A stretch of DNA of 64,000 bases. It comes from Bradyrhizobium sp. ARR65. GTDB lineage: Bacteria > Pseudomonadota > Alphaproteobacteria > Rhizobiales > Xanthobacteraceae. The notes under the pieces are model-generated. The model was given only the letters and a program-made list of their open reading frames with translations, searched no databases and had not been told where the DNA came from. Shown here piece by piece: positions 1 to 64,000 of this stretch. How positions within the stretch are numbered: the first letter of the stretch is position 1; the number at the start of each line of letters is the position of its first letter. The position numbers and the translations under genes were made by a program. Where the stretch lies: contig NZ_AWZU01000006.1 in the NCBI RefSeq assembly GCF_000472385.1, forward strand, positions 124,108 through 188,107, written 5' to 3'.

Positions 1-1096
1 CGGAGACCTTCAGCATGGCGTCGCGGATGTTGTGCAGCGGCCTGATCACGCGCCGGCTCACCATCAGCATCGCGCCGCAGGACAGTACGATCGCCGCCAA
101 CAGGAAACAGACTTGTATGACGAGCGAACGCAGCGCCGCCGAATGCTGGTCGGCGATATAGGCCTTGGCGGCGTCGAGCGCGGCGTCGGCGACGGCGACC
201 GCGGCGGAAAGGCGACCGACCGTGTACGGGCTCCACCGGTTGGCCACCATTTCCGGCTTCTCGCCGCTCGCCAGCGCGTTGACGAGGCGGTCCCGCAACG
301 CAGTGTAGTCCGGTTCGAAATAGGCGGCCTTGTTGGCCTCCATCGCCGCAGACATCGCCGGAGGAAGCTGCATGCCGCCGATCGCCAGTTGCAGTGCCTT
401 CCAGGCGATCTCGATGCCGCCGACCCACTTTGTATAAGCGCGGCTGGTTTCGGGCGTGATTTTGCCCGCAGCGAGGCCCGTCGAAACGATGAGCGAGGCT
501 TCGCCCGCCGTATTGCGAAGCAGCCACGCGCTCTGCTTGATTAGCAGCAACTGGTCGACCGTGGCGTCCTGATGGTTCACCTCGGCGGCGAGAATGCCCG
601 AAAGCTTGTCGAGCGTCTCAAGCAGCGCGGTTTCCGTGTCCATGTACTCCTTGCCGAGTGCAGTCCGGCGCGACGCCTTCGGCTTGCTCATTTCGTCCCA
701 AAATTCCTTCTGCTTCGCGGTCAGCGTCTTGAAGAGCCGGTCGAACTCCGGGATCAGCGTCTGCTGTTGCGCAAATCCGATTTGTGGGAGCACCTCGAGC
801 GCGCGGCTCATGGCCGGCATCTCGATATCGCGCAGGTCGCGGATATATTTATCGATCGCGCTGTCGAGTTGCTCGTCCTGGGTGAGGACCCGATTGCTCG
901 TCGAACGGTCGCTGCGCAGGCGATCCATCGCCTTGAACATGCTTGCCGATGCGTCCGCGACCAGCGCGATCCGGTTCGTCACCTGCAGGCGTTGCCAGGA
1001 GTCCCACGCGGTCAGCGAAAACATGGCGATAATGACGAGCGCTGTCGTCAGGATCACTGCCTGGAGCAGCGTGGATACGGTTAGACGGTTCAGCAT
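1..1096 (-). CDS. Methyl-accepting chemotaxis-type receptor, N-terminal part (runs off window)
   Basis: The reverse strand is open from an ATG at 1096 to the window edge, about 365 codons. It begins with a hydrophobic membrane segment (about residues 8-30, starting MLNRLTVSTLLQAVILTTAL). A mostly helical periplasmic region of about 270 residues follows, then a second membrane segment (about 325-345), then the start of a HAMP linker (VIRPLHNIRDAMLKVS). This is the layout of transmembrane chemoreceptors, which signal to CheA-CheW. The output domain lies outside the window, so a HAMP histidine kinase or cyclase is not excluded. No chemotaxis genes are visible nearby. The ligand cannot be told from the sequence. 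Confidence 0.75.
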   Translation of the reverse strand, partial: MLNRLTVSTLLQAVILTTALVIIAMFSLTAWDSWQRLQVTNRIALVADASASMFKAMDRLRSDRSTSNRVLTQDEQLDSAIDKYIRDLRDIEMPAMSRALEVLPQIGFAQQQTLIPEFDRLFKTLTAKQKEFWDEMSKPKASRRTALGKEYMDTETALLETLDKLSGILAAEVNHQDATVDQLLLIKQSAWLLRNTAGEASLIVSTGLAAGKITPETSRAYTKWVGGIEIAWKALQLAIGGMQLPPAMSAAMEANKAAYFEPDYTALRDRLVNALASGEKPEMVANRWSPYTVGRLSAAVAVADAALDAAKAYIADQHSAALRSLVIQVCFLLAAIVLSCGAMLMVSRRVIRPLHNIRDAMLKVS

Positions 1097-1311
1097 GGCG
1101 GGCCCCCCAAAATTCCCCCACGCATTTGGCCTGACATGCGTAAATACTTAGCCAGTGTGGCTGCCGTAGAATTACGGGGTTCGGGAGGATTCTAAATTCC
1201 GGATGTCGTGCCGCTTGAGGTAAGGATTGCTTAAGAAGTTCCGTGGCGGGAACTCGAACCGGCCGACCTGCGTTAAAGGCGCGTCAACCATTTCGGCTTG
1301 AGGGGCTGCCA

Positions 1312-1467
1312 ATGATCGTAGGCGTTCTCGTCACATTTCTTGTCGTTATTCTTGTCCTCTATTTGATCAACATGCTGCCGCTGGACGGCCGCGCCAAGCA
1401 GATCGCGCGGGTGGTGGTCATCATCATCGGCATCGTTTCGCTATTGAAATATCTCGCGGTGTTCTAG
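1312..1467 (+). CDS. Small two-helix membrane protein (Thivi_2564-like)
   Basis: This 51-residue protein is almost entirely membrane-embedded. Helix one spans about residues 2-20, then comes a short polar loop (NMLPLDGRAKQIAR), then helix two at about 34-50. The ATG at 1312 follows a purine-rich GAGGGG at a suitable distance. An upstream in-frame start at 1243 would add residues with no family resemblance. The pattern MLPLDGRAKQI is typical of small membrane proteins annotated as Thivi_2564 family in proteobacteria. Function is unknown. It stands alone between the divergent receptor gene and the convergent glcB. Confidence 0.7.
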   Translation: MIVGVLVTFLVVILVLYLINMLPLDGRAKQIARVVVIIIGIVSLLKYLAVF

Positions 1468-1634
1468 CGGGCTGGCCTGACCTCCGCATCACGCCTCCGC
1501 ATCACATGGCCTTCGTATTCTTCCGGCCACGCGGTTAACGGTCCAACAGCACCTTCATGGTAACTGGCGCGCTGGCGCAGCGCGGTCTCGCCGAACGAGG
1601 ATGCCAGAGGCTGGATTGTCCGGCCGCTTTGTCC

Positions 1635-1714
1635 GAGTTCGGGGCGATGGGAAGCATCGAACCCGGAATCTCGAGATTCCGGGTTCGCCTCTTCGAGGCG
1701 CCCCGGAATGACGT
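1635..1714. repeat. Dispersed palindromic repeat, family A copy 1
   Basis: The element contains a perfect 30-base palindrome (1658-1687, centred on CTCGAG). It ends in the sequence CGCCCCGGAATGACG, which recurs at three other places in this window. It lies just downstream of the glcB stop codon, so it may act as an mRNA-stabilising or terminating hairpin. I see no T-run. Confidence 0.75.
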
Positions 1715-1740
1715 TGCGGAGAGATTCTCCCTCGCTCGCC

Positions 1741-3903
1741 TTACCCCGCCGCCTTTGCCTCGCGACGGCGCGCGGTGAGAATATACTCGGTATAGCCGTT
1801 CGGCTGCGTGCGGCCCTTGAAGATGAGATCGCAGGCCGCCTTGAACGCGACACCATCGAACGATGGCGCCATCGGCCTGTACAGGGGATCGCCGGCATTC
1901 TGCTTGTCGACCACTGCCGCCATCCGCTTCAGCGATTCCATCACCTGATCCTCGGTGACGACGCCCTGATGCAGCCAGTTCGCCAGATGCTGGCTGGAGA
2001 TGCGTAAAGTGGCGCGGTCTTCCATCAGGCCGACATCGTGGATGTCGGGCACCTTGGAACAGCCGACGCCCTGGTCGATCCAGCGCACGACATAACCCAG
2101 AATGCCTTGGCAGTTGTTGTCGATCTCCTGCCTGACATCATCGGGCGCCCAGTTCGATTTCGACACCGGGATGGTGAGAATGTCCGAGAGCTTGGCGCGC
2201 GACCCGCCCTTGGCGAGTTCCTGCTGGCGCGCCAGCACATTGACCTCGTGATAATGCAGTGCATGCAGGGTCGCCGCGGTCGGCGAAGGCACCCAGGCGG
2301 TGGTGGCGCCGGCCTGCGGATGAGCCAGCTTCTGCGCCAGCATATCCGCCATTTTGTCGGGCGCGGCCCACATGCCCTTGCCGATCTGGGCGTGTCCGGG
2401 CAGGCCGTCGATCAGGCCGATATCGACGTTCCAGTCCTCATAGGCCTTGATCCAGGGCTGCGCCTTCATCTCGTTCTTGCGGATCATCGGACCCGCTTCC
2501 ATCGAGGTGTGAATCTCGTCTCCAGTGCGGTCGAGGAAGCCGGTGTTGATGAAGACGATGCGCTTCAGCGCCTGCTGGATGCAGGCCTTGAGGTTGACGG
2601 TGGTGCGGCGTTCCTCGTCCATGATGCCGACCTTCATGGTGTTGGCCGGCAACGACAGCATCTTCTCGACGCGCTCGAAGATGTCGCAGGTCAGCGCGAC
2701 CTCGTCGGGGCCATGCATCTTCGGCTTGACGATATAGACCGAGCCGGTGCGGCTGTTCTTCACCTTGGAGAGGCCCTTCAGGTCGTGGATGGCGAGCAGG
2801 CCGGACACGGCGGCATCCAGCATGCCTTCCGGAATCTCCTCGCCCTTCTCGTCCAGCACCGCATCGGTGAACATGTGATGGCCGACGTTGCGGATCAGGA
2901 GCAGGCTGCGGCCATGCAGCGTGAGCTCCTTGCCGTCGGGCGTCTTGTAGACCCGGTCGCCATGGAGCGAGCGGGTCATGGTCTTGCCGCCTTTCTCGAA
3001 ATCGGCCGACAACGTGCCGTTCATCAGGCCGAGCGTGTTGCGATAGACCAGCACCTTGTCCTCGGCGTCGACAGCGGCAACGCTGTCTTCCATGTCGAGG
3101 ATGGTGGAGACCGCCGCCTCGATGATGATGTCGGCGACGCCGGCGGGATCGTCCTTGCCGATGACGTGGCTGCGATCGATCTTGATCTCGATATGCAGGC
3201 CGTTGTTGACGAGCAGGACAGCCGAGGGCGCGGCGGGATCACCCTGGTAGCCGGCGAACTGTTCCTTCGATTTCAGTGCGGTGGCGTTGCCGCTCTTCAG
3301 CTTCACTGCGAGCTGTCCGGCAATCACGCTATAGGCGCTGACGTCGGTGTGGCTGCCGGTTGCGAGCGGCACGGCGGCATCCAGGAAGGCCTTGGCCTTG
3401 GCAATCACCTTGTCGCCGCGTGCCTTGCTGTAGCCTTTCCCGGTTTCGCTCGGATCATGCGGGATCGCATCGGTGCCGTAGAAGGCGTCGTAAAGCGAAC
3501 CCCAGCGCGCGTTCGCCGCGTTCAGCGCGTAACGCGCATTGGTCAAGGGGACGACGAGCTGCGGTCCGCAGATCTTGCCGATCTCCTCGTCGACATCGGC
3601 CGTTTCCACCTTTTGCGTCGCGGGCTCGGGCAGGAGATAGCCGATCTCCTTCAGGAAGGCGGTATAGGCATTGATGTCGAACGGCTTGCCCTTGTTGGCG
3701 CGGTGCCAGTCGTCGATCTTGGCCTGCAGCCTGTCGCGGAAGGCGAGCAGCTCGCGGTTCCTGGTTGCGAGATCGCGAACGATCGCGGCGAGCCCCTTCC
3801 AGAACGCGTCGGGGTCGATCCCGGTCTTGGGTGCCGCCTCCTTGGCAATGAAATCGAACAGGACCGGGGCGATCTTCAATCCGTGAGCTTCGATACGCGT
3901 CAT
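1741..3903 (-). CDS. glcB: Malate synthase G
   Basis: This 720-residue cytoplasmic enzyme condenses glyoxylate with acetyl-CoA to give malate in the glyoxylate/glycolate route. Length and sequence fit the monomeric G isoform throughout. The N-terminus reads [17 protein letters not shown]. The central region carries [14 protein letters not shown] and [14 protein letters not shown], and the metal-site neighbourhood is [19 protein letters not shown]. The C-terminal half has [14 protein letters not shown] and the region around [20 protein letters not shown]. The ATG at 3903 is the only start that gives the complete family N-terminus. The gene is monocistronic and divergent from the sulfate operon across 468 bases. 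Isocitrate lyase is not in the window. Confidence 0.97.
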
Positions 3904-4205
3904 GATGGTCTTTTCTCGCGAGCAAACAGCGCTTTCGGGGATAACGGCAAAAGCGCCGCGAAGGGGCGGCGGGGACGCCCTTTTAGCCCCAAAGCCCGGG
4001 CCAGCGGAAGGGCCTGGCGCCGATCTTCATCCTCACCAGACGATCACGGAATCGCGGGCTTCCGCCGGTTGCAGAAAGCTCGCTTGCGAATGGCCGGACC
4101 GAAGCGCCGTGGCGGCTGCGACGCGCCGGATTTCGCGGCATGGAAGCTGCTTGCCTGAGCCTTGCCCCTCAACTGGGCGCGGCTTCATCTCTTGCCTGGA
4201 TGCGC

Positions 4206-4257
4206 TTTTCTCGTTTCGAGAAAATGCATGTCGCCGCGCTTGGCCTCGAGAGGCCAA
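4206..4257. promoter_or_regulatory. Two adjacent perfect dyads upstream of the sulfate operon
   Basis: Dyad one is TTTTCTCG-TTT-CGAGAAAA (4206-4224). Dyad two is TTGGCCTC-GA-GAGGCCAA (4240-4257). Both are exact and lie 115-170 bases upstream of cysG. They are plausible operators for the divergent glcB/cysG promoters, but no regulator can be assigned from sequence. Confidence 0.4.
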
Positions 4258-4344
4258 AATTCCAAGGTTGCAGCGCAATGTGGAAGAAAAATTTTCTCTT
4301 TGCGCGGCTTGAAACCGACATATAAGGAAAACAATTCTAAACGA

Positions 4345-4358
4345 CCCCAAGATTGGGG
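4345..4358 (+). promoter_or_regulatory. Hairpin overlapping the cysG ribosome-binding region
   Basis: CCCCAA-GA-TTGGGG can pair perfectly. Its right arm contains the GGGG of the purine-rich stretch GGGGAAGCGAG that precedes the cysG ATG at 4372. Folding could partly mask ribosome binding, which suggests possible translational control. The loop is only two bases, so the innermost pair may not form. Confidence 0.35.
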
Positions 4359-4371
4359 AAGCGAGTGTCGC

Positions 4372-5457
4372 ATGCGATTTTTGCCGGTGTTTCTCGACCT
4401 GCAATCCGGACCGGTGCTTCTCATCGGTTCCGGCGAGCTTGCGCAGGCCAAGCTCCGGGTGCTGGCAGCCGCCGGCGCGCAGGTGCGCTGGTACGCGATG
4501 TCCGGCGACCATGATGTGAGCGGCCTGGAGGGCGCGCAAGCGGCAAAGATCGAGCGCGCCACCGGCGATCCGCTCACGGCCGATCTTCACGGGGTCGTCG
4601 CTGTCTTTTGCGCGGGCGCGGGCGACGTCGGCGTTGCAGTGGCGGCCCGGGCGAAATCGCTGGGCCTGCCGGTCAATGTCATGGACGACCTGGCGCATTC
4701 CAGCTTTATCTTTCCTGCCATCGTCGATCGCGGCGACGTGGTGATCGCGATCGGGACCGGCGGTGCCTCGCCCGTGGTCGCACGGCGCGTGCGCGAGCGC
4801 ATCGAGGCGGCGCTGCCGTCGCGGATCGGCGAGCTCGCCAATTTCATCGGTCGTTTTCGCAAATCGATCCACGAGCGGATCCCCGAATTCCTGCTGCGCC
4901 GCCGTTTCTGGGAGAAGGTGATCGACGGCAAGATCGGCGCGCTCGTTCTTTCGGGCCGCGATAGCGAGGCGGAGGCCGCGCTCAACGAGATCGACGACCC
5001 CTCCGCTTTTGCCGGCGCCCTTTCCTCCGGCGCGGCGGAAGGCAGCGTGACGCTGGCTGGCGCAGGCCCCGGTGATCCCGACCTCTTGACGGTGAAAGCG
5101 CTGCGCGCGCTGCAGGATGCAGACATCGTCTTCCACGACGAAGACGTCGCGTCGGACATCCTGGATCGCATTCGCCGCGACGCGGCGCGCGTGGCGGTGA
5201 GCCGCGGAGACCAGGATGCTGCCATCGCGCAGATCGTAGCTGCCGCGAAAGCGGGACGGCGGGTGGTGTTGCTGAGGGCCGGCGACGTTTACGGGCCGGG
5301 CCGCGGCGGCAAGGCCATCGCGGCACTGCGCGAGGCCGGTGTCACTCATTTCGTCATACCGGGCGTCGTCGCCGATTTCGGCGAGGTGCGGCCGTTCTCG
5401 CCTTCCGCGCTTTCGCGCCCGCCGCGCAGTGGCACGGCAAAAGCCTCCAACAACTGA
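4372..5457 (+). CDS. cysG: Siroheme synthase with intact dehydrogenase domain and truncated methyltransferase domain
   Basis: This 361-residue protein supplies siroheme for the sulfite reductase encoded downstream. Residues 1-210 match precorrin-2 dehydrogenase/sirohydrochlorin ferrochelatase: an NAD-binding loop (LLIGSGELAQAKLRVLAAAG), the conserved acid pair in VNVMDDLAHSSFIFPA, and TGGASPVVARRVRERIE. From about residue 223 a uroporphyrinogen-III methyltransferase fold begins (VTLAGAGPGDPDLLTVKALR). It stops after about 135 residues, and its SAM-binding motif GGDPFVFGRGG is changed to AGDVYGPGRGG. Full CysG proteins are about 457 residues, so the second half of this domain is missing. Expected activity is oxidation/chelation only. 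The ATG at 4372 was chosen because the family N-terminus starts there. It opens the sulfate operon. Confidence 0.88.
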   Translation: MRFLPVFLDLQSGPVLLIGSGELAQAKLRVLAAAGAQVRWYAMSGDHDVSGLEGAQAAKIERATGDPLTADLHGVVAVFCAGAGDVGVAVAARAKSLGLPVNVMDDLAHSSFIFPAIVDRGDVVIAIGTGGASPVVARRVRERIEAALPSRIGELANFIGRFRKSIHERIPEFLLRRRFWEKVIDGKIGALVLSGRDSEAEAALNEIDDPSAFAGALSSGAAEGSVTLAGAGPGDPDLLTVKALRALQDADIVFHDEDVASDILDRIRRDAARVAVSRGDQDAAIAQIVAAAKAGRRVVLLRAGDVYGPGRGGKAIAALREAGVTHFVIPGVVADFGEVRPFSPSALSRPPRSGTAKASNN

Positions 5458-5485
5458 CTTTCAAGGAAATCCGGGAAGCTCTGGA

Positions 5486-5803
5486 ATGACCTCTCCGCTC
5501 GAACAGAAAATCAGGATCACCGGTCCGTCCGTGGTCACCGCCAACCGGACCTGGGATGGCACGGTCGTCTACCGCACGGCGACCAAGGGGTGGTCCACCG
5601 ATCTTGCCGATGCCGCAGTAGTGCGTGCGGTCCCGGAAGCGCGCGCGCTGCTCGCCGAAGCCGTCGCCGACGATCTGGGCGCGGTCGGCGCCTATATCGC
5701 GCCGGTCGAGATCGGCGAGAGCGGCAAGATTGCGCCCGGCAATTTGCGCGAACGGATCCGCGCGAGCGGCGTCACCATCGATCTGCTTCCGGTTCCGGCG
5801 TGA
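5486..5803 (+). CDS. DUF2849 protein of the sulfite reductase operon
   Basis: This 105-residue soluble protein has the family pattern ITGPSVVTANRTWDGTVVYR near the start and a C-terminal segment RERIRASGVTIDLLPVP. DUF2849 genes typically sit directly upstream of cysI in alphaproteobacteria, as here (28 bases after cysG, 10 bases before cysI). A role as an accessory factor for sulfite reduction is inferred from this context only. The ATG at 5486 gives the full family N-terminus; the frame extends upstream only into the cysG coding region. Confidence 0.85.
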   Translation: MTSPLEQKIRITGPSVVTANRTWDGTVVYRTATKGWSTDLADAAVVRAVPEARALLAEAVADDLGAVGAYIAPVEIGESGKIAPGNLRERIRASGVTIDLLPVPA

Positions 5804-5813
5804 GAGCCTCATC

Positions 5814-7469
5814 ATGTATGCCTATGACGAAATCGACCGCACGTTGATCGACGAGCGTGTCTCCGAATTCCGCGACCAGGTGAAGCGGCGCCTCTCCGGC
5901 GAACTCACTGAGGACGAATTCAAGATGCTGCGGCTGCAGAACGGCGTCTATCTGCAGTTGCACGCCTATATGTTCCGCGTCGCCATCCCCTACGGCACGC
6001 TGTCTTCAAAGCAGCTCCGGCGGCTTGCTCATGTGGCGCGGCGCTACGATCGTGGCTATGGGCACTTCACCACGCGCCAGAACATCCAGTTCAATTGGAT
6101 CAAGCTTGCCGATCTGCCGGATGCGCTCGCCGACCTTGCCGAAGTGGGCATCCATTCGATGCAGACCTCCGGCAACAACACGCGCAACGTGACGTCGGAC
6201 CAGTGGGCGGGCGTTGCGCCCGGCGAGGTTGAGGATCCTCGCATCTGGTCGGAAATCTTGCGGCAATACACCACGCTGCATCCGGAATTCTCCTTCCTGC
6301 CGCGCAAGTTCAAGTTCGCGATCACCGCGTCCGAGCATGACCGTGCCGCGATCAAGATTCACGACATCGGGCTGCGGCTGCACAAGAACGAGCAAGGCGA
6401 AACCGGCTTCGAGGTCCTGGTCGGCGGCGGCCTTGGCCGCACGCCGCTCATCGCCAAGACGATCCGTCCCTTCGTTCATGGGCGCGACCTGCTGTCCTAT
6501 GTCGAGGCGATCATGCGCGTCTACAACCAGTATGGCCGGCGCGACAACATCTACAAGGCACGCATCAAGATCCTGGTGCATGAGCTCGGCATCGAGAAAT
6601 TCGCTGAAGAAGTCGAGGAAGAGTGGCAGCATATCCGCAACAGTGATTTAAAGCTCGAGGCGGCGACCATCGAGGACATCCGCTCGCGCTTCACCTATCC
6701 CACTTACGCGAAGCTCCCGCACATGCCGGACGAGCTACGCAAGGCCGCGCATGATCCGCTGTTCGAGCGCTGGCGCAAGAATTCGGTGTCTCCGCACAAG
6801 GTGCAGGGCTACTCGATCGTGACGATCTCGCTCAAGCCGGTCGGCGGCCCGCCCGGTGACGCTACCGCCGAGCAGATGGATGCGCTCGCCGACCTCGCCG
6901 ACAAATATTCCTTTGGCGAAATCCGGGTCGGCCATGAGCAGAACCTGGCGCTGCCGCACGTCGCCAAGCACGACTTGCCGGCGCTGTGGAAGGCGCTGGA
7001 CAAAATCGGGCTTGCGACGCCCAACGTGAACCTGGTGTCGGACATCATCGCCTGCCCGGGGCTTGACTATTGCTCGCTCGCCAACGCCCGCTCGATCCCG
7101 ATCGCGCAGGAGCTGACGCGGCGTTTTGCCAACCACGACACCGCCGATCTGATCGGGCGGCTGCACATCAATATCTCCGGGTGCATCAACGCCTGCGGCC
7201 ATCACCATGTCGGCCATATCGGCATTCTCGGCGTGGAGAAGAACGGCGAGGAGTTCTACCAGATCACCATCGGCGGCCGCGCCGACGAGAAGGCCGAACT
7301 CGGCACTTTGATCGGTCCGTCAGTGCCCTACAACGAGGTCGCCGATGTGATCGAGGACGTTGTTGAAGCCTATCTCGCGCTGCGCGCAACGCCGGACGAG
7401 CTCTTCATCGACACGGTGAAGCGGCTCGGAGTCGAACCATTCAGGGAGCGGGTCTATGCCACTCGTTAG
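5814..7469 (+). CDS. cysI: Sulfite reductase hemoprotein (nitrite/sulfite reductase family)
   Basis: This 551-residue enzyme carries out the six-electron reduction of sulfite to sulfide in the cytoplasm, using siroheme and a coupled 4Fe-4S cluster. The cluster ligands are visible as C414-x5-C420 (ACPGLDYC) and C457-x3-C461 (SGCINACGHH). The siroheme-binding half-domains are recognisable (GYGHFTTRQNIQFNWIKLAD, MQTSGNNTRNVTSD, LVGGGLGRTP). The protein has no flavin domain, so electrons must come from ferredoxin or a separate reductase not in this window. It lies 10 bases after the DUF2849 gene. The next gene starts inside its last 14 bases, suggesting translational coupling. Confidence 0.95.
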   Translation: MYAYDEIDRTLIDERVSEFRDQVKRRLSGELTEDEFKMLRLQNGVYLQLHAYMFRVAIPYGTLSSKQLRRLAHVARRYDRGYGHFTTRQNIQFNWIKLADLPDALADLAEVGIHSMQTSGNNTRNVTSDQWAGVAPGEVEDPRIWSEILRQYTTLHPEFSFLPRKFKFAITASEHDRAAIKIHDIGLRLHKNEQGETGFEVLVGGGLGRTPLIAKTIRPFVHGRDLLSYVEAIMRVYNQYGRRDNIYKARIKILVHELGIEKFAEEVEEEWQHIRNSDLKLEAATIEDIRSRFTYPTYAKLPHMPDELRKAAHDPLFERWRKNSVSPHKVQGYSIVTISLKPVGGPPGDATAEQMDALADLADKYSFGEIRVGHEQNLALPHVAKHDLPALWKALDKIGLATPNVNLVSDIIACPGLDYCSLANARSIPIAQELTRRFANHDTADLIGRLHINISGCINACGHHHVGHIGILGVEKNGEEFYQITIGGRADEKAELGTLIGPSVPYNEVADVIEDVVEAYLALRATPDELFIDTVKRLGVEPFRERVYATR

Positions 7470-7971
7470 GGGCGGAAACATCTCTCAAGACGATTTCGTG
7501 CAACTCGCGGACGACGCGCCGCTGCCGGAGAAAGGCGCGGTGCTGGTTTCGGCCGCGCGGTTTCTCGCCGATCCGCAAGTGCTGCTGCAGCGCTCCGACA
7601 GGCTTGGTGTGATCTGGCCGAACAACCGCGATCTCGACGACCTCGTTCCGCATCTCGAGCGGATCGCGGTGGTGGCGCTGGTGTTCCCGACCTTCCGCGA
7701 CGGCCGCGCCTACAGCCAGGCACGCTTGTTGCGCGAGCGCTATGCCTTCCGCGGCGAATTGCGCGCCACGGGGCAGGTGCTGCGCGACCAGTTCGTCTTC
7801 ATGCTGCGTGCCGGCTTCGATGCCTTCGATGTCAAGAAGCAGACTGACGCAGAAGCCTTCGGCCAGACCGTGAAGCGCTACTCGGTCTTTTATCAGCCGA
7901 CCGGAGACGGCCGGCTTGCGGCACCGTTCCGGCGCCTGCAATTGCGTCATTCCGAGAGTGCCAGCCTATGA
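7456..7971 (+). CDS. DUF934 protein (sulfite reductase-associated)
   Basis: This 171-residue protein shows the family hallmarks: LGVIWPNNRDLDDLVPHL, a core VALVFPTFRDGRAYSQARLL, and RGELRATGQVLRDQFVFMLR. DUF934 genes are consistently found beside cysI and cysH in proteobacteria lacking a flavoprotein subunit. A role in electron delivery to, or assembly of, sulfite reductase has been supposed, but the sequence alone does not show it. It overlaps cysI by 14 bases and cysH by 4 bases (ATGA), so the three are likely translated as a coupled unit. Confidence 0.9.
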   Translation: MPLVRGGNISQDDFVQLADDAPLPEKGAVLVSAARFLADPQVLLQRSDRLGVIWPNNRDLDDLVPHLERIAVVALVFPTFRDGRAYSQARLLRERYAFRGELRATGQVLRDQFVFMLRAGFDAFDVKKQTDAEAFGQTVKRYSVFYQPTGDGRLAAPFRRLQLRHSESASL

Positions 7972-8702
7972 ACGCGCTCAACCAGCAATTTGCAATCGAG
8001 ACGGGCGCGGGCGATCTGCCGGCGGCGGAAGAGTTGGCGCGCGCCCTTGCCGATGCCTCCCCGGCGGACGTCATCGCCGCAGCGGTGCGGACAGTGGGGC
8101 GGGACAAGCTCGCGCTGGTCTCCTCCTTTGGCACTGAATCCGCGGCGCTGCTCAAGGTGATGGCGGATGTCGATCCTGCCATCCCCGTGATCTTTCTGGA
8201 TACGGGGTGGATCTTCGAGGAGACGCTCGCCTATCGCGACACGCTGATCCAGACGTTGGGCCTGCGTGATGTCCGCTCCATCAAGCCGTCGGCCGAGGCG
8301 CTGTCGCGCGAAGATCCGAATGGCGATCTCTGGTTTTCCAATCCGGACGCGTGCTGCCGCATCCGCAAAGTGGAGCCGCTGGCGCAGGCGCTGAAGCCGT
8401 TCGACGCCTGGCTCAACGGACGCAAGCGGTTTCAGGGCGGGCTGCGTGCCGCGATCCCCGTGGTCGAAGACGACGGCGCGCGGCTGAAATTCAATCCGTT
8501 CGCCAACATCTCGCGCGCCGATATCGAGGCGATCTACAAGACCGCCAACCTGCCGCAGCATCCGATGCTGGCCGCCGGCTTTCTCTCGGTCGGCTGCATG
8601 CCCTGCACCAGCCGTACCGAAGCGGGCGAAGATGCGCGCGCCGGCCGCTGGCGCGGGCGCGCCAAGACGGAGTGCGGCATCCACGTCACGAAATCCACTT
8701 AG
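7968..8702 (+). CDS. cysH: Adenylyl-sulfate (APS) reductase, iron-sulfur type
   Basis: This 244-residue enzyme reduces activated sulfate to sulfite with thioredoxin. The PAPS/APS reductase fold is clear (LALVSSFGTESAALLKVM, FLDTGWIFEETLAYRDTL). Two cysteine pairs are present: C129-C130 (DACCRIRK) and C210-x2-C213 (GCMPCTSRTE), plus the catalytic C236 in ECGIH. The CC/CxxC pairs bind a 4Fe-4S cluster and mark the APS-using subtype rather than E. coli-type PAPS reductase. ATP sulfurylase (cysD/cysN or sat), needed to make APS, is not in the window. It overlaps the DUF934 gene by four bases. Confidence 0.94.
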   Translation: MNALNQQFAIETGAGDLPAAEELARALADASPADVIAAAVRTVGRDKLALVSSFGTESAALLKVMADVDPAIPVIFLDTGWIFEETLAYRDTLIQTLGLRDVRSIKPSAEALSREDPNGDLWFSNPDACCRIRKVEPLAQALKPFDAWLNGRKRFQGGLRAAIPVVEDDGARLKFNPFANISRADIEAIYKTANLPQHPMLAAGFLSVGCMPCTSRTEAGEDARAGRWRGRAKTECGIHVTKST

Positions 8703-8715
8703 CGTATGAAAGCTT

Positions 8716-8737
8716 AGGCCGGCGACCTCGCCGGCCT
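8716..8737 (+). terminator. Strong hairpin between cysH and the sulfate-binding protein gene
   Basis: AGGCCGGCGA-CC-TCGCCGGCCT pairs perfectly over ten bases, 13 bases after the cysH stop. There is no T-run, so it is more likely an mRNA-end stabiliser or partial attenuator than a full intrinsic terminator. It may set different levels for the enzymes and the importer. Confidence 0.45.
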
Positions 8738-8824
8738 GTCGACAAGACGTGCAGCTTGTTCATGCAAGGCACGGGGCGCGAACGCTGATCTTCGCGCTTT
8801 CGACTCTCGTTATGGAGAATGAGG

Positions 8825-9814
8825 ATGATGCGCCGCGTGTTGTTTGCCGTCGCCGCAGTGTTGTGGGCCGGCTCGGCTTATGCAGCCGATATCACCCTGC
8901 TCAACGTCTCCTACGATCCGACGCGCGAGCTTTATACTGAGTTCAACAAGGCGTTTGCGAGCGCCTACCAGAAAGAGACCGGCAAGAGCGTGGAGATCAA
9001 GCAGTCCCACGGCGGCTCGGGCGCCCAGGCGCGCGCCGTGATCGACGGCCTTCAGGCCGACGTGGTCACGCTTGCGCTTGCCTATGACATCGACGCGATC
9101 GCGGCGAAGGGCTTGGTCGCGGGCGATTGGCAAAAGCGGTTGCCGCAAAATGCCTCGCCCTATACCTCGACCATCGTTTTCCTGGTGCGCAAGGGCAATC
9201 CAAAGGGCATCAAGGATTGGGCCGACCTGGTGAAGCCGGGCATCGACGTCATCACCCCGAACCCGAAAACCTCCGGCGGCGCACGCTGGAATTATCTTGC
9301 GGCGTGGGGCTTTGCCCTGAAGACATACGGCTCGGCGGACAAGGCAAAGCAGTTCGTGACCGATCTCTATAAGAACGTGCCGGTGCTGGACACCGGCGCG
9401 CGAGGCGCGACGGTGACTTTTGTGGAGCGTGGCGTCGGCGATGTGCTGCTCGCCTGGGAGAACGAAGCCTTCCTGGCGCTGCGCGAGTTCGGTGCCGAGA
9501 AGTTCGAGATCGTCGCGCCAAAGCTGTCGATCCTGGCCGAGCCGCCGGTCGCAGTGGTGGATGCCGTTGCCGACAAAAAGGGCACGCGCGCCGTGGCCGA
9601 AGCCTATTTGAAATATTGGTATACTAGGGAAGGCCAGGAAATCGCCGCACGCAACTCCTACCGTCCACGCGATCCGGAGATCGCAAAGCAATACGAAAAA
9701 TCGTTCGCCAAGGTTGAGCTCTTCACCATCGATGACGTTTTCGGTGGTTGGACCAAGGCGCAAAAGGACCATTTCGCCGAAGGCGCGATGTTCGATCAGA
9801 TCTACAAGAATTAA
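8825..9814 (+). CDS. sbp: Periplasmic sulfate-binding protein of the sulfate ABC importer
   Basis: The mature protein captures sulfate (or thiosulfate) in the periplasm and hands it to the CysTWA importer. A signal peptide is clear ([20 protein letters not shown], cleavage after AYA). Family motifs follow: [52 protein letters not shown] and the C-terminal [10 protein letters not shown]. Three start ATGs are possible at 8819, 8825 and 8828. The GGAG at 8814-8817 sits too close to 8819, so 8825 is preferred (329 residues). cysT starts 21 bases downstream. Sulfate versus thiosulfate preference cannot be told. Confidence 0.94.
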
Positions 9815-9835
9815 TATCTTTGCGCAGGGGCCTTT

Positions 9836-10669
9836 GTGAGCGCAAGCATCAGACGACGCAACACGCTGCCGGGGTTCGGCCTTTCCATGGGGCTGACGCT
9901 GACCTGGCTATCCCTGATCGTGCTGATTCCTTTGGCTGGTTTGTTCGTGAAGACGCTTGAGCTCAGCCCGGATCAGTTCTGGGGCATCGTCAGCAGCCGC
10001 CGCACGCTGAGCGCGCTGAAGATCTCCTTTGGCCTCGCCTTCCTCGCCGCGCTCGTCAACCTCGTGATGGGCACGATCGTGGTCTGGGCTCTGGTGCGCT
10101 ACCGCTTTCCGGGCCGCAAGATCTTCGACGCCATCGTCGATGTACCCTTTGCTTTGCCGACGGCCGTCGCCGGTGTCGCGCTGACCGCGCTGTTTGCGGA
10201 GAAGGGCTGGCTGGGTGCGCCGCTGTCGGCGCTCGGCATCAAGGTCGCATTCACGCCGGTCGGCATTTTCGTTGCGATGATCTTCATCGGCATCCCCTTC
10301 GTCGTGCGAACGGTGCAGCCGGTGCTGCAGGATCTCGATCCCGAGATCGAGGAGGCCGCCGCCAGCCTGGGCGCCAGCCGCTGGCACACCATGTCGAAGG
10401 TGATCCTGCCGGGCCTGACGCCCGCGCTTTTGACCGGGCTTGCGCTGGCCTTCGCGCGCGCGGTCGGCGAATATGGCTCCGTCATCTTCATCGCCGGCAA
10501 TCTGCCGAACGTCTCCGAAATCGCGCCGCTCCTGATTGTTATCCGCTTGTCGGAATTCCGCTATGCGGATGCCACCGCGATCGCGGTGGTGATGCTGGTG
10601 GTTTCGTTTGCGATCATCTTTCTGGTGAACCGCTTGCAACGCTGGGCGCAAATGCGCGCCGGCGGATGA
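9836..10669 (+). CDS. cysT: Sulfate ABC transporter permease CysT
   Basis: This 277-residue inner-membrane permease has about six membrane helices. It carries the cytoplasmic EAA loop that contacts the ATPase ([20 protein letters not shown], then [10 protein letters not shown]). Together with CysW it forms the sulfate channel. The start is a GTG at 9836, preceded by CAGGGG at a good distance. No in-frame ATG nearby gives a complete first helix ([20 protein letters not shown]). Its stop codon overlaps the cysW ATG at 10666 (ATGA). Confidence 0.95.
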
Positions 10670-11595
10670 GAGGGTCGATGAGCATCGAAATGACGCTGCA
10701 ACGGGGCCGCGTCGCCGCTTCCGCTAGGGAAGACGGCGCGGATGCGTCGGCCGCCGCGCTCGGCCACGTCGGCCCGCGCACCGAGCCGAAGCTCGTGCGC
10801 ATCGCGATCACCGCGATTGCCGTCATGTTCCTGATGCTGTTCGTTGTGCTGCCTCTGGTCGTGGTCTTCGCGCAAGCCTTTGCCCAGGGCGTTGGCGTCT
10901 ATTTCGCCGCGCTATCGGACCCGGAGGCGCTGTCTGCCATCCGGCTGACGCTGCTGGTGGCCGCGATTTCCGTCAGTCTCAATCTGCTGTTTGGGCTGAT
11001 CGCGGCCTGGGGAATCGCGAAATTTGAGTTTCCCGGCAAGACGTTCCTGATCTCGCTGATCGATCTGCCGTTCTCGGTGAGCCCGGTCATCTCTGGCCTC
11101 GTCTTCGTGTTGTTGTTCGGCGCCCAGGGGTTTTTCGGCCCCTTCCTCGCCCAGCACAATATTCAGGTGCTGTTCGCTCTGCCGGGCATCGCGCTTGCGA
11201 CCATCTTCGTCACCTTTCCCTTCGTGGCGCGCGCGTTGATTCCGCTGATGCAGGAGCAGGGCACGCAGGAAGAGGAGGCCGCCATCTCGCTCGGCGCCTC
11301 CGGTCTGCAGACGTTCTTCCGTGTCACCCTGCCCAACATCAAGTGGGGGCTGCTCTATGGCGTGCTGCTGTGTAACGCCCGCGCCATGGGCGAGTTCGGT
11401 GCGGTGTCGGTGGTGTCGGGACACATTCGCGGGCTGACCAACACCATGCCGCTGCTGGTCGAAATTCTCTACAACGAATATCAGTTCGTCGCTTCCTTCG
11501 CGGTGGCCTCGCTGCTCGCGATGCTGGCACTGATCACACTGGTCGCAAAGACCATCCTCGAACGACGCCTGGACAATGAGGACATCGAGCCGTGA
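10666..11595 (+). CDS. cysW: Sulfate ABC transporter permease CysW
   Basis: This is the second permease subunit of the sulfate importer, 309 residues with about six membrane helices. The EAA loop reads [20 protein letters not shown], and the family-typical [20 protein letters not shown] follows. It has a longer cytoplasmic N-terminal tail (about 45 residues) than E. coli CysW. The ATG at 10666 overlaps the cysT stop and is chosen for coupling; an in-frame ATG at 10678 is an alternative. The cysA start overlaps its end by four bases. Confidence 0.94.
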
Positions 11596-12629
11596 CCATC
11601 GAAGTCAGAAACCTCACCAAGCAATTCGGCAGCTTTGTCGCGCTCGACGATGTCGATCTCACGATCGGCGACGGCGAGCTCCTGGCACTGCTCGGCCCCT
11701 CCGGCTCCGGCAAGACCACGCTGCTTCGGATTATCGCCGGCCTGGAATGGCCTGATGCCGGCGAGGTCACCATCGACGGCGAGAGTGCGCTTTCGCGCGG
11801 CGCTGGCGAGCGCCATGTCGGCTTCGTGTTCCAGCATTATGCGCTGTTCCGCCATATGAGCGTGTTCGAGAATGTCGCCTTCGGCCTGCGCGTGCAGCCG
11901 CGCAGGATACGCAAGAGCGAGGCCGCGATCCGCGCTCGTGTCAAGGAATTGCTCGATCTCGTACAGCTCGACTGGCTTGCCGATCGCTACCCGAACCAGC
12001 TCTCCGGCGGGCAGCGCCAGCGCATCGCGCTCGCACGCGCGCTCGCCATCGAGCCGCGCATCCTTCTGCTCGATGAGCCCTTCGGCGCGCTCGACGCCAA
12101 GGTGCGAAAGGAGCTGCGGCACTGGCTGCGCTCGCTGCACAAGGAAATCCGCGTGACCTCGATCTTCGTCACCCACGACCAGGAGGAGGCGCTCGAGGTC
12201 GCCAACCGCGTCGTGGTGATGGACAAGGGGCGGATCGAGCAGACCGGCACGCCGACCGAGGTCTATGATCATCCGGCGAACGCTTTCGTGCATGGTTTTA
12301 TCGGCGAATCCATCGAATTGCCTGTCGAGGTGACGGATGGCCAGGTGCGGCTTGGCGATAGCCCCCTTGCGATCGCCGCTGATGGCCTCGTTTCAGGTCC
12401 CTCAAAACTCTTCGTGCGGCGCCACGACATGCAGGTCGGGCCATCCGGCAGCGGCGTGTTGCAGGGCGCGGTGATTCGTGTGCGCACCTTCGGCCCGGTC
12501 CAGCGCGCCGAAGTGGCGCTGACGGGAGGCAACAAAGCCATCGAAATCGATGCGCCGCGAGACCAGGAGCTCCGGCCCGGAGATATCGTCGGCCTGAAGC
12601 CGCGCCACTACCGGATTTTCGCGGCGTAG
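11592..12629 (+). CDS. cysA: Sulfate/thiosulfate ABC transporter ATP-binding protein
   Basis: This 345-residue ATPase powers the CysTW permease. Visible motifs are Walker A ([18 protein letters not shown]), the Q-loop ([20 protein letters not shown]), the signature ([18 protein letters not shown]), Walker B ([20 protein letters not shown]) and the switch histidine ([15 protein letters not shown]). A C-terminal TOBE-type regulatory domain follows from about residue 240. The start is GTG at 11592, overlapping the cysW stop. It is the last gene of the block; a family A palindrome follows immediately and may mark the transcript end. Confidence 0.96.
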
Positions 12630-12633
12630 CACT

Positions 12634-12741
12634 CCGTCATTCCGGGGCGGTGCGTTCAGCATCGAACTATGGTGCGCAATTGCGCGCCTGAGAATCTCGA
12701 GATTCCGGGTTCGGTCCTTATGGACCGCCCCGGAATGACGG
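12634..12741. repeat. Dispersed palindromic repeat, family A copy 2
   Basis: Perfect 17-base inverted arms (12634-12650 and 12725-12741, core TCATTCCGGGGCGG) enclose about 74 bases. The interior contains AATCTCGAGATTCCGGGTTC, shared with copy 1. It lies immediately after cysA and looks like a folded 3' end or a REP-like mobile palindrome. Confidence 0.8.
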
Positions 12742-12812
12742 AAACTGTGACCATCTTCACCTTTCAGCCACTGTTGGCATGCAACAACGCCCCCTCTCAC
12801 TGGGGGTCTTTC

Positions 12813-13313
12813 ATGCGTGCGTCGGCTGCAATTCTCGTAACTTTATTGCTTGCGGGCTGCGCGGCGGAAGCGCCGGTCGAAACGCCGGCGATGTATATCG
12901 ACATGGCGACCCCGGGCGCGAAGCTCGATCCGGTGGCCGCGGCCACCATGATCTCGCAATATCGCCAGAATAACGGGCTTGGCCCTGTCGTGGTGGATCC
13001 CGCGCTCATGCAGCTTGCGGAGACCCAGGCGAGCGCCATGGCGAACGCCAACAAGCTCGACCATGATGTCAGGGCGCCGCTGGCAAAGCGTCTCAATGGG
13101 GCGGGCTATGCCGCGGTCAAGGCGGTCGAAAATGTCTCGGCCGGTTATCACACGCTGGCGGAGGCGTTTTCCGGCTGGCGCGACTCACCGCCGCATCGTG
13201 CCAACATGCTGAGTGGCGGTGTCACAAAATTAGGCATTGCGGCGAGCTATGCTCCCAACACCAAGTACAAGGTGTTCTGGACATTGATTCTGGCCGAGCC
13301 GGGCGCGGTATAG
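12813..13313 (+). CDS. CAP-superfamily lipoprotein
   Basis: This 166-residue protein starts with a lipoprotein signal (ILVTLLLAGCAAE, lipobox LAGC). It is followed by a bacterial CAP/SCP domain: ISQYRQNNGLGPVVVDPALM, LAETQASAMANANKLDHDV, ENVSAGYHTLAEAFSGWRDS, then the hallmark PPHRANML and a C-terminal tryptophan strand. Bacterial CAP proteins of this type are envelope-located and of unknown biochemical role. The ATG at 12813 was chosen because the signal peptide begins there. The gene is separate from the sulfate block and from the patatin gene (96-base gap). Confidence 0.88.
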   Translation: MRASAAILVTLLLAGCAAEAPVETPAMYIDMATPGAKLDPVAAATMISQYRQNNGLGPVVVDPALMQLAETQASAMANANKLDHDVRAPLAKRLNGAGYAAVKAVENVSAGYHTLAEAFSGWRDSPPHRANMLSGGVTKLGIAASYAPNTKYKVFWTLILAEPGAV

Positions 13314-13409
13314 TGATCTGAGAAGACGGTTGTGCTGGTTGACGCCGCGGCCAAGTGACGCCACGGTGCAAGCCTCGTTCACGTCTGACGGATCAACCGA
13401 CCGATCAAA

Positions 13410-14585
13410 ATGACGGATTATGCCCATCCAATGCCGGCCGAGACGCCTGCGAAAGCGCAGCGCGTACTGGTCCTGCAGGGCGGGGGTGCGCTCGGCTCAT
13501 ACCAGGCCGGGGCGTATCAGGCGCTCTGCCATTTCGATTTCGAGCCGGATTGGATCGCCGGCATCTCGATTGGCGCGGTGAACGCGGCCATCATTGCGGG
13601 CAACGAGCGCGAGAAGCGCATCGCCAAGCTCAAGGAATTCTGGCAGATGGTCTCGTCGCCGGTTCCTTGGCATCCGATCAGCAACGGCGAGCGCAGCCGA
13701 TCCTTGTTCAACGAGACCAGCGCGGCGCTGATCGCCACTTTCGGCGTTCCCGGCTTTTTCACGCCCCGCATTCCGCCGGCGCCGCTGTGGCCAAAGGGCA
13801 GCCTGCAGGCCGTGAGCTATTACGACACGACGCCGCTGAAGAAGACGCTGGAGCGGCTGGTTGATTTCGACCGCATCAACGACCTGAAATGCCGCTTGAG
13901 CGTCGGCGCGGTCAGCGTCACCACGGGCAATTTCCGCTATTTCGACAATTTCGAATTCCGCAAAATGGGCAAGAAGATCGGCCCTGAGCACATCATGGCT
14001 TCCGGCGCGCTGCCGCCGGGCTTTCCGCCGGTCGAAATCGAGGGCGAGCATTATTGGGACGGCGGCATCGCTTCCAACACGCCGCTCGATTACGTGCTCG
14101 ATGCGGAAGTCGGCCGCGATCTCCTGATCTTCCAGGTCGATCTGTTCAGCGCGCGCGGGCCGCTGCCGACCACGCTTCTTGAAGCGGCCGAGCGGGAAAA
14201 GGACATCCGCTATTCCAGCCGCACCCGCATGAACACCGACAAGAACCGCCAGATCCACAACGCGCGCAAGGCGTTGCGTGACCTGATGGACAAGTTGCCG
14301 GACTATCTGAAGAACGATCCCTCGGTCGAGATTCTTTGCAAGGCGGCGCGGGAAAACACCGTCACGGTGGTGCACTTGATCTATCGCAGCAAGAATTACG
14401 AGACCAACTCGAAAGATTATGATTTCTCGCACGTCGCCATGGTGGAGCACTGGGAGGCGGGTGTACGCGACGTGCACCTCTCGATGCGCCACAAGGATTG
14501 GCTGGAGCGGCCGCAATCCGATGAAACCATGGTGACCTATGATCTCACCGGGGACCTCAGCGGCGTCCCTGTCAAGAAGGAGTAA
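13410..14585 (+). CDS. Patatin-like phospholipase with DUF3734 C-terminal domain
   Basis: This 391-residue protein is a predicted lipid acyl hydrolase. The oxyanion loop is LQGGGALGSYQAGAYQALCH. The serine nucleophile lies in GISIGAVNAA, a GxSxG elbow at about residue 54. The catalytic aspartate lies in WDGGIASNTPLD. The C-terminal 170 residues match DUF3734, often fused to patatin in Rhizobiales. It is followed after five bases by a 3-hydroxybutyrate dehydrogenase gene. This conserved pairing suggests a role in storage-polymer or membrane-lipid turnover, which is an inference from context. No signal peptide is present, so it acts in the cytoplasm. Confidence 0.92.
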   Translation: MTDYAHPMPAETPAKAQRVLVLQGGGALGSYQAGAYQALCHFDFEPDWIAGISIGAVNAAIIAGNEREKRIAKLKEFWQMVSSPVPWHPISNGERSRSLFNETSAALIATFGVPGFFTPRIPPAPLWPKGSLQAVSYYDTTPLKKTLERLVDFDRINDLKCRLSVGAVSVTTGNFRYFDNFEFRKMGKKIGPEHIMASGALPPGFPPVEIEGEHYWDGGIASNTPLDYVLDAEVGRDLLIFQVDLFSARGPLPTTLLEAAEREKDIRYSSRTRMNTDKNRQIHNARKALRDLMDKLPDYLKNDPSVEILCKAARENTVTVVHLIYRSKNYETNSKDYDFSHVAMVEHWEAGVRDVHLSMRHKDWLERPQSDETMVTYDLTGDLSGVPVKKE

Positions 14586-14590
14586 GCGGA

Positions 14591-15379
14591 ATGGGTATTT
14601 TGTCAGGCAAGACCGCAGTTGTGACCGGCTCGACCAGCGGCATCGGGCTCGCTTATGCGCGCAAATTCGCGTCAGAAGGCGCCAACATCGTGCTGAACGG
14701 CATGGGCGCGCCGGCCGATATCGAGAAGGAGCGGTCAAGCATCGAGAGCGATTTCAAGGTCAAGGCGGTGCATTCGCCGGCCGACATGACCAAGCCCGCC
14801 GAGATCGCCGAGATGATCGCGCTCGGGGAAAAGTCCTTCGGGTCCGTCGATGTCCTCGTCAACAATGCCGGCATCCAGTTCGTCTCGCCGATCGAGGAGT
14901 TTCCGCCCGAGAAATGGGAGGCGATCATCGGCATCAACCTGTCCTCGGCCTTCTATGCGATCCGCGCCGCCGTTCCGGGAATGAAGAAGCGCGGCTGGGG
15001 CCGCATCATCAACACGGCCTCCGCGCATTCGCTGGTCGCTTCGCCTTTCAAGTCCGCTTACGTCTCGGCCAAGCACGGCATCGCCGGCCTCACCAAGACC
15101 GTGGCGCTCGAACTTGCGACCTTCAAGATCACCTGCAACTGCATCAGCCCGGGCTATGTCTGGACGCCGCTGGTCGAAAGGCAGATTCCCGACACCATGA
15201 AGGCGCGCAATCTGACCCGCGAGCAGGTCATCAACGACGTGCTGCTCGACGCACAGCCGACCAAGCAGTTCGTCACGGTCGAGCAGGTCGCGGCGCTGGC
15301 ACTGTTCCTGTGCAGCGACGATGCCGCGCAAATCACTGGCAGCAATCTCTCGATCGATGGCGGCTGGACGGCGGAGTGA
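14591..15379 (+). CDS. bdhA: 3-hydroxybutyrate dehydrogenase
   Basis: This 262-residue short-chain dehydrogenase interconverts 3-hydroxybutyrate and acetoacetate with NAD, the step after polyhydroxybutyrate depolymerisation. The cofactor loop is TGSTSGIGLAYARKFA. The structural motif is NNAGIQFVSPIEEFP. The catalytic residues are in INTASAHSLVASPFKSAYVS and AKHGIAGLTK (Ser, Tyr, Lys). The segment QPTKQFVTVEQVAALALFL and the ending TGSNLSIDGGWTAE are typical of BdhA rather than of a general SDR. It lies five bases after the patatin gene, so the two almost certainly form an operon. Confidence 0.93.
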   Translation: MGILSGKTAVVTGSTSGIGLAYARKFASEGANIVLNGMGAPADIEKERSSIESDFKVKAVHSPADMTKPAEIAEMIALGEKSFGSVDVLVNNAGIQFVSPIEEFPPEKWEAIIGINLSSAFYAIRAAVPGMKKRGWGRIINTASAHSLVASPFKSAYVSAKHGIAGLTKTVALELATFKITCNCISPGYVWTPLVERQIPDTMKARNLTREQVINDVLLDAQPTKQFVTVEQVAALALFLCSDDAAQITGSNLSIDGGWTAE

Positions 15380-15390
15380 GCCATCAGAGT

Positions 15391-15494
15391 GGTCATGCCC
15401 CGCGAAAGCGGGGCATCCAATGCTCTACGGCTTCTCGGCTTCCACAACTGTCTGCTCTGGAATACTGGATCACCCGCCTTCGCAGGTGATGACC
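15391..15494. repeat. Dispersed repeat, family B copy 1
   Basis: The element has two hairpins, ATGCCCCGC-GAAA-GCGGGGCAT and TCACCCGCC-TTCG-CAGGTGA (one mismatch), joined by a spacer that includes CTCTGGAATACTGGATCACC. The same sequence occurs in the opposite orientation near 53.2 kb. It fills the gap between two convergent genes. Confidence 0.75.
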
Positions 15495-15508
15495 GTCGAA
15501 CAAGGTAG

Positions 15509-16876
15509 TTATCTTCCGAACGGCAGCACGTGTAGCCCGAGGCGGCGGCGGACGATGGCGAACAGCAGCACGGTCTCAAAGCTCAGCGAGATCGAGGTCG
15601 CGGCCGCGGCGCCGTGGCCGCCGTAGCGCGGTACCAGGAGAACGCAGAGCGCGACGTTCATGGCGAAGGCCGCCGCATAGGCGGCCGCGCAGACATGCTG
15701 GTGGCCGAGCATGTTGAGCAGCCGCTCGACCGGGCCGATCGCCGCGCGCACCACAAGTCCGATCGCGGCCACGAACATGATGTCGTAGCCAACAACGAAT
15801 TTCGGCCCGAACAGCCATAGCAGCGGCTTGCCTACGGCCAGCAGCGCAATGGTCGCGCCCAGCGAAGGCCAGAACGTCCAGTTGATCGCATGCGCGACAT
15901 AGGCCGACAGCCGTTCCTTGTCGCCGAGCGCATTGTATTCGGCAAAACGATGCGCTGTGGTGGCCGACATCGCGTAGTGAATGAAGGAGACCAGCGCCAG
16001 CGTCTTCACCACAGCGAAATAGACGCCGACCTCCTCGGGCGTGCGAAACTGCTGCAGCACCAGCACGTCGGTGTAGGACAAGAGCAGATAAAAGCTCTCG
16101 ACCAGGAGAATCGGCAGCGAGATCGTAAGCCAGGCGCGGACATCGTAAGCGCGTGGCCCTGGCGCCACGTGGCGCGCGAGCCGGCGATTGAGCACGATCA
16201 TCTGCCCGATCATCGCGATCCACACCGCACCCGCGCTTGCGGCCATGGCGGCGCTGGCGCCGAGATGAAAGCCGAGCACAAGAGTGCCGGCGGTAAGGCC
16301 GATAATGAGCGCCTGGCGCAGGATGAATTGCGGCATCAGGCCGAGCCGCATCCAGTCATGCGAGCGCGCGATGCCGTCCTGCGTGTTGGCGACCACGAAG
16401 GCCGGCAGCGTCAGGCAGCCGATGTAAAGCGGAATGACCTCGCGCGCCTCGATCCAGGGCGATAGCAGCTTGACCAGGCCCGCCATCGCGGCGGAAAGGA
16501 GCGTGGAGACCGCAAAGGTCATCCAGCGGCTGCCGAGGAGAAACCCGCGCAGCAGCGCATTGTCGCCGCTTGTGCGGTATTCCGGAATGATCTTTTGCGC
16601 GGACGCGGAAATGCCGAAATCCATCATGCTGCCGAGCAGCAGCACCCAGGTCCATACATAGACATACGTGCCATAGTCGGATCCGCCCATCCAGCGCGCC
16701 AGCAGAATTTGCGACAGATAGGCAAGGGCTGCGCTAATGACGCGAATGACGAAAATAGTACCGGCCAATCGTCGCGTCAGCGATGCCTCGCTGGAGCCGC
16801 CCGCGAACACGGCGCGCAGCCGCGCAATCAAGCGGGCTTGCGCGCCTGCTGCAGGTTGAGCGTCGATCGAGGCCAC
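15509..16876 (-). CDS. Polysaccharide flippase-like membrane protein (MOP superfamily)
   Basis: This 455-residue protein has about 12-14 predicted membrane helices. It matches the oligosaccharide/polysaccharide transporter branch of the MOP superfamily, with an N-terminal region LARWMGGSDYGTYVYVWTWV typical of Wzx-like flippases. It would move lipid-linked sugars across the inner membrane for surface polysaccharide assembly. No glycosyltransferase or polymerase genes lie beside it, so the substrate is open. The ATG at 16876 gives a 35-residue cytoplasmic lead before helix one. It is transcribed alone, with a family A palindrome upstream and a family B repeat downstream. Confidence 0.85.
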   Translation of the reverse strand: MASIDAQPAAGAQARLIARLRAVFAGGSSEASLTRRLAGTIFVIRVISAALAYLSQILLARWMGGSDYGTYVYVWTWVLLLGSMMDFGISASAQKIIPEYRTSGDNALLRGFLLGSRWMTFAVSTLLSAAMAGLVKLLSPWIEAREVIPLYIGCLTLPAFVVANTQDGIARSHDWMRLGLMPQFILRQALIIGLTAGTLVLGFHLGASAAMAASAGAVWIAMIGQMIVLNRRLARHVAPGPRAYDVRAWLTISLPILLVESFYLLLSYTDVLVLQQFRTPEEVGVYFAVVKTLALVSFIHYAMSATTAHRFAEYNALGDKERLSAYVAHAINWTFWPSLGATIALLAVGKPLLWLFGPKFVVGYDIMFVAAIGLVVRAAIGPVERLLNMLGHQHVCAAAYAAAFAMNVALCVLLVPRYGGHGAAAATSISLSFETVLLFAIVRRRLGLHVLPFGR

Positions 16877-16962
16877 GGCGCGGGCATCCGGTTGCAGGAC
16901 CGCGCGAGGGCGGCGACCGCCTCATCTATCAACGCTTCGTTAAGAAACGGTTGGGGTGGCCG

Positions 16963-17032
16963 CCGTCATTCCGGCGCGATGCCACCCGGTCCGCGCGAAG
17001 CGCGGCCCGTTGGAGGCGCCCCGGAATGACGG
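16963..17032. repeat. Dispersed palindromic repeat, family A copy 3
   Basis: Inverted arms CCGTCATTCCGG (16963-16974) and CCGGAATGACGG (17021-17032) are exact. An inner stem-forming stretch (TCCGCGCGAAGCGCGG) lies between them. It sits just downstream of the DsbD-like gene stop codon. Confidence 0.75.
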
Positions 17033-17043
17033 GCCGAATCGAC

Positions 17044-17883
17044 TCAATCCAAATTTATGTTGAACTCATACGCCCGGTCGCCGCCGACCAATGTCAGCTT
17101 CAGCGCGGCGCCCTCCGGATTGACGCCCGGCGGGACGCCTTCGAGCGCAAAGGCGAAGCGCTTCACGCCGGGCGGGCCGTGCTCCAGCAGCTTCGGAACC
17201 GGCAAGCCCCAATCCGGCGTCGGCCCCTCGACAAAGAGATTGAGCGGCCGCGTGTCGGGAGACACCACGTCGACCAGCACCTCCGATCGTCCCTCGCGCT
17301 TGACGTCGCGGATCGTCAGCGGGTTGGGGTCGCCGACATTGGCGGGCTTCGGAACCGTGTCGAGCGCGGCGAACAGCGCGCTGTCCTCGGTGCTCGCCAC
17401 GCTGTTGAAGGTAAGTTCGGCATTGGCCTGCACCGGGATGCAGAGCTTTTCGCAAACCGCATAGTTGATCTCGGCGCGCAGCGTCACCGGCTTCTCGGCA
17501 TTCTTCGCGACGATCCGCAGCGGCAGCACCACCTGGTCGTGATAGCCGAGTGAGATGCCGCCCGCGCCGTCATCGAATTTTGTCGGTGCCGGCCACAACA
17601 CAGTCACAGCTTCGACATTGTCGGACTTCGAGAAGTCGAAGCGCGGCGGTACTCCGGAGTCGCCGGGCGTCCGCCAGTAGGTATGCCAGCCTGGCTTGAG
17701 CTGAAAGGCGATGCCGCCGAGCAGCACCGCGCCGCTGCGCGATCCCGCCAGCAGCCGCACTGCGGAATGAGCGTCCTCTTGCCAGGGCGATGCATCCTGG
17801 GCGCGGGCTCCGACAGCGATGAGCGATGCCAAAATCATGGCGGCGAAGCCGAGTGCAGCGCGGCTAGGAACAATAGCGATCAT
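17044..17883 (-). CDS. Stand-alone DsbD N-terminal (alpha) domain protein, periplasmic
   Basis: This 279-residue secreted protein has a signal peptide at residues 1-28 (ALGFAAMILASLIAVGARAQ, cleavage after ARA). The rest is one DsbD-alpha-type immunoglobulin-like domain, with GIAFQLKPGWHTYWRTPGDS and a cysteine pair in YAVCEKLCIPVQANAEL. In full-length DsbD this domain passes electrons from the membrane domain to periplasmic partners. Here neither the membrane domain nor the thioredoxin domain is fused. The redox role is inferred from the CxxxC pair. The gene is divergent from yqgE across 190 bases. Confidence 0.85.
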   Translation of the reverse strand: MIAIVPSRAALGFAAMILASLIAVGARAQDASPWQEDAHSAVRLLAGSRSGAVLLGGIAFQLKPGWHTYWRTPGDSGVPPRFDFSKSDNVEAVTVLWPAPTKFDDGAGGISLGYHDQVVLPLRIVAKNAEKPVTLRAEINYAVCEKLCIPVQANAELTFNSVASTEDSALFAALDTVPKPANVGDPNPLTIRDVKREGRSEVLVDVVSPDTRPLNLFVEGPTPDWGLPVPKLLEHGPPGVKRFAFALEGVPPGVNPEGAALKLTLVGGDRAYEFNINLD

Positions 17884-18073
17884 GGGACGTCTTTACAGGC
17901 TGTCTCAGGTGCAAACTATTGAATTGCTTGTGAAGGTGCGCAGGTCTCGCGCAGGCTGGACGAAAGTTAACGGGGTTCTTAAGCGGATTGACGCCCAGGG
18001 TTTAACCCGGAAGGTTGATTGACAGAAGAGCGACCCAATATCAGGATACAAGCCACGGAGAGAGTGCTTGCGG

Positions 18074-18724
18074 ATGGACCCTGAAGGCAAAGGACCGGAC
18101 GACGTTCGCCGCGAAAGTGTCGACATCGGCGATAATTCGTCCAAGCGTGGCTATCTTGACGGGCAGCTCTTGATTGCGATGCCCGTGATGGGTGATCCTC
18201 GCTTCGAGCGCTCGGTAATCTATCTGTGCGCGCATTCATCCGAGGGCGCCATGGGCATCATGGTCAATCGCCCCGCTGGCAGCATCGATTTTCCGGAACT
18301 CCTGGTCCAGCTCAACATCATCAACAAGGCGGATCAGATCAAGCTTCCCGACAGCGCCGAGAGCATGCAGGTATTACGCGGTGGGCCGGTGGATACCGGC
18401 CGCGGCTTCGTGCTGCATTCCAGCGATTTCTTCATCGAGAATGCAACGCTCAAGATCGCCGATGGCATCTGCCTGACCGCGACCGTCGACATCCTCAAGG
18501 CAATTGCCAAAGGCCGGGGCCCCAAGCATGCCATTCTCGCGCTTGGTTATGCCGGCTGGGCGCCGGGCCAGCTCGAGAACGAGATCCAGGAGAACGGCTG
18601 GCTGCATTGCGACGCCGATCCCGAACTGATCTTCGGCAACGACATCGAGGAAAAATACGCCCGCGCGCTGCGCAAGATCGGCATCGATCCCGGCATGCTC
18701 TCGAACGAAGCCGGGCACGCGTAA
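18074..18724 (+). CDS. YqgE/AlgH family protein
   Basis: This 216-residue cytoplasmic protein shows the family motifs throughout: [20 protein letters not shown], a core [33 protein letters not shown], and [20 protein letters not shown]. The biochemical function of the family is unknown; it was linked to alginate regulation in Pseudomonas. A GGAGAGAG stretch ends about nine bases before the ATG at 18074, so this start is preferred over the in-frame TTG at 18068. The approximately 35-residue N-terminal extension before the family core is longer than in E. coli YqgE. Confidence 0.92.
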
Positions 18725-18900
18725 TCTTCTCCCTCGCCCCGCTTGCGGGGTTGCGACAAGTGAAGCTCTCGCTGAAAGCGTCGGGGTGAGGGGCTGTCTC
18801 CGCGCAAAAAACGCGCAGTTGAGTATGCGGTTAGTCTCCCTCACCGGATCGCATCTGCCGATGCGATCCGACCTCTCCGCAAGCGGGTCGAGGTAAGGCC
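18725..18900. repeat. Hairpin-rich intergenic repeat (family D)
   Basis: Segments CCCTCGCCCCGCTTGCGGGG and CTCCGCAAGCGGGTCGAGG occur in inverted orientation around a further hairpin (CGGATCGCATC-TGCC-GATGCGATCCG). This is a composite palindromic repeat filling the gap between the convergent yqgE and dioxygenase genes. I see no gene in it. Confidence 0.6.
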
Positions 18901-18917
18901 GCGACGAATCGTAATCG

Positions 18918-19811
18918 CTACTCCGCCGCCTGAAGCTGCTGTTTAACGGTCGGCTCGGTGCCGGCGATGGTGGCGCGGCGCATGTCGCGCGGTTGCGACT
19001 GGTCGTAGCGGCGGACGCGGTGCATGGTTTGGCGGTTGTCCCACATCACGAGATCATGCAGCGTCCATTTATGGACATAAACGAACTCGGGCTGCGTGGC
19101 GTGCTCGGTCAGATCGCGCAACAACAGTCGTCCCTCAGGCACGCTCATGCCGACCACCTTGCCGGCGTGAGATGACAGATAAAGCGACTTGCGGCGATGG
19201 GCGGGATGCGTGCGGACCAGGCGCTGCAGCACCGGCTTGAACATCTCCTTCTCTTCCTCGCTGTAATCGGTAAAGCCGAGCGAACCGCGCGAATACATCA
19301 GCGAATGTTCGCAAATGAGATCCTCGATCTCCGCCTTGGTCTCGTCGTCGAGCGCATCATAGGCCGCGCGCATGTCGGCGAATTCGGTGTTGCCGCCCTT
19401 CGGGTTCACCACGCGCGCCGATAACAGCGAGTATTTGGCGGGGATGGCGCGGAACGAGCTGTCGGAGTGCCACAGGCAATTGCCGAGATTGAACAGGTGG
19501 GCGCGATGGTCGCGCGGCAGCGGCTTGCCGTCCTTGCCCAGATTGGAGACGTCGTTGAGCGGCGAGTCGAGGCGGTAGTCTTCCTTCCTGGTGACATTGC
19601 CGCCGCGCGGATTCTCCCGCTCGCCGAAATTCAACGCAAACGCCATCTGCTGCTCGTCGGTGATGTCCTGACCGTGAAAGACCAGCACGGCGTATTTGTC
19701 CATCGCCGCCTCGATCTCGCGCGCCTGTTCCGCCGTCAAAGGCTGGCGCACATCGAGCCCGGAGACTTCGCCGACAAAATGCTTGTGCAACTGCCGGATC
19801 GAGATGGCCAT
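18918..19811 (-). CDS. TfdA/TauD-type alpha-ketoglutarate-dependent dioxygenase
   Basis: This 297-residue non-heme iron oxygenase couples alpha-ketoglutarate decarboxylation to substrate hydroxylation. The 2-His-1-Asp facial triad is visible: HxD in CLWHSDSSFRAIPAK and the distal histidine in MWDNRQTMHRVRRYD. The alpha-ketoglutarate-binding arginine follows in PRDMRRATIAG. The overall sequence resembles the TfdA-alpha proteins described from Bradyrhizobium strains that convert 2,4-D-type aryloxyacetates. That resemblance is from memory. Taurine and other substrates are not excluded. No other chloroaromatic degradation genes lie beside it. It is divergent from an SDR gene across 190 bases. Confidence 0.88.
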   Translation of the reverse strand: MAISIRQLHKHFVGEVSGLDVRQPLTAEQAREIEAAMDKYAVLVFHGQDITDEQQMAFALNFGERENPRGGNVTRKEDYRLDSPLNDVSNLGKDGKPLPRDHRAHLFNLGNCLWHSDSSFRAIPAKYSLLSARVVNPKGGNTEFADMRAAYDALDDETKAEIEDLICEHSLMYSRGSLGFTDYSEEEKEMFKPVLQRLVRTHPAHRRKSLYLSSHAGKVVGMSVPEGRLLLRDLTEHATQPEFVYVHKWTLHDLVMWDNRQTMHRVRRYDQSQPRDMRRATIAGTEPTVKQQLQAAE

Positions 19812-20001
19812 CGCGTTCCTCCTGACCTAGTTTTCGCGGGGTTTCCCGCTTTCGTTGCGCGAAGGCTACTCTGCCGCGGTTCCTTGTCAACGTTCCCCGG
19901 CCCGTGCAGCGCACACGGCTGTCATGCCGGGACTTGAGTTGCGCGGCGGCCTTCGCTCAAACTGGCGAAAAGCAGACGACGCCAAGAGGAGGATCAAGGA
20001 G

Positions 20002-20736
20002 ATGAACGAGCTCGATTTCAGCGGCAAGCAAGTCTTCGTGGTCGGCGGCTCCAGCGGCATCGGCAATGGCATCGCGCAGGCCTTTCGAAAGAAGGGCGCG
20101 CGTGTTGCGGTCTGCGGCACGCGCGCGAAGGCCTCCGACTATGCGGCGGAGGAGGGCTCGCGTCTGGAGGGGCTCGACTATACGCGGCTCGATGTCAGCG
20201 ATCCCCTGACGATCGAAAGCTTCAATCCCTATTTCGAACGTCTGGACGTGCTGGTGCTGGCGCAAGGCGCGGTGATCTACCAGCGCGGTGAATTCGAGAT
20301 GGCGGGCTTTCGCAAGGTGCTCGAGACTAATCTGATCAGCTTGATGGCGTGCGCGACCAAATTCAAAGCGATGCTGCAAGCGACCAAAGGCTCCCTGATC
20401 ATCGTCAGCTCGACCGCGGCCTTTCATGCGACGATGGGCAATCCCGCGTACAACGCTTCCAAGACCGGCGCGGTCGGGTTGACACGGACGCTGGCGCAAG
20501 CCTGGGCGGAAGACGGCATTCGCGTCAACGGCATCGCGCCCGGCCTGGTCGACACCAAGATGACCAAGGTCACTACGGATAATCCAAAGCGCCTTGAGGA
20601 GGCGCTGTCGCGGATCCCGCTCAAGCGGCTGGGCACGCCGGCCGATATGGCAGGCGCCGCGCTGTTTCTCGCCTCGCCCTTGGCCTCCTACATCATCGGC
20701 CAGACGATCGTGGTCGATGGCGGGCTCATTCTGTGA
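20002..20736 (+). CDS. Short-chain dehydrogenase/reductase
   Basis: This 244-residue classical SDR has the nucleotide loop VVGGSSGIGNGIAQAFRKKG, and an acidic/basic pattern after beta-2 (CGTRAKASD) that favours NADP. The catalytic Ser, Tyr and Lys lie in IVSSTAAFHATMGNPAYNAS followed by KTGAVGLTRTLA. It ends with the usual IIGQTIVVDGGLIL. The ATG at 20002 follows GGAG (AAGGAG) at a good distance. The substrate is unknown. Its divergent neighbour is a TfdA-like dioxygenase, so the two may act on related compounds, but the sequence does not prove it. Confidence 0.9.
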   Translation: MNELDFSGKQVFVVGGSSGIGNGIAQAFRKKGARVAVCGTRAKASDYAAEEGSRLEGLDYTRLDVSDPLTIESFNPYFERLDVLVLAQGAVIYQRGEFEMAGFRKVLETNLISLMACATKFKAMLQATKGSLIIVSSTAAFHATMGNPAYNASKTGAVGLTRTLAQAWAEDGIRVNGIAPGLVDTKMTKVTTDNPKRLEEALSRIPLKRLGTPADMAGAALFLASPLASYIIGQTIVVDGGLIL

Positions 20737-20823
20737 AGGCTCACGAAGCTGGACCAAGCGGACCGGATTTGTGCTGCCTCTCCCCGCGCGCGTGGCGGGG
20801 TGAATACCGCGGTCGCGCTTGTC

Positions 20824-22560
20824 CTACTGCACTGCAGCCGAATGCCCGACATTCGCCGGCGGCCGCGGCGCGCCGGGCGCTGCCGGCGGCTTGGCCGGCG
20901 CCTGCTGTTTCGGCGTACCGCCAAAGCCGAAGAAGTCCCCGAAGCTCGGCTCATGCGGCTGGGCAGGTTTTTGCTGCTGCTGAGGTTGCTGCGCGGGCTT
21001 GGCTTGCTTCTGCTGCGAATTGGGCGCCGCATGGGGGCTATCCGTGGCGGCACCTGACGGAGCGGCAGGCGAGCCTGCCGGAGCGGTCGGCGTGGTGGCG
21101 GCGACCGGCGCGTCGCCCTTTGTCGGCTCCTTTGCAGGTTCGTGACCAACCTCGCGGCGCGGCCAGATGAAGTCATCGGCCCGCCCCGGAGGTGGGGTCA
21201 GCGGCTCGCCCTTGACCATGGTTCGCGCGGCAAGCGCATCGACCGCGGCCGGGCGCGATCCCGGACCGCCCAGCAATTGATCGCTGTTCACGGAGGCCGC
21301 GACCAACGGCACGATTGGTCCCGCCAGCGGTCGCGGCGCGGGCTGGCCGGGGGCGGCGTTGGTATCCGGCGTCGCCGGCTCGGTCGGCAGCGCGACCGGT
21401 CCCGAACGTGCAGCGAGCAGCCGCGTGATTTCGCGCTCGACATAATGGGCGAGCTTGCGCGCACCATATTTGGTGAAATAGACGCCGTCATAAGTGCGGA
21501 GCTGGCGGATCTGGCCTTCGAAGTCGGGGCCCTTCTGCAGGTAGCGTCCAGCCTCGTCGACGAAGCCATCCCAGACGTCGACATAGGTGATGCCGGCCTT
21601 GCCGGCGGCATCGCGATAGAGCGAATCCAGAAACAGCGTGTCCGCCGTTCCCTTCGGTCCACGCACGGCCGGCAATCCGACCCAGACCACCGGCACGCCC
21701 TTCGACTTCAGCACGGCGATCATCTCGTCGATCTTCTTGTTGTAAAGCTCGACCCAGCGTTCGTCGCGAAACTGATAGATCCCGTTCGGCGAACGCGGGG
21801 CCTTTTCCGTCGGCGTGTCGGCGTTGGCGGCATCATCCTGCGGTAATTCGCTGTCGGCCGCCTTATCCTCGGGTTTTGCGGCCGTGTCGGCTGCGTCCTT
21901 GCTTTGCGACTCCTTGCTTTGCGGCTTCGCATCCGCCGGTTTGTTGTCCGGCTTGCGCGCAGTCTTGTCGTTCTTTTTGTCGGGCTGCTTGTCGGTCTTT
22001 TCCGTAGCCGGCTCGCGAAGGGGAATGCGGTCGTTCAGGCCCAGCATCATCACGATGATGTCGGGTTTTTCGGCGGCGAGGATGTCTTTTGCCGCGGCCG
22101 CCCAATCGACCGGCGCACCCTTGGGCTGATACTGGATCAGGCCGGATACCGTCTTGATCTTCCTGATGACGCCGATGTCGGGCTGTTCGGCGTAGGCATC
22201 CTCCAGGCCGTAGGCGAGCCAGTCGGCCATCGCATCGCCAAGCACAAGCACGTTGCGCTCGGGCACCGTGTCGCGCTTCTCGGGCGGCGGAGCCTTGGAA
22301 AAATCCTGGTAAACGCGCTTCGGTGCGGACTCGGGCGCCGGCCGAAACGGCGCAAAGAAGTCGCCGCCACCGCCGCCGAACCAGCCGCCGCCAAACCAGC
22401 CGCCACCGCCGCGCGGCGCGGAGCGCTGCGGCGAGCCGCCGAAATTGAAGAACTGGGCGGAGGCCGGCCCCACGATCCCGACCAGAAGCGCCAGCGCCAC
22501 CGTCAGCGCGATCAGCGGACCGGCCTCGGTCAACAGCTTGAGAAAGGGTTTTTGTCTCAT
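20824..22560 (-). CDS. DUF459 SGNH-fold exported protein with altered catalytic residues
   Basis: This 578-residue protein has an N-terminal membrane/signal segment (residues 10-35, ending PASAQ) and a glycine-rich stretch (FGGGWFGGGGGDFF). An SGNH-like DUF459 domain follows at about 95-410, then a low-complexity Pro/Ala/Gln tail. Block III (MMLGLNDR) is present. The block I nucleophile motif reads GDAMAD instead of GDSxxD, and the block V motif reads DGVYFTKYG where a histidine is usual. The catalytic serine and histidine therefore look replaced. A Lys/Asp-rich insert (about 200-265) splits the domain. The ATG at 22560 is chosen because the signal segment starts there. The gene follows the transglycosylase gene on the same strand, so a cell-wall role is possible. 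Confidence 0.85.
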   Translation of the reverse strand: MRQKPFLKLLTEAGPLIALTVALALLVGIVGPASAQFFNFGGSPQRSAPRGGGGWFGGGWFGGGGGDFFAPFRPAPESAPKRVYQDFSKAPPPEKRDTVPERNVLVLGDAMADWLAYGLEDAYAEQPDIGVIRKIKTVSGLIQYQPKGAPVDWAAAAKDILAAEKPDIIVMMLGLNDRIPLREPATEKTDKQPDKKNDKTARKPDNKPADAKPQSKESQSKDAADTAAKPEDKAADSELPQDDAANADTPTEKAPRSPNGIYQFRDERWVELYNKKIDEMIAVLKSKGVPVVWVGLPAVRGPKGTADTLFLDSLYRDAAGKAGITYVDVWDGFVDEAGRYLQKGPDFEGQIRQLRTYDGVYFTKYGARKLAHYVEREITRLLAARSGPVALPTEPATPDTNAAPGQPAPRPLAGPIVPLVAASVNSDQLLGGPGSRPAAVDALAARTMVKGEPLTPPPGRADDFIWPRREVGHEPAKEPTKGDAPVAATTPTAPAGSPAAPSGAATDSPHAAPNSQQKQAKPAQQPQQQQKPAQPHEPSFGDFFGFGGTPKQQAPAKPPAAPGAPRPPANVGHSAAVQ

Positions 22561-22726
22561 GCGGCTTTCGATCGCGAAACGGCAAAACCAGCCCCGAACA
22601 TAATAATGCAATAGGGCTGCAAACGGGCGAGTTCCATCTGAGATAAACCGGCCGCGAGCAGGCGCCGTCAAGCCCGGCCGTCAAATGTACCCTTCAGGCA
22701 CCCGTTTTGCGACGGAACGGCCGGTT

Positions 22727-24106
22727 TCAGCGTCCGCGCAACCGCTCCAGCATGTCGGCGGAGGCGAAGCCGTCGGCCGGCGCCCCGATCGAGACCTGGA
22801 AATTGCGCAGGGCCTCCCGCGTCTGGCCGCCGAACTGCCCGTCCGGGGTCCCGCGATAGAAGCCACGCTCGACCAGGAGCTGCTGCAGTTCCAGCCGTTC
22901 GGCCCGCGACAATTCGCGCTCCTGCCGCGGCCAAGGCTGCACGAAGGGCGCGCCCCCGCGCAAACGGTCGGCGAAATGGCCGATCGCGAGCGCGTAGGCC
23001 TCGGCAGGGTTGTATTTCATGATGACCCGGAAATTCTGCAGCATCAAAAAGCCAGGGCCCTCGGCGCCGGCGGGCGCCAGCAGATAGGCCTTGTCCGTGG
23101 AATGCGGGAGGGATCCACCGGTGGCGCGGGTGATGCCGAGATGTTCCCACTGCGCGATGGTCATGGTCTTGGCGCGGTCGGCCAGCATGTAATTGAAGCC
23201 TTGCGGGACCTTGACCTCGTAACCCCAGGTCTGGCCGGTCTGCCAGCCGTCCTTCTTCAGATTGTTGGCGGTGGAGGCGATCAGGTCGGCGGGATCGTCC
23301 ACCACGTCCTTGTGGCCGTCGCCGTCGGCATCGACGGCATAGCGTTTGAATGCTGTCGGCATGAACTGGGTCGGCCCGAATGCGCCGGCCCAGGAGCCGC
23401 GCATCTGTTCGGGCCGCAGATCGCCATTGTGGAGGATTTCCAGTGCCGAGAGAAACTCGTCGCGGAAATAGGCTTGGCGGCGGCCGATACAGGCGAGCGT
23501 CGCGGTGGATTGCAGCACGCTGCGCTCGCCGATCTGGGTGGAATAGTTGGATTCGATGCCCCAGATCGCCGCGATCGTGTAGCGATCGACGCCATAGGCC
23601 TTTTCGGCGGCATCGAATTGCGCCTTATATTTCGCAAGAATCTCGCGGCCCTTGGCGAGGCGATCCTCGTTCACGAGAATGTCGAGGTAATCCCAGATCG
23701 ACTTGGTGAATTCCGGCTGCGCGTCCAACAGGTCCATGATGCGCAGGTCGGGGGTGATCCCCGCTGTAAACCGCTCAAAGCTTTCCTGGCTGACACGGCG
23801 GCGGGCGGCGTCCGGCCACATCGACGCAACACAATTGTCAAAATTGGCCGCGGCCTGCCGAATTGCTGCCGCCGTCATCAATGGATGGCCGGAAGCGCCG
23901 TCCTCGCCGCTCCAAGGTGTGGCACCGTTCGCGCCGGGGGCAGGGGCCGGCGAATCGGCTTTTGGCCCGGAGAACAGGCCCCCAAACAGGCTGGAGAGCC
24001 CGCCGCCTCCGGCCTGCGCCTTCGCGCCGGCGATCGGCAGCAGGCTGGCTGCGACCAAAAGCGCACTCGCCAACGTCAGCGCCAAAGGTTCCATGCGTTT
24101 CGTCAT
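22727..24106 (-). CDS. Lytic murein transglycosylase (MltB family) with peptidoglycan-binding domain
   Basis: This 459-residue exported enzyme cleaves peptidoglycan glycan strands with formation of 1,6-anhydromuramic ends. A signal peptide covers residues 1-31. The SLT_2/MltB catalytic domain follows (about 75-375), with the catalytic glutamate at 185 in AAIWGIESNYSTQIG. Other family marks are SWAGAFGPTQFMPTAFKRYA and DADGDGHKDVVDDPADLIAS. The C-terminus is a PG_binding_1 repeat (LQQLLVERGFYRGTPDGQFG, about 400-455). The gene lies upstream of DUF459 on the same strand (166-base gap) and is divergent from galU. Confidence 0.93.
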   Translation of the reverse strand: MTKRMEPLALTLASALLVAASLLPIAGAKAQAGGGGLSSLFGGLFSGPKADSPAPAPGANGATPWSGEDGASGHPLMTAAAIRQAAANFDNCVASMWPDAARRRVSQESFERFTAGITPDLRIMDLLDAQPEFTKSIWDYLDILVNEDRLAKGREILAKYKAQFDAAEKAYGVDRYTIAAIWGIESNYSTQIGERSVLQSTATLACIGRRQAYFRDEFLSALEILHNGDLRPEQMRGSWAGAFGPTQFMPTAFKRYAVDADGDGHKDVVDDPADLIASTANNLKKDGWQTGQTWGYEVKVPQGFNYMLADRAKTMTIAQWEHLGITRATGGSLPHSTDKAYLLAPAGAEGPGFLMLQNFRVIMKYNPAEAYALAIGHFADRLRGGAPFVQPWPRQERELSRAERLELQQLLVERGFYRGTPDGQFGGQTREALRNFQVSIGAPADGFASADMLERLRGR

Positions 24107-24287
24107 GTCCTACCCTGCCACGTGAATTTTGGCTTTCAGGAGGCCTCTAGTTGGTTTCTAAGAGTTTAACAAAAACCAAGTTTTGACATTAGGAGGACGA
24201 CAACCAGCTTTGTTCGCAGCCGCAAACCGGCTACCAAATCAGTAAACCCGCCGTTCCCCGCATTTTTAGGACATCCCGATCATTGCC

Positions 24288-25163
24288 ATGAAAATCCGCA
24301 AAGCCGTCTTCCCGGTCGCCGGCCTCGGCACCCGCGTCCTGCCCGCCACCAAGGCGATGCCCAAGGAAATGCTCACCATCGTCGACAAGCCGCTGATTCA
24401 GCATGTGTTCGACGAGGCCAAGGAGGCCGGGATCGAGCATTTCATCTTCGTCACCGGCCGCAACAAGGGTTCGATCGAGGATCACTTCGACCGCATGTAC
24501 GAGCTCGACGCGACCTTGGAGGCGCGCGGCAAGAAGGCCGAGCTTGAAATTCTGGCGCGCGACCAGCCGCAGGCGGGTGCCGTCAGCTTCACCCGTCAGC
24601 AGTCGCCGCTGGGCCTTGGCCACGCGGTGTGGTGCGCGCGCGATATCGTCGGCGACGAGCCGTTCGCTGTCGTGCTGCCGGACGAACTTGTGCTGCACAA
24701 GCCGGGATGCCTCGCGCAGATGGTCGAAGCCGCGCAACAGCTCGGTGAAAAGTCCAACCTGATCGCGGTGCAGGAAGTGCCTGCCGATCAGACGCATCAA
24801 TACGGCATTTGCGCCGTCGGCAACCGTCACGGCAAGATGTTCGAGGTTGCCGGCATGGTCGAGAAGCCGGCCAAAGGTACCGCGCCCTCGAATTTCTCCA
24901 TCACCGGGCGCTACATCCTGCAGCCGGAGATCTTCAAAATCCTGGGTACTCAGGAGCGTGGCGCTGGCGGCGAGATCCAACTCACCGACGCCATGATCGG
25001 TCTTGCCAAGGCTCAGAAATTCTACGGCGTCGAGTTCGCCGGCGAGCGCCACGATTGCGGCTCCAAAGCCGGTTTCCTGCGCGCCAACATCGCCTATGCC
25101 ATGGCGCGTCCCGACCTGCGCGATGGCCTGCGCGAAGAGATGAGGAAATACGTGGAGGGGTGA
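24288..25163 (+). CDS. galU: UTP-glucose-1-phosphate uridylyltransferase
   Basis: This 291-residue cytoplasmic enzyme makes UDP-glucose for surface polysaccharides and osmoregulated glucans. The signature is complete: AVFPVAGLGTRVLPATKAMP, then KEMLTIVDKPLIQHV. Further marks are SPLGLGHAVWCARD, VVLPDELVL and ERHDCGSKAGFLRANIAYA. The ATG at 24288 starts the family N-terminus directly (MKIRKAVFPVAG). A TTGACA hexamer at 24184-24189 is a possible -35 element. The 3' end runs into a family C palindrome shared with the convergent diguanylate cyclase gene. Confidence 0.97.
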   Translation: MKIRKAVFPVAGLGTRVLPATKAMPKEMLTIVDKPLIQHVFDEAKEAGIEHFIFVTGRNKGSIEDHFDRMYELDATLEARGKKAELEILARDQPQAGAVSFTRQQSPLGLGHAVWCARDIVGDEPFAVVLPDELVLHKPGCLAQMVEAAQQLGEKSNLIAVQEVPADQTHQYGICAVGNRHGKMFEVAGMVEKPAKGTAPSNFSITGRYILQPEIFKILGTQERGAGGEIQLTDAMIGLAKAQKFYGVEFAGERHDCGSKAGFLRANIAYAMARPDLRDGLREEMRKYVEG

Positions 25164-25181
25164 GGTCCTCGCCACCCGTTC

Positions 25182-25263
25182 CGTCATTGCGATGAGCGAA
25201 GCGACGAAGCAATCCAGAGTCTCACGCGCGGCTCTGGAGTGCTTCGCTTCGCTCGCAATGACG
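25182..25263. repeat. Dispersed palindromic repeat, family C
   Basis: Inverted arms CGTCATTGCGA (25182-25192) and TCGCAATGACG (25253-25263) enclose inner complementary segments (CGAAGC-AATCCAGAG versus CTCTGGAGTGCTTCG). This is the common GTCATTGCGAGCGAAGCG-type bacterial palindrome. It lies between the convergent galU and cyclase genes. Confidence 0.75.
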
Positions 25264-25269
25264 CTTGCG

Positions 25270-26748
25270 CTAAGCCGCCAGCGACAGTGTCGGGACGGTC
25301 GCGAGGATGCAGCAGTTGCGGCCGGAGGCTTTGGCGGCGTAGAGCGCCTTGTCTGCGGCGTGCACCAGCGTCGACCAGTCCATTCCCAAGACAGGCGTCG
25401 TGCCGGCAACGCCGATGCTGACCGTTGAGGCGCTTTCCCCGCCCGACCAACTCAGCACTTTCGTGCGGATGGTTTCGGCGACCCGCATCGCCTCGGGGGG
25501 CGAAAGTCCCGGCAGCAGCACGGCGAATTCCTCGCCGCCATAGCGCGCCGCGCAATCGGGCGCACGCTTGACCGAATCCGAAATGCAGATGGCGATACCG
25601 ACCAGCACCTCATCACCGGCCTGGTGCCCATGCGTGTCGTTGTAGGCCTTGAAATGGTCGGCATCGATCATCAGGAGCGATATCGGCGTCTTGTGCCGCA
25701 TGGCACGCCGCCACTCGCTTTCGATCGTCGCATCGAACTTGCGCCGGTTGCGAAGACCGGTGAGGGAATCCGTCGTCGCGAGCTCCTCGAGCTTGGCTTC
25801 GGCTTCGGCGCGGCGCCTGATCTCGCGTGCCAGGAACAGCGTCACCGCGACGACGAACACGATCAACGCCAGCATGATCGCGCCGATCCGCGTTGCCTGG
25901 GTCCTCCAGATCTTGAAGATGGCATCGAGCGGCTTGCCGACGATGACGATCAGCGGATGGTCACCGGCGCGCCGCACATAGAGACGCGGCGTCCGGTCGA
26001 TCGGTCCCGCGCCCTCGTAGGAGCCGCCATCCTTGAGGTTCGCCGGATTCCAGTCGTGCCGTTCGCCAAGATTCCTGCCGATCACGTCGAGGTCGAACGG
26101 CCTGCGCATGACGACGGTGCGGTCGCTGCGCAGCACGGTGATGGTGTCGCCCTCGTCGAGGCTCAAGCCGCCGAACAGTTCGTGGAAATAGCTGAAGCGG
26201 ATCGAGCCCGCGACCACGCCGATGAAGTGCCCGTCGGGACCGTTGATGCGCCGGCTCAGCACGATCGCATAGCGGCCGCGGTGGAGCATGGGGCGGCTGA
26301 TGAACAGCCCGACATTGGGGTTATCGCGGTGGACGGTAAAATACTCCTCATCGGAGCGGTTTTCGGGGAGTGGATCGAGCGTTGAGGCATCAACGGTCAG
26401 TCGGCCGTCGGCGTCGAACACCTGGATCGCGCCGAAGTGCTTGGCGGTCGCAGCATGATCGAACAGGATCAAATGCAGCACCGGCTTGGAGACGTCCTTG
26501 GTCTCGGGAACACCGACGTTGTTGGCGACGTTGCGCAGCGAAAGGTCGTAGAGCTCGATATTGCGGCTGATGTCGGCGTCGATGCCGGAGGCGAGATTCT
26601 CCAGCGACTGCCGCGCCAATTGCTCCTCGCCGCGCCGCATGTCGAGCATCACGCTGGCGCAGATCGCGGAAAAGCCGATCACCGTCACCAGCGACGAGGC
26701 GATCAGAAGCTTTGCCGATAGCCGCCAGGACGGTCTGCCCATATCCAC
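25270..26748 (-). CDS. Membrane-bound diguanylate cyclase with Cache-type sensor
   Basis: This 492-residue inner-membrane protein makes cyclic di-GMP. Its order is: membrane helix at 12-33, periplasmic double-Cache-like sensor at about 34-285 (GAIQVFDADGRL, ISRPMLHRGRYAIVLSRRIN), membrane helix at about 288-308, and GGDEF domain at about 325-485. The active site reads YGGEEF (about residues 399-404). An inhibitory I-site RxxD (RAPD) lies five residues before it, so product feedback is expected. The substrate-site asparagine/aspartate region (MIDADHFKAYNDTHGH) is intact. It is transcribed alone; the signal it senses is unknown. Confidence 0.93.
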   Translation of the reverse strand: MDMGRPSWRLSAKLLIASSLVTVIGFSAICASVMLDMRRGEEQLARQSLENLASGIDADISRNIELYDLSLRNVANNVGVPETKDVSKPVLHLILFDHAATAKHFGAIQVFDADGRLTVDASTLDPLPENRSDEEYFTVHRDNPNVGLFISRPMLHRGRYAIVLSRRINGPDGHFIGVVAGSIRFSYFHELFGGLSLDEGDTITVLRSDRTVVMRRPFDLDVIGRNLGERHDWNPANLKDGGSYEGAGPIDRTPRLYVRRAGDHPLIVIVGKPLDAIFKIWRTQATRIGAIMLALIVFVVAVTLFLAREIRRRAEAEAKLEELATTDSLTGLRNRRKFDATIESEWRRAMRHKTPISLLMIDADHFKAYNDTHGHQAGDEVLVGIAICISDSVKRAPDCAARYGGEEFAVLLPGLSPPEAMRVAETIRTKVLSWSGGESASTVSIGVAGTTPVLGMDWSTLVHAADKALYAAKASGRNCCILATVPTLSLAA

Positions 26749-26915
26749 GCACTGCTTTTTTGAAGCGGCTGTATACCCACCGCTTCATTCTGCATGCGCT
26801 TTAATCATTGCCGGCGGCTTAAGTGACGACAGCGCCGCATTAATCAGTTAACGCTTGGTTGCCTGATTCGAACAAAGGTCGGTGTGCCGCTCGGCTTTTT
26901 GATTTGGGACCTGCC

Positions 26916-27170
26916 GTGGACGACTATGACGCATTGCGCGACTACCTGAAGCAGCAAAGCTTGCCTGAACTCGTGCTCAGCTTCGAAAAAATCGAAGAGA
27001 TCGTCGGCCGTCCCTTGCCACGTGCGGCGCAGCGCGCCTCCTGGTGGGACAGTTTGCGCAGCCCGCAAGAAAAGATGCCGCAACGCGAGGCCTGCCTGGC
27101 CGCAGGCTATGTCGCGACGCGCATGCCGGATGGCCGAACCGTGCGGTTCAGGCGGATGAAGACGAAGTAG
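26916..27170 (+). CDS. Small DUF7662-type protein
   Basis: An 84-residue protein begins VDDYDALRDYLKQQSLPELV and continues through LSFEKIEEIVGRPLPRAA, ASWWDSLRS and REACLAAGYVATRMPDG. It ends in a basic VRFRRMKTK. This order (DY-L-YL, SFxxIExIxGxPLP, WW, AW/GY) fits a small soluble domain annotated as DUF7662, often near DNA-acting systems. The role is unknown. A GTG at 26916 with GGGA six bases upstream is preferred. An upstream TTG at 26859 would add 19 residues that do not look like family sequence. It stands alone between divergent genes. Confidence 0.7.
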   Translation: MDDYDALRDYLKQQSLPELVLSFEKIEEIVGRPLPRAAQRASWWDSLRSPQEKMPQREACLAAGYVATRMPDGRTVRFRRMKTK

Positions 27171-27474
27171 GGCACAGCCCAGGAGAACGCTAAGCCGAAT
27201 GCCAGGCCTCGAGATCGCACTGAACGTCGGCCGCTCGGGCAGGGATTGCAGCCATGCAATAGTTCAAAACGCAAGAAAATGCGCCAGGGGGGGGGCGCGG
27301 CCCTCATCGCGTCAGGGAAACAGTCGAAACGGCAAGAACTTTAGCAGATCAGCTTGTTGCATGCGCCAGGCGCATGATTGGTGGCGCTCTGTTTCACCCG
27401 GCTCGGTGACATCCGCTGTTTGCTTGGCTCCCAGCTTTACTGGGTCTTGGCGCGCTTTCGGTCACGTGCTCCGT
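27171..27474. other. Intergenic region with a nine-G run
   Basis: These 304 bases hold no convincing gene. A run of nine G residues lies at 27287-27295, next to GCGCGG. The region is downstream of both flanking genes (plus-strand DUF7662, minus-strand MFS), so it is a convergent 3' region. I see no clear T-run terminator. Confidence 0.5.
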
Positions 27475-28785
27475 TCATTGAGGCGTTCGCCGCATCGACA
27501 CATGGCGTACGAGCACCATGCCCCCGATCGAAATCACGATCAGGCAGACCGCATACCAGAGGCTCGATGCGAAACTTCCACTGAGATCCCTGAGCACGCC
27601 GACGACGGAGGGGCTGACGGCGGAGGCCAAAATCCCGGCGGAGCTGATCAAGGCGATGCCGGCGGGCCGTCCTCGTTCCGACAGCACGGAAGCGGGCACA
27701 GTCCAGAAAATGACCATGGCCGTGAACGCGCCCGCTGTCGCAAGGATCAAGCCGAGCATGCGCAGCGGCAGTTCGCCGAATGCGATGACCGCGATCCATC
27801 CCAGCCCCGTGACCACGGCCGGAGCCACGTAGTGGAAGAAGCGTTCGCCGGCCACGTCGGAGCGCGCACTCCAGATCGGCATGGCGAGCACGGTGATAGC
27901 GGCGGGCAGTGCGCTGAGCAGGCCGATGGTCGCATAGTTGCCGTGGCTGAAGACCGCTTCGCGGACGATTTGCGGCGTCCAGGTCGCCATCGTATTCAAC
28001 GAGGTCACCAGGCCGAAATAGGACAGGCAGAGCAGCAAGACCGGAATACTGGTCATCTCGGCCCAGATGTTCTTCCTCGGCTGGACGGCAGTATCGAGTT
28101 GAGCGGCAAGCAGCGCTTTCTCCTCCGCGCTCAGCCAGCGCGCCTGTGCGGGCGAAGGATCGAGATAGAACCAGGCGATCACGCCGAGCAGCACGGCAGG
28201 CAGTCCCTCGATGAGAAACAGCCAGCGCCAGCCCGAGAGTCCCAAAATCCCATGCATGTCGAGGATGAAGCCGGACAGCGTCGCGCCGAACGCAATCGTT
28301 ACGGGCTGCGCCACCATGAAGATGGCGGTGGCACGCGCGCGCCAGGCGGGCGGAAGCCAGTAGGTCATGTAGAGCAGGATTCCCGGAAGGAAACCGGCCT
28401 CGGCCACGCCGACGAGGAAGCGGATCCAATAGAGACTATGCGGGCCGGCAGCGAACATCGTCGCCGCGGAGGCGAGCCCCCAGCTCACCATGATCCTCGG
28501 AATCCAGCGATGCGCGCCATATCGTACCAGCAAGAGGTTGCTCGGCACCTCGCACAGCACATAGCCGATGTAGAACACGGTGTTGGCGAAGCCGAACGTC
28601 GTCGGCGTCAACCCGAGCTCCTTGTTCATCGAGAGCGCGGCGAAGCCGATATTGATGCGGTCGAGGTAGGAAACGACATAGAGCACGAACAGGAACGGCA
28701 CGAGGTGCCAGAACACGCGTCTGATGACCTGTTCGTGGCGATCGACCGCAACGCCTTGCGCGCCTGCCAACGAGGCTTGGCTCAT
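27475..28785 (-). CDS. MFS transporter, anion:cation symporter (ACS) type
   Basis: This 436-residue protein has twelve predicted membrane helices. The first-helix motif VVSYLDRINIGFAALSMNKE and the loop FWLVGxAEAGFxPG-like segment (IRFLVGVAEAGFLPGILLYM) mark the ACS family, which imports organic anions such as aromatic acids, phthalate or sugar acids by proton symport. It follows the FAD monooxygenase gene on the same strand after 35 bases, so the two are likely one operon. The pairing suggests import and then hydroxylation of one aromatic acid. The exact substrate cannot be read from sequence. Confidence 0.9.
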   Translation of the reverse strand: MSQASLAGAQGVAVDRHEQVIRRVFWHLVPFLFVLYVVSYLDRINIGFAALSMNKELGLTPTTFGFANTVFYIGYVLCEVPSNLLLVRYGAHRWIPRIMVSWGLASAATMFAAGPHSLYWIRFLVGVAEAGFLPGILLYMTYWLPPAWRARATAIFMVAQPVTIAFGATLSGFILDMHGILGLSGWRWLFLIEGLPAVLLGVIAWFYLDPSPAQARWLSAEEKALLAAQLDTAVQPRKNIWAEMTSIPVLLLCLSYFGLVTSLNTMATWTPQIVREAVFSHGNYATIGLLSALPAAITVLAMPIWSARSDVAGERFFHYVAPAVVTGLGWIAVIAFGELPLRMLGLILATAGAFTAMVIFWTVPASVLSERGRPAGIALISSAGILASAVSPSVVGVLRDLSGSFASSLWYAVCLIVISIGGMVLVRHVSMRRTPQ

Positions 28786-28820
28786 TTGGTCCTCCCCGGT
28801 TCAATTGATTGGCGGCCCTT

Positions 28821-30500
28821 TCAGGCCGCGCGTTGTTTTTGCCCGCCTTGGGCCGCGCCTCTGATCAGGTCGATCAGGGCGGACGGTTCGGCGGGTAACG
28901 CATCGCCGCGCCATGCCACGTGCTGGTCGGGGCGGGATAGCACCAGCTTTTGCGGATAAAGCGCGTTCAGCTCCTCATCGCCGGCTTGTACGTCGAGAAC
29001 CGCAAAAGGCACCTTGCGCGCCGCGGCGGCCGCGACCAGCGCATCGACGTGGACGGCAGGATCGAAGCGCAGCAGCGTGTATCCGGGGGCGAGCGCGTCA
29101 TAGAGCGAGCACCCGTCGCGAAGCCAGATGTGAGGCGTGCGGCAGCCGGGCACGGTGGAGGGGGTGAAGTCGTAGAGCGTATAGCCGGGTTGCTTCTCGC
29201 CGTCATAGGCGATGATCGGCGAGCGGTCGTAGAAATAGCCGAAGTTCAGCCCGCCGCAGCAATATTGGTTGACGTTGAGGTCATAGAGCTCGCGTCCGAA
29301 CCGGGCACGAAGCGCGTCGCCTTGCGGGCCAGGAGCTTCGATATCGCCGGGGACCGCGGCGCGCTGTTTGCTCAGGGCGATTGCATGATCCATCGCGAAA
29401 TAGGAGACCTGCTCGGTGATCGGCAGCCGCTCGGCTTCATAGGCGTCGAGGATGTCGGGGGCGGCCCAGCCCTGCAGCACCGCTGAGATCAGCCAGGTCA
29501 GATCGGTGACATCGGCAATGCCCGCGTTCATGCCGTAGCCCGCCATCGGCACCCACAGATGGGCGGCGTCGCCGCCGATGAAGACGCGCCGGTCCCTGAA
29601 GCGGTCCGCCACCAGGCGCCGGCCGATCCAGTCTTCCTTGCTGATGATCTCGTAGTCGAAATCCGAACCGACGCCGAGGATCAAGCGAATGCAGGCATCG
29701 CGGTCGACAGTGTTGAAGTCGGTCTCATCTGGCCTGAGATAATTGTGGATCAGCCAGGTCTCGCGGCCGTCGATCGCATACATGTTGCCGGAGCGGCGCG
29801 GATTGACCGAGAAAGTGGCCCAAGCCGGCTTCTCTTTCATCAGGCGGAGCAGGCGCGGCGCCCTGATGAAGGTCGACTGTACGCGCTGGACCACGGCATC
29901 GCCCGCAAGCTTGGCGCCGATCGCCGCGCGAATGGTCGATTTCCCGCCGTCGCAGCCGATGAGATATTGGCAGCTCACCGATCTGGTTTCGCCGCTGTCG
30001 AGGTCACGAATAGTGGCGATGACGCCATCCTGGAGCTGGCGGATGCCCGCCACCTCGGCGCGATTGAGAATCGAAACGCCCGGCAATGCGTCCGCATGCC
30101 GGAACAGGATCGGCTCGAGATAGATCTGGTTGATGCGATGCGGCGGCTCCGGCGTCGGCCACCATCCGTCCGGTCCGCTTTTGTCGCTGTAGCGCTCGGC
30201 CCGGCAGGGAATGGGAATGCGCGCCAGCTCCGTGCCGGTCGCGGTCGTGCGATAGGAGACGTCATTGGGATAGTCGGGCGGAAGCCCGGCGTTCCTTAGC
30301 GCACCTGCGACGCCGAGCCGGCGGAATATCTCCATCGAGCGCGCGGAGACGTGGTTGCATTTCACGTTCGGCGGCTCGCCGCGGTGCCGCCGCTCCACCA
30401 CCATGACCTCGATGCCGCGCCAGGCGAGATCGATGGCTGCGGTCAATCCGACCGGTCCTGCGCCGACAATCAGCACCGGCGCGTCAAAGCGTGCGGACAT
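28821..30500 (-). CDS. FAD-dependent aromatic monooxygenase (PheA/TfdB family)
   Basis: This 559-residue flavoprotein hydroxylase inserts one oxygen atom into an aromatic ring using NAD(P)H. The FAD motifs are an N-terminal Rossmann loop (VLIVGAGPVGLTAAIDLAWR), the DG motif (YLIGCDGGKSTIRAAIG), and the GD motif (RVFIGGDAAHLWVPMAGYGM). A C-terminal thioredoxin-like domain (about 415-550) is typical of phenol hydroxylase and MhpA-like enzymes. It is divergent from a LysR gene across 101 bases, the usual arrangement for a regulator of its own target. The substrate is unknown; 3-hydroxyphenylpropionate, phenols and related compounds are all possible. Confidence 0.9.
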   Translation of the reverse strand: MSARFDAPVLIVGAGPVGLTAAIDLAWRGIEVMVVERRHRGEPPNVKCNHVSARSMEIFRRLGVAGALRNAGLPPDYPNDVSYRTTATGTELARIPIPCRAERYSDKSGPDGWWPTPEPPHRINQIYLEPILFRHADALPGVSILNRAEVAGIRQLQDGVIATIRDLDSGETRSVSCQYLIGCDGGKSTIRAAIGAKLAGDAVVQRVQSTFIRAPRLLRLMKEKPAWATFSVNPRRSGNMYAIDGRETWLIHNYLRPDETDFNTVDRDACIRLILGVGSDFDYEIISKEDWIGRRLVADRFRDRRVFIGGDAAHLWVPMAGYGMNAGIADVTDLTWLISAVLQGWAAPDILDAYEAERLPITEQVSYFAMDHAIALSKQRAAVPGDIEAPGPQGDALRARFGRELYDLNVNQYCCGGLNFGYFYDRSPIIAYDGEKQPGYTLYDFTPSTVPGCRTPHIWLRDGCSLYDALAPGYTLLRFDPAVHVDALVAAAAARKVPFAVLDVQAGDEELNALYPQKLVLSRPDQHVAWRGDALPAEPSALIDLIRGAAQGGQKQRAA

Positions 30501-30601
30501 CCGCGATCCTTCCCCGTCTCAGGCTTGTCGTTCGTTTCGAGCCGTTGAAGGTAGGGAGCGTCGGAAATAAAATACACTTGATAATTTCCATGGCCTCATA
30601 A

Positions 30602-31570
30602 ATGAAAATCATAAATCCAACGCTCCATCAGATCGAGGCGTTCGTGCTGGCGTGCCATCTCGGCAGCATCACCGCGGCGGCCGAGCGGATGCGGCTGACC
30701 CAATCGGCCGTCAGCATCCTGCTGCGCCAGCTCGAGCGCGGCCTGGGCACGCGGCTGCTCGACCGCACCACGCGGTCATTGCGCCCCACCGCGGCGGGTC
30801 TGGAGATGCTTCCGCGGGCCGAGCGGATGCTGCGCGATCGCGATCATCTGGTCAGTTCGGTGCGGGCGATCCGCGATGTGGAACGGGGCAGGCTGAGCTT
30901 CGCCGCGACGGCGGCGGCCGCTTCCGCGCTGATGCCGGCGATCCTCGCGCAATTCACGCGCTCGCATCCCGAGGTCGAAATCATGATGCAGGACGTCGCG
31001 CCGGATCAATTGGTGCCCAAGGTGCTCGCAGAGGAAGTCGAATTCAGCATCGGAACGGTGAATGCCAGCTCGAACGAGCTCGCGTTGGAGACGCTGGTCA
31101 GCGACCGCCTGAGCGCGATCTGCCGGCGCGAGCATCCGATCGCGGCGCGCCGCTCGCTGTCCTGGGAGGAGGCGATCGAGGAGCCCTGTATCAGCGTGGT
31201 GCCCGGTAGCGGCATCCGCGAACTGATCGAGCGCACGCTGACGCCGAGGGGCAAGCAATTCAAACCGCGCTGGGAGGTGGCGTTCCTGACGACCGCGCTG
31301 TCCATGACGGCGCATGGGCTCGGCATCTCCATCCTGCCTGGCTATCTGGTGCCGCACCTGCAATATCCCGCGCTGGTCGCCGTGCCGCTCCGCAATCCGG
31401 TGGTGCGCAGGAATCTGTCGGCCATCTCGCGCACCGGCCGGTCGCTGTCGCCGGCGGCTCGCGCATTCATCGACCTGATCAAGCGGATGAGCGCAAGCAC
31501 CGAGGCTGATCGGACGGAGGCGCCTGAGCGCTCGCGCGCCGCTGCGAGGGGGCGGCCGCGCCGGCGCTGA
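30602..31570 (+). CDS. LysR-family regulator of the monooxygenase/MFS cluster
   Basis: This 322-residue transcription factor has an N-terminal winged helix-turn-helix (LACHLGSITAAAERMRLTQS, then AVSILLRQLERGLGTRLLDR). A LysR substrate-binding domain follows from about residue 95 (RGRLSFAATAAAASALMPAI). The C-terminal tail (about 295-322) is basic and low-complexity (SRAAARGRPRRR), which is unusual. It is divergent from the FAD monooxygenase and 102 bases upstream of the enolase-superfamily gene, so it probably controls both directions in response to a pathway compound. The ligand is unknown. Confidence 0.92.
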   Translation: MKIINPTLHQIEAFVLACHLGSITAAAERMRLTQSAVSILLRQLERGLGTRLLDRTTRSLRPTAAGLEMLPRAERMLRDRDHLVSSVRAIRDVERGRLSFAATAAAASALMPAILAQFTRSHPEVEIMMQDVAPDQLVPKVLAEEVEFSIGTVNASSNELALETLVSDRLSAICRREHPIAARRSLSWEEAIEEPCISVVPGSGIRELIERTLTPRGKQFKPRWEVAFLTTALSMTAHGLGISILPGYLVPHLQYPALVAVPLRNPVVRRNLSAISRTGRSLSPAARAFIDLIKRMSASTEADRTEAPERSRAAARGRPRRR

Positions 31571-31671
31571 TCTGGTTCCAATCTCATCGGACTGAGAATT
31601 TCGCCGCGCGCGATTGCAGCGCGGCTCACGTCAGCCTAACCTCCGCCAAAAACAAGACGGGTGGAAGCGCA

Positions 31672-32760
31672 ATGGCACGCATCAAGTCGCTTGAGACCGG
31701 GCACTACAAAATCCCTCTTTCCGTCACGCTGTCCGACAGCACGCATGGCAAGATCAGTGCCTTTGAGCTGATCACGTTGCGCGTCCGCAGCACCGATAGC
31801 GTCGAGGGCGTCGGTTACACCTATACGGTCGGCCGCAACGGCGGCGCGATCGCGGATATTCTTAGGCGCGAAATTCCAGCGCTGGTCGAGGGCCGCGAGG
31901 CCGACGATACCGAAGCCATCTGGCAACATGTCTGGTGGGCGCTGCACTATGGCGGGCGCGGCGGGCCGACCGTGCTGGCCCTCTCGGCGCTCGATATTGC
32001 GCTGTGGGACCTGAAGGCGAACCGCGCGACCCTGCCGTTGTGGCGCCTGCTCGGCGGCTTCGATCGTCGGGTGCCGTGTTACGCCGGCGGCATCGACCTC
32101 GATCTATCGGTCGAGGCGCTGCTGACGCAGACCGACGACAATCTGCGCAAGGGCTTTCGCGCCATCAAGATGAAAGTGGGCCGGCCGGACCTCGGCTCCG
32201 ATGTCGCGCGTGTGCGTGCGATGCGCGAGCATCTCGGCGACGGCTTTCCGCTGATGGCGGACGCCAACATGAAATGGACGGTTGAGGAAGCCGTTCGCGC
32301 CGCGCGCGCCTTGCGGCCCTTCGATCTCACCTGGCTCGAGGAGCCGATCATTCCCGATGATGTCGCGGGACATGCTCGTATCATTGCGGCCGGCGGCGTG
32401 CCGATCGCGGCCGGCGAGAACTTGCGCACGCTCTGGGAGTTCAAGAACTACATCGCGAGGGGCGCGGTGTCCTATCCCGAGCCCGATGTCACCAATTGCG
32501 GCGGCATCACTGCGTTCATGAAGATCGCGCGGCTTGCGGAAGCATTCAACCTGCCGGTGACCAGCCACGGCGCACACGACATCACGGTGCATCTGCTCGC
32601 GGCCTGTCCGAACCGCTCCTATCTGGAAGCGCACGGCTTTGGCCTGGATCGCTATATCGAGCACCCTCTCACGCTCCAAGACGGCATGGCGCTGGCGCCG
32701 ACGCGCCCCGGCCATGGCCTCAATTTCGACTGGAGCGCACTGGCGCAGCTTGCGGCGTGA
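31672..32760 (+). CDS. Mandelate racemase/muconate lactonizing enzyme family protein
   Basis: This 362-residue enolase-superfamily enzyme abstracts a proton next to a carboxylate with a magnesium-bound enediolate. The capping domain is residues 1-125 and the barrel runs from about 130. Catalytic and metal residues are visible: lysine pair KMK in FRAIKMKVGRPDLG, metal ligands in LMADANMKW, WLEEPIIPDD and IAAGENLR, and the histidine in VTSHGAHDI. The Kx K plus His arrangement fits the mandelate racemase subgroup, which includes acid-sugar dehydratases, rather than muconate cycloisomerase. With the aromatic monooxygenase and MFS genes next door, the substrate is open. Confidence 0.88.
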   Translation: MARIKSLETGHYKIPLSVTLSDSTHGKISAFELITLRVRSTDSVEGVGYTYTVGRNGGAIADILRREIPALVEGREADDTEAIWQHVWWALHYGGRGGPTVLALSALDIALWDLKANRATLPLWRLLGGFDRRVPCYAGGIDLDLSVEALLTQTDDNLRKGFRAIKMKVGRPDLGSDVARVRAMREHLGDGFPLMADANMKWTVEEAVRAARALRPFDLTWLEEPIIPDDVAGHARIIAAGGVPIAAGENLRTLWEFKNYIARGAVSYPEPDVTNCGGITAFMKIARLAEAFNLPVTSHGAHDITVHLLAACPNRSYLEAHGFGLDRYIEHPLTLQDGMALAPTRPGHGLNFDWSALAQLAA

Positions 32761-32796
32761 GCGGCGGTTGGGAAAGCTTCTAGTTTCAAGTCAACC

Positions 32797-32815
32797 CCGT
32801 CATCCACGATGACGG
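32797..32815 (+). terminator. Hairpin after the enolase-superfamily gene
   Basis: CCGTCATC-CAC-GATGACGG pairs perfectly over eight bases, 37 bases after the stop codon. No T-run follows, so it is a candidate 3' end structure only. Confidence 0.35.
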
Positions 32816-32949
32816 ATCGAGATAGCACCCGGTTTAGTGGCGCGATTATTGGGATTCGAGATCGCGCCGCCTATTCATCACCATGATACCAGGGCTCATG
32901 TGCTGGCACGAACCCTGCATAAGCCTGGTTGACCGGGTATCCTTCATCA

Positions 32950-33177
32950 ATGAGACCAATAATGCTTGTTACTCTTGTCGCAGTTCTCTGCAACGCGCAG
33001 CTCTGTCTGGAGAAAGTCGTGACCAACAGCGAGCAGTCGGGCATCACCATGTCCGCCTGCGCTTCAACTGCACAAATTGGTATTGCCGATTGGCTTTCAA
33101 AAAGTCCGTATCACGAATGGCATTTGGAGAGCTACAAATGCGTGCTCGGCAAATACACGCCCAAGCGCGACGCGTGA
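32950..33177 (+). CDS. Small cysteine-containing protein of unknown function
   Basis: A 75-residue protein opens with a short hydrophobic segment (MRPIMLVTLVAVLCNAQLCL) and then reads ITMSACASTAQIGIADWLSK and WHLESYKCVLGKYTPKRDA. There are four cysteines. The pattern resembles small Bradyrhizobium proteins I remember as uncharacterised, but I cannot name a family. The hydrophobic start could be a signal or anchor. The ATG at 32950 is preferred over 32929 because the hydrophobic segment begins there. It is convergent with the next secreted protein gene. Confidence 0.5.
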   Translation: MRPIMLVTLVAVLCNAQLCLEKVVTNSEQSGITMSACASTAQIGIADWLSKSPYHEWHLESYKCVLGKYTPKRDA

Positions 33178-33277
33178 AATTGCGCGCGACAGGCTTGATC
33201 GAGACAAGTTTCCAACCATCACTGTCCGCCGTGCGGCGCGCGCTGCCCGCGCTGCAGGGATGAGGTAGCCAAGGCCG

Positions 33278-33601
33278 CTAGATCTTCTGCATCTCCGTGA
33301 ACCATCTGCCGCTGTAGGGGCCGATATAGGTGCCGCTCTGCATGCACTGCGCTTTCGCGGCCGTGCACATCGGCACCCTGTCGGGTCGCGAGCTGGAGAA
33401 GCGGATGCAGGAGGCGGCATAGGCGCTGCAGCTACGAGGGATTTGCGCGCGCAGCACCGACATCCTGTAGCGGTAGGAGCGGCCGCCATCGGAGGACTGG
33501 CAGCATTTGCCGTCCATCCTGGTGGCGGATGCGGTCGTGATGTCGATCGACCAGACGGCGCCCGACAGCGCGATCGACAGAATGACGGCGAGTGACTTCA
33601 T
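33278..33601 (-). CDS. Small secreted six-cysteine protein
   Basis: This 107-residue protein has a signal peptide (MKSLAVILSIALSGAVWSID, cleavage probably after ASA near residue 26). Six cysteines follow in the mature part (GKCCQSSDG, RSCSAYAASC, MCTAAKAQCM), so disulfide bonds in the periplasm or outside are likely. The ending GTYIGPYSGRWFTEMQ recurs in uncharacterised rhizobial secreted proteins as far as I remember. Function is unknown. It follows the DUF1501 gene on the same strand after 32 bases and may be part of that transcript. Confidence 0.65.
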   Translation of the reverse strand: MKSLAVILSIALSGAVWSIDITTASATRMDGKCCQSSDGGRSYRYRMSVLRAQIPRSCSAYAASCIRFSSSRPDRVPMCTAAKAQCMQSGTYIGPYSGRWFTEMQKI

Positions 33602-33633
33602 TGCATGCTTCCTTCGTTGTTCACTTCAAGATC

Positions 33634-34875
33634 TCAGCCGACAAGCCCGGACATCGGTGCAACATCGCTGCTGTCCGGAAACACGCTGCTTGCCAGGGCG
33701 CGTTCCTCAACGCGCAGGTGATCCCTCAAAAGCCCCTTGAGCACGGCGCGCAGATCGGTAGTGGGTTTCAGGTCGCGCCCTTCGTAAAGCTGCTCCACCT
33801 TGAGGCCGGGCCAGTCGGCGATCACGCGCCCGCCGTTCAGCGCGCCGCCGGCGAGAAGAGCGACGGTGGCCGTGCCGTGATCGGTGCCATAGGTGCCGTT
33901 GATGCGCGCGGTACGGCCGAACTCGGTGACGATGGCGACCACGGTCTCGCGCCAGGCGTCTGCCATATTGCTCTCGATCGCGGCAATCGCGCCGTCGAGC
34001 GCGCCGAGCAGATTGTGGAGCTGGCCTGCGGCGGCGCCCTCGTTGATATGCGTATCCCATCCGACGAAACCGAGCGCGCCGACGCGCGGACCGTCGGCCT
34101 TCGCGAGAAAGCGCGCGGCGGTGCCGGCGGCTTCCGCGAAATAGGCGCGTACGCGCGCGATGGGCGGCAGCGCCGGCGACTCATTGTTCGCCATCGGATC
34201 CTCGATGCCGGCACCGCCGAGCGCGGTCAGCCGCATCCGCGCCTGAAGCGCAACGGCGAGCTTGGGATCGGTGTGCTGATAGAGTTCGAGCAGGCGCGCG
34301 GCCGTATCGCCGCTCGCGGCAAGCAGCTTCTGCGGCACCCACGACAGCACCGGCGCCTTGCCGCGCACCACCAGAGGCGTCACCGCACCGACTCCGAAGG
34401 CGGCGGCCCCGCTCGGATTGACCCGGCCCTCCGGTTGCAGCGCGAGGAGCGCGCGATTGAGCCAGCCGCTGTCGACCGCGCCGGGCCGCACGAATCCGCT
34501 CTCCAGAACATCCTGGCCATCGAAATGGGAGCGCTCGCGATAGGGCGTTGCGGTCGCGTGCACGATGGCAGCCTGCTTCGCCTGATAGAGCCGCTGCAGG
34601 TTCGGCATCGCCGGATTGAGCGCGAAGAAGTTGTCGAGCGGCAAGGCAGGCGTCTTGCCATCGAGCACCAGCGCGCGCTCGCCGCGCAACGCGATCCAGT
34701 CGGGATCGCCGACCGGCGCGACCGTGGCCAGCCCGTCCAGCGCGCCCCGCAACACGATCACCAGCATGCGCGGATCGCGCCCTTCGGCGCGGGCCAGCCT
34801 TGGCAATTGCGTCCACGCAAACAAGGCGCCGGAGCCGATCAGCACTTCGCGGCGGCTCACCAGGTGAAAACCCAT
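33634..34875 (-). CDS. DUF1501 protein with twin-arginine-type signal
   Basis: This 413-residue exported protein belongs to DUF1501, a family in the alkaline-phosphatase-like superfamily of unknown reaction. The N-terminus carries a twin-arginine signal (SRREVLIGSGALFAW, cleavage near LARAEG), so it is probably folded before export. Family marks are MLVIVLRGALDGLATVAPVG, FALNPAMPNLQRLYQAKQAA and a C-terminal VTEFGRTARINGTYGTDHGT. AGGAGG sits five bases before the ATG at 34875, which decides this start over the GTG at 34881. It follows the DUF1800 gene almost without gap, a pairing conserved in many bacteria. Confidence 0.9.
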   Translation of the reverse strand: MGFHLVSRREVLIGSGALFAWTQLPRLARAEGRDPRMLVIVLRGALDGLATVAPVGDPDWIALRGERALVLDGKTPALPLDNFFALNPAMPNLQRLYQAKQAAIVHATATPYRERSHFDGQDVLESGFVRPGAVDSGWLNRALLALQPEGRVNPSGAAAFGVGAVTPLVVRGKAPVLSWVPQKLLAASGDTAARLLELYQHTDPKLAVALQARMRLTALGGAGIEDPMANNESPALPPIARVRAYFAEAAGTAARFLAKADGPRVGALGFVGWDTHINEGAAAGQLHNLLGALDGAIAAIESNMADAWRETVVAIVTEFGRTARINGTYGTDHGTATVALLAGGALNGGRVIADWPGLKVEQLYEGRDLKPTTDLRAVLKGLLRDHLRVEERALASSVFPDSSDVAPMSGLVG

Positions 34876-34877
34876 CG

Positions 34878-36323
34878 TCACCTCCTCTGAAAATCCGCCG
34901 ACATGAACAGGAGCGCCAGTGCCTGCTGGCGGCTTTCGGCGCGACCGACCGCCTGCTTCACCTCGGCTGCGACGCAGGATCCGAGGACGTTCTCGATGAC
35001 ATGCTCGGGATCAACCTTGCCCGCGATCCGTTCGGCAAAAGTGTTGGCAATATCGAGCCGCCGTCCCATGCCGTCGATCCAGCTCGCCTCGTCGTCGGGA
35101 AAGCCCTTCGGCGAGGACGGGCGCCACAACGGCTCGCCCAGCAGCGCTTGCCCGCCGGTGAACCGCTCGGGATCAGCCTGGGTGAGGCCGGCGGCGCGCA
35201 CGATCGAGATGAGCCATTCGCTCGGGCGCTTCAACTTGCCGCGTGGCTCCGTCCAAGCTTCTGGTGATGAGACCATCGTCCTGGCGACTTCCTTGAGGTC
35301 GCCTGACGTATCGAGAAAGGTCTTGGTCATCGCATCGACCAGTGCCTGCGGCGGCGTGTCGGCGATGAAGTGGCGCGCGAGCTTGCTCGCCACATGCGTC
35401 GCGGTCGCGGGATGGATGGCGAGATCGCGCAGCACCGCGCGCCCCTGCTCGACCCCGTCCTGCTCGTAGGACTTGCCCAAGACCCTCTGCGCGCCCGGTT
35501 CGTGCAGGCGGGGGTTGAAGCTGAATTCGCCGCCATGCTCCGGATTGTCTCCAGGCGGCACCAGCGTCCAGCCGGTGAGCACATTGGCAAAGCTGATCAC
35601 GTCGTCCTGGGTGTAGCCGCTGCGTACACCGAGCGTGTGCAGTTCCAACGACTCGCGGGCCAAATTCTCATTCAGGCCGCGGCTGCGGTTGATGCCGGCA
35701 ACAGAGTTCGCGCCCATCGAGCCGAGATTGTCGAGATAGAACAGCATCGCCGGGTGGCTCTCCGCTGCCAGGAGCAGATCGGTGAAGGAGCCCAGCACGT
35801 GAGGGCGGATCGCCTCGCGCTCATAGCCGCCCGACATGCTCCTGATCTTGTCGGCGGAGATGCAGAAATGATTGGACCAGAACCAGACCAGCCGCTCGGT
35901 GAATCCGATGTTTGCGTTGAGCGCCGCCTCGGTCCGCAACTTTGCTTCATCCAGATAAATCCGCCGCCCCGGATCCGGCACCGCCTCGGCGGCGGTCTTT
36001 TGCGCCGCCTCGCTCATGCCTTGCGCAGCGCCCTCGGCCATCGCGGGGCCGGCTGACATCTGCTGCTTGCCGGCTTCCGTTTCAGCACGCGTGGCGACGA
36101 TCGCCTTGGCCTGGCGCCTCGCATTGGCGTCGGCGACCGCGCGGAATGCTTTCGCGCTGGTTGGCAAGGAGGATGCTGCCGCGGGGTAGGGCGGTGGATT
36201 ATCGAGTTCTGCCAGCAGCGCCGCGCGCGGGTCCGCCGCGATTGCGTCGATCGACCCGGGGCGCGGCCCCATGCCGAAGCGTTGAAGCGCGAAAACGGCA
36301 TCAGCCTTTACGGAACTGCTCAT
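34878..36323 (-). CDS. DUF1800 domain protein
   Basis: This 481-residue protein has the defining family elements: FALQRFGMGPRPGSIDAI near the start, ERLVWFWSNHFCIS, RGLNENLARESLELHTLGV, and VLTGWTLVPPG. DUF1800 proteins nearly always pair with DUF1501 partners and their reaction is unknown. I see no signal peptide, although the partner has one. A coiled, Ala/Gln/Glu-rich insert spans about residues 55-115. The stop codon lies next to the start of the DUF1501 gene, so the two are coupled. A dyad that could bind a BlaI-type repressor lies 74-92 bases upstream of its ATG. Confidence 0.92.
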   Translation of the reverse strand: MSSSVKADAVFALQRFGMGPRPGSIDAIAADPRAALLAELDNPPPYPAAASSLPTSAKAFRAVADANARRQAKAIVATRAETEAGKQQMSAGPAMAEGAAQGMSEAAQKTAAEAVPDPGRRIYLDEAKLRTEAALNANIGFTERLVWFWSNHFCISADKIRSMSGGYEREAIRPHVLGSFTDLLLAAESHPAMLFYLDNLGSMGANSVAGINRSRGLNENLARESLELHTLGVRSGYTQDDVISFANVLTGWTLVPPGDNPEHGGEFSFNPRLHEPGAQRVLGKSYEQDGVEQGRAVLRDLAIHPATATHVASKLARHFIADTPPQALVDAMTKTFLDTSGDLKEVARTMVSSPEAWTEPRGKLKRPSEWLISIVRAAGLTQADPERFTGGQALLGEPLWRPSSPKGFPDDEASWIDGMGRRLDIANTFAERIAGKVDPEHVIENVLGSCVAAEVKQAVGRAESRQQALALLFMSADFQRR

Positions 36324-36396
36324 GCGCGGTGCTCACAACATTTCAAGCGATGGCTTGCCGGCAGCCACCGGCTTTGACATTTGGTGACAAGCTGTA

Positions 36397-36434
36397 GTGC
36401 TACATACTGTAGCACTTAAGATCCGATGATGCAA
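36397..36434 (-). promoter_or_regulatory. Candidate BlaI-type operator over the DUF1800-DUF1501 promoter
   Basis: A perfect dyad GTGCTACA-TAC-TGTAGCAC spans 36397-36415. On the minus strand a TTGCAT hexamer (36434-36429) is spaced 17 bases from TACAGT (36411-36406), which lies inside the dyad. TACA/TGTA half-sites are typical of BlaI/MecI/CopY operators, and a BlaI homologue is encoded about 3 kb away. The promoter hexamers are imperfect, so this is a model, not a proven site. Confidence 0.5.
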
Positions 36435-36505
36435 GCTCGGCTCGATTTACGGCGGCGGCCGTATCCTCCGATCTCACCTCGAGCCGGTGCAGCGGTCGAG
36501 CGGCT

Positions 36506-39043
36506 CTAGTAAGAAGGTCCCAGCGTGATTCGTCCGATACTGCCGTCCTTGGCAAGGCCGATCCGCCATTCGACCGAGCCGTTGGCGAAGTGCGCGATGT
36601 AGACATCACTGCCGATCAGGGTGACACCGCGGAACGAGAGCGCGCGCAGCTCTCCGAGCTTGGCGAGGATCGCGCGGTCGAAGGGAAGCTGCTGGCGCGT
36701 TTCGGCGGCGACTTCGGCGGTCATGCGATCGTAGTTCGGCTGACCGCGGTCCAGTCCCTGGATATAATCGCGCAGCATCTCCTCGCTGCCCGCGAGCGGT
36801 GCGGTACGCCGCTCGACATGCTCCGGTTCACCGCGTGATGCCTCGACGACGTGATAGCGCGTGCGCTGTCCCGGCAGCACGATCTCCAGACACTGTCCCG
36901 ATCGGTCGGTCACGACCCATGTGCTGTCGACGGTGGTCAAGAACGCAGCCGACCTGTCATCGGCGATTGTGCCATGCGTGGTCCGGGCTCCCTTGGCGTC
37001 CAGGCTGTAGAGCTGGATGTCGTCGCCGGTGCTGTTGAAGAGCTGGATCTTGATCGGCGCATTGCCGGCTTGCGCTTTCAGGTTCGGTTGTCCGGAGCAG
37101 GCGAGGACGTCGCCGGGCTCATCATTGCCGTTGGGGCGGAAGAGGACGTCCTCGGCCTTTCCGTCGGGTCCCAGCAGCACGCGGAATTCCGCGGACCCGT
37201 TCGCAAACTTCACGCCATAGATGTCGTAGCCGCCGGGACCGACGCCGCGAAAGAAAATCGATTCGACCGCACCCAGCGATACGAAGACCTCGTGCAGCTG
37301 AGCGGCCTGACGACGGATCGCGGCTGCGAGGGTCGCGCTCATCCGGTCATAATTCGGCGTCCCGTTTTGCATGTCGGCGATCCCGCGCAGGATCACCTCC
37401 TTCACTCCGGGCGTCGGCGTTTGTGCGCGGAAGCGATCCGGAACCTCCGTCATCCGGCGCGCAAACTCGCCTTCGACGATTCTGGCCCTGGCCTGATCAA
37501 TGCGCGGCGCAAGGCGCGCTCCGGATATCTGGTCGGACAGCAGGAGCTTGGGCACCTGTCCCTGGTCGTCGCGCAGGAAAACGACGAGATCGCCGTCGCC
37601 GCTGAAGAAGGCGTCGGGGCCGTCGGTCGTCAGCTCCACTCGCGTGCGCCCGGTCTCCTGTATGTGCAAGCCGTTGCCGTCCCGGGTCACTGCGAGCGCC
37701 CGGTTCGGCGCCAATTCGTACCAGCCGACATATTGATCAAGCAGTGTCGTGCTCATTTCGGCGCTCGCGCGGCGCATGGCGACGATCCGGGCCGCGTGCA
37801 CATCGTGGCCGTTCTGGTGCAGCGTCAGCTCAGCGGATTGCCCGGCATCGACGGCGAAGGTGATCGGGCCGCCGGTTGCGGGATAGGAATAGTTGCCATC
37901 GCTGGTCTGCGTCAGGTGAAGCTTGCGTTGCCCGGTGAGTTGCCCAAAGAGATCATCACCCTCCCGGAAGATGGCGAGCACTGATCGTGGGCCGAACGCG
38001 TAGAAATCGGCGCGCTCGGGGTTGTCCGGCACCGTTCCCCGATCGTCGGGCCGGCCGGCGGTGAACGCCGGCGGCTCCGGCGCGCGATCGGCGATGCTGC
38101 CGCTGGAGGCGACGGCAACGGGCACGATCGCCACTGCGATCCAGAGCCGCTGCCGCCAGGCCGCTCTCGGCGGCACAGCAACAGCCGCGACAATGCGCTC
38201 AATGCGTGTGCGTATGGTGGACGCCCTGGCCATTTCGAGCCCGGCCGGTTTGATGCGGCCGATGTTCTGCACGAGATCGAGCAGGATTTCCGCATAGGAG
38301 AGTCGATCCTCGAGGACCTCGATCGCCTCGGCATCGCTGATGATCTCCGCGAGTTCGGCCAGCCGGGTCAGTTGCCACCACGCAAACGGGCTGAACCAGA
38401 ACAGGGCGCGATTGAGCGAGGCGAGCAGCAGGATGTAGAAATCGCGGTTGGCGATATGGGCGCCCTCGTGTGCGAGCACGGCCTCGCGCTTTCGGAAATC
38501 CCAATCGTCGAACTGCGAAGGTACGAGGATGGTCGAACCGAAGGTGACTGGCCCGTCAATGGCAGGACTGATGCGGACGTTCCCGAATCCAGGCTCGTCG
38601 ATCGGCCTTGCTGCGCGCGCCAGCCGCCAAGTCAAATGCAGGCCGAGCGCCAATCTGAGCAGCAGCAGGCCGGCAACGCCGGCGTAAACCGCCATCGCGA
38701 TGGCCTGCCAATTGGCGGCCAACCAATCGATGCGTTGGTGTTGCGCGACGGGGACTGCGGCCGGCGGGCTGCTCTCCGACGATAGCGCGCCCTGCAGCAG
38801 CTCCGGCGGGGAGGTTTCAATGGGCCAGAAATGCTCCGTCGTGGGCACCGGCAGGGCGCCGACGGTGACGGTCACGACCGTCCAGCGCATCAGAAGCGGC
38901 ATCGCCAACGATGCAAACAGCACGATCGTCCACGAGGTCATTTGCAGGTGCGGATTCCGCACGCGGAAAAGAGTGAGACAAGTCCAGACGATGCTTCCCA
39001 GCAAAAAGGAGCGCAACGCCGCCTCTGCCAGAATTGTCAGCAT
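36506..39043 (-). CDS. M56-family (BlaR1-like) membrane metalloprotease with duplicated non-PBP C-terminal modules
   Basis: This 845-residue protein has about four membrane helices in its first 330 residues and a zinc protease motif HEGAH (192-196), with the third-ligand region LAEIISDAEAIEVLED. In BlaR1 this part cleaves the BlaI repressor after a signal. The penicillin-binding sensor of BlaR1 is absent. Instead there are two beta-rich modules resembling DUF3471 (about 340-425 and 430-520), and two copies of a roughly 95-residue module (about 546-640 and 752-845). Each copy of the latter contains PNYDRM and a FRGVxxxGxDxY-type strand, and then FANGSxEWRI. The ATG at 39043 shares its A with the blaI stop (TAATG), so translation is coupled. 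Confidence 0.88.
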   Translation of the reverse strand: MLTILAEAALRSFLLGSIVWTCLTLFRVRNPHLQMTSWTIVLFASLAMPLLMRWTVVTVTVGALPVPTTEHFWPIETSPPELLQGALSSESSPPAAVPVAQHQRIDWLAANWQAIAMAVYAGVAGLLLLRLALGLHLTWRLARAARPIDEPGFGNVRISPAIDGPVTFGSTILVPSQFDDWDFRKREAVLAHEGAHIANRDFYILLLASLNRALFWFSPFAWWQLTRLAELAEIISDAEAIEVLEDRLSYAEILLDLVQNIGRIKPAGLEMARASTIRTRIERIVAAVAVPPRAAWRQRLWIAVAIVPVAVASSGSIADRAPEPPAFTAGRPDDRGTVPDNPERADFYAFGPRSVLAIFREGDDLFGQLTGQRKLHLTQTSDGNYSYPATGGPITFAVDAGQSAELTLHQNGHDVHAARIVAMRRASAEMSTTLLDQYVGWYELAPNRALAVTRDGNGLHIQETGRTRVELTTDGPDAFFSGDGDLVVFLRDDQGQVPKLLLSDQISGARLAPRIDQARARIVEGEFARRMTEVPDRFRAQTPTPGVKEVILRGIADMQNGTPNYDRMSATLAAAIRRQAAQLHEVFVSLGAVESIFFRGVGPGGYDIYGVKFANGSAEFRVLLGPDGKAEDVLFRPNGNDEPGDVLACSGQPNLKAQAGNAPIKIQLFNSTGDDIQLYSLDAKGARTTHGTIADDRSAAFLTTVDSTWVVTDRSGQCLEIVLPGQRTRYHVVEASRGEPEHVERRTAPLAGSEEMLRDYIQGLDRGQPNYDRMTAEVAAETRQQLPFDRAILAKLGELRALSFRGVTLIGSDVYIAHFANGSVEWRIGLAKDGSIGRITLGPSY

Positions 39044-39429
39044 TATTTTTTTGCTCCCTTCGCCCTGGCCTTTGCCACCTGGTCGGCAAGCTGGCGCAAC
39101 TGCTTTTGGTCGAGCATCGCGCTGTCGACCATGCCGACCAGGACCTCCTCGATCGAGCCGTTGCAGAACCAGTCGACGATGCGCTTGACGGCTTTCGCCG
39201 CAACGCGCCCGCGCGGCTCGGCTGCATGGTAGACGTAAGTGCGTCCATCCACCGTGTGCCGCACATAGCCCTTGTCCTCCAGCCTGCGCAGCACGGTGCG
39301 AACCGTGGACTCCTTCAGCTTGCGCGCAAGCTTCTCGCGCACCACCTCGGCCGTGATTGGCGCATGCGCCCAAACCAGTTGCATGACCTCCCGTTCGAGG
39401 TCACCGAGTTCGGGCAGGCTGTCATGCAT
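39043..39429 (-). CDS. BlaI/MecI/CopY-family repressor
   Basis: This 128-residue winged-helix repressor reads LPELGDLEREVMQLVWAHAP, then VREKLARKLKESTVRTVLRR and LEDKGYVRHTVDGRTYVYHA. The C-terminal dimerisation half is typical (FCNGSIEEVLVGMVDSAML). In this family the partner M56 protease cleaves the repressor to open its targets. Its stop codon overlaps the M56 start. An imperfect GGTAG-N6-CTACC repeat lies 84-100 bases upstream and could be an autoregulatory site, though its half-sites are oriented differently from those of the dyad at 36.4 kb. Confidence 0.92.
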   Translation of the reverse strand: MHDSLPELGDLEREVMQLVWAHAPITAEVVREKLARKLKESTVRTVLRRLEDKGYVRHTVDGRTYVYHAAEPRGRVAAKAVKRIVDWFCNGSIEEVLVGMVDSAMLDQKQLRQLADQVAKARAKGAKK

Positions 39430-39639
39430 GGTGCGGTCCTTGTCATTTTGCGCGCTGTACCGCTACGGATCGTCGCACATGAGGCGACGTTAGGCAACTC
39501 CGATTCGACATGGGTAGCGAGTTCTACCTGGGATGGAGCGCGTCCGACCGGATACCGGACCCATGACTGCCTGTTAGCCAATTGCGCCGGCAGTCGCCTC
39601 GCCCGCGGTGCACGGGGCGGGAAACCCCGTGCGCGCGAC

Positions 39640-40569
39640 TCAGGCGGCCGAAATCAGGATAGCGGCTGTCAGGGTGATGACACTGAGAACGGTGCTGGCG
39701 ATCAGCATCGTTCCGATCGGGCCGGACGCAACATTATAACGAACAGCAAAGAGTACGCCGAATGCGCCGGACGGGACTGCCATGAGCACCACCGCAACAC
39801 GTGTTTCCGTCCCGTCGAGCAGTGTGAATGCCAAAAACGCTGTCAGCAGCGGCTGAAAAATGTTCTTGATCAGCGCAACCAGGCCCACATTCGCCGTGAA
39901 TTGAACCCGCTGTGCCGAGAGCACGAGGCCGGTGAGGAACAGCGCCGTTCCGGACGCACCCTGGCCGACCAGGGCGAGGGTGGAGTCGAGGAGCGGTGGA
40001 AGCGGCAGGCCGGCAAGCGATGTCAGCACGCCGGCAACCGGCGCGATCACGATCGGCTTCACGAGCGCGCTCTTGATCGTCGCACCAATGCTCTGCGCTC
40101 CGCTCTTCTTCGAGGACTCCAGAAGCAGGAGCGAAAGTGGCGTCAGAACGATGGCCGCGACGGCCACCGCGACCGCCACCGAAATCGAAGTCGATCTGTT
40201 GAACAGGGCTGCCACGATGGGGAGGCCTGCCGAGCCGACATTCGGACCCGAGGCGGTGAGTGCGGCAAGGGCGGCCTCGCGCCGATCGTTTCTAAGCACG
40301 CGGGTTTGCAGAACGTATGTAAACACGAATGGAGCGACCATCGCCGCGAATAGCACGGCAGCCATTCGTGCCTGCAGCATCATGGCTTCACGAGAGGTTT
40401 GCGCCATCGCCGTAAAGAGCGCCGCGGGCAATGCGAAGTCCATGACCAGGGCGTTTAGCGAACCGATATTGTGGTTGTCGAACTCTCGGGTTTGGCCCGC
40501 TGCATAGCCCAGCGCCATGACCAGGAATATGGGCGCCAGCGACGCGAGTATGGTCGTCACCTCGGTCAT
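39640..40569 (-). CDS. AEC-family (auxin efflux carrier-like) transporter
   Basis: This 309-residue protein has about ten predicted membrane helices and the N-terminal pattern LAPIFLVMALGYAAGQTREF with ALVMDFALPAALF, matching the AEC family (PF03547). Bacterial members carry malate, malonate or other organic acids. The family ending PSGAFGVLFAVRYNVASGPI is present. The ATG at 40569 overlaps the stop codon of the DUF1097 gene (ATGA), so translation is coupled and this start is favoured over upstream ones. The substrate is unknown; the adjacent hydrolase and binding protein suggest an organic acid. Confidence 0.9.
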   Translation of the reverse strand: MTEVTTILASLAPIFLVMALGYAAGQTREFDNHNIGSLNALVMDFALPAALFTAMAQTSREAMMLQARMAAVLFAAMVAPFVFTYVLQTRVLRNDRREAALAALTASGPNVGSAGLPIVAALFNRSTSISVAVAVAVAAIVLTPLSLLLLESSKKSGAQSIGATIKSALVKPIVIAPVAGVLTSLAGLPLPPLLDSTLALVGQGASGTALFLTGLVLSAQRVQFTANVGLVALIKNIFQPLLTAFLAFTLLDGTETRVAVVLMAVPSGAFGVLFAVRYNVASGPIGTMLIASTVLSVITLTAAILISAA

Positions 40570-41156
40570 TGCATGCCGCGCACCGGAGCGTGCGCGCTCC
40601 CCGACGGACTTGAAAGTCTCGAAGTTCCGTTGCGCCATGAAAGAAGGACGGCCAGCGAACCATGCATCGCACCGAGGCCCGTGCCAAACAGCAGTGAGAT
40701 CGATACGCAGAGCAGGGCATTCTTCCAATTGAACGAGGTCAATGCCGCAACACTGAATGCTCCAGTCGAGAGGCTGAGATATGCAAATGTGGAAGCAAAG
40801 CCATAGAAGGCGGCCGGCACGATCCTCAGCGGTTTGATGCATGAAGCGATGACGATCAGGAATGAAGCGATGCCGGCCGCAATCATGGTCGACGCTGTCG
40901 GCGCCAGCAGCAGCACGCCGGACGACACCACGAGAGCAACCAGCCACGCCATGGCGACGCCGAACACGAGCGCCGCCGAGGAGCGGATCGCCGCCTGCGC
41001 CGTCGCGCCGGAGTGGTCATAGCTTGCCCACCCGATGAACGCCGCCCATACGAAGAGGGCAGGCAATTCCGCGAAGGCGAGCACGGAGGCCGCGGAGACG
41101 AGCGCCGCGGCAAGTGCTGCTGCTACCGGATATGGCAGGTTCATGTTGATCACCAT
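40566..41156 (-). CDS. DUF1097 membrane protein
   Basis: This 196-residue protein has about five membrane helices (LPYPVAAALAAALVSAASVL, then ALFVWAAFIGWASYDHSGAT, and MAWLVALVVSSGVLLL). The WAAFIGWASY segment and overall layout match DUF1097 (YcdZ-like) inner-membrane proteins of unknown function. The C-terminal 35 residues after FGTGLGAMHGSLAVLLSW are polar. It is four bases overlapped by the AEC gene and follows the hydrolase gene by 81 bases on the same strand, so the three probably share a transcript. Confidence 0.82.
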   Translation of the reverse strand: MVINMNLPYPVAAALAAALVSAASVLAFAELPALFVWAAFIGWASYDHSGATAQAAIRSSAALVFGVAMAWLVALVVSSGVLLLAPTASTMIAAGIASFLIVIASCIKPLRIVPAAFYGFASTFAYLSLSTGAFSVAALTSFNWKNALLCVSISLLFGTGLGAMHGSLAVLLSWRNGTSRLSSPSGSAHAPVRGMQ

Positions 41157-41237
41157 GTCGCTAGGGCGCAGCTACCGGCTTTGGATTGCTGACCGAAAGC
41201 CTGACGCGGCGCCGCGGCTGTTCGCGATGTCCGCCTG

Positions 41238-42410
41238 TCAAGCGGCGACGCTGGTCGATTTCGTGCTCTCGCCAACCGGCATGCCGGCGTAGAAGCTCGC
41301 AAGCCAATGAACGATTGCGTGGCGAGCGACCGCCGAATTCCCGAGCTGGCAATGCTGCTCCGCTCCCTCGCGCGCCGTGAATATCCGCGTCGTCACGGAC
41401 CGGGCGCAGACGAGCTCGCGCATGGTCCGGTAGACCCAGTCGACATTGAACAGATGATCCTGCTCGCCTTCAGTGAGCAGAATATCCTGTTTGACGTTGT
41501 GCAAGATCCCGTCGAGCGAGTGCTTCGCAATCGCCGTGAGGAAATCGAATGGCGTCTTCGTGCCGGTAATGTGCATGCCCTGCACGATGCACCATTCGAA
41601 CACGGAGCTCGGCAAGCGCTCCTCGGCCACGACGGCCTCCGTCCCTTTGCGGTCGCCGGCCTTGAACCGCGAGATCAGTTCCTGTGCCTTGCCGGGCCGC
41701 ATTTGCTTGAGCGTCATGTCGAGACCCGAATACGAGGTGGGCATTGAAATGATGTGCTTGATGCGCGGCTCGAACGCCGCCGCTCGGATGGACATGTACC
41801 CGCCGCAAGAAGCGCCCAACCAATCCACGGCATCGAGCCCGAGGTAGTCGATCGCCGCCTTGGCCGGCTTCTCCCACGCATGGTCGAGGTAGATTCCTTG
41901 CCGCAGCGCACCGCCTTGGCCCGGACCGTCGAACGCAATCACTGTAATTCCGAGCTCGGTCAGTGGAAGGAGGAAGTTGTAGAATTCTTCGACGAACGAA
42001 TCGTATCCACCGGTGAAGATGAGGGTGCTGCGTTCCTTGCCTCTTGCCTGCAGTCTAAAGCCCGGCAGATGTCCGCCAGGATACGGAATGGCGATGCGCT
42101 CGTAACCGGCGACGCCTTTCATTCCGAGAGCCCAGTTGCGCGCGAAGTCGTCGTAGAGTCCGTTGCGAACGTCGCCGGCTGGCAAATAAAACTCCGCGCC
42201 GTGATAGTAGGAGGCAGCATCAAGGTGCCGCTTCTCGGCTTCCGCTTTTTTGGCGACCTCGAGCCAAACGGTGTACCAGGAATCGTAGTCCTTGATGCGT
42301 GGTGCGATCGCGCTGAGCTCCTTGAGGCGCGCGGGTGACGTGCCGTCAAGCAGCGGCCGGTTGAACGTGTAGTTCATCCCGGGGTCGGGCAACATATGAA
42401 TGAAGGGCAT
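41238..42410 (-). CDS. Alpha/beta hydrolase (FrsA / pseudooxynicotine-hydrolase-like)
   Basis: This 390-residue cytoplasmic hydrolase has an N-terminal helical cap (residues 1-130) and a core fold with nucleophile serine in WLGASCGGYMSIRAA (about residue 205). The acid residue is probably in LLTEGEQDHLFN, and the catalytic histidine in REGAEQHCQLGN. The oxyanion region is LIFTGGYDSFVEEF. The layout resembles the FrsA/DUF1100 group and 2,6-dihydroxypseudooxynicotine hydrolase, which cut C-C or ester bonds. The true substrate is unknown. It is divergent from a LysR gene with a good LysR-type dyad between them. Confidence 0.87.
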   Translation of the reverse strand: MPFIHMLPDPGMNYTFNRPLLDGTSPARLKELSAIAPRIKDYDSWYTVWLEVAKKAEAEKRHLDAASYYHGAEFYLPAGDVRNGLYDDFARNWALGMKGVAGYERIAIPYPGGHLPGFRLQARGKERSTLIFTGGYDSFVEEFYNFLLPLTELGITVIAFDGPGQGGALRQGIYLDHAWEKPAKAAIDYLGLDAVDWLGASCGGYMSIRAAAFEPRIKHIISMPTSYSGLDMTLKQMRPGKAQELISRFKAGDRKGTEAVVAEERLPSSVFEWCIVQGMHITGTKTPFDFLTAIAKHSLDGILHNVKQDILLTEGEQDHLFNVDWVYRTMRELVCARSVTTRIFTAREGAEQHCQLGNSAVARHAIVHWLASFYAGMPVGESTKSTSVAA

Positions 42411-42465
42411 GGTGTTCTCCGCTGGGTGGGTTTAGTCGCGGCCGAACAATTGACCCGGACCTGTG

Positions 42466-42480
42466 TTGATGCCATATCAA
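42466..42480. promoter_or_regulatory. LysR-type binding dyad between hydrolase and LysR genes
   Basis: TTGAT-GCCAT-ATCAA is a perfect dyad containing the T-N11-A core typical of LysR sites. It lies 56 bases upstream of the hydrolase start and 81 bases upstream of the LysR start, a classic position for a divergent regulator. Confidence 0.55.
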
Positions 42481-42560
42481 TCTCGGCACCATTTCGTTGC
42501 CCAAAATGCAACGCCTGCCGCGGCCCTGACGGCAAGAGACTGATGGCAAGAGGTGAGCCG

Positions 42561-43460
42561 ATGGATTTCACGGCCCTTCGCTATTTCAGTGCCACTGCCC
42601 ACGCCCGCTCGATACGCGCCGCGTCCGATCGTCTGCACGTGTCACCGTCGGCCATCAGCCGCCAGATTGCCAAGCTCGAGCATGAGCTCCGCGCGCCGAT
42701 TTTCGACCGGCGCGCCCAGGGCATGAAGTTGACGCCGGCCGGAGAAATTCTGTTGTCGAAGATCGATGGCGTCATGCGCGAGTTCTCGCGTGTGAAATCT
42801 CACATCGCGGCGCTAGCCGACCTCCAGGCCGGTAATGTCGATGTCTACTGTTTCCAGACCGCCATCGAGAGCTTCGTGGCGCCCGTGCTGAACCGGTTTC
42901 ACACCCAATATCCCGACGTGACTTTCAACGTGAGAATGAGCAGCACCGACGAGGCGATGGAGGCGTTGGTTGCAGGCACCGCGGAAATCGGCCTCATCCT
43001 CAATCCACCGGTGCGCGAGACGATCACGCGCTTGGAAGTATTCCGCGACAGAATGGTCGCAGCCTTTTCGCCCGTGCATCCGCTTGCAGGCCGGAAGCTC
43101 CTGTCGCTTCGCGAACTCGAAGGTTTTCCCTTTGTGCTCACCGAGCCGTCTTTCGGGTTGCGACAGCAGCTCGAACGTGTCTTCGTCAAGCATCGCTTCG
43201 AGCCCGCAACCTTTTGCGTGACGAACTCGCTGGCCCTCGTCAAGGAGGTCGCGAGCATCGGCAATCATTGTACCTTGCTGCCGCGCTTTGCAGTGGAAAA
43301 GGAATTGGCGGCCGGACATATCAAAGCGGCAGCGGTCCGGGAGTTTGCTTCGGATCCCCTGATATTCTGCATTTGCTCTGCGACCGACCGCTCGCTGTCG
43401 CCGGCGGCCCAGGTCTTCATGAACATCGTCATGGATTATTGCCGCCGCTACCGCCATTGA
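42561..43460 (+). CDS. LysR-family regulator of the hydrolase/AEC cluster
   Basis: This 299-residue transcription factor starts MDFTALRYFSATAHARSIRA, followed by the helix-turn-helix ASDRLHVSPSAISRQIAKLE. The substrate-binding domain begins at about residue 88 (GNVDVYCFQTAIESFVAPVL). The ATG at 42561 follows AGAGGTGAG and gives the normal LysR N-terminus; the in-frame ATG at 42543 adds six residues. It is divergent from the hydrolase gene and 98 bases upstream of the binding-protein gene. The inducer is unknown. Confidence 0.92.
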   Translation: MDFTALRYFSATAHARSIRAASDRLHVSPSAISRQIAKLEHELRAPIFDRRAQGMKLTPAGEILLSKIDGVMREFSRVKSHIAALADLQAGNVDVYCFQTAIESFVAPVLNRFHTQYPDVTFNVRMSSTDEAMEALVAGTAEIGLILNPPVRETITRLEVFRDRMVAAFSPVHPLAGRKLLSLRELEGFPFVLTEPSFGLRQQLERVFVKHRFEPATFCVTNSLALVKEVASIGNHCTLLPRFAVEKELAAGHIKAAAVREFASDPLIFCICSATDRSLSPAAQVFMNIVMDYCRRYRH

Positions 43461-43558
43461 GATAGACTTAAATCGCCGGATGCCGGCAAAGCTGAAATTC
43501 AGGAAAGCGAGGGATCGGCAAGCCCTGCTTGTCTGCTCCCCTACAGGCGAGAGCGATC

Positions 43559-44533
43559 ATGCTCCGGCGCCGGAAATTCCTTCAGCTCGGCGCGGCTGTC
43601 GTTGCCGCTTCCGCAAGTCGTGCCGCCGCAGCGCCGCCGACCTATCCGGCGAGACCCGTCATCATGGTTGTCGGGTTCTCGCCCGGCGGCAATACCGACA
43701 TTGTCGCGCGTCTCATGGCACAGTGGCTGTCGCAGCATTTGGGCAAGCCGTTCATTGTTGAGAACCGCACCGGAGCGGGGACGAACCTCGCAACTGAGTC
43801 GGTCGTGCGCGCGGCGCCTGATGGCTACACATTGCTGGTGGCCTCGGCCGCGAATGCGGTCAACGCAACGCTCTACAGGAATCTAAAGTTCAACTTCATT
43901 CGGGACACCGAGCCGGTCGCGGGGATCGCCAGCACGCCTCTCGTGATGTGCGTCAATCCCTCCTTTCCCGCACGTTCCGTCCCCGAATTCATCGCGCAAG
44001 CGCGTGCCAATCCGGATCGGCTGAACTTCGCCTCCAGCGGCGTGGGCAGCCCACCGCACGTCGCCACCGAACTGTTCAAGGCGATGACCGGCATCCGCAT
44101 GCAGCATGTCCCGTATCGGGGGGATGCCGAGGCGATCAGCGATCTGATCGGGGCCCGGGTGCACGTCTACTTCGCCACCTTGCCGGGCTCGATCGGGTTC
44201 ATCAGGACCGGCGCCTTGCGTGCGCTCGCCGTCAGCGCGGCGGAACGGTCTCCAGCGTTGCCGGGGGTGCCGGCCATGGCCGAGTTTCTGCAGGGCTACG
44301 ATGCGACGATTTGGAATGGTCTCAATGCCCCGAAGGGCACGCCGGCCGAGGTGGTCACGGAGCTCAACAAGCAGGTCAATGCCGGTCTCCGCGATCCCAA
44401 GTTGAGCGGCCGCTTCGCCGAGTTGGGGGCGAAGGTGCTTCCCGGATCGGTCCAGGATTATGCGAGGTTTGTCGCAGAGGAGACGGAGAAGTGGGGTCTC
44501 ATCGTCAAGTCGGCCGGTTCTCAGATCGAATAG
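43559..44533 (+). CDS. Bug/TctC-type periplasmic solute-binding protein
   Basis: This 324-residue protein belongs to the tripartite tricarboxylate transporter receptor family, which binds carboxylic or other small acids in the periplasm. A twin-arginine-like signal is present (LRRRKFLQLGAAVVAASASR, cleavage near AAAAPP). Family marks are YPARPVIMVVGFSPGGNTDI, ENRTGAGTNLATESVV and NGLNAPKGTPAEVV. No TctA/TctB membrane genes lie beside it, which is common for the many orphan Bug proteins. AGGCGAGAG before the ATG at 43559 supports that start. It follows the LysR gene on the same strand. Confidence 0.92.
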   Translation: MLRRRKFLQLGAAVVAASASRAAAAPPTYPARPVIMVVGFSPGGNTDIVARLMAQWLSQHLGKPFIVENRTGAGTNLATESVVRAAPDGYTLLVASAANAVNATLYRNLKFNFIRDTEPVAGIASTPLVMCVNPSFPARSVPEFIAQARANPDRLNFASSGVGSPPHVATELFKAMTGIRMQHVPYRGDAEAISDLIGARVHVYFATLPGSIGFIRTGALRALAVSAAERSPALPGVPAMAEFLQGYDATIWNGLNAPKGTPAEVVTELNKQVNAGLRDPKLSGRFAELGAKVLPGSVQDYARFVAEETEKWGLIVKSAGSQIE

Positions 44534-44639
44534 CCGGGCGAAGCGATGCTTTCAGATGCCCCCCGCGCGGGTGCACGACGGGCGAATCGGCCGAAGCGAA
44601 CAATTACACGAGTGCGCGCAGGATGCAGCGTCGAGGCGG

Positions 44640-45115
44640 TCGACGGCCTGCAAAATCGCTGGCGCGAAAAATCCAATTTCGCAAAGCCACGCAAGACGAT
44701 CCGGGTTGTCCAGTCCTTCGCGCAAAAATATTCGTCTTTCGTTTTTTCAGAAGTTTATGCATCCTCATGAGCGTCCCGCCTCGATGAAGAGGGGCGGATC
44801 GCGATCGTCACGAAACGCGAGGCGGGATGCGGTGGCCGCGATGATGCCGACAGACGAGCGGCTGTCGTCGCGGACGGCGAAGTCGGGTGGTCCTGGCGCG
44901 CCCATGCAGGCGTCAAGCCGGCCGCGATGCTTATCCATCGCGCCGGCGACGGTGGCAATCAAGCTGGTTCACCGGGGAGAGCCCGAAGTAAGCCGTAAAC
45001 CACTGCGCAGGGAAGGCCGGAGTGATTACCGCCTGTACCTGTGGTCAACGCGCACCTCGCGCATTTTTTCGCGCGGGGGCCCGGGTGCAGCGGCCACCCG
45101 GCCTTCCCTGCGCCC
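44640..45115. repeat. Structured non-coding element with long inverted repeats
   Basis: In the 890-base gap after the Bug gene I see no believable gene. It carries two strong long-range stems. Bases 44771-44783 pair with 44818-44830 (13 pairs, one G-U), and 45005-45020 pairs exactly with 45098-45113 (16 pairs, GCGCAGGGAAGGCCGG type). The right arm of the second stem also overlaps a local hairpin CCGGGTG (45081-45087) with CACCCGG (45095-45101), so the two folds exclude each other. From memory, similar segments recur in Bradyrhizobiaceae genomes, which I could not check. The remainder to 45423 shows nothing further. Confidence 0.5.
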
Positions 45116-45423
45116 TCTCATCTCGGAGGGACAAGGGTCGACGCAAAACTCGGGTGCGAGCGCGCCGCGAGAATGCGCTCGTGCATCCGCTCGCTGGTTG
45201 CCAACTTGCGCGAAGCCTTCGCTGTCGCATGCTCAAGCCTCTCCCCGTCATCCCTGAGGTGCTCACGAAGCGGGCCTCGAACGAGACGGCTCCAATGCTG
45301 CAGCGCGGCCGGGGATCCTTCGAGGCTCGTGGGGCCTGTCGTCGGGCGCGTCGCGCGGACCCGGTGGCTCGCGCCTCCAGCGACAAACGGCGAAGCCGCG
45401 GGCATGACGGATCGAACGAGCGT

Positions 45424-48300
45424 CTAACTCGCCGCTTCCAGCCGCACTTCCGTCAGCAGCCGCATCGCGGCCTCCGCGTCCATCGGCTCGCCGAAAGCGA
45501 AGCCTTGCGCGTATTCGCAGCCCAACTGGTAGAGCTCGACGGCATCCGAATCCGTCTCGGCGCCTTCCGCGACCACGTCCATGCCGAGGTCGTGCGCGAG
45601 CGCGATGATCGATTTCAAAATCACCGGTCGGGTGCCGCGGGTGGTGGTGCGGACGAAGGACTGGTCGATCTTCAGCGTGTCGAAGGGGAAGCGCTGCAGG
45701 TAGGACAGCGAGGAATGGCCGGTGCCGAAATCGTCGATCGAGAGTCCCACGCCGAGTTCGCGGATCCGCGACAGCATCTGCGCGGCGTGCTCGGGATTCT
45801 CCATCACCAGCGATTCCGTCAGTTCGAGCTTGAGACTGCCGCGCGCCACGGTCGAGCGCGACAGCACGCTGCGGATGTCGTGCAGCAGATCGTGCCGCAG
45901 CAACTGGCGCGAGGAAACATTCACCGAGGCGAAGATCGGCTCGCGGGCGCGCGTCGCGCGCTGCCAGATCGCGAGCTGGCGCGCCGTCTGGTCCATCACG
46001 AAGGTGCCGAGATCGACGATCAAGCCGATCTCTTCGGCAATGGTGATGAACTCGATCGGCGACATCCGCCCGAGCTTCGGATGATCCCAGCGCGCCAGCG
46101 CTTCGAAACCGGCGATCGAGCGATCCTCCAGGCGCACGATCGGCTGGTAGAGGATACTGATCTCCTGGCGCTCGATGGCACGGCGCAGCTCGCTCTCCAG
46201 CGTCAGGCGGTCGGTCTTGCGTGCGCGCATCGCGGGCTTGTAGACGTCGATGCGGTCACCACCGATGCGCTTGGAATGGTACATCGCCAGTTCCGCGTCC
46301 TTGATGATCTCCTCGGAGAGCTGAACCTGCGGATCGGAGAGCGCAAGCCCGATCGAAGCGGTGAGAAAAATCTCGCGGTCGTTGAAGGCGATCGGCGCGC
46401 GGATGGTCTTGCGGATGGTTTCGGCGAAGGCAGTGATGCGCGGCGGATCCTGTTCGGAGAGCAGGATCAGCCCGAACTGGTCGCCGGCGAGCCGCGCCAG
46501 CGTGTCCTGCGGTTTGAGGATGCGGGTGAGGCGACGCGCCAGCGTGAGCAGGATGGAATCGCCGACCGCGATGCCGACGGAATCGTTGACTTGCTTGAAG
46601 CGATCGAGGTCGATCACCATCAGCGTCGGCCGCAGGCTCGGCATGGTCTTGGCGAAGTTGGCCACCGCGTTGAGCCGGTCCATGAACAATTTGCGGTTCG
46701 GCAGGCCGGTGAGGTTGTCGTGCACGGAGTCGTGCAGCATGCGCTCCTCGGCATTGCGGATCTCGGTGACGTCGGTGAGCGTGCCGACCACGCGGGAGAC
46801 CTCTCCGTCGGAGCCGACGACGGGGCGCGCCTTGAGCGCGAACCACATGAAATGACCATCGGGCGTGCGCAGGCGGAAATCCTGCACCAGGCGGCCGCGG
46901 CGCTGGTCGAGCACGCTGTCGAGCGCGGCACGGAAGCGGTCCTGGTCGAGCGGATGCAGCACTTCCAGCCATTTCGCGGCGGGGCCTTCCAGCGTGCCGC
47001 GCTTGAGCCCAAGCAAGTGCTCGGTCTCGGGACTGGTGAAGACCTTGTCTGCCGAGACGTCCCAGTCCCAGATCAAATCGCCGGATCCGGTCAGTGCCAG
47101 CGCGCGCCGCTCGACATCGGACACGACGCCGGTCGTGGCACCGCCGCCGGCAAAGGCGTGCTGCATGACGGTAAAGCCGATCAGCATTACGATCAGCACC
47201 AGGCCGCCGAGCAAAGCGGGGCCGACGATATCGTTAGTGACGGAGCCGGCAATGGTCATGCCGGCCGCCACCACCCAGACCACCAGCAGGAACCAGGTCG
47301 GGATCAAGAGCACGGCGCGATCAAAGCCGTGGGTCGAGAGGTAGACGATCAGGGCAAAGCCGGCGAACGCAATCATCACCAGCGACATGCGCGCAATGCC
47401 GGAGGCCACCGCGGGGTCGAACAGCGCGAGCGCAACCAGCGAGCCCAGGAAGACCAGCCAGCCGAGCGTAATGTGGGAATAGCGCACATGCCAGCGGCTG
47501 AGGTTGAGATAGGCGAACAGGAACACCAGCAGCGTTGCCGACAGCATCGCTTCGCCGCCTGCGCGCCAGATGCGCTCGGCGTTGTTCGACATGTCGAGCA
47601 CCTTGCCCCAGAAGCCGAAATCGACGCCGATATAGACCAGCACGGCCCAGGCGAGCGCGGCCGCGGCCGGGAACATGATGCTGCCCTTCACCACGAAGAG
47701 GATGGTCAGCACCAGCGCGAGCAGGCCGGAAATACCGATCACGATGCCCTGGTACAGCGTGAAGGAATTGACCTTGTCCTTGTAGGCCTCGGGCTCCCAG
47801 AGATAGAGCTGCGGCAGCTTGTCGGTGCGCAGTTCCGCGACAAAGGTGATAACGGCGCCGGGATCGAGCGTGATACGGAAGACGTCCGCGGTCGGGCTTT
47901 CCTGGCGGTCGGGGCGGTCGCCCGTCGAGGGCGTGATGGTCGCGATGCGCGACAGGCCGAGGTCGGGCCACAGCAGGCCCGAGCCCACCACGCGGTAATG
48001 CGGCGCGACGATGAGGCGATCGAGCTGGTCGTCGGTATTGTTGGCAAGCGCGAACACTACCCAGTTCTGGCCGCCTTCACGGGCGCGCACCTCGATGCGG
48101 CGAACGATGCCGTCGGTGCCGGGAGCGGTGGAGACCTGGACACGGTCGGTATCACTGTGCAGATGTTCGAGAACACCGGTGAGGTCGATGGCCGGCGCGT
48201 CACCGCGGACGCTGACCGCGTCAAGTGCCCGCGCCGGCGAAGCCGCGACAACAATCATGAGGCCCAGCGCAAACAGCGCAAGGCACCTGATCAGACGCAA
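45424..48300 (-). CDS. Membrane-bound EAL phosphodiesterase with 7TM sensor and degenerate GGDEF
   Basis: This 958-residue protein has, in order: a signal peptide (1-26), a 7TMR-DISM-type periplasmic domain (about 27-190), about seven membrane helices (about 195-385), a PAS domain (about 410-520), a GGDEF domain (about 530-690) and an EAL domain (about 705-950). The GGDEF site reads AGDQF (near residue 604) and is unlikely to make cyclic di-GMP. The EAL site is intact (GFEALARWDHPKL, DDFGTGHSSLSYL, VAEGAET), so the protein probably degrades it. The start is TTG at 48300, supported by GGAG eight bases upstream and by the signal peptide. Confidence 0.9.
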   Translation of the reverse strand: MRLIRCLALFALGLMIVVAASPARALDAVSVRGDAPAIDLTGVLEHLHSDTDRVQVSTAPGTDGIVRRIEVRAREGGQNWVVFALANNTDDQLDRLIVAPHYRVVGSGLLWPDLGLSRIATITPSTGDRPDRQESPTADVFRITLDPGAVITFVAELRTDKLPQLYLWEPEAYKDKVNSFTLYQGIVIGISGLLALVLTILFVVKGSIMFPAAAALAWAVLVYIGVDFGFWGKVLDMSNNAERIWRAGGEAMLSATLLVFLFAYLNLSRWHVRYSHITLGWLVFLGSLVALALFDPAVASGIARMSLVMIAFAGFALIVYLSTHGFDRAVLLIPTWFLLVVWVVAAGMTIAGSVTNDIVGPALLGGLVLIVMLIGFTVMQHAFAGGGATTGVVSDVERRALALTGSGDLIWDWDVSADKVFTSPETEHLLGLKRGTLEGPAAKWLEVLHPLDQDRFRAALDSVLDQRRGRLVQDFRLRTPDGHFMWFALKARPVVGSDGEVSRVVGTLTDVTEIRNAEERMLHDSVHDNLTGLPNRKLFMDRLNAVANFAKTMPSLRPTLMVIDLDRFKQVNDSVGIAVGDSILLTLARRLTRILKPQDTLARLAGDQFGLILLSEQDPPRITAFAETIRKTIRAPIAFNDREIFLTASIGLALSDPQVQLSEEIIKDAELAMYHSKRIGGDRIDVYKPAMRARKTDRLTLESELRRAIERQEISILYQPIVRLEDRSIAGFEALARWDHPKLGRMSPIEFITIAEEIGLIVDLGTFVMDQTARQLAIWQRATRAREPIFASVNVSSRQLLRHDLLHDIRSVLSRSTVARGSLKLELTESLVMENPEHAAQMLSRIRELGVGLSIDDFGTGHSSLSYLQRFPFDTLKIDQSFVRTTTRGTRPVILKSIIALAHDLGMDVVAEGAETDSDAVELYQLGCEYAQGFAFGEPMDAEAAMRLLTEVRLEAAS

Positions 48301-48456
48301 TGTCAGTTCTCCGCGTTGGACGCTTATGCCGAAGTGCTACTATTCAAAGCGAAAGACACACCCCCCGCCCGGGGCAAATGCGTTCGTTTGTGGAACGATC
48401 ATTGGCACGAAAGCGAAACAATTCAAAGGGCTTCCGGAGCGGCTGGTCGCTGCGGC

Positions 48457-49455
48457 TCAGGCAAGCAACACAATTTTGCCAATATGTTCGGAGGTCTCCA
48501 TACGCCGATGCGCATCGGCCGCGTTTTGCAGCGGAAAGGTGCTGTCGATGATGGGCTTTATGCGCCCCTGATGCAGGAACGTCATCACCTTGGCCTCGAT
48601 CGCGGCGACCATCGCGGCCTTATCCGCGTTACTACGGGGACGCAGGGTCGAGCCGGTGTGTGTGAGCCGCTTCACCATCAGCCTGGTGAAGTTGACGGTC
48701 GCTTTCGGCGAACCGAGGAAGGCGATCTGGACGATGCGGCCGTCGACGGCGGCGGCTTCATAGTTGCGTTCGATGTAGTCGCCGCCGACCATGTCGAGAA
48801 TGACATTGGCGCCGGTGCCGGACGTCGCCGCTTTCACCGCGGCGACAAAATCCTCCGTCTTGTAATTGATCGCGCGGTCGGCGCCGAGCTTCAGGCAGGC
48901 GTCGGCTTTCTCCTGCGAACCGACGGTGACGATGACCTTCGATCCCCATGCCTTGGCGAGCTGGATCGCCATGGTGCCGATGCCGGAGGAGCCGCCATGA
49001 ACCAGCAGGGTTTCGCCCGGCTTCAGCGCGCCACGCTCGAACACGTTGTGCCAGACCGTCATCAGCGTTTCCGGCGTTGCGCCAGCTTCGGCGATGGAGA
49101 ACGACGGCGGCACGCTCATCGCCTGAGCGTCCTGCGCGATGCAATATTGTGCGTAGCCGCCGCCGGCGACCAGCGACATCACCTTGTCGCCGAGCTTGTG
49201 TTTCTCCGCGTTGCTGCCGATCGCGACCACTTCGCCCGCCACTTCCAGGCCGGGCAGGTCGGATGCGCCGGGCGGCGGCGGATAGGAGCCGGCGCGTTGC
49301 GAGACGTCGGGGCGGTTGACGCCGGCGGCCTCGACCTTGATCAGGATCTCGTCGGGCCCGGGCTGCGGCACGGGGCGCGTTTCCGGAACGAGCACCTCCG
49401 GACCGCCCGGCTTGGAGATGGCGACAACGGTCATTTGCGCAGGCAGCTTTTCCAT
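48457..49455 (-). CDS. NAD(P)H-quinone oxidoreductase (PIG3-like, MDR superfamily)
   Basis: This 332-residue zinc-independent medium-chain dehydrogenase/reductase probably reduces quinones with NADPH. Family marks are PDEILIKVEAAGVNRPDVSQ, RAGSYPPPPGASDLPGLEVA, and the nucleotide-binding VHGGSSGIGTMAIQLAKAWG. It continues through GADRAINYKTEDF and FTRLMVKRLTHTGSTLRPRS, typical of PIG3-type quinone reductases. The ATG at 49455 follows AGGA at a fair distance and is preferred; a second start at 49434 (MTVVAI) would also keep the domain. It precedes the EAL gene on the same strand (156-base gap). Confidence 0.9.
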   Translation of the reverse strand: MEKLPAQMTVVAISKPGGPEVLVPETRPVPQPGPDEILIKVEAAGVNRPDVSQRAGSYPPPPGASDLPGLEVAGEVVAIGSNAEKHKLGDKVMSLVAGGGYAQYCIAQDAQAMSVPPSFSIAEAGATPETLMTVWHNVFERGALKPGETLLVHGGSSGIGTMAIQLAKAWGSKVIVTVGSQEKADACLKLGADRAINYKTEDFVAAVKAATSGTGANVILDMVGGDYIERNYEAAAVDGRIVQIAFLGSPKATVNFTRLMVKRLTHTGSTLRPRSNADKAAMVAAIEAKVMTFLHQGRIKPIIDSTFPLQNAADAHRRMETSEHIGKIVLLA

Positions 49456-49565
49456 GATTTGTCCTAAGGAAGCGCTTCGTAGAATTTGAGGCAACTCTGA
49501 TTAACCAGCCCCATCTGTGCTGGCAACCGGTTCGGATCGGGCAGCATTATTGAGGGAGGACGTCA

Positions 49566-49757
49566 ATGGCCATCGAGGACGACGATCGACCACGGAAAAA
49601 GGTCACCCACGAGATCGGGCAGGACCTGTCGCTCCTGTCGGTCGAGGAACTGACCGAGCGCATCGCGCTGTTGACTGCTGAAATCGAACGGCTGCGCGAG
49701 GCGATGAGCAAGAAGCGCGCCTCCCGCGACGCGGCCAACAGCATTTTCAAATCTTAG
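49566..49757 (+). CDS. DUF1192 small protein
   Basis: This 63-residue soluble protein contains LSLLSVEELTERIALLTAEI and ends RLREAMSKKRASRDAANSIF. It is a short helical, probably coiled-coil domain characteristic of alphaproteobacterial DUF1192. Function is unknown. The ATG at 49566 follows GGGAGGA closely. It is divergent from the quinone oxidoreductase gene and upstream of the candidate small RNA and the DUF1465 gene, an order I remember as usual in Rhizobiales. Confidence 0.88.
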   Translation: MAIEDDDRPRKKVTHEIGQDLSLLSVEELTERIALLTAEIERLREAMSKKRASRDAANSIFKS

Positions 49758-49884
49758 AGATCGGGCGCCGCGGAAAGGTGCCGGGCAGCTTGGGTCCATC
49801 TATGGAGCGGTGCAGCAACTCGGTCATTGGCCGACATGGCTAATGCTCTTTAAAAAAATCCGTTCGTTTACGAACGATTAAGCT

Positions 49885-49999
49885 TTCGGGTTTATGACTG
49901 AGATCGTCCTCGTTTGGACACCGAGTGGCTCCTGTCCACTCTGTTTGACGCCTCCCTGTTATCAACTTCATAAGCCGCCGTTCTCGGCGGCTTTTTTTT
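49885..49999 (+). ncRNA. Candidate small RNA with exposed anti-Shine-Dalgarno motifs (alpha-r14/suhB-like)
   Basis: The 3' half is a hairpin GAGTGG-CTCCTGT-CCACTC (49923-49941) whose loop shows CUCCU. Single-stranded GCCTCCCTGTTATCAAC (CCTCCC at 49951-49956) follows, then an intrinsic terminator. Loops with CUCCU/CCUCCC and a final GCCGCC terminator are the hallmark of the alphaproteobacterial suhB/alpha-r14 (cuckoo) RNA family, as I remember it. The 5' end is a guess. A palindrome CGTTCG-TTTA-CGAACG (49861-49876) lies just upstream and may be part of its promoter. A short open frame crosses the RNA but has no protein-like features. Confidence 0.55.
49972..49999 (+). terminator. Intrinsic terminator of the candidate small RNA
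   Basis: AAGCCGCCG-TTCT-CGGCGGCTT forms a nine-pair stem followed directly by a run of eight T residues. This is the clearest factor-independent terminator in the window. Confidence 0.9.
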
Positions 50000-50182
50000 G
50001 CCTCACACAGTTCCGCCCGAAATCTGTGTCAAATCCGCGCCCCCGTCGCGCCGCCGCGACCGACGGCTTGGAAACCATAAATTCCCTTGCCGCTGGACTC
50101 TTCACGGCACCCGAGCAATGATTTGTTCATCATAAGCCGGCGCGTGAAGCTGGCGTGAACTGTTGCGTAAGAGGCGTTAACC

Positions 50183-50695
50183 ATGTCGGAGCGTTCGCAA
50201 GGCGATACCCATCTGGTTCAGTTCAGCGAGCGGCTCACCAATTCGGCGGCATTTGGCAGCCTGTTCCGCGAGGGCATGGACTTGGTCGAGGAGACCGCGG
50301 CCTATCTCGACGGCGTCGGCCGCGCTGAGGCCAAGGCGCTGGACCGCGCCGTCAGCCTCACCTATGCGACCGAAAGCATGCGGCTGACCACACGCCTGAT
50401 GCAACTCGCCTCCTGGCTGCTGCTGCATCGCGCGGTGAAGGAAGGCGAAATGACGCTGAGCCAGGCCAACCGCGAGAAGACCAAGGTCAAGCTGTCCGCC
50501 GCAGATCCCGGCCCGGCCGAGATGATCGAAAAACTGCCGGCGCAATTGCAGGACTTGATCGCACGTTCGATGGACCTGCAGGCGCGCGTACGGCGGCTCG
50601 ACAGCAGCATTCACGCACCGCCGCCCGATCGCACCGCGATCGGTAATCCCTTGGTGCCCCAGCTCAACGCGCTCAAGGCGGCGTTCGAGCGGTAA
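50183..50695 (+). CDS. DUF1465 family protein
   Basis: This 170-residue helical protein matches DUF1465 throughout: FSERLTNSAAFGSLFREGMD, EETAAYLDGVGRAEAKALDR and TYATESMRLTTRLMQLASWL, with a C-terminal DLIARSMDLQARVRRLDSSI. The family is restricted to alphaproteobacteria. One member in Sinorhizobium was described as a CtrA-pathway cell-cycle regulator (RcdA-like), which is family knowledge from memory. The ATG at 50183 begins the conserved N-terminus. It is convergent with rpmE, with a family A palindrome in between. Confidence 0.85.
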   Translation: MSERSQGDTHLVQFSERLTNSAAFGSLFREGMDLVEETAAYLDGVGRAEAKALDRAVSLTYATESMRLTTRLMQLASWLLLHRAVKEGEMTLSQANREKTKVKLSAADPGPAEMIEKLPAQLQDLIARSMDLQARVRRLDSSIHAPPPDRTAIGNPLVPQLNALKAAFER

Positions 50696-50710
50696 GCTTC
50701 TCAACCACGC

Positions 50711-50816
50711 GCCATCATTCCGGGGCGGTCCGAAGGACGGGACCTGGGATCTCGAAACTCTCAGATGTGCGATTGCACATCAGAGTTCGATGCTGTCGCA
50801 CCGCCCCGGAATGACG
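50711..50816. repeat. Dispersed palindromic repeat, family A copy 4
   Basis: Exact inverted arms TCATTCCGGGGCGGT (50715-50729) and ACCGCCCCGGAATGA (50800-50814) enclose a second hairpin (TGTGCGATTGCACA-like centre). It occupies the gap between the convergent DUF1465 and rpmE genes. Confidence 0.8.
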
Positions 50817-50821
50817 GAGTA

Positions 50822-50859
50822 CAACAAACAAAAACGCCCCCGACGATGCGGAGGCGTTT
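50822..50859 (-). terminator. Intrinsic terminator of rpmE
   Basis: On the minus strand an 11-pair stem (AAACGCCTCCG with CGGGGGCGTTT, one G-U) with a six-base loop is followed by TTTTTGTTTG. It lies 34 bases after the rpmE stop codon. Confidence 0.8.
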
Positions 50860-50892
50860 CTTTGGCGCGATCCAGCCGGCTCGAGCGACCGA

Positions 50893-51120
50893 TCAATCCT
50901 TTTTGAGAAAGCCCGAAAATTTCTTCTGGAACCGGGAGACACGGCCGCCGCGATCGAGAATCTGCTGGGCGCCGCCGACCCAGGCGGGATGCGACTTGGG
51001 GTCGATGTCGAGATGCAGCTTGTCGCCTTCCTTGCCCCAGGTGGAACGGGTCTGGTACTCGGTGCCATCGGTCATAACGACCGTAATTGTATGATAATTC
51101 GGATGAATTTCGGCTTTCAT
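50893..51120 (-). CDS. rpmE: 50S ribosomal protein L31
   Basis: This 75-residue large-subunit ribosomal protein reads [20 protein letters not shown], then [20 protein letters not shown] and HPAWVGG, and ends in a basic [12 protein letters not shown]. It lacks the CxxC zinc motifs, as is usual for the cysteine-free alphaproteobacterial form. AGGACAT precedes the ATG at 51120. It has its own terminator and is divergent from the ABC exporter gene. Confidence 0.97.
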
Positions 51121-51298
51121 GGCATGTCCTAACGGCGCCGTGGCGCCAGTCTTTGGGCTTGAGATTTCGCGGAATTGGCTGGGTCTATAGCCCATGAAAC
51201 CCGTCAAAACAAGTCAGCGCTTCGTATCTTCCCGGATTTGCCAGCCCGCGCCGCGGGGCCTATGTGGGCGGGATAAGAAGTCTCAACGGGTTGATCTC

Positions 51299-53146
51299 AT
51301 GAGCGTAGCGGAGCGGCTGGACGAGGGGCGGGAGGGGGTTGCGCCTCAGCCGGGGCAGACGGTTGTGGAAGCGCTGAGCATCGATGATGCGTCACCTGGA
51401 CGCCGCTCGAAGCTTCGCCCGCTGCTGGCGCTTTCGCCCTATGTCGCACGTTACCGCGGCCGTGCCGTTCTCGCCTTGATCGCACTGACCATTGCCGCCA
51501 TCACCACCCTGATTGTGCCGGTCGCGGTGCGTCGCCTGATCGATTTCGGCTTCACGCCGAAGGGCATCGCGCTGATCAACAGCTATTTCAGCGTGATGAT
51601 CGCCGTGGTCGCGGTGCTCGCGCTTGCCAGCGCCGCGCGCTACTACCTTGTAATGACCATCGGCGAACGCATCGTCGCCGATTTGCGGCGCGACGTGTTC
51701 GCGCATCTCATTTCGCTCTCACCGTCCTTCTTCGATTCCGCGCGGTCCGGCGAACTGATCTCGCGCCTCACCGCCGACACCACACAAATCAAATCCGCGG
51801 CCGGCGCGTCCGTCTCGATCGCGCTGCGCAATCTCCTGCTGTTCCTCGGCGCAGCCACCATGATGGTGGTGACGAGCCCCCGGCTGTCAGGCTTCGTGCT
51901 GCTGGCGATCCCGTTGATCGTCCTGCCGCTGGTCGCGTTCGGACGCTGGGTGCGGCGGCTGTCGCGCAACGCCCAGGATACGCTTGCCGAGGCCAGCGCC
52001 TACGCTTCGGAGCTGGTTGGCGCAGTTCGCACCGTACAGGCCTATACCGGCGAGAAACTGGCGACGACGCGCTTCGGCAAGGAGGTGGAGCAGGCCTATG
52101 AGGCCGCGCGCGTCTCGACTCAGGCCCGCGCGGTGTTGACCGCAATCATCATCTTCATTGTCTTCACCAGCGTCGTGGCGATCCTCTGGGTCGGATCGCA
52201 CGACGTTTTGACCGGCGCGATCACGCCCGGAAGGCTGAGCCAGTTCGTGCTGTACGCGGCGTTCGCGGCGGCAGGTCTCGGCCAGCTCAGCGAAGTCTGG
52301 GGCGAGGTTTCCGCTGCATCCGGTGCCGCGGAACGACTGTTCGAAATCCTGCGCGTGAGGCCCGAGATTGCCGCGCCCAGCGCCCCGCGCGCGCTGCCGG
52401 CGCCCTCGCGCGGCGATGTCGGCTTCGACAATGTCAGCTTTGCCTATCCGGCGCGGCCGAACCTGCCCGCGGTGGATCACGTCTCCTTCTCGGTGCGTGC
52501 CGGCGAGAAAGTCGCGATCGTCGGCCCCTCCGGCGCCGGCAAGAGCACGTTGTTTCATCTGTTGCTGCGGTTCTACGATCCCGCTTCCGGCACGATTTCC
52601 TTCGACGGCGTGCCGATCAAATCAGCCGATCCGCAAGCCTTCCGCAGCCATGTTGCGCTGGTGCCGCAGGAGTCGATAGTGTTCGCGGCGAGCGCACGTG
52701 AAAATATCCGCTTCGGCCGCCCCGAGGCGAGCGATGCCGAGGTCGAACGCGCCGCTGACCTTGCGCATGCGACCGAGTTCATTCGCCGCTTGCCGGCGGG
52801 CTTTGACACCCAGCTTGGCGAGCGCGGCGTGACGCTGTCAGGCGGTCAGCGCCAACGCATCGCGATCGCACGAGCGATCCTGCGCGATGCCCCGCTGTTA
52901 TTATTGGACGAGGCGACATCGTCCCTCGATGCCGAAAGCGAGACGCTGGTGCAGACGGCTTTGGAAGAACTGATGCGCCACCGCACCACACTGGTGATCG
53001 CGCACCGTTTGGCCACGGTGCTGTCCTGCGACCGTATTCTGGTGATGGAGCACGGCCGTATCGTCGAGCAGGGCACCCATGCCTCGCTGGTCGCGGCGAA
53101 CGGACTCTATGCACGGCTCGCGCGGCTGCAGTTCGAGGGGGCGTAG
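51299..53146 (+). CDS. ABC exporter, fused membrane and ATPase domains (ABCB/MsbA type)
   Basis: This 615-residue half-transporter has six membrane helices (about residues 45-330) and a C-terminal ATPase (about 370-610). It carries Walker A (IVGPSGAGKSTLFHLLLRFY), Q-loop (VALVPQESIVFAASARENIR), signature ([19 protein letters not shown]), Walker B (LLLLDEATSSLDAESETLVQ) and H-loop (TLVIAHRLATVLSCDRILVM). It works as a homodimer in the inner membrane; lipids, lipopeptides and drugs are usual substrates. The ATG at 51299 was chosen because the upstream in-frame region (51194-51298) lacks family resemblance. Its N-terminal 40 residues are polar and variable. Confidence 0.92.
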   Translation: MSVAERLDEGREGVAPQPGQTVVEALSIDDASPGRRSKLRPLLALSPYVARYRGRAVLALIALTIAAITTLIVPVAVRRLIDFGFTPKGIALINSYFSVMIAVVAVLALASAARYYLVMTIGERIVADLRRDVFAHLISLSPSFFDSARSGELISRLTADTTQIKSAAGASVSIALRNLLLFLGAATMMVVTSPRLSGFVLLAIPLIVLPLVAFGRWVRRLSRNAQDTLAEASAYASELVGAVRTVQAYTGEKLATTRFGKEVEQAYEAARVSTQARAVLTAIIIFIVFTSVVAILWVGSHDVLTGAITPGRLSQFVLYAAFAAAGLGQLSEVWGEVSAASGAAERLFEILRVRPEIAAPSAPRALPAPSRGDVGFDNVSFAYPARPNLPAVDHVSFSVRAGEKVAIVGPSGAGKSTLFHLLLRFYDPASGTISFDGVPIKSADPQAFRSHVALVPQESIVFAASARENIRFGRPEASDAEVERAADLAHATEFIRRLPAGFDTQLGERGVTLSGGQRQRIAIARAILRDAPLLLLDEATSSLDAESETLVQTALEELMRHRTTLVIAHRLATVLSCDRILVMEHGRIVEQGTHASLVAANGLYARLARLQFEGA

Positions 53147-53163
53147 TCGTTCCACATGACGCT

Positions 53164-53266
53164 GTCGTTACCCGCGAAGGCGGGTGATCCAGTATTCCAG
53201 AGACCGCGGTGATAGAGCCGAGAGGCCGCGGCGTGCTGGATGCCGCCGCCTTCGCGGCGCATGACC
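53164..53266. repeat. Dispersed repeat, family B copy 2 (inverted)
   Basis: GGCGGGTGATCCAGTATTCC and the following AGAG match the reverse complement of the 3' part of the copy at 15.4 kb. A second hairpin (TGCCGCCGCCTTCGCGGCGCA) closes the element. It again fills the gap between convergent genes. Confidence 0.75.
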
Positions 53267-53285
53267 ATCGCGTGCGGGACAGCCG

Positions 53286-53735
53286 TTACGCCTTCCACGC
53301 CATCTTCAGCACCGGCCGGCCCGAGGTCGGATTCACGTCATCGCCGGCATGCACAAAGCCGTTGCGCTCGTAGAAGCGGATGGCGCGCGCATTGTCCTTG
53401 TTCACGAGCAACGTGATGCCGCTCGGCGACAGCCGCTTGGCTTCATCCAGCAATCGCCGCGCGACATCGGAGCCCCAGCGTTCGGGCGCTGCCACGAGCT
53501 GATCCAGATAGCCGCCCTTGTCGACGGTCACGAAGCCGACCAACGTGCCCGCCTCGTCCGCGACAATGATCGTCGCTTGCTGCACCAGCTCAGTGCGCCA
53601 GCGTTTGCGCCACCACGCGACCCGCGCGGCAAAGTCGATTGAAGGATAGGCCTGCTGCCACGTCCGCTCCCACAACGCGATCGCGGCCTCTTCATCGTCG
53701 GCGCGATAGTGGCGAAGGTGAACAGTCGTGCTCAC
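53286..53735 (-). CDS. GNAT-family N-acetyltransferase
   Basis: This 149-residue cytoplasmic acetyltransferase has the acetyl-CoA-binding turn shifted to WGSDVARRLLDEAKRL (in place of the usual R/QxxGxG/A), and the typical last strands ITLLVNKDNARAIRFYERNG with FVHAGDDVNP. An N-terminal tryptophan-rich segment (ALWERTWQQAYPSIDFAARV) is unusual. The acceptor is unknown. Its ATG overlaps nothing upstream, but its start region overlaps the stop of the OmpA-like gene by four bases (ATGA), so they are probably co-translated. Confidence 0.88.
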   Translation of the reverse strand: MSTTVHLRHYRADDEEAAIALWERTWQQAYPSIDFAARVAWWRKRWRTELVQQATIIVADEAGTLVGFVTVDKGGYLDQLVAAPERWGSDVARRLLDEAKRLSPSGITLLVNKDNARAIRFYERNGFVHAGDDVNPTSGRPVLKMAWKA

Positions 53736-54757
53736 CGTTCCGTCAGCTTCAGCTCGATGCGGCGATTGCGGCGATAGGCATCCTCGTTGTTGCCGGGATC
53801 GAGCGGCTGATACTCGGCAAAACCGGCCGCAACCAGATGCTGCGGCGAAACGCCCAGCGAGATCAGGTACTGCACCACCGAAATGGCGCGCGCCGACGAC
53901 AACTCCCAGTTCGATTTGAAGATGGGGCTGTTGATCGGCCGCACGTCGGTATGGCCGTCGACGCGCAGCACCCAGGCGATCTCGCTCGGAATCTGCTTAT
54001 CGAGATCCTTCAGCGCATCGGCGACCTTGTCGAGCTCGGCTCGGCCTTCAGGCAAGAGCGTCGCCTGTCCGGTATCGAAGAAGACTTCCGACTGGAACAC
54101 GAAGCGGTCGCCGACGACGCGAATGTCGGGACGATTACCGAGAATCGCCCGCAGCCGTCCGAAGAATTCCGAGCGGTAGCGCGAGAGCTCCTGCACCCGC
54201 TGCGCCAGCGCCACGTTCAGCCGCTGGCCGAGATCGGCGATCTTGGTCTGGGATTCCTTGTCGCGCTTCTCGGAGGCGTCGAGCGCGTCTTCGAGTGCCG
54301 CCAGTTGCCGGCGCAGCGCGCTGATCTGCTGGTTCAACACCTCGATCTGCGCCATCGCACGCGCCGAGACCTGCTTCTCCGATTCCAGTGCCTTGTTCAG
54401 CTCCGTCGCCCGGCCCTCGGCGCTGTTGCCGGCATTGGCCAGGCCCTCATAGAGGCCTTTGACGCGGTCGCGCTCGGCCTCCGCCGACGCAAGGCCCGCC
54501 TTGAGCTGCGTGATCTCGTCACTGAGATTGAGCTTGCCGAGCTTCTCCAACGACAACGCTTCGCTCAATTGCGCGATCTTGGCATTGAGCTCGTCCAGCG
54601 CCTTGTCCTTGCCGGTGACTTCCTGCGAGAGGAAGAACTGCACGACCAGGAACACCGACAGCAGGAAAACCACCGATAGCACCAGCGTCGACAGCGCATC
54701 GACAAAGCCGGGCCAGTAATTGAATCCGCTTTCGCGTCGGGCACGTGCAAGTGCCAT
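53732..54757 (-). CDS. MotB/OmpA-like peptidoglycan-binding motor subunit
   Basis: This 341-residue protein has one membrane helix (about 18-42, GFVDALSTLVLSVVFLLSVF) carrying an aspartate at the position of the proton-binding Asp of MotB. A long coiled coil follows (about 50-190, LDELNAKIAQLSEALSLEKL onward), then an OmpA-type peptidoglycan domain (about 205-341). The OmpA motif includes VLRVDGHTDVRPINSP and VVQYLISLGVSPQHLVAAGF. It would anchor a proton-driven stator to the wall. No flagellar genes are nearby, and its partner is the MotA-like gene upstream (86-base gap). Very similar pairs are common in Rhizobiales with unknown role. Confidence 0.88.
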   Translation of the reverse strand: MALARARRESGFNYWPGFVDALSTLVLSVVFLLSVFLVVQFFLSQEVTGKDKALDELNAKIAQLSEALSLEKLGKLNLSDEITQLKAGLASAEAERDRVKGLYEGLANAGNSAEGRATELNKALESEKQVSARAMAQIEVLNQQISALRRQLAALEDALDASEKRDKESQTKIADLGQRLNVALAQRVQELSRYRSEFFGRLRAILGNRPDIRVVGDRFVFQSEVFFDTGQATLLPEGRAELDKVADALKDLDKQIPSEIAWVLRVDGHTDVRPINSPIFKSNWELSSARAISVVQYLISLGVSPQHLVAAGFAEYQPLDPGNNEDAYRRNRRIELKLTER

Positions 54758-54792
54758 TGGTCTCTCTCCGGTCTCTCCGCGATCTCGCAGGA

Positions 54793-54815
54793 CCTCTCCC
54801 TATGCAAGGGAGAGG
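54793..54815. terminator. Perfect hairpin between the two motor-subunit genes
   Basis: CCTCTCCCT-ATGCA-AGGGAGAGG pairs over nine bases. There is no T-run, so it is more likely an mRNA processing or stability element between two co-transcribed genes. Confidence 0.35.
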
Positions 54816-54843
54816 GCGCGCGCTCCCGCGTTTATAGCGGGTA

Positions 54844-55842
54844 CTAACTCTTCTCGGGCTGACGGGCGAGCCGTTCCAGCAGCCGTTTGATCTCGCGGTT
54901 CTGTTCGCCCTGGCCGTCCGCCCATTCGCGGATCATCTGTTGTTCAGTCCGCATATGCGCAACCAGCCCCTGAATGGCTTCCGCCAGATTCGCCATCGCC
55001 GCCGTGGTATGGCGGGCGCCGCCTTCCTCGACGGCGCTGCGCAGCCGGTCCAGCGCGCCCGCGATGTCGCCGCCGGGCGCCGCCCCATCGCTGCCATATT
55101 GGCGCACGGTGGTGGCAAGCCAATCCTCGAGATCAGTGTAGAACCGGTTTTGCGCCTGGCTCGATTGCAGGTCGAGAAAGCCGAGGATGAGCGAGCCGGC
55201 AAGGCCGAACAGCGAGGACGAGAACGAAATTCCCATGCCGCCGAGCGGCGCGGCCAGGCCCTGTTTCAGGGTGTCGAACAGCGCGCCGGCCTCACCGCCG
55301 ACTTTCAGCCCGTCGATCACCTTGCCGACCGAGGTGACGGTCTCGATGAGGCCCCAGAACGTGCCGAGCAGGCCCAGGAATATCAGCAACCCCGTCATGT
55401 AGCGGGAAATGTCACGCGCCTCGTCGAGCCGGGTGGCGATGGAGTCGAGCAGATGCCGCATGGTCTGCTGCGAGATGGTGATCCGTCCCGTGCGCTCACC
55501 GCCGCCGCCTAGAATCGCCGCCATCGGCGCGAGCAGGGTCGGATGGCGGTCCATCGCCAGCCCAGGGTCGGCGATCCGGAAATTATTGACCCAGGCGACC
55601 TCCGGATAGAGCCGGATCACCTGGCGGAACGACAGGATGATGCCGATCAGAAGGACGATGCAGATCAGCGCGTTCAGGCTCGGATTGGCAAAAAATGCGT
55701 CCTTGATCTGCCGGTAGAGCACAACCGCGATCAGCGCGCACAGCACCAGGAACACCAGCATGCGCACTAAGAAGATCCGCGGCGACGACAATTTGTTCAG
55801 GTCGATCTCCATGGCGGAGCGGGAGGAGGAGCCGGCAGGCAT
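54844..55842 (-). CDS. MotA/TolQ/ExbB-like proton channel subunit
   Basis: This 332-residue inner-membrane protein has two early helices (about 24-46 and 53-72) and two later ones around the channel core: ISRYMTGLLIFLGLLGTFWG with LIETVTSVGKVIDGL, and GLAAPLGGMGISFSSSLFGL with AGSLILGFLDLQ. Those are the MotA/TolQ/ExbB signature helices. The C-terminal third is a coiled, polar tail ending in LLERLARQPEKS. With the following MotB-like gene it forms a predicted two-subunit proton motor. An in-frame ATG at 55812 (MEIDLNKLSSPRI) would shorten it by ten residues; neither start has a strong ribosome site. Confidence 0.88.
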   Translation of the reverse strand: MPAGSSSRSAMEIDLNKLSSPRIFLVRMLVFLVLCALIAVVLYRQIKDAFFANPSLNALICIVLLIGIILSFRQVIRLYPEVAWVNNFRIADPGLAMDRHPTLLAPMAAILGGGGERTGRITISQQTMRHLLDSIATRLDEARDISRYMTGLLIFLGLLGTFWGLIETVTSVGKVIDGLKVGGEAGALFDTLKQGLAAPLGGMGISFSSSLFGLAGSLILGFLDLQSSQAQNRFYTDLEDWLATTVRQYGSDGAAPGGDIAGALDRLRSAVEEGGARHTTAAMANLAEAIQGLVAHMRTEQQMIREWADGQGEQNREIKRLLERLARQPEKS

Positions 55843-56389
55843 TCTGGTATCCGTGACAGGGATCGCGTTTGGGTCTCACTATGGCACAGCGGCAGCGGGA
55901 AGAAAGCTGCGATCGCCTGATTTCCAGTGCACGCCGGCCAGCGTGGCCAAGCGGACACGCGGCTTCTCTTTGCTGGCCCTCGTTCTGCGCACCGAGCGCT
56001 CATCGGCGCAGACCGACTATGCGGTGGCCTTGGCTGGCGGTCGCCCTCTTGCCTCGCAGAAGGCACCCCCACCCCGGCGGAAGCAATTCGGCATCCTCTG
56101 AGGATGGCAAGCGAACCATGCGGCGGTGCTGAGCATGGCTCGATCTCGTAACCGGAGTTCCGCCTGGACGGAACTTTCCTCACAATCCGGTGAGGTCGCG
56201 AAAAGTTTCGATAGTTCAGGGCACTAGTGGACGTGTGACATCGCGTCCGTGTGGCAATGGGCCGCCGCCGCGGAGCATTGCGGCGCAATAAGCGATTTTC
56301 CTATTTTGTGACAATCAAATCGAAGGGCGCACCGTCAGGTCCGCATTCTTTCGCCACTCATCATGTCACAATTGGGGGCAAACGTTTTA
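55843..56389. other. Intergenic region between the motor pair and the RND operon
   Basis: These 547 bases contain open frames but none with protein-like composition. They must hold divergent promoters for the MotA-like gene and the efflux operon. I see no TetR gene and no clear efflux-type operator palindrome. Confidence 0.45.
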
Positions 56390-57586
56390 ATGTCGTCTTT
56401 TCGCGTGCCATCGCTTGGCATCGTCCTGATACTGGCCGCTCTCGCGCCGTCTCTTGCCGGATGTGACGAGTCCAATTCCGCGACGGCGGCGGCCGAACCG
56501 CCCGAACCGGAGGTCAGCATCGTCACCGTCAAGCCGCAGGCGCGCGCCATCATCAGCGAACTGCCGGGACGTATCGCGCCGATGCGCGTGGCCGAGGTGC
56601 GTCCGCGCGTCTCCGGCATCGTGGTCGAGCGGCTGTTCCATCAGGGCAGCGAGGTCAACGCCGGCGATCCGCTCTACCGCATCGATCCGAAACCTTTTGA
56701 AATCGAAGTGCAGTCGAACGAGGCGGCGCTCGCCAAAGCCGAGGCCGTGCTGCGTCAGGCCACGCAGCAGGCGCGGCGCATCAGCCTTCTGACCAGCCAG
56801 CGCGCAGCGCCCGAAGTGGAGAACGAGAAGGCGATCGCTGCCGAGCGCCAGGCCCAGGCCGACGTGGAAGCCCGCAAGGCCGATCTCGCCCGCGCCAAGC
56901 TTAATCTCGACTATGCGACCGTGCGCGCACCCATCCGCGGCGTGGTCGGCGCCGCGCTGGTCACCGAGGGCGCGCTGGTCATTCAGAACGAGACCAATCT
57001 GGTCACCGTCCAGCAGCTCGATCCGATCTACGCCGATTTCACGCAATCGGTGACGCAACTGCAGCAGTTGCGACGGGCCTTTGAGGCCGGCGATCTCGAG
57101 CGGATCGCGCCGGATGCCGCCAGGGTTCGCCTCGCGTTCGATGACGATACGCTCTATCCGGCTGACGGCAAATTGCTGTTTTCGGATGCCCGGGTCGATA
57201 TCCATACCGGCCAGGTAACGCTGCGCGGCGAGTTTCCCAACCCGAAGCGCGAATTGCTGCCGGGCATGTATGTCCGTGTCCGCATCGAGCAGGGCATCGA
57301 CAGCGACGCCATCGCCGTCCCTGAACAGGCCGTCCAGCGCAATGGCGGGGGTGGAAGCGAGGTGTTCGTGGTCAAGGATGACAACCGCGTGGCCGTGCAA
57401 CCCGTCCGCACCGGCTCGGTGCAGGACGGCCAATGGTTCGTCACCGAGGGTCTGAAGGCCGGCGACCGCGTCGTGGTCGAAGGGTTTCAGAAATTCGCGG
57501 CCGGCGACAAAGTCAATCCGCAGACCTGGACCGAGGCGGCCGATGCGGATACGTCTCGCCAGCAGACGATGAACGTGCTCAGGTAA
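56390..57586 (+). CDS. RND efflux periplasmic adaptor lipoprotein (MexA/AcrA type)
   Basis: This 398-residue lipid-anchored adaptor links the RND pump to an outer-membrane channel. The signal ends in lipobox LAGC (SLGIVLILAALAPSLAGCDE). A lipoyl/hairpin region follows (residues about 50-170, with QAQADVEARKADLARAKLNL), then beta-barrel and membrane-proximal domains (to about 375). Typical marks are PGRIAPMRVAEVRPRVSGIV, RAPIRGVVGAALVTEGALV and PGMYVRVRIEQG. The ATG at 56390 places the signal peptide directly at the N-terminus; the in-frame ATG at 56363 adds nine residues and lacks a ribosome site. It is six bases upstream of the pump gene. Confidence 0.92.
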   Translation: MSSFRVPSLGIVLILAALAPSLAGCDESNSATAAAEPPEPEVSIVTVKPQARAIISELPGRIAPMRVAEVRPRVSGIVVERLFHQGSEVNAGDPLYRIDPKPFEIEVQSNEAALAKAEAVLRQATQQARRISLLTSQRAAPEVENEKAIAAERQAQADVEARKADLARAKLNLDYATVRAPIRGVVGAALVTEGALVIQNETNLVTVQQLDPIYADFTQSVTQLQQLRRAFEAGDLERIAPDAARVRLAFDDDTLYPADGKLLFSDARVDIHTGQVTLRGEFPNPKRELLPGMYVRVRIEQGIDSDAIAVPEQAVQRNGGGGSEVFVVKDDNRVAVQPVRTGSVQDGQWFVTEGLKAGDRVVVEGFQKFAAGDKVNPQTWTEAADADTSRQQTMNVLR

Positions 57587-57592
57587 CGTCGG

Positions 57593-60500
57593 ATGCCGAG
57601 CTTCTTTATCGATCGACCCATCTTCGCCTGGGTCGTTGCGCTGTTCATCTGCCTCATCGGCGCGATCGCGATCCCGCTGTTGCCGGTGGCGCAATATCCG
57701 ATCATTGCGCCGCCTTCGATCTCGATCTCGACCAGCTATCCCGGCGCATCGCCGGAGAATCTCTACAACAGCGTGACGCGGCTGATCGAGGAGGAGCTCA
57801 ACGGCGCCTCTGGCATCATGAATTTCGAATCGACCAGCGATTCGCTCGGGCAGGTCGAGATCACCGCCAATTTCGTGCCCGGCACGGATCCCAGCGCCGC
57901 GTCGGTCGAGGTGCAGAACCGGATCAAGCGCGTCGAGGCGCGGCTTCCCCGGGCGGTGATGCAGCAGGGCATCCTCATCGAAGAGGCGTCGAGCGCGGTG
58001 CTGCAGATCATTACTCTGTCGTCGACCGACGGCAGCCTGGATGAGGTCGGACTCGGCGACTTCATGATCCGCAACGTCCTCGGTGAAATCCGTCGCATTC
58101 CGGGCGTTGGTCGCGCCACGCTTTATTCGACCGAGCGCTCGCTCCGCATCTGGCTCGATCCCGACAAGCTCGTGGGCTATGGCCTGACCGCCGACGATGT
58201 GACCAAGGCAATCAGCGCGCAGAACGCCCAGGTCGCCTCCGGCAGTATCGGAGCCGAGCCGAGTACATCCGGGCAGCGGATATCGGTTCTGGTGCTGGTC
58301 AAGGGTCAGCTCTCCTCGCCAGACGAGTTCGGCGCGATCACGCTGCGCGTCAATCCGGATGGCTCATCCGTGCGGCTGCGTGATGTGGCGCGGATCGAGA
58401 TTGGCGGCTTGAGCTATCAGTTCAATACCCGCCTCAACGGCAAGCCCACGGCCGGCCTTTCGGTGCTGCTCTCGCCGACCGGCAACGCACTCGCGACGGC
58501 CAGCGCGGTCGAGGCGAAGATGAAGGAGCTTTCGCGCTTCTTCCCCGCCAATATCACCTATGAAATCCCTTATAACATCACCCCCGTCGTAAAGGCCTCG
58601 ATCGAGAAGGTGATTTCGACGCTGGTCGAAGCCGTGGTCCTGGTGTTCATCGTGATGTTCTTGTTCCTGCAGAACATCCGTTACACCATCATCCCGACCA
58701 TCGTCGTGCCGGTTGCGCTGCTCGGGGCCTCGGCGACGCTGCTGCTCGCGGGCTACTCCATCAACATGCTGACCATGTTCGCCATGGTGCTCGCGGTCGG
58801 CATCCTGGTCGACGATGCCATCGTCGTCGTGGAAAACGTCGAACGCATCATGGCCGAGGAGGGATTGCCGCCGAAGGAGGCCACGCGCAAGGCGATGTCG
58901 CAGATCACGGGAGCCATCATCGGCATTACGCTGGTACTGATGGCGGTGTTCGTGCCGATGGCGTTCTTCGGCGGCTCGGTTGGCATCATCTATCGCCAGT
59001 TCTCTGTGACCATGGTCGCTGCGATCGGCTTTTCCGCGCTGCTCGCGATGTCACTGACGCCCGCGCTCTGCGCAACGCTATTAAAGCCCGTCAAGGCGGG
59101 CCATGGACACGTTCCCAGGAAGGGCGTGTTTGGCTGGTTCAATCGCTTGTTGGACGGGAGCAGGGCTGGTTATACGGGCGCGGTTCGCGGGACTTTGAAG
59201 CGAACCGGGCGGTTGATGCTTATCTATGCCGCGCTGCTCGTCGGTCTCGGCTTCGCCTTCGTGCGCATGCCCGGCGGCTTCCTTCCGGTCGACGATCAGG
59301 GGTTCATCACGACCGACGTGCAGACGCCATCCGATTCCTCTTACGCGCGGACCGAAGCTGTCATCGAGAAGGTCGAAAAATACCTGGCGCAGCGTCCGGG
59401 CGTGGAGAACGTGACTTTTCTGACCGGCTTCAGCTTCTCCGGCCAGGGCATGAACACGGCGCAGGCCTTCATCTCGCTGAAGGATTGGTCGGAACGCCCG
59501 GAGAAGGACTCCGCTGCCGCGATCGTCGCTGATATCAACCGCGACCTGGCGTCGGTCCGCGATGCGAAAATCTCCGCGCTGCAGCCGCCGCCGATCGACA
59601 ATCTCGGCAACTCCTCGGGTTTCAGCTTCCGCCTGCAGGACCGTGGACAAAAGGGGATTCCGGCGCTGATGAGCGCCGCTGATCAACTGGTTGCGCAAGC
59701 CAACGCCAGTCCCGTCCTGCAGAAGGTCTATATCGAGGGCCTGCCATCGGCGCCTCAGGTCAATCTCGTCATCGATCGCGAAAAGGCCGGTGCGTTCGGC
59801 GTCAGCTTCGAGGAAATCAACAACACCATTTCGACCAATCTCGGCTCAACCTATGTCAATGATTTTCCCAATCGCGGGCGAATGCAGCGCGTCGTGGTGC
59901 AGGCCGATCGCGACAGCCGCATGAATCCAGAGGAGATCCTGACCTACAACGTCAGGAACGATCGCGGACAGCTCGTGCCCTTCTCGGCCTTCGCCTCCAT
60001 CGAGTGGACGAAAGGCCCGACGCAGATTGCGGGCTTCAACTACTATCCCGCGATCCGCATCAGCGGCGAGGCAAGGCCTGGATATACCTCGGGCGATGCG
60101 ATCGCCGAAATGGAGCGGCTGGCCGACAGGCTGCCGCGCGGTTTCGGCTATGAATGGACGGGGCAATCGCTGCAGGAAAAACTGTCGGGCTCGCAGGCGC
60201 CGCTGCTGCTGGGGCTGTCGGTCGTGGTCGTGTTCCTGTGTCTGGCCGCGCTCTACGAAAGCTGGACCATTCCGCTCGCAGTGCTGTTGACCGTGCCGCT
60301 CGGCGTCTGCGGCGCGGTGGTGGCGGCGACGATGCGTGGGCTGCCTAACGACGTCTATTTCACCGTCGGATTGATCACGATCATTGGTCTGGCGGCCAAG
60401 GATGCCATCCTGATCATCGAGTTCGCCAAGGATTTGCGCGCGCAAGGCAAGCCGCTGATCGAGGCGACGGTGGAGGCCGCGAGCTTGCGCTTCCGCCCCA

Positions 60501-60754
60501 TTCTGATGACCGGCTTTGCTTTCGTGTTCGGCGTGCTGCCGATGGTGATCGCACATGGCGCAGGCGGCGCCAGCCAGCAGGCGCTCGGCACCAGTGTCAT
60601 GGGCGGCATGATCGCGGTGGTGATCCTCGCGCTCCTGATGGTGCCGGTGTTCTTCGTCTCGGTCCAACGCGTGCTCGGGCGCGACCGGGAGGATGTAAAG
60701 GAAGCCACGGTGAAGCAGGTCGGCTACAGCGTGGCGGAGCCGCAGAAGCCGTGA
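57593..60754 (+). CDS. RND multidrug efflux permease (MexB/AcrB, HAE1 type)
   Basis: This 1053-residue inner-membrane pump exports drugs and other amphiphiles using the proton gradient. It has twelve helices and two large periplasmic loops. The start MPSFFIDRPIFAWVVALFIC is typical of HAE1 pumps. The proton-relay residues are visible: the Asp pair in VLAVGILVDDAIVVVENVER (helix four) and the lysine in GLAAKDAILIIEFAKDL (helix ten). The pore and docking domains match AcrB in order and length. The operon has no outer-membrane factor and no regulator gene in the window, so an OprM-like partner must be encoded elsewhere. Confidence 0.96.
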   Translation: MPSFFIDRPIFAWVVALFICLIGAIAIPLLPVAQYPIIAPPSISISTSYPGASPENLYNSVTRLIEEELNGASGIMNFESTSDSLGQVEITANFVPGTDPSAASVEVQNRIKRVEARLPRAVMQQGILIEEASSAVLQIITLSSTDGSLDEVGLGDFMIRNVLGEIRRIPGVGRATLYSTERSLRIWLDPDKLVGYGLTADDVTKAISAQNAQVASGSIGAEPSTSGQRISVLVLVKGQLSSPDEFGAITLRVNPDGSSVRLRDVARIEIGGLSYQFNTRLNGKPTAGLSVLLSPTGNALATASAVEAKMKELSRFFPANITYEIPYNITPVVKASIEKVISTLVEAVVLVFIVMFLFLQNIRYTIIPTIVVPVALLGASATLLLAGYSINMLTMFAMVLAVGILVDDAIVVVENVERIMAEEGLPPKEATRKAMSQITGAIIGITLVLMAVFVPMAFFGGSVGIIYRQFSVTMVAAIGFSALLAMSLTPALCATLLKPVKAGHGHVPRKGVFGWFNRLLDGSRAGYTGAVRGTLKRTGRLMLIYAALLVGLGFAFVRMPGGFLPVDDQGFITTDVQTPSDSSYARTEAVIEKVEKYLAQRPGVENVTFLTGFSFSGQGMNTAQAFISLKDWSERPEKDSAAAIVADINRDLASVRDAKISALQPPPIDNLGNSSGFSFRLQDRGQKGIPALMSAADQLVAQANASPVLQKVYIEGLPSAPQVNLVIDREKAGAFGVSFEEINNTISTNLGSTYVNDFPNRGRMQRVVVQADRDSRMNPEEILTYNVRNDRGQLVPFSAFASIEWTKGPTQIAGFNYYPAIRISGEARPGYTSGDAIAEMERLADRLPRGFGYEWTGQSLQEKLSGSQAPLLLGLSVVVVFLCLAALYESWTIPLAVLLTVPLGVCGAVVAATMRGLPNDVYFTVGLITIIGLAAKDAILIIEFAKDLRAQGKPLIEATVEAASLRFRPILMTGFAFVFGVLPMVIAHGAGGASQQALGTSVMGGMIAVVILALLMVPVFFVSVQRVLGRDREDVKEATVKQVGYSVAEPQKP

Positions 60755-60854
60755 GCTCGTGGTTCGAAGCGAGCAATTACCTGCTCGAAGACAGGCACGT
60801 GCAGTTCTTCATCGCGACCCGAGGCTTCAGCGCGCTCCTAATCTCCGATCGTCG

Positions 60855-60892
60855 GCAAAAACAGAAGGCCCCCGGTTGATTGCCGAGGGCCT
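60855..60892 (-). terminator. Intrinsic terminator of the small membrane protein gene
   Basis: On the minus strand AGGCCCTCGG pairs with CCGGGGGCCT (ten pairs, one U-G) and is followed by TCTGTTTTTG. It lies 20 bases after the stop of the 34-codon gene at 60913-61017. Confidence 0.7.
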
Positions 60893-60912
60893 CAATTGCA
60901 CTTGCGGGAACC

Positions 60913-61017
60913 TTATTGCGACCGCCTCGCTTCTCTGACGTGTTCGATGAACATGAAGTATGTGGGCACTGCGACCATCAGCAAACCCACAGCGAACGCG
61001 ACTCCTTCAACCAACAT
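60913..61017 (-). CDS. 34-residue single-pass membrane protein
   Basis: A short gene reads MLVEGVAFAVGLLMVAVPTY and continues FMFIEHVREARRSQ. This gives one membrane helix (about 5-23) and a short basic cytoplasmic tail. AGGA lies about ten bases before the ATG at 61017. A minus-strand terminator follows the stop codon, which supports it being a real transcript. Comparable tiny membrane proteins occur in Bradyrhizobium as far as I remember. Function is unknown. Confidence 0.6.
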   Translation of the reverse strand: MLVEGVAFAVGLLMVAVPTYFMFIEHVREARRSQ

Positions 61018-61243
61018 CTACGATCTTTTCCTTTCACTCATCGGGCTAGGGACCCTCTGAGCGTTCCTCTGGTCTGGATATAGGGCGCGGTGCGAGATTT
61101 GCGAATTCTGCGGTCACCTTCGCCCGGCTTAAATTCGCGTAAGGCGGAACAGCGAACAACTGGGGAACGTTCGCAAGGTGGCAGATCAAGCAACGGAGGT
61201 TGGGCACTGTAGCTTTGGTTGGAAGAGGCGCTTTTCGAAGGCC

Positions 61244-62038
61244 TTATTTCGCCGTCGCCTTCAGGATCTTCAATAGCTCGCCGTGCACATATTCGTTGCC
61301 GCAAACGACATGCCCGGTCGTCACCGCGTTGTCATGGCCGTCGATGCCTGAAATCGTGCCGCCGGCCTCGCGGATGAGGATCTGACCCGCGGCGATGTCC
61401 CAAGGCGAGAGGTCGCGCTCCCAGAACCCGTCGAGGCGGCCGGCGGCGACGAAGGCGAGATCAAGCGAGGCGGCGCCGAAACGGCGCAGCCCCGCCACCT
61501 TGTTCTGGATCGCCTCCATCTCGGCGCGGAACAGCGCGTGGTCGCCGCGTCCGATATGCGGCAGGCCGCAGCCGATCACGCATTCGTTGAGCTTGCGGCG
61601 GCCGGCGACGCGCAGCCGCTGGTCGTTGAGAAAGGCGCCCTTGCCGCGTTCGGCGATGTAGAGCTCGTCATTGGCGGGATTGTAGACCACGCCCGCGATG
61701 ATGGTGTCATCGCGCTTCAATCCGATCGAGATGGCGAACTGCGGAATGCCGTGCAGGAAATTGGTGGTGCCGTCGAGCGGGTCGACAATCCAGGTGTGGG
61801 TCTTGTCGGTGCCCTCGCGCGTGCCGCCCTCCTCGCCGAGGAAGCCGTAACCGGGCCGCGCCTTGGAAAGGTCGGCGTAGAGCGTCTCTTCGGCGCGCTT
61901 GTCGGCGAGCGAGACGAAATTGGCGGGGCCCTTCAGCGACACCTGCAAATGTTCGATCTCGCCAAGATCGCGCTTGAGGCCGCGGCCGGCGCGGAGCGCG
62001 GCTTTCACCATGACGTTGATGAGGGCTGAATGCTGCAT
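61244..62038 (-). CDS. suhB: Inositol-1-monophosphatase
   Basis: This 264-residue magnesium-dependent phosphatase hydrolyses inositol monophosphate and related sugar phosphates. The metal-site motifs are complete: YGFLGEEGGT, WIVDPLDGTTNFLHGIPQFA and WERDLSPWDIAAGQILIREA. Length is as expected for the bacterial family, which also includes SuhB with its secondary role in ribosome assembly. The ATG at 62038 starts the family N-terminus (MQHSALINVMVKAALRAGRG). It is the third in a minus-strand run with the Sel1 and thiE genes, 92 bases after the Sel1 gene. Confidence 0.94.
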   Translation of the reverse strand: MQHSALINVMVKAALRAGRGLKRDLGEIEHLQVSLKGPANFVSLADKRAEETLYADLSKARPGYGFLGEEGGTREGTDKTHTWIVDPLDGTTNFLHGIPQFAISIGLKRDDTIIAGVVYNPANDELYIAERGKGAFLNDQRLRVAGRRKLNECVIGCGLPHIGRGDHALFRAEMEAIQNKVAGLRRFGAASLDLAFVAAGRLDGFWERDLSPWDIAAGQILIREAGGTISGIDGHDNAVTTGHVVCGNEYVHGELLKILKATAK

Positions 62039-62130
62039 GAGGCGAGACTTGATTTCTGCGCGCGGAAGGCGTTTGCGGGAAAATAAGACGGAATGTGGGT
62101 GCCCTGCTCAGAGCATAACGTCAAGGTGGC

Positions 62131-63201
62131 TCATTTGGTGCCGAGCCAGCGCTTGGCCACATTGTCCACCTTGGCGCGATCCTCCGGGCTGAGCTGTGCG
62201 TATGCCTCGTCCAGATAAAGGTCGCCTTTACCGGCGGTTTTCGCGATCAGGTGCCATTTCAGCCCCTCGATCTTGTCCATTGGCGTGCCACCCATACCGT
62301 CGACCAGCACCCGCGCAAGGCGATTTTGCGCGATCGGGCTGCCTTGACGGGCCGCCTTCTTGAGCAGCGCCACGGCCGCTGTGGGGTTCTTCGGCGTGCC
62401 GGTGCCGTTGAACAGCGCGATGGCATATTCGACCTCTGCATCGACATTGTCGGCGAGCGAGGCGGCCTGCAAGAGCCGCACCGCCTTGTCCATGTCCTTC
62501 GGGACCCCGGTGCCCTCCTTGTAGAAGGTGGCCAGCGCGTATTGCGCCTCCGGATTGCCGGCATCCGCCGCCATCCTGAGCAGCTCCGCGGAGCGCTTGA
62601 CGTCCTGCGGCAATGTCTGCCCGTCCAGATACAAGAGCGCCAGATTATAGGCCGCCTTCGGCTCACCGAGCTTGGCCGAGGAAGCCAGCAGCCTCACCGC
62701 TTCCTGCTTGTCGACAGGGCCGCCGCGCCCGGCGATCCGCATCATGGCGAGCGCGAACATCGCTTCGCGATCGCCGAGGTCGCTTGCTCGCTTGTACCAT
62801 CCGACTGCCTTGGCATCATCGTGCTTGATGCCCAGAGCGTTGGCATAGAGCTCGCCCAGCATGGTCATCGCCTTGGCGTCGCCGGCCTGGGCGCGCGTGG
62901 TCGCAAGATCGAAGGCGGTCTTGTACATGCCGCGCTGATAGGCGCCGTAGACCAGATCGACATTGGGATCATCAGGCACCGGTGTGGGGTTTGCCGCTGC
63001 TGGAGCCGTCGGCGTTCCGGGCTTGTCTTGCGTGGTGGCTCCGGCCGGCTTGTTGATCGCATGCGGCTTGGTCTTCGGCTGCGCCGCGGGCTTGGTGGCG
63101 GGGGGCTGGGCTGCAGGCGGGGGCGGCGAAACCTGCGCCGCGGCGCTCGTTGCCAAGAGCAGCGAGGTTGCGAGGATCAATATCGAATGCGGCGTGTTCA
63201 T
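62131..63201 (-). CDS. Exported Sel1-repeat protein
   Basis: This 356-residue secreted protein has a signal peptide (MNTPHSILILATSLLLATSA, cleavage near AAAQ), a Pro/Lys/Ala-rich linker (about 25-78), then about six Sel1-like helical repeats. Clear repeats are AMTMLGELYANALGIKHDDA, AMFALAMMRIAGRGGPVDKQ, AAYNLALLYLDGQTLPQDVK and AQYALATFYKEGTGVPKDMD. Sel1 repeats bind partner proteins, and exported members often act at the envelope. The partner is unknown. The ATG at 63201 is chosen because the signal starts there; it lies 13 bases after the thiE stop codon. Confidence 0.9.
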   Translation of the reverse strand: MNTPHSILILATSLLLATSAAAQVSPPPPAAQPPATKPAAQPKTKPHAINKPAGATTQDKPGTPTAPAAANPTPVPDDPNVDLVYGAYQRGMYKTAFDLATTRAQAGDAKAMTMLGELYANALGIKHDDAKAVGWYKRASDLGDREAMFALAMMRIAGRGGPVDKQEAVRLLASSAKLGEPKAAYNLALLYLDGQTLPQDVKRSAELLRMAADAGNPEAQYALATFYKEGTGVPKDMDKAVRLLQAASLADNVDAEVEYAIALFNGTGTPKNPTAAVALLKKAARQGSPIAQNRLARVLVDGMGGTPMDKIEGLKWHLIAKTAGKGDLYLDEAYAQLSPEDRAKVDNVAKRWLGTK

Positions 63202-63214
63202 TTTTTCGCGAGAG

Positions 63215-63928
63215 CTACCCCTGCGCCGCCTTGGCATTTTTCGTGGCCGCCGCATAGGCCTGTTGCATGCTCTCCGCAACATCGGCGAGCGCCGTCGCCG
63301 GGCCGCGCCGATCGGCCCAGATGAGATCATCGACCAGCACGAAATCGGCGCCGGCTGTCACGAATTCGGAGACTTCCTCGCGGCTCGCCGCATAGCCGAC
63401 GCAAGGCGGCTCGAACAGCTCGGCCCACCATGCAAGGCGCTCGGCGATCGCCTGCGGTGACGGCCGCCGGCCCTCCGCATCCGGCTCGCCGAACAGTACG
63501 TAATCGGCGCCGAGCTCGCCTGCGGTCATGGAGTCGTGTCGTGTGGCAAGCCCGCCCACGCCCGCGATCCGGTCGGGCTTCAGACTCGGGAGGGCTTCCT
63601 CCAGCGCGGCGATGCCGGGCAGATGCGCGCCGTCGGCGCCGCCGCGGGCGACCAGTTCGACCATGCCGTCAAGCAACAGCGCCGCGCCGGCCCCTTGCAC
63701 CACCGGCGCGATTGCCTTGATGCGCGAAATCATGCCGCGCTGGTCGGTCTGTTTGAGCCGTAGCAGCACCGCCGCGATGTCGGCAGCCGCAAGTAGCGCC
63801 GGCAGGCCTGCGATCAGGCTTGCCGGATCGTCGACGACCGGCGTCGCGAGATAGAGCCGCGGCGCCGGTCGGGGCGGAACGGGTTTGGCCAACTCTACGC
63901 CGCCTTCTTTTCCAGCTCGGTGGCCCAC
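63215..63928 (-). CDS. thiE: Thiamine phosphate synthase family protein
   Basis: This up-to-237-residue TIM-barrel protein would join the pyrimidine and thiazole halves of thiamine. Recognisable parts are RLYLATPVVDDPASLIAGLP, ALLLDGMVELVARGGADGAH and GVGGLATRHDSMTAGELGAD with YVLFGEP. The canonical DGVHLGQ loop is changed to ADGAHLPG, so it may be a divergent family member. The ATG at 63928 lies inside the upstream aldolase gene. A TTG at 63892, just after the aldolase stop, would give a 225-residue protein and may be the true start. It runs directly into the Sel1 gene. Confidence 0.78.
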   Translation of the reverse strand: MGHRAGKEGGVELAKPVPPRPAPRLYLATPVVDDPASLIAGLPALLAAADIAAVLLRLKQTDQRGMISRIKAIAPVVQGAGAALLLDGMVELVARGGADGAHLPGIAALEEALPSLKPDRIAGVGGLATRHDSMTAGELGADYVLFGEPDAEGRRPSPQAIAERLAWWAELFEPPCVGYAASREEVSEFVTAGADFVLVDDLIWADRRGPATALADVAESMQQAYAAATKNAKAAQG

Positions 63929-64000
63929 TCGCCCTTGCTCGCCAGCGCATTCATGTGCGCGCGATGGGTGAAGGCCCGCTGGCCTGCGGGCACATTCTCC
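63895..64000 (-). CDS. Class I fructose-bisphosphate aldolase, C-terminal end (cut by window)
   Basis: The reverse strand carries the last 34 codons of a gene, reading ENVPAGQRAFTHRAHMNALA and ending GEWATELEKKAA before a TAG at 63895-63897. This matches the C-terminal tail of bacterial class I fructose-1,6-bisphosphate aldolase, including the AFxHRAxMN segment. The rest lies beyond the window. It appears to be the first gene of a run with thiE, Sel1 and suhB. Confidence 0.75.
   Translation of the reverse strand, partial: ENVPAGQRAFTHRAHMNALASKGEWATELEKKAA

What the first reader, a model, noticed from the sequence alone, without database searches (positions are those of the whole stretch)
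36397..36434. BlaI-type dyad over a DUF1800-DUF1501 promoter, beside an orphan BlaI-M56 pair
A perfect 8+3+8 dyad with TACA/TGTA half-sites lies over a plausible -10 element of the DUF1800-DUF1501 operon. A BlaI repressor and M56 protease are encoded directly upstream of this operon on the same strand. BlaI-M56 systems normally control beta-lactamases. Here they may control an exported protein pair of unknown reaction, forming a self-contained sense-cleave-derepress system. The dyad is seen directly; the link to BlaI is inference.
Basis: partly seen in the sequence, partly recalled or inferred. Interest (0 to 1): 0.62.

Follow-up and report, generated by a model that had tools for sequence, protein, structure and literature searches.

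The report
BlaI-type switch with swappable targets
In soil and root-nodule bacteria (Bradyrhizobium), a relative of the penicillin-resistance switch appears to control two unstudied proteins, and in many relatives an unnamed tiny protein, rather than a penicillin-destroying enzyme, and its sensor seems built to detect something other than penicillin.

Summary
The dyad is present (36397-36415). Alone it is not beyond chance: six exact 8+3+8 dyads in the window, about two expected. Conservation makes it real. It is half of a four-half-site operator (CTAC-N5-GTAG twice) over an extended -10 element, found at 28 of 29 DUF1800 promoters linked to BlaI/M56. In the 8.6 Mb genome a one-mismatch search finds only these two sites. 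In 98 congeners the strict pattern occurs in 38 of 41 genomes with the BlaI orthologue and 0 of 57 without. DUF1800 loci lacking BlaI/M56 lack it (0 of 52). Presence of DUF1800-DUF1501 changed at least three times on the M56 tree, yet a second operator stayed in all nine loci lacking them, before a 54-aa microprotein without a Pfam or NCBIfam family, an RND efflux operon or a beta-lactamase-fold hydrolase. The M56 sensor has no SxxK motif or penicillin-binding domain; its model resembles accessory barrels of D-aminopeptidase and PBP-type cyclases plus a VHL-beta-like domain. It is a BlaI/M56 circuit with unusual sensor and swappable targets. Binding, cleavage and inducer are untested.

The parts
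36385..36412 (-).
   Evidence: skeleton conserved in the 28 promoters aligned; only two hits in the own genome at <=1 mismatch
36406..36434 (-). Promoter: -35 TTGCAT 36434-36429, 17-bp spacer, extended -10 TGC-TACAGT (36414-36406) lying inside the left dyad
   Evidence: TTG at the 17-bp position in 28 of 28 DUF1800 promoters tested; inferred, no transcript data
39457..39475 (-). Second copy of the operator, over the promoter of BlaI-M56 (CGACGATCCGTAGCGGTAC); -35 TTGCCT 39497-39492
   Evidence: present at 11 bits or more in 25 of 26 BlaI-containing loci, promoters not used for training
39043..39429 (-). BlaI-family repressor, 128 aa
   Evidence: PF03965 E 1.2e-29; phmmer to BlaI 1p6r, MecI 1sd6/1okr and 2g9w
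36506..39043 (-). M56 membrane protease/receptor, 845 aa: four hydrophobic regions, HEGAH at residue 192, C-terminal region of about 530 aa after the last one (sensor)
   Evidence: PF05569 E 2.8e-18 and PF11954 DUF3471; hydropathy and HEXXH, no SxxK after residue 300; sensor model
34878..36323 (-). DUF1800 protein, 481 aa, no twin-arginine motif
   Evidence: PF08811 E 4.4e-119
33634..34881 (-). DUF1501 protein, 415 aa, Tat-type N-terminus, start overlaps DUF1800 stop
   Evidence: PF07394 E 9.8e-31
33278..33601 (-). Small cysteine-rich, apparently secreted protein (107 aa) downstream of DUF1501; full-length relatives in L004, L139, L144, L190; possibly the last gene of the operon here
   Evidence: (no Pfam)

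Best explanation
A self-contained repressor-protease circuit. BlaI dimers bind two adjacent dyads (four half-sites) that cover the -10 elements of the BlaI-M56 promoter and of the neighbouring target promoter, and keep both off. The M56 protein spans the membrane. When its outer sensor region meets its ligand, its zinc-protease part (HEGAH) cuts or disables BlaI, and both promoters open. In the window genome the target is DUF1800-DUF1501 plus possibly a small Cys-rich secreted protein. In relatives it is that operon followed by a 54-aa microprotein, or the microprotein alone, or the microprotein with an RND efflux pump, or a beta-lactamase-fold hydrolase. Shown by sequence comparison: the genes, the operator at both promoters, its co-occurrence with BlaI, its retention when targets differ. 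Inferred: that BlaI is the protein bound, repression, cleavage, and the inducer, which is probably not a beta-lactam acting as in BlaR1 because the sensor has no acylatable SxxK domain.
For: Operator at 28 of 29 DUF1800 promoters linked to BlaI/M56 (27 of 28 loci plus the window; in L040 it precedes an intervening S9 peptidase gene), with TTG exactly 17 bp upstream of the -10 in 28 of 28 of these and in 25 of 26 BlaI promoters tested. A matrix trained only on DUF1800 promoters finds the BlaI promoter in 25 of 26 BlaI-containing loci, the miss being L040. 52 of 80 DUF1800 loci show no BlaI/M56 and none has the site at its promoter. Own genome: 2 hits at <=1 mismatch, exactly the two promoters. 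98 genus genomes: 38 of 41 with the BlaI orthologue and 0 of 57 others have the strict pattern (Fisher p 5e-24, not corrected for kinship). The DUF1800 paralogue at G000:C1 of the own genome has no site. 9 of 42 M56 loci lack DUF1800-DUF1501, at least three changes on the tree, and all nine keep a second operator. In one search, 9 of 10 DUF1800-less loci keep it; the tenth (L143) has a degraded M56. The architecture, GTCTAT repeats five bases apart in two pairs for four protomers, matches two C. thermocellum BlaI proteins studied by DAP-seq and gel shift (PMC8457756, section 25 read; other passages).
Against: No binding, transcription or cleavage data. The dyad alone is not beyond chance. In one search the pattern read backwards gave 27 hits, so one-mismatch counts are noisy; it gave 7 against 65. 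The co-occurrence is confounded by kinship: most BlaI-bearing loci are one genus. Three of 41 BlaI genomes fail the strict pattern (G032, G055, G079), and 11 of the 38 show only one of the two sites with it. The spacing (TAC-N5-GTA) differs from the CopY/classical KACA-N2-TGTM form (PMC7253601, passages). The N-F residues of MecI at the aligned position are G-M here (that N-F is the cleavage site is recalled). One site (G015, L187) lies away from the locus beside a peptidase-like gene. In G065 BlaI and DUF1800 are 7.8 Mb apart in contig coordinates.
Confidence: 0.85

Rival explanations
1. The dyad is bound by another regulator that happens to be encoded elsewhere, and BlaI-M56 is an unrelated neighbour.
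For: No binding data; the site does not match the classical TACA-N2-TGTA spacing.
Against: The same site lies at BlaI's own promoter, and it is found in 38 of 41 genomes with the BlaI orthologue and 0 of 57 without. In 24 of 27 genomes with two sites these lie 3.0-5.1 kb apart on one contig, the distance between BlaI and target promoters. The architecture is that of tested BlaI proteins.
Confidence: 0.08
2. The conserved block is only a strong promoter with a chance dyad, kept for RNA polymerase and not for a repressor.
For: Part of the block is the -10 element and it sits at a fixed 17 bp from the -35, which is itself conserved (block mean 0.88).
Against: Conservation runs past the -10 through the right half-sites, with block means 0.83, 0.93, 0.81 against 0.48-0.61 in most blocks outside -35 and operator (0.68 next to the -35). 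DUF1800-DUF1501 loci without BlaI do not have it.
Confidence: 0.04
3. The repressor is a metal-released CopY-type protein, and M56 is not the switch.
For: The best NCBIfam hit of the repressor is CopY_TcrY.
Against: That hit is far below its cut-off (69 against 121.95 bits). The protein has a single cysteine and no C-X-C pair, the CopY metal site described in PMC7253601. BlaI and M56 genes overlap by one base in the window. Neither own-genome promoter drives a copper gene.
Confidence: 0.04
4. The true target is the 54-aa microprotein; DUF1800-DUF1501 are passengers inserted between operator and microprotein.
For: Found in 23 of 28 BlaI/M56-linked loci and 0 of 52 others. It lies directly behind the operator when DUF1800-DUF1501 are absent, is first in the RND operon of another genus, and is under purifying selection, pN/pS 0.31.
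Against: The window genome, and L006, L008, L024 and L146, have DUF1800-DUF1501 without a detected microprotein. G095 (L186) keeps the operator with only a fused remnant. Relatives of the microprotein exist outside the locus: G435 and G053 carry one with no BlaI, M56, DUF1800 or operator in the 9 kb fetched. DUF1800-DUF1501 is present in 33 of 42 M56 loci.
Confidence: 0.25

Closest known systems
BlaI_0696 and BlaI_1845 of Clostridium thermocellum (PMC8457756, section 25 read, other passages seen)
   Same: BlaI family, autoregulation, half-sites of the CTAT/CTAC type (inverted repeats five bases apart), two pairs of inverted repeats, very small regulon, BlaR1-like proteins in the regulon
   Different: Targets there are BlaR1s, a putative peptidoglycan synthesis gene homologue and hypothetical proteins; here DUF1800-DUF1501, a microprotein, RND pump or hydrolases
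BlaI-BlaR1 / MecI-MecR1 of Staphylococcus aureus (PMC9834060 and PMC7593790, passages)
   Same: BlaI-family repressor plus M56 membrane metalloprotease with an outer C-terminal sensor
   Different: No SxxK penicillin-binding sensor domain, no blaZ or mecA at the window locus, half-site spacing N3 between TACR and YGTA against N2
CopY/CopR copper repressors (PMC7253601, passages)
   Same: Same repressor superfamily, two operators per promoter, TACA/TGTA-like half-sites
   Different: No C-X-C metal motif, different spacing, partner is a protease
DUF1800-DUF1501 pairs beside bacterial chitin synthases (PMC5122149, passages)
   Same: Same two families in one operon, DUF1501 Tat-exported
   Different: No BlaI or M56 mentioned in the passages seen; reaction unknown in both

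Membership tests
BlaI/MecI repressor family | Penicillinase_R winged-helix protein | tested here: met
   PF03965 103 bits against cut-off 22.6; phmmer to BlaI, MecI and 2g9w structures
BlaI/MecI repressor family | Operator of paired inverted repeats at own and target promoter | tested here: met
   CTAC-N5-GTAG in two pairs, as in C. thermocellum; sequence evidence only
BlaI/MecI repressor family | Classical TACA-N2-TGTA core | tested here: not met
   window core is TACA-N3-TGTA; compared with the CopY/BlaI form in PMC7253601
BlaI/MecI repressor family | Inactivation by cleavage by the partner protease | not testable with these tools
   N-F of MecI aligns with G-M here; a biochemical test is needed
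BlaR1/MecR1 receptor | M56 HEXXH membrane protease | tested here: met
   PF05569 66.5 bits against 31; HEGAH at residue 192; four hydrophobic regions
BlaR1/MecR1 receptor | C-terminal penicillin-binding sensor domain with SxxK serine | tested here: not met
   No Pfam transpeptidase or beta-lactamase domain, no S-x-x-K after residue 300, NF000326 34 bits against 400
CopY copper repressor | C-X-C metal motif and CopY equivalog score | tested here: not met
   single Cys in the sequence; TIGR02698 69 bits against 121.95
DUF1800 and DUF1501 families | Pfam gathering score | tested here: met
   398.8 and 107.7 bits against 26.1 and 27
Penicillin-recognising-enzyme accessory barrel (D-aminopeptidase, SurE, Ulm16) | Fold of sensor residues 54-228 of the model (M56 residues about 343-517) | tested here: inconclusive
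   Foldseek 1ei5 E 2.9e-6 prob 1.00; VIA Z 11.5 and 11.1, top five rows 1ei5, Ulm16, IS11 and SurE twice; model mean pLDDT 71
VHL beta domain | Fold of model residues 363-438 | tested here: inconclusive
   VIA Z about 9, rmsd about 2, 72 aligned; Foldseek 4awj E 5.6e-3 prob 1.00; no Pfam VHL hit up to E 10; hydroxyproline pocket not tested

The most novel reading that the evidence does not exclude
A BlaR1-like receptor that has exchanged the penicillin-binding sensor for accessory barrels of D-peptide-handling enzymes plus a VHL-beta-like domain. It would sense a peptide (D-amino-acid, cell-wall or plant-derived) rather than a beta-lactam, and switch an exchangeable envelope-defence cassette in which an undescribed 54-aa microprotein, DUF1800-DUF1501, RND efflux, an S9 peptidase or beta-lactamase-fold hydrolases serve as interchangeable effectors.
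Probability: 0.25. Interest if true: 0.75.

Novelty: new variant of a known kind. Interest (0 to 1): 0.58.

Why it matters
DUF1800 and DUF1501 are Pfam families of unknown function. Full-text searches found 2 papers with both names, 10 with DUF1501 and 4 with DUF1800. A search joining the DUF names, BlaI and the Pfam accessions found 23 papers; of the 15 listed, none held a DUF term together with BlaI. A defined repressor, operator and receptor would make the inducer, and so perhaps the substrate, experimentally findable: delete blaI, or screen compounds with a promoter reporter. It also shows a BlaI/M56 module keeping its operators while its target genes differ, and brings to light a conserved microprotein without a Pfam or NCBIfam family.

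Tried and rejected
The dyad as a statistical surprise in itself: rejected, 6 in the window against about 2 expected; the 19-base pattern with 3 mismatches gave 1 match, reached in 8 of 100 shuffles. The short core CTACA-N3-TGTAG with 2 mismatches gave 23 matches in the window against 4.8 expected, an excess I did not explain. TACA-N11-TGTA in the window: none. A wider regulon in the own genome: the operator pattern finds nothing beyond the two promoters; the exact short core also occurs at G000:C38 and C46, but there the matrix scores are -16 and -24 and no second dyad follows. Copper (CopY) identity: rejected. Anti-phage defence: only weak matches of BlaI to PADLOC models, none for the other five proteins given. 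A fold-based function for DUF1800: the model is good (pLDDT 89) but Foldseek gave no PDB match at E <= 0.001 and VIA mainly matches to residues 55-120 with Z <= 5.4, so no function is offered. Sequence searches of the PDB gave nothing meaningful for DUF1800, the sensor or DUF1501 (weak hits only). Microprotein in the window genome: not found at E <= 1. Exclusiveness of the microprotein to this locus: rejected. Of 46 places in 44 of 391 genomes, the best 30 are in the locus. Of nine further places fetched, two are in the locus (G422, G442), G435 and G053 are relatives elsewhere, and five (G233, G264, G312, G347, second place of G345) gave no match at E <= 1e-3. The rest were judged by coordinates only or are loci. 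Papers joining BlaI, M56, regulon, operator and proteobacteria: none. BlaI with Bradyrhizobium: three papers, of which I saw passages of one (PMC7593790; its Bradyrhizobium text concerns FixK2). Passages of PMC4549145 and PMC10754441 added nothing used here. Hydroxyproline-pocket residues of VHL: compared only in thought with a recalled VHL sequence, no call; nothing is claimed.

Rows dropped: 33 of 40 loci offered gave a microprotein by the motif used, the other seven were left out. In one search only M56 matches over 700 residues were used (42 loci). In the DUF1800 alignment 40 of 80 loci plus the window were used. Several loci are short contigs, so lack of BlaI there is not proof of absence. 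G079 has a split BlaI and a similar one-base loss in both operators and may be a poor assembly. The 57 genomes without the BlaI orthologue include four with a more distant BlaI (G013, G038, G057, G074). One PWM hit of 11.6 bits in L046, far from DUF1800, occurred in the 52 BlaI-less loci.

Full report
Observation. The dyad GTGCTACA-TAC-TGTAGCAC is at 36397-36415. Alone it is unremarkable: the window has six exact 8+3+8 dyads against 1-4 in five Markov samples. On the minus strand it lies over an extended -10-like TGC-TACAGT, 17 bp from TTGCAT. The gene order on that strand is BlaI, M56, DUF1800, DUF1501, then a 107-aa Cys-rich protein. The window lies in a genome of 8.6 Mb; the closest DUF1800 relatives in named genomes are Bradyrhizobium.

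Footprint. Of 80 DUF1800 loci from named genomes, 28 are linked to BlaI and/or M56: 26 with BlaI in the locus, L003 with M56 at a contig end, and L004 with BlaI elsewhere in its genome, about 15 kb upstream if the contig is the same. In 27 of these 28 the promoter of DUF1800 has the site; in L040 the site is in front of an S9 peptidase gene placed between M56 and DUF1800. With the window this gives 28 promoters with a skeleton TG-YTAC-N5-GTAGC-RYTAC kept in every one; the fourth half-site is GTAG or GTAA in 23 of 28 and GTC[AG] in five (window, L005, L006, L008, L024). It makes two CTAC-N5-GTAG dyads with centres 15 bp apart. The -35 TTG is exactly 17 bp upstream of the -10 in 28 of 28. The other 52 loci, without a BlaI or M56 match in the locus, have no such site at DUF1800; kinship confounds this comparison, since they are other genera.

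Autoregulation. A matrix trained only on DUF1800 promoters finds it in 25 of 26 BlaI-containing loci. In the own genome the pattern with one mismatch allowed occurs twice, at these two promoters (the backwards control gives 27, so counts at this looseness are noisy but the places are exact).

Within-genus test. In 98 genomes of the genus the strict pattern gives 65 matches in 38 genomes (control, pattern backwards: 7). BlaI orthologues of 80% identity or more are in 41 of 98, one of them split (G079). All 38 genomes with the operator are among these 41, and none of the 57 others has it (Fisher p 5e-24, ignoring kinship). Of 27 genomes with two sites, 24 have them on one contig 3.0-5.1 kb apart; G015 and G047 have them on two contigs and G065 far apart. 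The DUF1800 orthologue (72% or more) is in 32 of 98, all among the 41. Some DUF1800 is in 92 of 98, often a paralogue of about 40-52% that is also in genomes without BlaI; the own-genome copy at C1 has no operator.

Swapped targets. In several BlaI-M56 loci a second operator lies behind M56 but DUF1800-DUF1501 are missing. A tree of 42 M56 proteins (33 with, 9 without DUF1800-DUF1501) needs at least three gains or losses of the pair, also when only well-supported branches are counted. The pair-less rows are a clade of seven of the window's genus, L186 (G095) and L148 (another genus), each nested among rows that have the pair, which I read as loss or replacement. In the clade the operator is directly before a 54-aa ORF; in L186 before a beta-lactamase-fold hydrolase carrying a remnant of that ORF; in L148 before a 64-aa relative of the ORF whose stop overlaps the predicted start of an RND efflux operon. 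In one search, 9 of 10 DUF1800-less loci keep the operator (scores 11.5 to 28.6 bits); L143, with a degraded M56, has lost it. L190 (G032) has two operators between DUF1800 and a divergent beta-lactamase-fold/PDZ protein.

Microprotein. The ORF (MCTLTQRELDFLASLKTGWRRLYRRELMRLL...) is in 23 of 28 BlaI/M56-linked loci, 11 of 20 loci, and 0 of the 52 BlaI-less loci. The 30 best places of a 391-genome search all lie in this locus, 22 behind DUF1501 and 8 behind M56. It is not confined to it: G435 (behind a large repeat-rich exported protein, in one open frame with a biotin-synthase-like protein) and G053 carry relatives with no BlaI, M56, DUF1800 or operator in the 9 kb fetched (the neighbour names are from reading the translations). 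pN/pS is 0.31 (33 sequences, 524 pairs; shifted frames 1.36 and 1.56). No Pfam or NCBIfam family matches at cut-off. The window genome lacks it.

Receptor. M56 has four hydrophobic regions, HEGAH at residue 192 and no S-x-x-K after residue 300; no penicillin-binding domain is found, only DUF3471. The sensor model (mean pLDDT 71) matches the C-terminal part of D-aminopeptidase 1ei5 (Foldseek E 2.9e-6; VIA Z 11.5, rmsd 5.1, 155 aligned), PBP cyclase Ulm16 (Z 11.1, rmsd 2.0, 85), esterase IS11 and SurE, and at residues 363-438 the VHL beta domain (Z about 9, rmsd about 2, 72 aligned). A shared fold shows no function. Together with beta-lactamase-fold hydrolases in several of these loci (L144, L186, L190 by Pfam; L015 and L025 by similarity) it suggests, as inference only, a peptide-like inducer.

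Mechanism. Most likely BlaI represses both promoters by covering the -10. The M56 receptor, on binding an unknown outer ligand, inactivates BlaI, and the target cassette and the sensor are switched on together. DNA binding, cleavage and inducer are not shown here. The operator architecture agrees with two C. thermocellum BlaI proteins tested by DAP-seq and gel shift (PMC8457756, section 25 read in full; passages) and differs in spacing from the CopY operator (PMC7253601, passages).

Novelty. The protein families are known. The target set, the sensor anatomy, the retained operator when targets differ and the microprotein are what appears new. Searches made for prior reports; no listed paper shows a BlaI-DUF1800/DUF1501 link, but I opened only a few of them and only open-licence full texts are held.

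Noticed in passing
L012 about 10757-10921, L138 3350-3514, L148 3395-3589 (L138, L148 strand-turned), also L199 4429, L196 about 4496-4606: Conserved 54-64 aa microprotein family without a Pfam or NCBIfam match, mostly but not only in BlaI-M56 loci; first gene of an RND operon in L148.
   Followed up: partly
G000:C17:133363-133728 (L002, L086): Second BlaI-M56 pair in the same genome (BlaI 70% identical) with the same operator layout but a different half-site (TGCTATGTTGCATAGCGTTAT); no obvious target downstream.
   Followed up: partly
L187 (G015:C423) about 1286-1308 (strand-turned): A third strong operator away from the BlaI locus, 17-20 bases before a divergent exported metallopeptidase-like gene; possible extra regulon member.
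   Followed up: no
L190 5525-5650: Two operators between DUF1800 and a divergent beta-lactamase-fold protein with a PDZ domain.
   Followed up: partly
L150 2531-2841 and L152 3142-3444 (strand-turned coordinates): In a distant genus a small secreted protein of about 80 aa lies behind BlaI-M56; only L150 shows an operator in front of it.
   Followed up: no
L189 (G079) 436 and 3470: BlaI is split by a frameshift and both operators seem to lack one base; either joint decay or a poor assembly.
   Followed up: no
G065 C1:32484 and 7805403: BlaI and DUF1800 with their operators lie far apart on one contig, so linkage may be broken there, or the contig ends inside the locus.
   Followed up: no
window, pattern CTACANNNTGTAG: With two mismatches the short core occurs 23 times in the window against 4.8 expected in shuffles; reason unknown.
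   Followed up: no
window 34878-36323: The DUF1800 model is confident (pLDDT 89) and Foldseek found no PDB match at E <= 0.001; a possible structural target.
   Followed up: partly
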